A stretch of DNA of 20,710 nt, from IMG/VR virus record IMGVR_UViG_3300014325_000053, positions 1 to 20,710 of that record; one strand, written 5' to 3'. Numbering within the stretch: the stretch's first letter is position 1; every line of letters starts with the position of its first letter. The notes under the pieces were generated by a model. The model saw only the letters and a list, made by a program, of their open reading frames with translations. It was not told where the DNA came from and made no database searches. The position numbers were made by a program, and so were the translations under genes. This document shows positions 1-20,710 of the stretch, piece after piece. The stretch comes from a virus.

Positions 1-64
1 ACAAAGCGAGAAAGCTAAGTATAAGGTTGTAAAGCCTTACAGCCTCATGGTTCTTTCTCAGCCA

Positions 65-138
65 GGGGAAGTAGCTCAGTTGGTTAGAGCATCTGACTGT
101 TAATCAGAGGGTCGTTGGTTCAAGTCCACCCTTCCCCG
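65..138 (+). tRNA. tRNA-Asn (anticodon GTT)
   Basis: A full cloverleaf can be drawn. The acceptor arm GGGGAAG (65-71) pairs with CTTCCCC (131-137), with discriminator G138. The D stem is GCTC/GAGC. The anticodon stem TCTGA/TCAGA encloses the loop CTGTTAA, with GTT at 99-101. The T arm has the loop TTCAAGT and one T-C mismatch in its stem. No CCA is encoded, so the host would have to add it. It is the first of four tRNAs and reads AAC/AAT codons, which are frequent in the tail genes. Confidence 0.93.
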
Positions 139-147
139 CAAAATAAA

Positions 148-179
148 TTTGGAAATATCACTTTAACTTCTTAAATTTG
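148..179 (+). promoter_or_regulatory. Bacteroidota-type promoter before the small membrane protein
   Basis: A -33 box TTTG (148-151) is followed by a 20-base spacer and a -7 box TAAATTTG (172-179), matching the Bacteroidota consensus TTTG / TAnnTTTG. Bases 143-161 match 19302-19320 at 18 of 19 positions, and there the shared TTTG is also followed after 20 bases by a TAnnTTTG box. The predicted transcription start falls at or next to the ATG at 185, so the transcript could be leaderless. The box match and repeat are seen; activity is inferred. Confidence 0.5.
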
Positions 180-184
180 TGCTT

Positions 185-313
185 ATGTTTGTAGGAATAA
201 TTATAGGAGTAGCACTTGGTATTGCAGGTACCCTACTCTACCAGAAATATGTTCTTGGCTTCTTTAAGAAAGTTGGCAAGGCTGTCTCAGATGTTAAAAC
301 TGACTTAAAGTAA
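185..313 (+). CDS. 42-residue single-pass membrane protein
   Basis: This short ORF has an ATG at 185 and a TAA at 311-313. The product begins with about 18 hydrophobic, glycine-spaced residues (MFVGIIIGVALGIAGTLLY), followed by a short basic/amphipathic tail with Lys at many positions (YVLGFFKKVGKAVSDVKTD). This is one membrane helix with a cationic cytoplasmic tail. It lies between tRNA-Asn and a terminator and is preceded by a promoter-like sequence, which supports it as a real gene. There is no Shine-Dalgarno. The family is not recognised; a holin-like, membrane-anchoring or host-modifying role is possible, but nothing in the sequence decides between them. Confidence 0.55.
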   Translation: MFVGIIIGVALGIAGTLLYQKYVLGFFKKVGKAVSDVKTDLK

Positions 314-346
314 TGAAGTACAACACTTTATATTTCTCTCATCCAC

Positions 347-399
347 AACCCCAGCATCTTTTGCCAGGGTAGAAATCTTTTTTCCATTTTAAATGAGAT
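347..399 (+). promoter_or_regulatory. Attenuator-like leader segments upstream of the terminator
   Basis: Segment A, AACCCCAGC (347-355), and segment B, GCCAGGGT (363-370), can form a weak hairpin of 4+2 pairs around a 2x2 internal loop. Segment B is also perfectly complementary over 8 bases to ACCCTGGC (401-408), the 5' arm of the following terminator. Forming B:C would therefore disrupt the terminator. A resembles the terminator's 5' arm and can pair with its 3' arm at 8 of 9 positions. The pairings are seen; any switching is inference. A decayed duplicate of the terminator would look similar. Confidence 0.35.
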
Positions 400-432
400 A
401 ACCCTGGCTTTTCTAAGCCGGGGTTTTTGTTT
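400..432 (+). terminator. Intrinsic terminator before the tRNA-Pro/Gln/His group
   Basis: An 11-pair stem AACCCTGGCTT (400-410) / AAGCCGGGGTT (415-425), with one T-G wobble and the tetraloop TTCT, is followed by a T-rich run (424-432). It would end transcripts carrying tRNA-Asn and the small membrane gene just before tRNA-Pro at 433. The three downstream tRNAs would then need read-through or a promoter that I do not see. Confidence 0.85.
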
Positions 433-506
433 CTGGGAATAGCTCAGTCAGGTAGAGCTCTGGCTTTGGAGACCAGAGGCCGTAGGTTCAAATCCTACTT
501 CCCAGA
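433..506 (+). tRNA. tRNA-Pro (anticodon TGG)
   Basis: The acceptor CTGGGAA (433-439) pairs with TTCCCAG (499-505), with discriminator A506. The C1-G72 pair with A73 is characteristic of bacterial tRNA-Pro. D stem GCTC/GAGC; T arm GTAGG/CCTAC with loop TTCAAAT. The anticodon stem CTGGC/ACCAG encloses the 7-base loop TTTGGAG, with TGG at 467-469; its closing pair is a C-A mismatch. Shifting the loop by one base would give TTG but destroys the stem, so Pro is preferred. CCA is not encoded. Confidence 0.82.
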
Positions 507-511
507 CTTAA

Positions 512-584
512 AGCCTTGTAGTATAATTGGTTAGCACACGAGCCTTTGGAGCTCGTAGCCTTGGTTCAAGTCCAAGCAGGGCTT
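512..584 (+). tRNA. tRNA-Gln (anticodon TTG)
   Basis: The acceptor AGCCTTG (512-518) pairs with CAGGGCT (577-583), including one T-G pair. The anticodon stem CGAGC/GCTCG is perfect around the loop CTTTGGA, with TTG at 546-548. T arm CTTGG/CCAAG with loop TTCAAGT. The D stem is weak, with one mismatch and one wobble, and the discriminator is T rather than the usual G. It lies five bases after tRNA-Pro and reads CAA, which is abundant in the portal's Gln-rich tail. Confidence 0.8.
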
Positions 585-586
585 CC

Positions 587-658
587 GTAGTTTTAGCTCA
601 ATGGTAGAGCGCCTGACTGTGAATCAGGAGATGAGGGGTTCGAATCCCCCACTCTACT
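587..658 (+). tRNA. tRNA-His (anticodon GTG), slightly irregular
   Basis: D stem GCTC/GAGC; anticodon stem CCTGA/TCAGG around the loop CTGTGAA, with GTG at 619-621; T loop TTCGAAT. The acceptor GTAGTTT (587-593) against ACTCTAC (651-657) has two mismatches at its inner end, and the T stem has an A-C mismatch. The G-1:C73 identity pair of bacterial tRNA-His is not evident, since C586 precedes and T658 is the discriminator. Either it is divergent or it is decaying. The gap to tRNA-Gln is two bases. Confidence 0.75.
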
Positions 659-682
659 CAAAAGTTTTGAGCTCTATATGGC

Positions 683-708
683 ATTATGTCAGAAAATCTT
701 GACATAAT
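683..708 (+). promoter_or_regulatory. Operator-like perfect inverted repeat
   Basis: ATTATGTCA (683-691) and TGACATAAT (700-708) form a perfect 9-base inverted repeat with 8 bases between the arms. No T-run follows, so it is not a good terminator. It sits just upstream of the -33 box at 713-716, and a third copy of the half-site, TTATGTC, lies at 718-724 just downstream of that box. This fits a binding site for a dimeric regulator, possibly the winged-helix protein encoded next. The repeat is seen; the regulator is inferred. Confidence 0.5.
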
Positions 709-712
709 CTGC

Positions 713-742
713 TTTGTTATGTCTATTTATCCCTTATCTTTG
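713..742 (+). promoter_or_regulatory. Promoter of the packaging operon
   Basis: A -33 box TTTG (713-716), an 18-base spacer and a -7 box TATCTTTG (735-742) match the Bacteroidota consensus. The 15 bases TTATCTTTGTACTAC (734-748) recur exactly at 19330-19344 in the promoter of the metallophosphoesterase gene. The leader contains CAAACCAAT (748-756), also found in the leader of the scaffold gene. It would drive 765-7469. Confidence 0.7.
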
Positions 743-764
743 TACTACAAACCAATATAACTAG

Positions 765-1133
765 ATGGATGATTCTGTGAGCATACAGGTTCTCAGGAAG
801 AACTTTAAGGAACCTTTAGAGAAGGCACTAAGGTATTACTCCATCTTATCTGCTTGGAATAAATTAGGGCTCTCTACTAGGCAAATCCAGCTTTTGGCAT
901 ACACTGCTATTAGAGGGACCATTTCCTCCCTCTCCTCCAAAGCAGAATTCTCCAAGTTGTTTAGTAGCTCTCCTGCTACTATAAACAATATGATCTCAGA
1001 ACTTTCCCAATCAGGTTTATTGGTTAAAGTTAATGGGAAATATAAAGTAAATAAGGCTATAGACCTGGACTTTTCTAAGGATTTAGTAGTAGCATTCAAA
1101 CTGTTTGCAGCTGAGGGAGGGAAAAATGAGTAA
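765..1133 (+). CDS. Winged helix-turn-helix DNA-binding protein
   Basis: This 122-residue protein looks all-helical with a winged-helix core. Residues about 34-90 read as helix (STRQIQLLAYTAI), helix, a recognition-type helix (SPATINNMISELSQSGLL), and then a short beta wing (VKVNGKYKVN). It is the first gene after the promoter and operator-like repeat. It overlaps the next gene by 8 bases. An autoregulator of the operon, or a DNA-binding packaging component (small-terminase subunits often carry HTH domains), both fit. I recognise the fold type but not the family. The ATG at 765 has no Shine-Dalgarno, as is common in Bacteroidota, and lies 8 bases after the conserved CAAACCAAT leader element. 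Confidence 0.75.
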   Translation: MDDSVSIQVLRKNFKEPLEKALRYYSILSAWNKLGLSTRQIQLLAYTAIRGTISSLSSKAEFSKLFSSSPATINNMISELSQSGLLVKVNGKYKVNKAIDLDFSKDLVVAFKLFAAEGGKNE

Positions 1134-1587
1134 CCAGATCAAACCAGAAAAGCTTTCCTTACATGAGTTCCTTATCAGGAAAGCTGCTGTAAAGGTTATG
1201 CAATCTGAGAGCATTGTTGAAAAGGTTATCTCTCATCAACACCAATCTATTAACAAAGCTTTTAAAACTACATACGAAATCGAGATAACAGGCTTCTGCA
1301 AATTCAAGTTTTCTCAATCGAAGCTAAGGAAAAATATAAGGATCAATGAGAGTATTAGGGACAAGCTTCTTCTAAAGCTTCAAAATGATCCTGACAATCA
1401 AGAACTTGCAGAGAAGCTTCGTATCAATACTGAGATATTAACAAATCTTTACCCCCATTTAAAAGAAATATCAGATGAAAATAGACTTCAAGGGTCTACT
1501 GGAGGGAATGAGGAACAGCTTGTTTCCACCAGCGGAGATCAAGGAGAAAATAGAGGAGACAGCAGCAGCCAGGATAGCAATTTGTAA
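1126..1587 (+). CDS. Small conserved phage protein, possibly HU/IHF-like in its N-terminal half
   Basis: The start is taken at ATG 1126, giving 153 residues, because GAGGGAGG lies just upstream; an in-frame TTG at 1105 is less likely. Residues 10-50 look helical, and a strand-like segment EITGFCKFKFS (53-63) recalls the 'GFG-F' strand of HU/IHF proteins, which crAss-like phages are known to encode. The similarity is weak and the usual conserved arginines/proline arm is not obvious. Residues 75-118 look like a second helical region. The last ~33 residues are Gly/Ser/Gln/Asp-rich and lie in the stretch that also codes for the start of the next gene. It overlaps the upstream gene by 8 bases and the downstream gene by 113. 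Confidence 0.7.
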   Translation: MSNQIKPEKLSLHEFLIRKAAVKVMQSESIVEKVISHQHQSINKAFKTTYEIEITGFCKFKFSQSKLRKNIRINESIRDKLLLKLQNDPDNQELAEKLRINTEILTNLYPHLKEISDENRLQGSTGGNEEQLVSTSGDQGENRGDSSSQDSNL

Positions 1588-1804
1588 AGAATGCCCTAAC
1601 TATTCCCCTACTGCAATCTCTAATGGCTACAAAACTAGCAGGCCTGACATCTTTTGCACTGATTGTGGATGCAATCTTGAATTTAAGACCAAATGCCTTC
1701 ATTGTGCCTGTCCTATAGAGAAGTGGGGAGCTCTCTTAGAGGAGACTGAGGAGCAAGAACTAATCAAAAAGCTTAATGATGAAAAGAAGAATAGCAATTC
1801 GTAA
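1475..1804 (+). CDS. Zinc-ribbon-like small protein
   Basis: This 109-residue protein carries eight cysteines in clustered knuckles: C37xxC40, C61xxC64 with C66, and C74xxC77 with C79, followed by an IEKW motif. The spacing suggests one or two bound zinc ions. The N-terminal 35 residues are amphipathic helix (KGLLEGMRNSLFPPAEIKEKI). ATG 1475 is chosen because the upstream residues look like part of the helix; an internal ATG at 1508 has GGAGG but only two bases of spacing. Similar Cys-clustered small proteins near terminases occur in crAss-like phages, with no function known to me. It overlaps the preceding gene by 113 bases and the next by 29. Confidence 0.8.
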   Translation: MKIDFKGLLEGMRNSLFPPAEIKEKIEETAAARIAICKECPNYSPTAISNGYKTSRPDIFCTDCGCNLEFKTKCLHCACPIEKWGALLEETEEQELIKKLNDEKKNSNS

Positions 1805-2012
1805 CATCCTCACAAAGGACTTACTCCTACTCTTAGCTCAAGCTAACTCCATGGGTGCCAACTGCATAGATATCTATTATGATATATCCCAACAAGCCCT
1901 TTTTGTAGCTCCTGTGTCAGATGAGAAATTTGATAAAAGAAAGAAAGCTAATGATGAGAAGATCAATTTGGAGGAGATGGATATTGAAGGAAGTATAAAC
2001 GAAGACATATGA
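1776..2012 (+). CDS. Small unknown protein
   Basis: This 78-residue protein starts at one of two adjacent ATGs (1776 or 1779). A basic start (MMKRRIAIR) is followed by a hydrophobic segment (LLLLLAQANSMGANC), then a strand-like stretch (IDIYYDISQQALFVAPV) and a highly charged tail ending EDI. The layout resembles a small alpha/beta domain rather than a membrane protein. Its start overlaps the zinc-ribbon gene by 29 bases, and its stop TGA overlaps the next ATG (ATGA), which suggests translational coupling. I do not recognise the family. Confidence 0.65.
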   Translation: MMKRRIAIRNILTKDLLLLLAQANSMGANCIDIYYDISQQALFVAPVSDEKFDKRKKANDEKINLEEMDIEGSINEDI

Positions 2013-2302
2013 GAAAAAACCATCATGAGCAAATCATTGCTCTTTTACGTGAACTAAAAAGTAAGTACCCAAATCAAGGTCTAGGAAGACATATTTCTCT
2101 CGCCCTCAGCGATTATGCTGATGGCTGGGATATCTCAGATAAGGAATTTGCATTTGCTTTAGAAAAATACAGAGCCGAGCTTGAGTTAAATACTGTGCCA
2201 GATATTGATATTCAAAAGCTTGTGAAAGAAAGCTCAACGTATGAATCCCTCCGAGAAGGGATAGATGATGATTCTGAGGAGGAGGATGAGAATGGCTACT
2301 AA
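2009..2302 (+). CDS. Small unknown acidic protein
   Basis: This 97-residue protein appears largely helical (HEQIIALLRELKSKYPNQGL, then SDKEFAFALEKYRAELEL) and ends in a run of acidic residues (DDDSEEEDE). It starts inside the stop codon of the previous gene (ATGA) and overlaps the next gene by 11 bases. Position suggests a role in, or co-expression with, DNA packaging. The family is not recognised. The acidic C-terminus is encoded by GA-rich DNA that also supplies the GAGGAGG Shine-Dalgarno of the next gene. Confidence 0.65.
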   Translation: MRKNHHEQIIALLRELKSKYPNQGLGRHISLALSDYADGWDISDKEFAFALEKYRAELELNTVPDIDIQKLVKESSTYESLREGIDDDSEEEDENGY

Positions 2303-2627
2303 GAAGAATAACTATATCAATGCTGAACTTGATTTTGCAGAGGAACAATTAGCCTCCTGGAAGGAATACGTAGAACAGCATCCCTTTGGCTCTCTAAAGG
2401 ATAGAATAGAGTGGAAAGAAACCAGGGGAGGTGGTATGATGCCTATGGTCGTCTCCTCTATAGAACAACAAGGCAAGTTTCTTCAGGAAACAATGAAGAA
2501 TTACCTAGCTCTCCTCGACGTTGTTAATAATCTCAGAGAGAAAGAAGAAGCTAAAATGGAGGCTAGGGGAGGAAAGGTGGTAGAAGGAGGTATGATGGGC
2601 AAGCTGGCTGCTAATTCAGGAAAATAA
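2292..2627 (+). CDS. Conserved helical protein upstream of terL, terminase small subunit candidate
   Basis: The start is set at ATG 2292 (MATKKNN), 111 residues, because GAGGAGG lies six bases upstream; the longer reading from 2265 would add an unlikely N-terminus (MMILRRRMR). The protein looks predominantly helical: residues 11-29 (ELDFAEEQLASWKEYVEQ), a Gly/Met-rich turn (GGGMMPMVVSSIEQQGKF), and a second long helix (MKNYLALLDVVNNLREKEEA). It ends one base before terL's ATG. Small helical oligomers directly before terL are often the small terminase subunit, but no HTH is visible here and the assignment rests on position. Confidence 0.75.
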   Translation: MATKKNNYINAELDFAEEQLASWKEYVEQHPFGSLKDRIEWKETRGGGMMPMVVSSIEQQGKFLQETMKNYLALLDVVNNLREKEEAKMEARGGKVVEGGMMGKLAANSGK

Positions 2628-2628
2628 T

Positions 2629-4656
2629 ATGAGTGTAACTACATCTTCAGAGTTCTTCATTAACATGAAGAGTATTCCTACGCCCGACTCTAGGGAGTAT
2701 GAGCCCTTCTTTGCTAATGAGTTAGACAAAATCGAGAATGGAGTTACTATTAACGGAGTATTTGTAGACCCTTGGTTATATTGGCATCTAAATCACTGGC
2801 ATATAAACAAGGATGTTGAACTTCCAAATGGTCAGGTAAAGCGCAGGTTTGGCCCACCAGATGCCAGAGATAACGAATGGGAATTTGCTGAAGTACGAGC
2901 TGAGGCAAAGCTTCAGAAGAAAGGACTTGTGATGGTAGGGATTAGGCGTTTTGCTAAGTCCGAGATCGAAGCCTCAATTATAAGTCGATCAGCTACTATT
3001 AATCAGGGTTCTGAGAATGTTATCTCAGGTGGTAATGATAAGGATATCAAACTAATAACTGATAAGTGTGACAGGGGATTAAATTCCCTCCATGAATACT
3101 TTAAGTTTCAAAGAGTAGAGGATAACTGGAAGACCCAAGTAACACTAGGTATAAAGAAAAAATCAGGTGAGAGATTACCATTCTCTTACATTCTCGTAAG
3201 AAATTATGACAACGGTATTAATACAGAGGCTGCAGCAGGTATCACAGCTATGGAATTTATCATTGATGAAATTGGTAAATTCCCCTTTCTTAGGTGCCTT
3301 GAAGCTGCTATTCCCTCTTTCACTTCTCCTTATGGTTGGAGATGTTCACCTCTTCTTGTAGGAACAGGTGGTTCTTTTGAAAATGGAGCAGATGCAGAGA
3401 AAGTATTCTTAGACCCTGAAGGACATAACATGCTGGGTCTCAAATGGAGGGACGAACCTAAAGTCTTTGGGTTCTTTGCTGGCCACACCTTTAGGATGGA
3501 GGCAAAGAAGGAAACTACAATGGGAGATTTCATTCAAACTAGGAATGGGATTCTCCTCCCCAAAGACTCAGAACTGTTCTCTGTCCCTCTTTTACAATCC
3601 GATCCTGAAGTAGCTGAAGAATTCACTAACAAGGAGAGAGAAAGAGCTAAGAAAGCAAACGACTCACAAGCCTATCTAAAGGAGGTAATGTACTTCCCTA
3701 AGAATCCGTCGGAATGTTTCTTAACTCTAGGCTCTAATTTCTATAGTGTAGAATCTGCAAGACAGCAGAAGAGTAGAGTCCTCCAAATGGGAAGGATATA
3801 TACTCCTGTTTTCCTTGAACCTGGAGTTGATAATATCATACATAAGATCAGCGATAAGGCTCCTGTGATGAATTTCCCAGCTAAGGCTATGGATGATAAA
3901 GATGCACCCATAACTATCTGGGAATTTCCCATAGAGGAGAAACCACCATTTGGTTTATATGTTGCTGGAGTTGACCCTTATAAGCAAGACCAAGCTAAAT
4001 ACTCTGATTCTTTAGGAGCTGTATATATCTTTAAGAGAATGCATGATATAAAATCTGACCTCTATCAAGATATGTTTGTAGCTTCCTACGTGGCTAGGCC
4101 TAAATCTATAGATAAGTGGAATGAACAAGCTCGACTCCTTGTAAAGTATTATAATGCAAGAACCTTATGCGAAAATGAAGATATGGGCTTTATTAACTAT
4201 ATGATTTACAAGGGAGATGGGCATCTTTTAGAGGATCAACCAGGATGGCTTAAGGAAATCGTTCCTAATACTGAGGTTAATAGGATCAAGGGAATACATC
4301 GCTCTGCCTATAGAATTAGGATGTACCTTCATACAGTATTGAAGCAATATTTAGATGAGAAGATAGGCTCTCGAAGGAATGAGGAAGGAGATATCTTGGG
4401 AGATATCTTAGGAGTCTCAAAAGTTTTAGATGCTATGCTATTGGAGGAAGTCATTAAATTTCAGGATGATTTGAACTGTGATCGTGAAGTAGCTGCTTCA
4501 TTAGCTATAGCTCTAGCAAGGCATTTGGACCCCCAGCTTAAAGTAGCTTCTGTTGAGATGGACCCAAGAATGAAAGCCTACTTTGATTCCAAACCAAATA
4601 CCTCATTATTCAATGGGAGTATCTCACCTTTTGGGAAAAGACATAAATTGTTCTAA
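2629..4656 (+). CDS. terL: Terminase large subunit (packaging ATPase/nuclease)
   Basis: The 675-residue protein has the two-domain plan of phage large terminases, which pump DNA into the prohead and cut the concatemer. The ATPase domain shows a deviant Walker A, R106-R-F-A-K110-S111, with Ala in place of the usual Gly, and a Walker B FIIDE (210-214) with D213 and catalytic E214. The nuclease (RNase H fold) shows VAGVDP with D449, an acidic cluster LCENED (E515/E517), and D618 followed by a helix (VAASLAIALA), matching the usual three metal-binding acids. It starts one base after the preceding stop and ends directly at the portal ATG. Length and motifs resemble crAss-like TerL. Confidence 0.96.
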   Translation: MSVTTSSEFFINMKSIPTPDSREYEPFFANELDKIENGVTINGVFVDPWLYWHLNHWHINKDVELPNGQVKRRFGPPDARDNEWEFAEVRAEAKLQKKGLVMVGIRRFAKSEIEASIISRSATINQGSENVISGGNDKDIKLITDKCDRGLNSLHEYFKFQRVEDNWKTQVTLGIKKKSGERLPFSYILVRNYDNGINTEAAAGITAMEFIIDEIGKFPFLRCLEAAIPSFTSPYGWRCSPLLVGTGGSFENGADAEKVFLDPEGHNMLGLKWRDEPKVFGFFAGHTFRMEAKKETTMGDFIQTRNGILLPKDSELFSVPLLQSDPEVAEEFTNKERERAKKANDSQAYLKEVMYFPKNPSECFLTLGSNFYSVESARQQKSRVLQMGRIYTPVFLEPGVDNIIHKISDKAPVMNFPAKAMDDKDAPITIWEFPIEEKPPFGLYVAGVDPYKQDQAKYSDSLGAVYIFKRMHDIKSDLYQDMFVASYVARPKSIDKWNEQARLLVKYYNARTLCENEDMGFINYMIYKGDGHLLEDQPGWLKEIVPNTEVNRIKGIHRSAYRIRMYLHTVLKQYLDEKIGSRRNEEGDILGDILGVSKVLDAMLLEEVIKFQDDLNCDREVAASLAIALARHLDPQLKVASVEMDPRMKAYFDSKPNTSLFNGSISPFGKRHKLF

Positions 4657-7266
4657 ATGATTATTTTACATACAAAGGACACAGATATCAGATATGCGTA
4701 TCTAAACCTATATCCTGATCAATTTGTTCCTGAGAGTGAAAAGCAGACAGATAATTGGATAAAGCCAACATTAGATTACTTTGCTAATGTGGCTTATGCT
4801 CAATATAATAAGAATGTCAAAACCTTTACCAAGAATTATAAACTTGTAAAAGGTATCTTGGATAGGTCTGATTTTTATGAAGAGCCTGAGGTTCAATCAT
4901 TTACAGATACTCTCACCAGAGACCTGGACCTTCCAGCAAGAGTCCAACATTACTCGATTCTAAACTCCCCTTTAAATACTGTTGTTGGGGAACTCTCTAA
5001 AAGACCCGATAACACATTCGTTAGGGCATTTGATGCTGATAGCCAATCACAAGAGCTGCAAGCTAAAACCGATCTCCTACTTCAGTATATTATTCAAATA
5101 GGTAGAGAACAAGTCCTACAGAAGCTTGCTTCTCAGGGAGAACAAGTTCCTGGTGAAGAAGACCTTCAAAAGATGACCTTAGAGCATGTAGAGGATTATC
5201 TTACAGATTATACCTCTCTAGCAGAGCAATGGGCAAACCATGCTCTCAAAGCTCTAAAAATGGAGTTTAATTTAAAGGAGAAGTCTGAGGATGGAATGAG
5301 AGATTTGATGATCTCAAATCATGAGCACTTCCTTATAGATGAAGATAATTCAAAGCTTGGTTTTAATATCTTTCAGGTAAATCCTAAAAATGCTTGGTGG
5401 CTTACTGTTCCAGATAGGAAGTATACCTCCGATAAACCCTCAAACAAAGGAGCCTACGCTGGAGGAACAATTGAGGTAATGGAACTTTCGGAAATTATTG
5501 AGAACTTTGATCTCACTAAGGAAGAAATAGACCACTTGAAAAATGGAGTCAAGCAGTTTAATTTATTGAATGTTAGAGAATCAAATCTCATCAATACTAA
5601 AAATGTAGGTATAAACTCTGTTACTTATGATGTTTATGATCCCCTTGTTCTCCAAGAACGTTTGAAAGCAGAAGCTTTTCTTAAAGAGAATGATGATCAA
5701 CTTCAGGATTTCATGGGCCTCTCTAATAATGTAACTGCTTATGGCAACAAATATGCTGTTCTAAGAGCTTATTGGATATCAAAAAAGAAAGTAGGCCTTC
5801 TGACCTATACTGATGAGCAAGGAGTTGAGAAAACAATGAGGGTGGATGAGAATTATAAAGAAGGTTCTATTCCTACTGAAATCTCTATTGAGTGGGGTTG
5901 GATAAACCAATGGTACAAAGGTATCAAGATTGGACCAGACATATATCAGATTAAACCCTTCAAGCTATTTGACTATTGTCCTCTCATCGGACTCACTCAC
6001 GAGATAAAGAACACAGAATCAAGGTCTTTGGTAGATCAAATGAAACCCTTCCAGACGATATATAATGTCTGTATGAACCAAATCTTCGATCTCCTTTCTA
6101 AGGAAGTAGGTAATGTATACTTGACCTCCATTCGGCAAGTCCCTACTCCCAAAGAAGGTGATGGACAGGATGCTTTAGATGTATTTGAGGAAAAGGCTAG
6201 GAGGAGAGGTATCATGTATGTAGATGATAGTCCTGAGAATATGAAGGGTCCTTCCAATTTTAATCAGAATAGAAATATCGATCTTACAAGAACAAATGAA
6301 ATAGAGAGTAGGTATAGATTGGCCATTCAAATGAAACAGGAGTGCTGGCAATTAGTAGGTTTCTCCGAACAAAGAATAGGCGAAGTTGCTGCTACTGAGA
6401 CAGCTACTGGTACACAAGCTGCTCTTTCTCAATCATTTGCGCAAACGGAACCCCTTTTTGCTGCCCATAGCTACGTGATGAATATGTTATACCAAGCAAT
6501 GCTTGATGCTGCTTTATATATAGCTATTCAAAATCCCACCTCTACTATTAAATATGTCTCTTCTGAGGGAGAGAATGCTTTCATACAAGTTAATGGTTCT
6601 GAACTCAAAGGTAAAGACCTTAAAGTATTTGTAACTGACAGGCAGGAAGACGTTAAACTCCTCAATGAGGTTAGAAGCCTATCTCAGGAAATGCTCCAGA
6701 ATGGAGCTTCTTCATATGAAATAATCAAAATGTACTCCACCTCCTCTCTTAAAAAGATGGAGCAAATTACTAAGAAGTTGAAGGAACAAAAGGATCAATT
6801 TGAGCAAAACGAGCAAAATATCAAGCAACAACAACTTCAGCAACAACAGGAACAATTCCAAGCAGAACTTCAACATGCTGATGAAATTAGAGAAGAGGAA
6901 CAGAATTTTGAGGCAGCTCAAAATGATCTTGATAGGATTAACAAGAAGGAAGTTGCTCTCATACAAGCTTACAATAAAGGAAATAATCCCCTTGCTCAAA
7001 CTGGTGCTGATGGGGTGCCTGATGTTCTTGAGTACTCCAGACTTGCTGCTGATCAAGCACAATTCTCTGATAAACAAGGACTTGAGATGAGGAAACTCCT
7101 ACAACAACAAAAAGAACATGATGATCACATGGCAATGGAGCAGCAGAAGCTGAATACTGAGAAAGAAAGGACAAAGGCTGATTTACAAAAAGCCAAGATG
7201 AGCCTTAAGGAGGCTAGACTCAAGAAGGCAGCACAACCAAAACCTCCAGCTAAAAAGAAAAAATAA
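4657..7266 (+). CDS. Portal protein
   Basis: This 869-residue protein directly follows terL with no gap, the standard place for the portal, the dodecameric ring through which DNA enters and leaves the head. The length and the central segment ETATGTQ (581-587) followed by a long helix (QAALSQSFAQTEPLF) match what I know of crAss-like portals. From about residue 694 the protein becomes a long Gln/Glu/Lys-rich coiled coil, with near-poly-Gln stretches, and ends in a lysine run; portals often have such a barrel extending into the head. The stop overlaps the next start (TAATG). The N-terminus has no signal sequence. The alternative of a head-ejection protein is less likely given length and position. 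Confidence 0.9.
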   Translation: MIILHTKDTDIRYAYLNLYPDQFVPESEKQTDNWIKPTLDYFANVAYAQYNKNVKTFTKNYKLVKGILDRSDFYEEPEVQSFTDTLTRDLDLPARVQHYSILNSPLNTVVGELSKRPDNTFVRAFDADSQSQELQAKTDLLLQYIIQIGREQVLQKLASQGEQVPGEEDLQKMTLEHVEDYLTDYTSLAEQWANHALKALKMEFNLKEKSEDGMRDLMISNHEHFLIDEDNSKLGFNIFQVNPKNAWWLTVPDRKYTSDKPSNKGAYAGGTIEVMELSEIIENFDLTKEEIDHLKNGVKQFNLLNVRESNLINTKNVGINSVTYDVYDPLVLQERLKAEAFLKENDDQLQDFMGLSNNVTAYGNKYAVLRAYWISKKKVGLLTYTDEQGVEKTMRVDENYKEGSIPTEISIEWGWINQWYKGIKIGPDIYQIKPFKLFDYCPLIGLTHEIKNTESRSLVDQMKPFQTIYNVCMNQIFDLLSKEVGNVYLTSIRQVPTPKEGDGQDALDVFEEKARRRGIMYVDDSPENMKGPSNFNQNRNIDLTRTNEIESRYRLAIQMKQECWQLVGFSEQRIGEVAATETATGTQAALSQSFAQTEPLFAAHSYVMNMLYQAMLDAALYIAIQNPTSTIKYVSSEGENAFIQVNGSELKGKDLKVFVTDRQEDVKLLNEVRSLSQEMLQNGASSYEIIKMYSTSSLKKMEQITKKLKEQKDQFEQNEQNIKQQQLQQQQEQFQAELQHADEIREEEQNFEAAQNDLDRINKKEVALIQAYNKGNNPLAQTGADGVPDVLEYSRLAADQAQFSDKQGLEMRKLLQQQKEHDDHMAMEQQKLNTEKERTKADLQKAKMSLKEARLKKAAQPKPPAKKKK

Positions 7267-7469
7267 TGCCTTTAAAAATAGATAACAAGTTCAATATCAA
7301 GGACTTCGTTTATGTGATAACTGATCCTGATCAAAATAAAGGAGTTGTTGTGGCTATTATTGTTCATGATGAGAAATGCCTCACTTATAAAGTTTCCATA
7401 GGTTCAGAGACCCAAGAGTATTATGACTTTGAGCTCTCTACTGACAAGACTTATAATCTCTCGAATTAA
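7266..7469 (+). CDS. Small beta-rich protein of unknown role
   Basis: This 67-residue protein is mostly strand-like (DFVYVITDPD, VVVAIIVHD, LTYKVSIGS, EYYDFELS), which suggests a small SH3-like barrel. Comparable short beta proteins occur beside structural genes in crAss-like phages, with no assigned function. It shares one base with the portal stop (TAATG), implying translational coupling, and is the last gene before the next promoter. No enzymatic motif is seen. Confidence 0.75.
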   Translation: MPLKIDNKFNIKDFVYVITDPDQNKGVVVAIIVHDEKCLTYKVSIGSETQEYYDFELSTDKTYNLSN

Positions 7470-7501
7470 AGAAAGATTTGGCTTAATGCCATATAGACCT
7501 C

Positions 7502-7529
7502 GGAAAATCAGCTTTTTAGAAGATTTTCC
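7502..7529 (+). promoter_or_regulatory. Perfect inverted repeat beside the scaffold/capsid promoter
   Basis: GGAAAATC (7502-7509) and GATTTTCC (7522-7529) form an 8-pair stem over a 12-base loop, abutting the -33 TTTG at 7530. It could be a weak terminator for the packaging operon, though the following T-run is only TTT, or an operator. Upstream, 7484-7497 (TAATGCCATATAGA) is the exact reverse complement of 673-686, which lies upstream of the promoter at 713-742. Confidence 0.45.
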
Positions 7530-7560
7530 TTTGATATGAACATATTTCGTTCTACTTTTA
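7530..7560 (+). promoter_or_regulatory. Promoter of the head-gene operon
   Basis: A -33 box TTTG (7530-7533), a 19-base spacer and a -7 box TACTTTTA (7553-7560) match TTTG / TAnnTTTG except for the final base. The bases after the -7 box, TACTCCAAACCAAT (7561-7574), align with TACTACAAACCAAT (743-756) at the equivalent place after the promoter at 713-742, with one mismatch. That downstream conservation supports a real promoter. It would drive scaffold, major capsid and following genes to the terminator at 13401. Confidence 0.6.
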
Positions 7561-7588
7561 TACTCCAAACCAATCAAAGAACTACAAC

Positions 7589-8839
7589 ATGGCTGAGAAT
7601 CAAGAAGGCAGAGAGAAAATGTCTCTGGATTTTGGTATTGAAACGACTACTGATATGGGTATGGATAATACCCTCGTTCTCGATAGTTTGTTTGGATCAC
7701 CAAAAGGTAATCCAGATGATATCAAATTGAATGATGGTAAATCTTCCTCTACTACTGAGACAACAACCAAAAAGGTTGATGCTCAAAAGAAAGAAGGAGA
7801 AAAACCTGCTGCCTCCAAGAAACCTGATGTTTTCGAGCCTTCTGCTGAAGACCTTTTAGGTACGACAGAAGAAGAGGAGGAAAATAATGAAGGAGATAGT
7901 GAGAATACCTCGACAGAAACTACTGATAATGAAGAAGATAATCAGGAAGGAGTAGAGGAAAGCCCTTATACATTAATGGCAAGAGACCTAATCAAATTAG
8001 GTGTCTTCACTAAAGGAGAGGATGAAAAAGACGAAGATTTCGTTTTTGATGACCCCAAAAAGTTTCTTGGAAGATTTCAATACGAAGTTCGTAAGAATGT
8101 CTCTGATACAATAAGCTCCTACCTTAGCCGATTTGGGGAAGATTACCAGAACATGTTTGATGCCGTCTTTGTGAATGGCGTTGATCCCCAATCCTACCTA
8201 CAGACCTTTACAAAACTCCAAGATGTATCCTCCTTAGACATGACAAAGGAGAAGGATCAAGAGAGAGCTTATAGAGAATATTGGAGACGCCAAGGATTTG
8301 GCGAGGATAAAATCGAAGCCAAACTTCAAAGGGCTAAAGTAAATGGAGAACTTGAAGAAGACTCAATTGACTTTCATAAGAGACTGGTTGAGGAAGATGC
8401 TCAAGAGCTCCAGAGAAAGACAGAAGAAGCAGAGCAATTACAACTGAGGAGGGTTGAGGCTAAACGCCAGTTGGTTCAAACTACCACTAAGCTCCTCAAT
8501 GAAGCCCTCCCCTCCAAAGAATATCAAGGAATTCCTCTCTCGCCACAAATAGCTCAACAAGCCCTGGCTTTCATAACCCAGGACAAATACAAGTTGAACG
8601 GTGAGCCAATTACAGAATTCGATAAGTACATACTTGAGCTACAAAAGCCTGAGAATCATGCACTTAAGATGAAGATGACTCTCTTAATGCTGAATAACTT
8701 CGATCTCAGCAAAGTTAAAGTGAAAGAAGCAAATAAAGAAGCAGAAGAGCTGTTTAGATTTGCAACTAGAACAAAAGACGGAAAAAAGACCAATTCTACT
8801 GCAGGCAAGAAACCAGCAGTTATAGACGATAAGTTTTAA
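7589..8839 (+). CDS. Scaffold-like head assembly protein
   Basis: The 416-residue protein lies between portal and major capsid genes, where scaffolding proteins usually sit. Residues 1-75 are Thr/Lys-rich and disordered-looking, and residues 80-125 are strongly acidic with Glu/Asp runs. The rest is helical, including a Glu/Gln/Arg coiled-coil segment around 270-305. The C-terminus is basic (KDGKKTNSTAGKK), as in scaffolds that bind the capsid shell through a positively charged tail. No protease motif is visible. ATG 7589 is chosen; ATG 7619, preceded by GAGAGAAA, would drop ten residues. The assignment rests on position and composition. Confidence 0.75.
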   Translation: MAENQEGREKMSLDFGIETTTDMGMDNTLVLDSLFGSPKGNPDDIKLNDGKSSSTTETTTKKVDAQKKEGEKPAASKKPDVFEPSAEDLLGTTEEEEENNEGDSENTSTETTDNEEDNQEGVEESPYTLMARDLIKLGVFTKGEDEKDEDFVFDDPKKFLGRFQYEVRKNVSDTISSYLSRFGEDYQNMFDAVFVNGVDPQSYLQTFTKLQDVSSLDMTKEKDQERAYREYWRRQGFGEDKIEAKLQRAKVNGELEEDSIDFHKRLVEEDAQELQRKTEEAEQLQLRRVEAKRQLVQTTTKLLNEALPSKEYQGIPLSPQIAQQALAFITQDKYKLNGEPITEFDKYILELQKPENHALKMKMTLLMLNNFDLSKVKVKEANKEAEELFRFATRTKDGKKTNSTAGKKPAVIDDKF

Positions 8840-8858
8840 TTTTTAAACATACTGTAAG

Positions 8859-10409
8859 ATGCCTTTACAACAAATACCTGGTTTCGTAGGGTATGCTGCT
8901 GCTCGTGTGAGCTCCTTAGACAAACGCGCCGTTGGTAAGCTAACTGATACCAACCACTTGGAGTCACTCCACCAGACTGAACCTGCTGAATACGATAAGA
9001 AGATTATCTCTATTTACACTCAGAGCTCTATTTATAGCAATGACTTTCTGGAGATGATTAACCAGTCCACTCCTTATTATATCAGAAGCAACTCTGACTC
9101 CTGGCATTGGAAGATTCAGGTGCCTTACAAGTTCCCCAAAATTATCCAGGTTCCTGATGCAACTGCTGCTCTCACGCGTCCTGGTATTGATGGTCAGGAA
9201 TTTGATCTTGTGTTAGATACAAATGAATATGTCCTAAACGACATTATTACTCCTCACAAGATGTATTGTGATACACCTCTCTTGGTTGTAAAAGACCCGC
9301 TGCCTTATGCAGATGGTTTCTTATACAGCTTCACAATCCTCTCTAACAACCCTCAGACAGACTTTATCCAAAGCAATTTTATCCAACCCGGTGTTGAACT
9401 GGAGCAGATTGATAGCACAATTGGTGAGTTTGATCAAGACCTCTCTGGTTTACCACGCCTCGGTGAATCCATTGATCTCTATGAGACATTAGGTTCTGGC
9501 TACTCTGTAGAGCATACAGTAACTGGTTGGGCAGATGATAGAATGATGAGAGATGGTCAAGGCAAACCTCTTGATATTCAAGTATTCTCCAAGATGCGGA
9601 GAAATGAACTTGGTCAGTGGGAAAGCTTAGGAACTCGCTGGGAACCCTATGTTGAAACCCTGATGCGTAAAAAGATGCTTGACCTCAAGGTTAAGCGCAT
9701 GGTTTGGGGTAAGCCTGGGACAGCTAAGACTCGTGGTTCTCGCCAGGAGTTGAAGAAAATCTCTGGAGGTATCTATTACAAGATGAGGAATAACGGTAAT
9801 AGGGTTACTTATAACCGTGGTGAGTTCTCTCTTGAATTGCTCAGAGATGTATTTGGAGACCTGTTCTATCGGAGGGTAGATATCAAGGATAGGCGTGTAA
9901 AGATTTACACTAATGAAGCTGGATTTGACCTCTTTAACCAAGCTAACAAGCAGGACCTGTTGAACTCTGGTTTGACTGTGATTGCTGATGACAGGTTCAT
10001 CGAGGGTAAGGGTCAGCACATGACTATCTCTTATGGCTTTGATGCAATGGTTACTCGTGAAACAGGTAGGATTGATCTTATCCACTTGCGTGAACTTGAT
10101 CTGCCTCAAACTAACCTGGAATTTGGTCAGAACAAGAAGTCCACACCTATCTTCATGGTATTCGATGTATCGACTACTGGTGATGGTACTCTAAAGAACA
10201 ACATTCGTGAAGTACGTCTTGAAGGACGGCCTTCTATGACCTGGGGTTATATTGATGGTAGGCGTCACCACCTTGGTTTCGCTAAATCCCAAGGGCATAG
10301 TGCAGCTAATAAATTTGATGGTTACACCATCTTCATGGATGATAGATGTGATGTCTTTATCGAAGACCTCTCTAAAACTGTCCTCATAGAAGAGGTGCCA
10401 CAATTCTAA
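8859..10409 (+). CDS. Major capsid protein (HK97 fold, crAss-like)
   Basis: The 516-residue product, its position after a scaffold-like protein, and segments such as ESIDLYETLGSGYS and WEPYVETLMRKKMLDLKV match my knowledge of crAss-like major capsid proteins. It would form the icosahedral shell. Codon choice differs from the neighbours: arginine is often CGT/CGC, whereas terL, portal and scaffold use mainly AGA/AGG. This fits selection for high expression in the most abundant virion protein. No delta-domain or propeptide is obvious. It starts 19 bases after the previous stop, ends with tandem stops (TAATAA) and is followed by a highly structured intergenic region. Confidence 0.92.
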   Translation: MPLQQIPGFVGYAAARVSSLDKRAVGKLTDTNHLESLHQTEPAEYDKKIISIYTQSSIYSNDFLEMINQSTPYYIRSNSDSWHWKIQVPYKFPKIIQVPDATAALTRPGIDGQEFDLVLDTNEYVLNDIITPHKMYCDTPLLVVKDPLPYADGFLYSFTILSNNPQTDFIQSNFIQPGVELEQIDSTIGEFDQDLSGLPRLGESIDLYETLGSGYSVEHTVTGWADDRMMRDGQGKPLDIQVFSKMRRNELGQWESLGTRWEPYVETLMRKKMLDLKVKRMVWGKPGTAKTRGSRQELKKISGGIYYKMRNNGNRVTYNRGEFSLELLRDVFGDLFYRRVDIKDRRVKIYTNEAGFDLFNQANKQDLLNSGLTVIADDRFIEGKGQHMTISYGFDAMVTRETGRIDLIHLRELDLPQTNLEFGQNKKSTPIFMVFDVSTTGDGTLKNNIREVRLEGRPSMTWGYIDGRRHHLGFAKSQGHSAANKFDGYTIFMDDRCDVFIEDLSKTVLIEEVPQF

Positions 10410-10416
10410 TAAAACT

Positions 10417-10447
10417 CTGGATAGGCCTAGTAAGAAAGCATATCCAG
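10417..10447 (+). repeat. Hairpin 1 after the major capsid gene
   Basis: CTGGATA (10417-10423) and TATCCAG (10441-10447) are a perfect 7-base inverted repeat with a 17-base loop, starting just after the capsid stop codon. There is no T-run, so it is not a standard terminator. It could stabilise the capsid mRNA 3' end or mark an RNA-processing site. Confidence 0.5.
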
Positions 10448-10453
10448 CCAACC

Positions 10454-10496
10454 GGGGGAGGAGGTACACTCTATGGCGACTACGAGTTCCTCCCCC
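10454..10496 (+). promoter_or_regulatory. GC-rich hairpin hiding a Shine-Dalgarno sequence
   Basis: GGGGGAGGA (10454-10462) pairs perfectly with TCCTCCCCC (10488-10496). Inside, ACTC (10468-10471) can pair with GAGT (10484-10487). The 5' arm contains GGAGGAGG (10457-10464), eight bases before an ATG at 10473 that is in frame with the downstream gene. Folding would hide this ribosome site. Such a GC-rich stem is unusual in this AT-rich DNA. Confidence 0.6.
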
Positions 10497-10556
10497 ACAA
10501 TTCTCCTGCTTAGGCATGGAGCGCATTTCAAACCAATATTTCAACTAAATATTTGT

Positions 10557-11513
10557 ATGGCAAAAATAGGTAAGATTAGTTCTATCAAAAAGAACTATGG
10601 TCCTGGCAACAGTCTTGAATCTTCTTTATCCCAAAAGGGCTATGATAGATTCCCTGGTACTTACAGTATGATTCTTCCTTACAAGGAAAAATCAGGAAAG
10701 TATAGAACAGGTTTGGACCCAGAAGCTACTTATCTCATGAGACTGTCTCCAGAAGAAAGGAGATTGGTTATTGAGGATATTAGTGAAGCAAAGGCAAGAC
10801 TCGAAGAAGCTACAGGACTTGATCTGTCTCCTCGCTCGGATTTCTATAAGCACTCCTTCATTCCTAAAGAAGGAGAGCTAAAAGTAAGAGGAGTAAAATT
10901 GACACAGGGAGATAATCTGTTTCCTTTTTCAGATTCAATGCAAGAGATCACTTACCGCTGGCTTGCTGTTCATCCAACAATCGCTTCTTCAATGAGAGCG
11001 TATGAAAATGGTGAATATCCCTCTAATACTCAATTCTTTGTGAATAATGATGATGTAGAGCAAGAGCAAGCTTACAAGAAGAAAACTCTTGTTAATAAAG
11101 CCATTGCTAAGATGGAAGACCTTACTCCTGATAGAAAGAGAAAGGTTGCAAGATTACTTGGATTACCTGTATCTGATAACACCAAAGAACTTGCCATCTA
11201 CAATCTATTGGATGGATGGATTAAGCAGGGAGATATTAAAAAAGGCCAATACAGTGGGCAAAACGCAATCAAGCTGTTTATTGACTTTGCTGACATGGAT
11301 AGCCAGCTTCTGACAATCAAAGATTTAGTAAAGCAGGCCATTACAAATGGTATTTACAAGGTCAGAATTGGAGGCAAGGTTTATGAAGGAGAAGCTGAGG
11401 TTGCAAAGAGTGAAAACGAACTTGTTTCCTTCCTATACAGCGATAAAGGTCAAGAAGACTTCCTAGCTTTAGAGGAAAAATTACTAGCTAAAAAATCAAC
11501 ACTGGTGAACTAA
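10557..11513 (+). CDS. Conserved head/tail-associated protein of unknown role
   Basis: The start is set at ATG 10557 (MAKIGKISS), 318 residues. An in-frame ATG at 10473 would add 28 residues (MATTSSSPTILLLRHGAHF...) of unlike composition encoded inside a hairpin. The protein is soluble and mixed alpha/beta, with a helical middle (LSPEERRLVIEDISEAKARL) and a C-terminal helical half rich in Lys/Glu. I recognise it as a type of protein found after the major capsid gene in crAss-like phages but cannot name its role; a virion or assembly role is inferred from position. It is separated by one base from the next start (TAATATG), so the two are probably coupled. Confidence 0.8.
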   Translation: MAKIGKISSIKKNYGPGNSLESSLSQKGYDRFPGTYSMILPYKEKSGKYRTGLDPEATYLMRLSPEERRLVIEDISEAKARLEEATGLDLSPRSDFYKHSFIPKEGELKVRGVKLTQGDNLFPFSDSMQEITYRWLAVHPTIASSMRAYENGEYPSNTQFFVNNDDVEQEQAYKKKTLVNKAIAKMEDLTPDRKRKVARLLGLPVSDNTKELAIYNLLDGWIKQGDIKKGQYSGQNAIKLFIDFADMDSQLLTIKDLVKQAITNGIYKVRIGGKVYEGEAEVAKSENELVSFLYSDKGQEDFLALEEKLLAKKSTLVN

Positions 11514-11514
11514 T

Positions 11515-12243
11515 ATGATACTGGTAGAGAGCTTGTTATACGACCTTGACTTTAAGTTAAATAAACTCGCTACTAATGACCACCAGGAAATACCATTAGA
11601 GAACAAGATCGTTGCGCTTAATCTCGCCCAAATAAAGTTGATTCTTCTGAAGATTGATCCCAACAATGTTTACAAGTTGGGTTTCGATGCCTTCAAAAAA
11701 AGATATGAAGACCTGCAATTTCTTGTAGAACCCTTTCATGATCATCCTCTTCCCCTAACGCTTGCGGATAAACAACTAAATAAGTGGACAGCAGACCTCT
11801 CTAAGCTGAGTCCAAGATACATGTTTTATGTTGATAGCTACTGTACTGCTCATAAAGGCAATTGTGGAAATCACGTATTATATGTAAATAAGGATTTAAC
11901 TAAGCATGCTGATATTACAGTTCTCTTGGCGAACAATATGGTAAATCCATCATTTGAGTATCAAGAAACTTTCTGTACTATCTCTAAAGGAATGTACGAA
12001 ACTTACTCGGATGGAGATTTTACTTTTGATAAAGCATATATCTCTTATATTCGGTATCCACTATATATAGATTATCCAGGTTATATTAACTTACAAGGTG
12101 CTCCTTCAACTCGCCAAGATTCTGAACTACCAGCTTATCTTGAGAACGAACTAGTTGATATGGCTGTTAAGGAAATAGCATTTGCAACCGAAAATCTAGC
12201 TGCTGCCCAGTCCTCTATAGAGAAACTAGCACAGGACGAATAA
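11515..12243 (+). CDS. Head-tail connector/ring protein candidate
   Basis: The 242-residue protein begins with helical segments (EIPLENKIVALNLAQIKLIL), has a beta-rich middle with three Cys (C109, C116, C152), and then the segment YISYIRYPLYIDYPGY before a C-terminal helix (LPAYLENELVDMAVKEIAFA). This 'Tyr-rich strand, then L-ENELVDMAV helix' ending is typical of head-tail adaptor proteins that stack under the portal in podoviruses and crAss-like phages. Position after the head genes agrees. It ends with tandem stops (TAATAA). The role is inferred; the exact ring cannot be assigned. Confidence 0.75.
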   Translation: MILVESLLYDLDFKLNKLATNDHQEIPLENKIVALNLAQIKLILLKIDPNNVYKLGFDAFKKRYEDLQFLVEPFHDHPLPLTLADKQLNKWTADLSKLSPRYMFYVDSYCTAHKGNCGNHVLYVNKDLTKHADITVLLANNMVNPSFEYQETFCTISKGMYETYSDGDFTFDKAYISYIRYPLYIDYPGYINLQGAPSTRQDSELPAYLENELVDMAVKEIAFATENLAAAQSSIEKLAQDE

Positions 12244-12269
12244 TAAAAATTCTTTTAAACTGAACAAAG

Positions 12270-13379
12270 ATGGAATTCAATCCCACAACTCTCTTTATTC
12301 TGCCTAGCGGCAATACGCTTCCTACTACAGGTAGCACTAACAACCTTCTGCCTACGCAGTTCGGTGTATTCCGTGCAGACTATAGTGTGGCAACTGCTGG
12401 TAATATTGCTGGCCAAAAGTATATTTACTTAGCTCAAGGTAGGAACGTAGCTCTCCCTGGTGTAGGCACTAAGAGGTCTGATAAGATTGCTCTTGGAAAT
12501 GTTATCGAATGGTATAAAGTGCCCTCGATCTCTACCTATAGCCCAGAAGTCTACCAGATCAGTAATTTCACTGTTCAGGGTGGAGAAACGATCACATTTA
12601 CTTTTAGAGCTCACTCTAGCTACATTGATACTGGCTTCTTCAATGGTCTTCAGAAAAGTGTAACTGTTCAAGCACCTTGCTTGGCATGTGGTGCTGATCC
12701 TTGTGCTAACATTGATCCTACTGCATTGATTGACAGTACAATAGCAAAAGCTAGGGCTGATGTATATCTTAACAAGTTCTTCACATTCCAGCGTATTGGT
12801 ACTGGTTCTAATGCAATCTTGCAGGTGACTACTAATCCTCTGGATATCTATCAACAGCCTTGTGATGTTGCTGCTTATCCTTACGAGTATGACCGTATCT
12901 GGTATAGGGTATTTGTACAGCCAGGTGCTGCTACAACTCAGGACTTCCAGGTATATGATCCTTGTAATCAAGCTGCTACTGTAACTATTACTCAGAGATC
13001 AACTTACCCCTCAGGTAGTTCGGCTGAAGTTACACAGTTAGAGAAGAACTTCTATAGCTATCAGGCTCTGCACAAGCATTTATTCCGTAACCCAATTTAT
13101 AACAATGCATTTGCTACGGAAGTAGTCTCTGGCACATACTATGATCTGTATGTCCTTAGGTTCTCCGAGTATCAAGATGATCAGGGTTTCTCTGCTAAAG
13201 TTCTTGAGAATTACATTGTTATGTTAGCAGTACCAACTGGTCAAACAGCTACATTGGAGACACTATTAACTGCTTACTTTGGTGCTCCTGCAAATAAGGT
13301 AGTTACTGTTCCAACAACTACTAGCACAACTTCTACAAGCTCTACTTCTACCAGTACTACAACTACTCTGGAACCATAA
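12270..13379 (+). CDS. Auxiliary capsid (decoration) protein candidate
   Basis: This 369-residue beta-rich protein has a conserved-looking N-terminal part: residues 8-20 around LFILPSGN and TTGS, KYIYLAQGR near 50, and a segment HSSYIDTGFFNG followed by a Cys cluster CLACGADPC around residue 140. I recall this pattern from an abundant crAss-like virion protein that decorates the head shell, and position downstream of the capsid gene agrees. The C-terminus is an 18-residue Thr/Ser-only tract (349-366) ending LEP, resembling the much longer tract in the tail protein at 15926. It is the last gene before a strong terminator. The assignment is from memory of the family and position; a tail component is the alternative. 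Confidence 0.7.
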   Translation: MEFNPTTLFILPSGNTLPTTGSTNNLLPTQFGVFRADYSVATAGNIAGQKYIYLAQGRNVALPGVGTKRSDKIALGNVIEWYKVPSISTYSPEVYQISNFTVQGGETITFTFRAHSSYIDTGFFNGLQKSVTVQAPCLACGADPCANIDPTALIDSTIAKARADVYLNKFFTFQRIGTGSNAILQVTTNPLDIYQQPCDVAAYPYEYDRIWYRVFVQPGAATTQDFQVYDPCNQAATVTITQRSTYPSGSSAEVTQLEKNFYSYQALHKHLFRNPIYNNAFATEVVSGTYYDLYVLRFSEYQDDQGFSAKVLENYIVMLAVPTGQTATLETLLTAYFGAPANKVVTVPTTTSTTSTSSTSTSTTTTLEP

Positions 13380-13400
13380 TAGGGCGTAACCAAGACTCTC

Positions 13401-13438
13401 AAGGTGAAAGGAAGGACCTACCATCCTTTCACCTTTTT
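13401..13438 (+). terminator. Strong intrinsic terminator after the head operon
   Basis: AAGGTGAAAGGA (13401-13412) pairs perfectly over 12 bases with TCCTTTCACCTT (13424-13435) around an 11-base loop, followed by further Ts to 13438. It lies 22 bases after the auxiliary capsid gene and 12 bases before the lysozyme gene. I see no clear TTTG/TAnnTTTG promoter between it and the lysozyme gene, so downstream expression may depend on read-through. Confidence 0.9.
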
Positions 13439-13449
13439 AATTTATAACC

Positions 13450-13926
13450 ATGCAACCTTCTGACTACTTCTTTGATTTCTTGGCTCATTGGGAAGGTGAA
13501 AAGCTTTGTCCTTATAGAGACAAGGCTGGCGTACCAACTATAGGAATAGGAAGCACTTTCTATGAAAATGGTGCGAGTGTCAAAATGACAGATGTATGCA
13601 TAACTCATGAGAGAGCAATTGCTTTGGCTAAATCTGCTAGTAAGGATTTTACAGCTGCTGTAAATAGCTTGACTGCAGGAGTTTCTCTTAATCAAAATCA
13701 ATTTGATGCTCTTTTATGTTTCACTTACAATCAGGGAAAAGGAGCTTTTAAATCCTCTACCCTTCTAAAGAAAGTGAACAAAAATCCAAATGATCCCTCT
13801 ATCAGAGATGAGTTTGCTAAATGGGTATATGTATTCAACCCAAAAACTGGCAAAAAAGAAAGGGATGATTGGCAAATAAAGAGAAGAAAAGGTGAAGCTG
13901 ATTTATATTTTAAACCTGTTTCCTAA
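13450..13926 (+). CDS. GH24-family lysozyme
   Basis: The 158-residue protein hydrolyses the glycan strands of peptidoglycan. It carries the T4-lysozyme-type catalytic triad E15, D24 and T30 with the same spacing as T4 (E11, D20, T26), in the motif HWEGEKLCPYRDKAGVPTIGIG, and a later conserved segment LNQNQFDALLCFTYNQG. It has no signal peptide or membrane helix. It lies among structural tail genes, with no holin or spanin candidate beside it, so it could act as a virion-borne lysozyme during entry as well as, or instead of, the endolysin. Its stop overlaps the next start (TAATG), coupling it to the next virion-protein gene. Confidence 0.93.
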   Translation: MQPSDYFFDFLAHWEGEKLCPYRDKAGVPTIGIGSTFYENGASVKMTDVCITHERAIALAKSASKDFTAAVNSLTAGVSLNQNQFDALLCFTYNQGKGAFKSSTLLKKVNKNPNDPSIRDEFAKWVYVFNPKTGKKERDDWQIKRRKGEADLYFKPVS

Positions 13927-14498
13927 TGGCTGTTACATCTCCAATTCTGAATCTACTTATATTAGAAACTCATGATATGAAGACATTGGGAGTGGCTGAC
14001 TATTCCCAATATCCTACAGGTTTTACAATTGTTAATCCTACTCTTGAAATTACTCCCCCTTCATTTCCCATCTCGACAAAGCCTTTTACTGCAAGTAGCC
14101 TTAATCTTTACAATAGTAATGATGTGGGTATTACTTGTGTAGAAGATTTATGCCAATTAGATGAGCTACCAGATGGCTTTTGGCAAGTAAAATACAGCAT
14201 TGCACCTGCACAGACCTACAGTGTTACTAAAAGCTTTATGAGAACGCAATGCCTTCAGCGGAAACTTAATGAGGCCTTCCTCTCCTTAGATTTGGATCAG
14301 TGTGATTTGGGAGTAAGAGATCAGGATATGAGATTGATAGATGAAGTCAATTTCTATCTTCAAACTTCTATAGCAGCAGGCAATCTTTGTGACCCAAAAA
14401 GAGCTCTGGATACCTATAGAATAGCAGATAAAATGATTACAACTTTCTTAAAATCAAGATGTTATGGCTTGCAACGAAATCCCATGCCGTGGGTGTGA
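13926..14498 (+). CDS. Conserved crAss-like virion protein candidate
   Basis: The 190-residue protein has a beta-rich N-terminal half containing the segment TIVNPTLEITPPSFP and a strand set LPDGFWQVKYSIAP, then a helical C-terminal half with Cys at intervals (C108, C125, C153, C178) and a final segment RIADKMITTFLKSRC. I recall this 'VNPTL-ITPP ... PDG-W-VKYSIAP' arrangement from conserved structural proteins of Bacteroidota phages; the exact place in the virion is unknown to me. It starts inside the lysozyme stop and its end overlaps a 51-residue Cys-rich gene by 35 bases. Confidence 0.75.
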   Translation: MAVTSPILNLLILETHDMKTLGVADYSQYPTGFTIVNPTLEITPPSFPISTKPFTASSLNLYNSNDVGITCVEDLCQLDELPDGFWQVKYSIAPAQTYSVTKSFMRTQCLQRKLNEAFLSLDLDQCDLGVRDQDMRLIDEVNFYLQTSIAAGNLCDPKRALDTYRIADKMITTFLKSRCYGLQRNPMPWV

Positions 14499-14619
14499 TT
14501 TACCATTTCCAGGATGTTCTCTAGTGAATGGTCTATGTGCAGCTTGTAGAGGAAAATCGACTACTGGTATCGTAGTTCCCTTTAAAAAGTTTTATGCTTA
14601 CCTACGAAGTCTCATATAA
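14464..14619 (+). CDS. 51-residue Cys-rich (zinc-knuckle-like) protein
   Basis: This short ORF begins MACNEIPCRGC and has six cysteines (C3, C8, C11, C18, C25, C28) arranged as CxxC pairs in its first 28 residues, then a basic/hydrophobic tail (FKKFYAYLRSLI). It fills the gap between its neighbours, overlapping the upstream gene by 35 bases and the downstream gene by 26, each in another frame. Without it the 95 bases between those genes would be empty, unlike the tight packing around it. The Cys pattern suggests a metal-binding knuckle. It may be absent from annotations that use a 60-residue cut-off. The family is not recognised. Confidence 0.7.
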   Translation: MACNEIPCRGCDLPFPGCSLVNGLCAACRGKSTTGIVVPFKKFYAYLRSLI

Positions 14620-14872
14620 TCTTTGTGATGCCTGCTTCAGTACTTCTAATCTGTTGGAGCGAGTAAATAAAGCATTATACCTCTTAGGAGGGAGAGTGTA
14701 CAAGAATAGGGTACTGCTTGCTGGGAAAACAATAGATACTGAGAAGATCAAACTTCTAGGATATTATAAAGATATACTAGAAAACCTCATTTACAATCCT
14801 TATTATTATCAAGGATTTGATTATCAACGAATTGACTCAAGAGTAAAAGAACTTATAAATGGCTTGCACTGA
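14594..14872 (+). CDS. Small unknown protein in the tail module
   Basis: This 92-residue protein is mainly helical, starting MLTYEVSYNLCDACF with a CxxC pair (C11, C14), then LLERVNKALYLLGG, and ending with a Tyr-rich helix (YYKDILENLIYNPYYYQGF). Its start lies inside the Cys-rich 51-residue gene, and its last 14 bases overlap the start of the tail-collar fibre gene, so the three are probably translated in a coupled way. I do not recognise it; a tail assembly or virion role is inferred only from position. Confidence 0.7.
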   Translation: MLTYEVSYNLCDACFSTSNLLERVNKALYLLGGRVYKNRVLLAGKTIDTEKIKLLGYYKDILENLIYNPYYYQGFDYQRIDSRVKELINGLH

Positions 14873-15917
14873 TTGTTTAGAGAACTGTGGGAAAACCACC
14901 TCCGACCAATGCGTTGAGTATACTGGTGATCCTATACCTGCATTAGGTATATGTACTGGCGATCAACTCTCAAAGGTAGAGGCAGCTGTGATTACTGCTC
15001 TTCTTACTGCTTTGGATGGAACGGGAGTATCACCTTCTGAGGTAACTTTAGAGAACTGTCCATGGTTACAAACCCTTTTTGTAGGCAAGTCACCCACCCT
15101 TATCAATTTTCTTCAACTTCTTATAGATGGAGAATGTACTTTAAAAAGTATGATTGATGAGATCAATTCTACTTTAGGTAATGATACTGTCTTTAATACT
15201 ACTTGTTTAAGTGGTCTTCCAGCAAATGCCTCTCCAAATCAGGTTCTTCAAGCTCTTCTAACTGATTACTGCACTACGAAAGTTACTGTAGCTGCAATTC
15301 CCACTACTTATGTAAGAACTAGTGATCTTACTTCCTTAGTAACACAAATTCTCACATCTCTTGGACTCATAGGTGGTTCTACTACTATCCAGTATGCTCA
15401 ATACCTCCCAAAGAAAGTAATCCTGCCATACTTTGGAGACTTGTCTGTTTTTGATAATACTGGTGCTGGTCTCTCTAGTGCAGGAATGGCAGGTATCTAT
15501 TTATGTAATGGACTTAATACTACTCCTGATCTAAGAGGTAGGTCTCTTGTAGGAGCTGTTAAAAACGTTCCTGGAACAGCTCTTCCTGCTGCTACTGATC
15601 CTACTCTCCCGAATAACCCTGGCACTAATTATGGATTAGGAGACTTCTTTGGAGAGAATTTTCATAAACTTCTCACGGGGGAAATGCCTACTCACACCCA
15701 TGGAGTTGGAGACCCAGGACACTCTCATAATTTGCAAAGCGGTACTCTTACTTCAGGAACAGGACCATATAGTGGAGTTGGTGGTTCTGGTTTATATTTT
15801 GCTACGTCCACAGCAAAAGCTTATACAGGAATCACAATTAACAGTGCTGGTTCTAGTGCAATTCATGAAAATCGCCAGCCTTCAGCAGCTGTCTACTGGA
15901 TCATTAGATTAAACTAA
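14859..15917 (+). CDS. Tail fibre with C-terminal phage tail-collar domain
   Basis: The 352-residue protein ends in a tail-collar (T4 gp12-like/microcystin-dependent-protein type) domain: GIYLCNG...DLRGRSLVGA (212-233), LTGEMPTHTHGVGDPGHSHN (272-291) with the typical paired His, and IHENRQPSAAVYWIIRL (335-351). Such domains form trimeric fibre tips, often binding the cell surface with metal coordinated by the HxH groups. The N-terminal half is Cys-rich and helical, beginning MACTDCLENC, and may dock to the tail. It is likely one of the short receptor-contact fibres. It overlaps the preceding gene by 14 bases and precedes the 653-residue tail protein by 8. Confidence 0.9.
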   Translation: MACTDCLENCGKTTSDQCVEYTGDPIPALGICTGDQLSKVEAAVITALLTALDGTGVSPSEVTLENCPWLQTLFVGKSPTLINFLQLLIDGECTLKSMIDEINSTLGNDTVFNTTCLSGLPANASPNQVLQALLTDYCTTKVTVAAIPTTYVRTSDLTSLVTQILTSLGLIGGSTTIQYAQYLPKKVILPYFGDLSVFDNTGAGLSSAGMAGIYLCNGLNTTPDLRGRSLVGAVKNVPGTALPAATDPTLPNNPGTNYGLGDFFGENFHKLLTGEMPTHTHGVGDPGHSHNLQSGTLTSGTGPYSGVGGSGLYFATSTAKAYTGITINSAGSSAIHENRQPSAAVYWIIRLN

Positions 15918-15925
15918 GAAAAGAA

Positions 15926-17887
15926 ATGCCTTGTACAAATTGCAATAACTCTAATGGACCCTTGGTTGTTGGGGGGTTAGCACCAATATTAGCAGGATTT
16001 GGTACTCCTTGCTCAAGCACTGGATGTGCTACTCCTATGGATGCTAAATGCACTTTTTATAGTGGAGCTAACCTTTCATGTTCTACTATAAATAGTGGAG
16101 ACTCTCTTGAAGTTGCGTTACAAAAGATTGATACTCAGCTTTGTGCATCAGCAGCCAATTATTCTACTTATAATGTCTATTGCCTTTCTCCAGTAACAAC
16201 TCAACAAGAGTGGGTAGAGAAAATCTCTCAATTTGTATGTAACACTCAGGATCAGGTTACTACTTTTATAGGAACTACTTTCCCTGCATACCAAGCTACG
16301 GTAGACACTAGATTCGATGCTATAGAGACTCCTGGAACTACCTCTAGCTGTTCTACTAAAATAAATATAGTAAATACAGATAGTCTTCAGACAGTTCTAC
16401 AGAAACTATCCAATGCAGGGTGTTCTTTATATACAGCTATCGATCTTTCTGGAGTTAATTGGAGCCAGTGTTTTAATACATCTATTCCTCCGACTACCAT
16501 CGCAGGGGGTTTCAATAATGTTATTAGTCAAATTTGTCAAGTTGCTACATCTGTAGGAAGTGCAGTATTACCAAATTTTAACAATACTGGAAGTTGTCTG
16601 CCTTCCCCAGGAAGCAATGATTCTTTGGTTGATACTGTAAACAAGATAAAAACAAGGCTTTGCCAAAGTCCCACGTTTGATATAAATGCTCTTACTTGGA
16701 ATTGTGTAACTAAGCCCTCTACTACAACCACTGATCTTCAAGGGACTATAGGAGCGATGCTGGCTAAGTTGGATGTTCTCTCTCAGAATCTATTCACCTT
16801 CTCTAGTGATTTCGCTATAACTCCTACAGATGGGAGTAATGCTTGTGCTGGTAAAACTGTCAATTTGTCAGCTACAATTGCTGATAGAAAAGTTGCTGCT
16901 ACAAACACAGATGGTGCTCCAGGAACTCTCCAAGACAAATTGGATAGCGATAGTAATTTCGCATGGGATTATAGTGATCCAACAAAAGCCAAACTTACCC
17001 TCGTTTCCATTCCCGTCTCCTCAGATGGAAAAGTAAAGACTGATAGTGGAGACCCTACTGCTGATTATCTTGGTACAAAGGTAGCTACAGGAGGAACAAC
17101 AGATGGTATAACTGTTACCCCTACCACGGATACTATAAATCATCTAGTTAAGTTCCCAGTAAGTGTTGATCCAGGGCCTCTCTTTACTGCTTTGCTCACT
17201 TATTTAATTAATAGTGAGGATAGCGATCTCAAGACTCTTTTCTGCCAAGCAGTAGCTTCTTGTCCCTCTCCTTGTGCAGCTCCAACTAATGTGAGTATCT
17301 CTTTTGGAGGAACAACATCTACAACTACTACAACTACTCTTCCAACAACTTCATCCTCCACAACCACTACAACAACAGCAGCTACAACAAGTACTACAAC
17401 TACAACTACTAGTAGCTCTAGTACTACGACTACTACTACAGCTGCCACAACAACAACCACATCTAGCTCTACAACCACTACAACTGCACCTACTACAACA
17501 ACTACTTCATCCTCAACAACTACTACGACCACAGCAGCTCTTGATGATATCTATGTAAGTGCTCAATCTTCTGCTACTCCACCTGATGCAACAGCTATTT
17601 TGGCAGGTACTCACACTCTTCAAAATGCAGCTCTTGATGTGAATGCTGATTGGACTCCATTCAATGCCACACCTCAATACTGTTGGGTATGGATACCAAA
17701 TAGAGGGGGCACAACAGTTAAGACAAAATGGCAGGATACTGTTAATGCCTTTAACCATGGTAATATAGGTGGTGGCACTGACCTCTTTGGCCCCCCAACT
17801 TCTGTGACTGTAAGTGGAGTAGCTGGTTTCCTATACTTTACAGCATATCAAACCCAATTCACTAACAATATTGCAATGCAAGCCTAA
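15926..17887 (+). CDS. Large tail protein with Thr/Ser-rich linker and C-terminal tip domain
   Basis: The 653-residue protein starts MPCTNC. It has at least three copies of a Cys-bounded helical motif of the form (D/N)SL--(V/A)L/V-K(I/L)---C at residues 59-73, 152-166 and 232-246, consistent with a repeated stalk. A beta-rich region follows (~290-415, including GKVKTDSGDPTADYLGTK). Residues 463-538 are almost only Thr and Ser with a few Ala, Pro and Leu. The final ~115 residues form a distinct domain (DIYVSAQSS..., CWVWIPNRGG..., VAGFLYFTAYQTQF) likely at the fibre tip. The plan is stalk, flexible mucin-like hinge, binding tip. The start is preceded by AAGAAAAGAA. Confidence 0.85.
   Translation: MPCTNCNNSNGPLVVGGLAPILAGFGTPCSSTGCATPMDAKCTFYSGANLSCSTINSGDSLEVALQKIDTQLCASAANYSTYNVYCLSPVTTQQEWVEKISQFVCNTQDQVTTFIGTTFPAYQATVDTRFDAIETPGTTSSCSTKINIVNTDSLQTVLQKLSNAGCSLYTAIDLSGVNWSQCFNTSIPPTTIAGGFNNVISQICQVATSVGSAVLPNFNNTGSCLPSPGSNDSLVDTVNKIKTRLCQSPTFDINALTWNCVTKPSTTTTDLQGTIGAMLAKLDVLSQNLFTFSSDFAITPTDGSNACAGKTVNLSATIADRKVAATNTDGAPGTLQDKLDSDSNFAWDYSDPTKAKLTLVSIPVSSDGKVKTDSGDPTADYLGTKVATGGTTDGITVTPTTDTINHLVKFPVSVDPGPLFTALLTYLINSEDSDLKTLFCQAVASCPSPCAAPTNVSISFGGTTSTTTTTTLPTTSSSTTTTTTAATTSTTTTTTSSSSTTTTTTAATTTTTSSSTTTTTAPTTTTTSSSTTTTTTAALDDIYVSAQSSATPPDATAILAGTHTLQNAALDVNADWTPFNATPQYCWVWIPNRGGTTVKTKWQDTVNAFNHGNIGGGTDLFGPPTSVTVSGVAGFLYFTAYQTQFTNNIAMQA
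17312..17539 (+). repeat. 76-codon Thr/Ser-rich repeat tract
   Basis: Codons for residues 463-538 of the 653-residue tail protein encode loosely repeated units of the form TTTTTSSSTTTTTA, about 15 residues each, four to five times. All four Thr codons and several Ser codons are mixed, so the repeat is much clearer in protein than in DNA. The opposite strand reads as a Val-rich open frame, which is only a shadow of this tract. Confidence 0.9.
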
Positions 17888-17890
17888 TAT

Positions 17891-18931
17891 ATGAGTTTAG
17901 CAGCAATAACTGTAAATTGGTCTTATGTACCAGGGTCCCTTGGGACGAAGGTAGAGTACAAAAAAGCTTCTGATAGCATTTGGCTCCAACCCTCAGTTCC
18001 CTTTAATCCTACTACAAATAACTTCTACCCACTCTCTATAGAGGAGGATACTGTTTATGATGTAAAGCTAACTACTTTAGGTCCTTGTTCATCTAGGTCC
18101 ACAACCACACAGTTTATAAAGCCTTCTAATACACATTGTTGCCCTTCTGGTTACTCTCTTTCAGGAGATGCTACATATTGCCAAAAAACATCAGTGGTAG
18201 CTGCTACTCCCCCCTCTGATCCACAGACGACTGTAGCAGTTCAACAAGATAATTATTCTATATGTGGAAGTTATATTTATAGCAGTTTTAGTATAAATGG
18301 AACTGGATCATCTACAATTATACCAACTAGCAATCTTTGGTGGGTGAATGTTACAGGAAACTGTTTTGTTGTTGGTGATCTTGTATCAGGTCCTTTGAAT
18401 AGGTGCGCTTTGTGGGCTAACGTAACTCCTGTTGAGTTTCAAGAAGTTGGAGTCTCTTATTGTATTACGGTTCCAGAAAACAAGACTTATTATGTGGGTG
18501 TTGGAGTAGATAATATAGGAATCATTAGAATAGATGGAAATACTGTACTTCAGCAAGACCCCGCAGCATTAGATGCTCAGTATGGATTGACAGGGGGAAG
18601 ATCAACATTTTCGGTATTTCATATATATCCAATTCCATTTACAGCAGGAACTCATGTTATAGAAATAGTTGGGCAAAACTCAGCTGGACTTGGTGTTAAT
18701 CCCGCTGCTTTTGGAGCAGAGATATATGATAATACCGCTGCTGAGCTCATCGCTGCAACTAGTTACTCTGATCTAAATCTTCTTTTCTCAACGAAGGATC
18801 ATATAGGAGAGCCAGTTCAATTAGGTAGTGACGGAATAGGTTATAGTTGCCCTATTGGGTACTCCCTAGTTTTATGTGATGGTCCAGCATACTGTAAACA
18901 GGTTTTAACAACTCCTTTAATTGAGTGCTAA
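17891..18931 (+). CDS. Tail protein: FnIII-like, Cys repeats and PA14/lectin-like domain
   Basis: The 346 residues divide into four parts. Residues 1-80 look FnIII-like (AITVNWSYVPGSLGTKVEYK ... VYDVKLTTLGPC). A Cys module CCPSGYSLSGDATYC follows (83-97). Residues ~120-285 form a PA14/galactose-binding-like beta sandwich (YYVGVGVDNIGIIRIDG, HIYPIPFTAGTHVIEIVG, FGAEIYD). A second, diverged Cys module CPIGYSLVLCDGPAYC (320-335) ends the protein. The PA14-like fold is known to bind carbohydrate, so a role in recognising capsule or other surface glycans is plausible. Domain calls are by eye. The start is 3 bases after the previous stop, and the stop overlaps the next start (TAATG). Confidence 0.8.
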   Translation: MSLAAITVNWSYVPGSLGTKVEYKKASDSIWLQPSVPFNPTTNNFYPLSIEEDTVYDVKLTTLGPCSSRSTTTQFIKPSNTHCCPSGYSLSGDATYCQKTSVVAATPPSDPQTTVAVQQDNYSICGSYIYSSFSINGTGSSTIIPTSNLWWVNVTGNCFVVGDLVSGPLNRCALWANVTPVEFQEVGVSYCITVPENKTYYVGVGVDNIGIIRIDGNTVLQQDPAALDAQYGLTGGRSTFSVFHIYPIPFTAGTHVIEIVGQNSAGLGVNPAAFGAEIYDNTAAELIAATSYSDLNLLFSTKDHIGEPVQLGSDGIGYSCPIGYSLVLCDGPAYCKQVLTTPLIEC

Positions 18932-19176
18932 TGGCTTCATTTACAATAAATTATACAATTCCTTTTGGCTCCTCTCTGAGGATAGGGTATAAATTTACCT
19001 CCTCTTCAGACCCTTTTACCTATTTGACTTTATACCCCTCCTATAATGACTCTCCCTACACTGTGGATGGCTTGGCTCCTGGTTCGTATACTGTTGAACT
19101 TACAACTGTGTGTGCTTCCTGCTCAGGTGGCCAATTCTCAGACCCCGTTTTGCTTTATGGGGTTGTAGCCCAATAA
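18931..19176 (+). CDS. Small FnIII-like protein
   Basis: The start is set at ATG 18931, sharing one base with the previous stop (TAATG), 81 residues; an in-frame GTG at 18925 is less likely. The protein is a single beta sandwich-like unit: FTINYTIPFGSSLRIGYKF, FTYLTLYPSY, then YTVDGLAPGSYTVELTTVC, whose 'L-PG-SYTVELTT' ending is typical of the F-G strands of fibronectin type III domains. It resembles the first 80 residues of the preceding protein in layout, suggesting a duplicated domain carried as a free-standing subunit. CxxC at its end (C69, C72). Its 3' end overlaps a small CCCC/GGGG hairpin before the terminator. Confidence 0.75.
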   Translation: MASFTINYTIPFGSSLRIGYKFTSSSDPFTYLTLYPSYNDSPYTVDGLAPGSYTVELTTVCASCSGGQFSDPVLLYGVVAQ

Positions 19177-19184
19177 CGCATTTA

Positions 19185-19248
19185 AGCCTCCTGTTTTTTT
19201 GGTTTGCAGGAAATGGCTGGCTCCGTAGTCTCTACTCGGAGCTTTTTT
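19185..19248 (+). terminator. Terminator closing the tail operon
   Basis: The main hairpin is GCTCCG (19220-19225) with CGGAGC (19237-19242), extended inside by AGT/ACT after a one-base bulge, with loop CTCT and a tail of six Ts (19243-19248). Just upstream a second stem forms from AGCC-TCCTG (19185-19193) and CAGGA-GGCT (19207-19218), with a three-base bulge and a T-rich loop. Confidence 0.85.
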
Positions 19249-19281
19249 ATTTATAACCCCCAAGGTTAAAGAAAATGTTAC

Positions 19282-19300
19282 TATAACGAACTTTGTTATA
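19282..19300 (+). promoter_or_regulatory. Inverted repeat upstream of the third promoter
   Basis: TATAAC (19282-19287) and GTTATA (19295-19300) form a perfect 6-base inverted repeat with 7 bases between the arms, ending 6 bases before the -33 TTTG at 19307. The CTTTGTTAT within it (19291-19299) also occurs at 712-720 over the -33 region of the promoter at 713-742. The arms are short, so the repeat alone is weak evidence for an operator. Confidence 0.35.
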
Positions 19301-19306
19301 TATAAA

Positions 19307-19338
19307 TTTGGAAATGTCACCCGGACTTATTATCTTTG
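19307..19338 (+). promoter_or_regulatory. Promoter of the metallophosphoesterase operon
   Basis: A -33 box TTTG (19307-19310), a 20-base spacer and a -7 box TATCTTTG (19331-19338) give a full match to TTTG / TAnnTTTG. The stretch TTATCTTTGTACTAC (19330-19344) is identical to 734-748, and ATAAATTTGGAAATGTCAC (19302-19320) matches 143-161 at 18 of 19 bases. It follows the tail operon terminator and precedes the ATG at 19374. Confidence 0.75.
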
Positions 19339-19373
19339 TACTACGGTATGTTCGTTTTAACTAAATTACAAAC

Positions 19374-20681
19374 ATGGCAAATAAAGCTGGTTTGATTGCT
19401 GATTTACAGCAAAATGGTAAGGGTGAGAGAACATGGGGGGAATTAGCAATTACCTATGGTTTTGGAAGTGAAACTAGTGCTCGTAGAGCCTGGAAGGAAG
19501 CTAAAAGATTCCTTAAAATAGCAGATAAAGCACTGACAAACAATTACATATCAACTTTAGAGGATAAAGTAGTTTCTCTAGAGGAAGACCTGAAAGCTAA
19601 TAAAGCAGAAATGGTGTATCGCTCTAAGGAGGAAATAAGGACTCTACAAGAGCTCATTGACAAGACTAAAATAGACCTCACCAAGTACAAGATTGTACGT
19701 TGGAGGCAGAACTTCTGGGGCAATAACAATGATCCTCACTGGCAGGTAAGGATAGACCTTGAGCCACGTAAGTTGGATAAAGACCCAGAACTACAGAAGG
19801 ATTTCTTACTTGATGAAATTAAGAAGTATCAAGAGGATTATTTTAAGAAAACTTTTGGTTCTAAAGGGGAATTCGAGTCATTTGGCTTTACCAATACCAA
19901 AAAAGAATATCTACTAGAGATTTCCATACCAGATTTACACTTAGGAAAATTAGCATGGGGAGAGGAAACTGGTGAAGATTATGATATAAAAATTGCAACT
20001 GAGCGATATAGGAAAGCAGTTAATGTGTTAATTAGTAGAGCACCTATAGATCAAATCTCTCAGATAGTTCTTCCTATAGGAAATGACCTCATTCATATTG
20101 ATAATGCAGAAAACCAGACTACCGCAGGCACTTATGTGGATGCAGATAGTAGATTTGCAAAAATGGTCAAGGTAGCAAAGGAGTTATTAATTGAAACTAT
20201 AAATCAATTAAGACAAATAGCCCCAGTCCAAATAATGATAGTTAGAGGAAATCATGACAGTACTGTAACATTCCTTTTAGGTGAGGTCCTCGAAGCGTGG
20301 TTTCATGCCGATCCTTTGGTTACAGTAGATAATACCCCTAAATGGAGAAAGTATTATCAGTATGGACAAGTAGGAGTCATGTTTACTCATGGAGATAAAG
20401 AGAAGCATGAAGATTTAGGTCTAATCTTTGCACAAGAGGACCCTATATTGTGGGCTAACACTACATATAGATTTATCAAATTAGGTCACCTGCATAAGCA
20501 GAAGAAATTAAATTATGTAGGGGTTGATAGTCAACCAGGGCTTCAAATACAAGTTATTCCCTCCCTTAGCGGAACTGATGAATGGCATGCAGGCAAAGGA
20601 TATTTATCAAACAAACAAGCTAAAGCCTTCCTATATCATGCTGAAGAGGGGGAGATAGCTGAATACACTTATACTGTATGA
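19374..20681 (+). CDS. HTH / coiled-coil / metallophosphoesterase fusion
   Basis: The 435 residues begin with a helix-turn-helix-like segment (20-45: TWGELAITYGFGSETSARRA), then a coiled coil (~55-105). A calcineurin-type phosphoesterase follows with all metal motifs in order: D187-L-H189, G236-N-D238, G292-N-H-D295, THGD with H339, and G371-H-L-H374. Such enzymes hydrolyse phosphodiesters or phosphomonoesters with two metal ions. Related proteins are common in Bacteroidota phages. The N-terminal half suggests it acts on or near DNA, so nuclease or DNA-end processing is possible; the substrate is not visible. It has its own promoter and shares ATGA with the next gene. Confidence 0.88.
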   Translation: MANKAGLIADLQQNGKGERTWGELAITYGFGSETSARRAWKEAKRFLKIADKALTNNYISTLEDKVVSLEEDLKANKAEMVYRSKEEIRTLQELIDKTKIDLTKYKIVRWRQNFWGNNNDPHWQVRIDLEPRKLDKDPELQKDFLLDEIKKYQEDYFKKTFGSKGEFESFGFTNTKKEYLLEISIPDLHLGKLAWGEETGEDYDIKIATERYRKAVNVLISRAPIDQISQIVLPIGNDLIHIDNAENQTTAGTYVDADSRFAKMVKVAKELLIETINQLRQIAPVQIMIVRGNHDSTVTFLLGEVLEAWFHADPLVTVDNTPKWRKYYQYGQVGVMFTHGDKEKHEDLGLIFAQEDPILWANTTYRFIKLGHLHKQKKLNYVGVDSQPGLQIQVIPSLSGTDEWHAGKGYLSNKQAKAFLYHAEEGEIAEYTYTV

Positions 20682-20710
20682 GTAATATACCAATAGTTAC
20701 GGGGCAAGAT
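20678..20710 (+). CDS. Start of a further gene, cut by the window end
   Basis: An ATG at 20678 overlaps the TGA stop of the metallophosphoesterase (ATGA), the same coupling seen elsewhere in this window. The frame stays open for the remaining 33 bases (MSNIPIVTGQD). Too little is present to suggest a function. Confidence 0.55.
   Translation, partial: MSNIPIVTGQD

Follow-up and report, generated by a model that had tools for sequence, protein, structure and literature searches.

A putative leader-peptide attenuator ahead of a phage tRNA operon, and codon-matched leaders ahead of tRNA operons in other large phages

Introduction

The enterobacterial trp, his, leu, thr, ilv, and phe leaders are ribosome-mediated attenuators of amino-acid biosynthesis operons, and in pheST-type attenuators leader-peptide control acts on aminoacyl-tRNA synthetase operons. 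The reason phages carry tRNA genes has been debated for decades. In the T-box riboswitches (RF00230), a choice between terminator and antiterminator is likewise tied to tRNA supply. Phage tRNAs have been described as a counter-defence against tRNA-cutting immunity (PMC10264068, PMC11555353), which explains why a phage would need tRNAs on demand; a keyword search of these two papers gave nothing bearing on the regulation of phage tRNA genes.

Here we analyze a tRNA locus in the window, that is, the whole 20,710-nucleotide stretch of IMG/VR virus record IMGVR_UViG_3300014325_000053. Judged from its sequence, the locus very probably carries a ribosome-mediated (leader-peptide) transcription attenuator ahead of a phage tRNA operon. 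Like the enterobacterial attenuators, it combines a short leader ORF rich in product-related codons, 1:2, 2:3, and 3:4 pairings, an intrinsic terminator ahead of the structural genes, and a stop codon near segment 2. It differs from them in that the genes under control would be viral tRNA genes and not biosynthesis or synthetase genes, that a single phage leader spells out the amino acids for a whole group of tRNAs, down to the codons of isoacceptors, and that the product would itself be the sensed molecule, giving direct feedback. The pheST-type systems share leader-peptide attenuation of a gene for tRNA charging, whereas in the phage the tRNA gene itself would be regulated; in contrast to the T-box, the window has no T-box match and sensing would proceed through translation of an ORF. 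Leader-peptide attenuation is known; what appears to be new is a leader that lists the anticodons encoded in a viral tRNA operon, and the open-access literature searched contained no earlier report of one.

Results and discussion

Layout of the tRNA locus

The terminase, portal, and capsid genes of the window were assigned to PHROG families. The named phages nearest to it by terminase are Leptolyngbya phage Lbo-JY46 (44%) and Cellulophaga phages phi4:1 and phi17:2 (32%), with crAss-like phages as more distant matches. These relatives, together with Bacteroidota-type promoter-like sites, point to a host among the Bacteroidota. The same TTTG...TAnnTTTG layout precedes leaders in L004, L164, and Lbo-JY46, and a TAnnTTTG box is present in phi4:1. 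The tRNAs are the sole significant Rfam matches in positions 1-1500 of the window. An earlier sequence-only reading of this DNA had coupled the expression of tRNA-Pro, -Gln, and -His to that of tRNA-Asn; this coupling is not supported, as tRNA-Asn lies upstream of the first promoter-like site (Table 1). On the 3' side of tRNA-His, just upstream of the second promoter-like site, a perfect 9-bp inverted repeat (ATTATGTCA/TGACATAAT) occupies positions 683-708, and the adjoining sequence GCTCTATATRGCATTA recurs in the related contig L002 at about 4070.

Table 1. Features of the window tRNA locus, with leaders found ahead of tRNA genes elsewhere
Feature	Position	Strand	Sequence	Basis or remark
tRNA-Asn	65-139			upstream of promoter-like site 148-179
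Bacteroidota-type promoter-like site	148-179	+	TTTG (148-151), TAAATTTG (172-179)	read by eye
Small membrane protein gene	185-313	+	MFVGIIIGVALGIAGTLLYQKYVLGFFKKVGKAVSDVKTDLK	ORF list; upstream of leader ORF
Leader peptide ORF	313-372	+	MKYNTLYFSHPQPQHLLPG	translation; ATG overlaps TAA of membrane gene (TAATG)
Putative regulatory codons	340-357	+	CAT CCA CAA CCC CAG CAT	His Pro Gln Pro Gln His
Segment A	347-355	+	AACCCCAGC	pairs with B; inside regulatory codons; sequence and fold
Segment B	363-370	+	GCCAGGGT	pairs with A or C; last base is first base of TAG 370-372
Segment C	400-410	+	AACCCTGGCTT	terminator 5' arm; antiterminator partner of B
Segment D	415-425	+	AAGCCGGGGTT	terminator 3' arm; T-rich tail 424-432; terminator scan
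tRNA-Pro (TGG)	433-507	+		ARAGORN; Rfam tRNA 64.4 bits
tRNA-Gln (TTG)	512-586	+		ARAGORN; Rfam tRNA 58.4 bits
tRNA-His (GTG)	587-659	+		ARAGORN; Rfam tRNA 57.9 bits
Second Bacteroidota-type promoter-like site	713-742		TTTG (713), TATCTTTG (735-742)	before gene 765; read by eye
Leader			MKTTLSLSLSLSLSLSG	ahead of Leu/Ser tRNAs
Leader			MYATTKTTKTTKTTKKR	ahead of Thr/Lys tRNAs
Leader			MKTSLTNLVLVLCLLV	ahead of Cys/Val/Leu tRNAs
Leader			MKTTLSLSLSLSLSLSGWTNRAM	ahead of Leu Ser Ser Ser Leu Leu
Leader			MYATTKTTKTTKTTKKRVASGG	ahead of Thr Thr Thr Lys Lys
Leader			MKKRVEIAIAVVAVAVVADGQG	ahead of Val Ala; Ala Val Ile further on
Leader			MNVVRDMHIIRRDWSHRASD	ahead of Arg x4 Trp Ile Ile Val Asp Asp Met
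Leader			MRRHSIHTISISTSSSDQ	ahead of Ser x3 His Thr Thr; Ser Ile Ile further on
Leader, 136-kb phage			FANIFDFAFEFAAEAD	ahead of Phe Glu Asp Ala
Leader, same 136-kb phage			TTTTYTGKQYPQGKQG	ahead of Pro Gln Tyr Thr Gly Gly Lys
Leader, same 136-kb phage			NLVLVLCLLVADWVGFAC	ahead of Cys Val Leu
Leader, phi4:1			MKIQRLHLQELEQPIISGG	ahead of Pro Glu Gln His Leu Leu Arg and further tRNAs
Leader, Bacillus phage G			MMKCSWFEFDTDFTDVFYCEYTFYSLYTF...	ahead of Cys Asp, Phe Tyr Glu Thr, Ser

A leader ORF whose codons match the tRNAs behind it

A 19-codon leader ORF overlaps segments A and B and places its stop codon at the end of B. Its codons read ATG AAG TAC AAC ACT TTA TAT TTC TCT CAT CCA CAA CCC CAG CAT CTT TTG CCA GGG TAG, and the six-codon row His-Pro-Gln-Pro-Gln-His within it names exactly the amino acids of the genes behind the terminator, tRNA-Pro, -Gln, and -His. 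Of the 18 leader residues, 7 are His, Pro, or Gln, whereas these three account for a fraction of 0.11 of the proteome of the contig (binomial P 0.0018). Dinucleotide shuffling of the leader ORF gave a run of at least six such residues in 18 of 20,000 cases; at least seven, with no run required, are not rare (1,275 of 20,000), and because of this the match in the window on its own is suggestive, short of conclusive, and the evidence from the class decides. The window leader does not lie beside its own promoter, unlike most members of that class, which counts against the attenuator. Its translation is probably coupled to that of the membrane gene, given the TAATG overlap.

Alternative pairings in the leader RNA

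The segments A, B, C, and D that the sequence-only reading had delimited are present in the sequence (Table 1), as are the eight perfect B:C pairs and the 11-pair C:D terminator it described. The terminator stem contains 6 GC pairs, closes a loop of 4, and is followed by the T-rich tail; the stem ends 8 nt before tRNA-Pro, and the tail ends immediately before that gene. When the upstream stretch was shuffled with its dinucleotides kept, 56 of 5,000 shuffles did as well as the 8/8 pairs of B:C (P about 0.011), and the region 340-440 folds better than 200/200 shuffles (z -3.9). Computed energies are -9.2 kcal/mol for A:B, which that reading had called weak, -16.8 kcal/mol for B:C with its inner hairpin, and -17.7 kcal/mol for C:D. 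The attenuator geometry put forward in that reading gains support from the leader ORF lying over A and B, from its cognate codons, and from its stop at the end of B; the RNA half of the attenuator had been recognized, while the decisive leader ORF and the promoter-like site at 148-179 had been missed.

The position of a translating ribosome alters these pairings in a fold model. If it occupies 340-349, B:C is complete, with all 8 pairs, by the time D is synthesized; with the ribosome at 352 there are 6 such pairs, at 355 there are 2, and at the stop codon there are 0. In the geometry of this model, a ribosome at the stop codon covers B (segment 2) and one on the regulatory codons leaves B free. 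Two results count against the switch. In the full-length window RNA, C:D is thermodynamically preferred even with B free, so that switching must be kinetic, as in classical attenuators; and in the model with no ribosome, B:C is the favored structure for as long as D has yet to be transcribed. That B:C lasts long enough has to be assumed, because C:D gains a slight edge in stability when D is finished.

We propose the following sequence of events. Transcription would probably start near 180 and run through the membrane gene into the leader ORF, whose translation is likely coupled to that of the membrane gene at TAATG. A shortage of charged tRNA for Pro, Gln, or His would stall the ribosome at 340-357 and keep A covered; the emerging B could then pair with C as an antiterminator, C:D would not form in time, and polymerase would proceed into tRNA-Pro, -Gln, and -His. 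If these tRNAs were plentiful, the ribosome would reach the stop codon at 370-372 and cover B, C:D would form, and transcription would terminate before the tRNAs. Because the phage tRNAs read the same codons as the leader contains, such a circuit would constitute negative feedback, supplying tRNA only when the combined host and phage pool runs short, for example once an anticodon nuclease has cleaved a host tRNA.

The locus in related phages

Of the relatives that have this region, L002 (68% terminase) is the closest; it contains a small membrane-like ORF (about 3899-3985), a C:D-type terminator, and then the next gene. Single-protein searches for relatives of the window returned only L002 as a close relative with the upstream region, together with the distant L530, which lacks tRNAs; no close relative with the same operon was found, which counts against the attenuator. 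The sequence-only reading had named as a refutation related phages that keep C:D with no compensatory changes preserving B:C, a test to be applied with care: L002 has its terminator without segment B, yet also without a leader ORF and without tRNAs behind it, and Lbo-JY46 keeps B:C. The joint absence of leader and tRNAs in L002 favors the attenuator.

At the syntenic place in Lbo-JY46, 1.8 kb upstream of the terminase and with a homologue of window gene 1475 in between, tRNA-Pro, -Thr, -Phe, -Gln, and -His stand behind a terminator. The leader there, MKITRQHTQFWFPTGTGLGML, has extra Thr and Phe codons that accompany the extra Thr and Phe tRNAs. Its terminator is completely different from that of the window, and B:C is still present (CTGGGCT:AGCCCAG). 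Because the tRNAs of the two phages are only 56-70% identical, common descent of the operons is not established. In L004 (44% terminase), a different genome site carries three tRNA-Leu genes and a tRNA-Ser behind a terminator, with the leader MKQFTSYSLYSLSLQNSDRG.

Lbo-JY46 (L572; PP438436) has a cyanobacterium as its recorded host; its leaders, its terminase, and its promoters of the TTTG...TAnnTTTG layout indicate a phage of Bacteroidota, and the actual host may be a companion bacterium. A further group in L572, comprising two tRNA-Cys genes, Arg, and Asn, lies behind the leader MINSIDIRNIDIVCAEGVNKCSCGLSFMCDGGCGCN; its terminator is 87 nt before the first detected tRNA, and a tRNA-like stretch uncalled by ARAGORN lies between.

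The terminator in L002, at a syntenic place with no tRNAs behind it, may predate the tRNAs and bears on a simpler account, in which C:D is an ordinary intrinsic terminator that ends the membrane-gene transcript, A:B derives from its duplication and later decay, and leaky read-through yields the tRNAs, which simply happen to lie downstream. The likeness of A to C (7/9) and of B to D (7/8) also fits a duplicate; the pairing of A with B, B with C, and C with D nevertheless forces A to resemble C. This account, which the sequence-only reading had named as the simpler alternative, does not predict a leader-tRNA match: it leaves unexplained why an HPQPQH row over A precedes genes for just these three tRNAs, why the stop falls where B ends, and why the match recurs in dozens of unrelated phage operons described below. 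We regard it as very improbable.

A survey of phage tRNA operons

IMG/VR was scanned for T-runs shortly ahead of tRNA genes, and the tRNA regions of named phages and of large phages found were added; the presence of a terminator in the survey operons was required by construction. A blind rule then took as leader an ORF ending near a segment whose complementarity to the terminator 5' arm exceeded that of > 90% of shuffles, so that ORFs were chosen by B:C pairing and stop position with the tRNAs ignored. B:C complementarity at P <=0.05 was present in 12/23 discovery loci, 11/44 fresh loci, and 0/11 bacterial tRNA loci. The blind leaders matched their own tRNAs with a Stouffer value of 6.98, compared with 0.26 (sd 1.17) on random re-pairing (0/20,000), and the other two frames of the same DNA show nothing. 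For the fresh set alone, 45 of 20,000 re-pairings were as good.

Set size and gap were widened after the first results, and the two tests that follow are less strictly blind. With the tRNA set widened to all within 3.5 kb, the Stouffer value is 11.3 against 0.8 (sd 1.2), with 0/20,000 re-pairings as good and other-frame controls at about 1.0-1.1. A maximum-z test over ORFs in 66 non-redundant phage operons lies 12 SD above re-pairing (0/10,000), and z >=2 is found in 32 of the 66 where 5.9 are expected; the bacterial control of this test, which is small (n = 8), gives no signal. An earlier rule based on the longest ATG ORF, which in the window took the membrane gene, performed more weakly (discovery 4/20,000, replication 1,243/20,000). 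About half of the terminator-preceded phage tRNA clusters have no leader-tRNA match, which counts against the attenuator reading. The terminators of the matching phage operons are unrelated in sequence, and where one genome has several leaders, each fits its own operon. On these sequence comparisons, the window is one member of a widespread phage class, many of whose members are unrelated large phages.

The confinement of the signal to one reading frame, with little or none in the other frames of the same DNA, also argues against a T-box-like element that binds tRNA directly and requires no translated leader. Such an element would account for a leader/antiterminator/terminator architecture upstream of tRNA-related genes; no Rfam match to the T-box was obtained at E up to 10 in window 1-1500, and we consider it exceedingly improbable. 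The sequence-only reading had named both a tRNA-controlled and a translation-controlled switch: the leader-tRNA match across many phages favors the translation branch, and the tRNA-binding branch gains no support.

Codon-anticodon fit

In the leaders with z >=2, encoded anticodons can read 319 of 384 cognate codons, compared with 294.6 (sd 6.0) expected from the codon usage of the contigs; for 151 of the 163 anticodons encoded, the leader of the same operon contains a codon that fits. The repetitive leaders L514 and L263 alternate synonymous codons such that each isoacceptor is covered; the Leu-Ser repeat of L514, TTG TCA TTA AGT CTA AGT TTG TCG CTA TCC TTA TCA, covers all six encoded isoacceptors.

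Such alternation is not what low-complexity DNA would give. It is conceivable that the window leader acts in trans or has an unrelated function, its residues matching as a codon 'reservoir' or a low-complexity by-product, and short His/Pro/Gln stretches do come easily from C/A-rich DNA, as the 1,275 shuffles illustrate. The match is nonetheless lost when pairing is shuffled or the frame changed, and B:C and a terminator accompany the ORF, which together make this explanation most improbable.

Another possibility is that the leader senses amino-acid starvation through uncharged tRNA and not the loss of particular tRNAs, with an identical RNA switch. Aminoacylation is what classical leader peptides respond to, and stalling would follow the same logic. 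Against amino-acid sensing, the genes under control are tRNA genes and not biosynthesis genes, and an anticodon fit beyond codon usage, together with the 151 covered anticodons, points to individual tRNA species; we judge it unlikely. We consider it probable that large phages of several host groups (Bacteroidota-type, Bacillus, and others with sigma-70-type promoters) independently use codon-matched leaders as sensors that switch on individual tRNA operons upon loss of the matching tRNA, an inducible, isoacceptor-specific replacement able to answer host tRNA-cutting defences or tRNA decay. If so, the leader sequence would tell which tRNAs a phage expects to lose, phage tRNA expression would be conditional and not constant, and 'tRNA replacement under attack' would become directly testable in phages with named hosts (Bacillus phage G, Cellulophaga phage phi4:1). 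Leader-peptide attenuation would be extended to tRNA genes and to viruses, and the codon-tRNA signature could serve as a simple aid to annotating overlooked short ORFs such as phage G gp86.

Individual members of the class

Among sequenced phages, instances occur in Bacillus phage G, Cellulophaga phage phi4:1, and Leptolyngbya phage Lbo-JY46. The three leaders of a 136-kb phage each fit their own operon (Table 1), and a 482-kb phage, which encodes 62 tRNAs, carries four or more leaders. No leader of this kind was found in T4, T5, KVP40, phiCbK, RaK2, or crAss001, nor in Atu_ph07, Vibrio phage Morian, Synechococcus phage Sf-CH11, Alishewanella phage Slicko01, or csAssE-Sib; when four leaders from uncultured phages were searched at the DNA level, no close relative in a named phage emerged.

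The phage G leader (L592 582-716; 58381-58515) is annotated as gp86, a hypothetical protein without function. A convincing B:C pairing was not found there (best 6 bp), which counts against the attenuator reading; because of this, the RNA switch of phage G may be built differently. In L153, L155, L166, and L224, a TATAAT box, itself preceded by TTGACA, stands only a few bases ahead of the leader ATG. In many members, including these four and phi4:1, the start codon coincides with the expected transcription start, which suggests that their leaders may be translated in a leaderless manner.

A possible weak member is found in L112 (1454-1528, reverse strand; G001), where a single tRNA-Ile(TAT) stands behind a terminator-like hairpin and the ORF MAKQQYIGSCKYLISQIN, which has two ATA codons and one ATT. 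Finally, ARAGORN reports Pyl-labelled tRNAs (anticodon CTA, reading TAG) in the L589 3930 region (G052) and at L615 1441 (G057), both from large tRNA-rich phages; these are possibly suppressors linked to recoded TAG.
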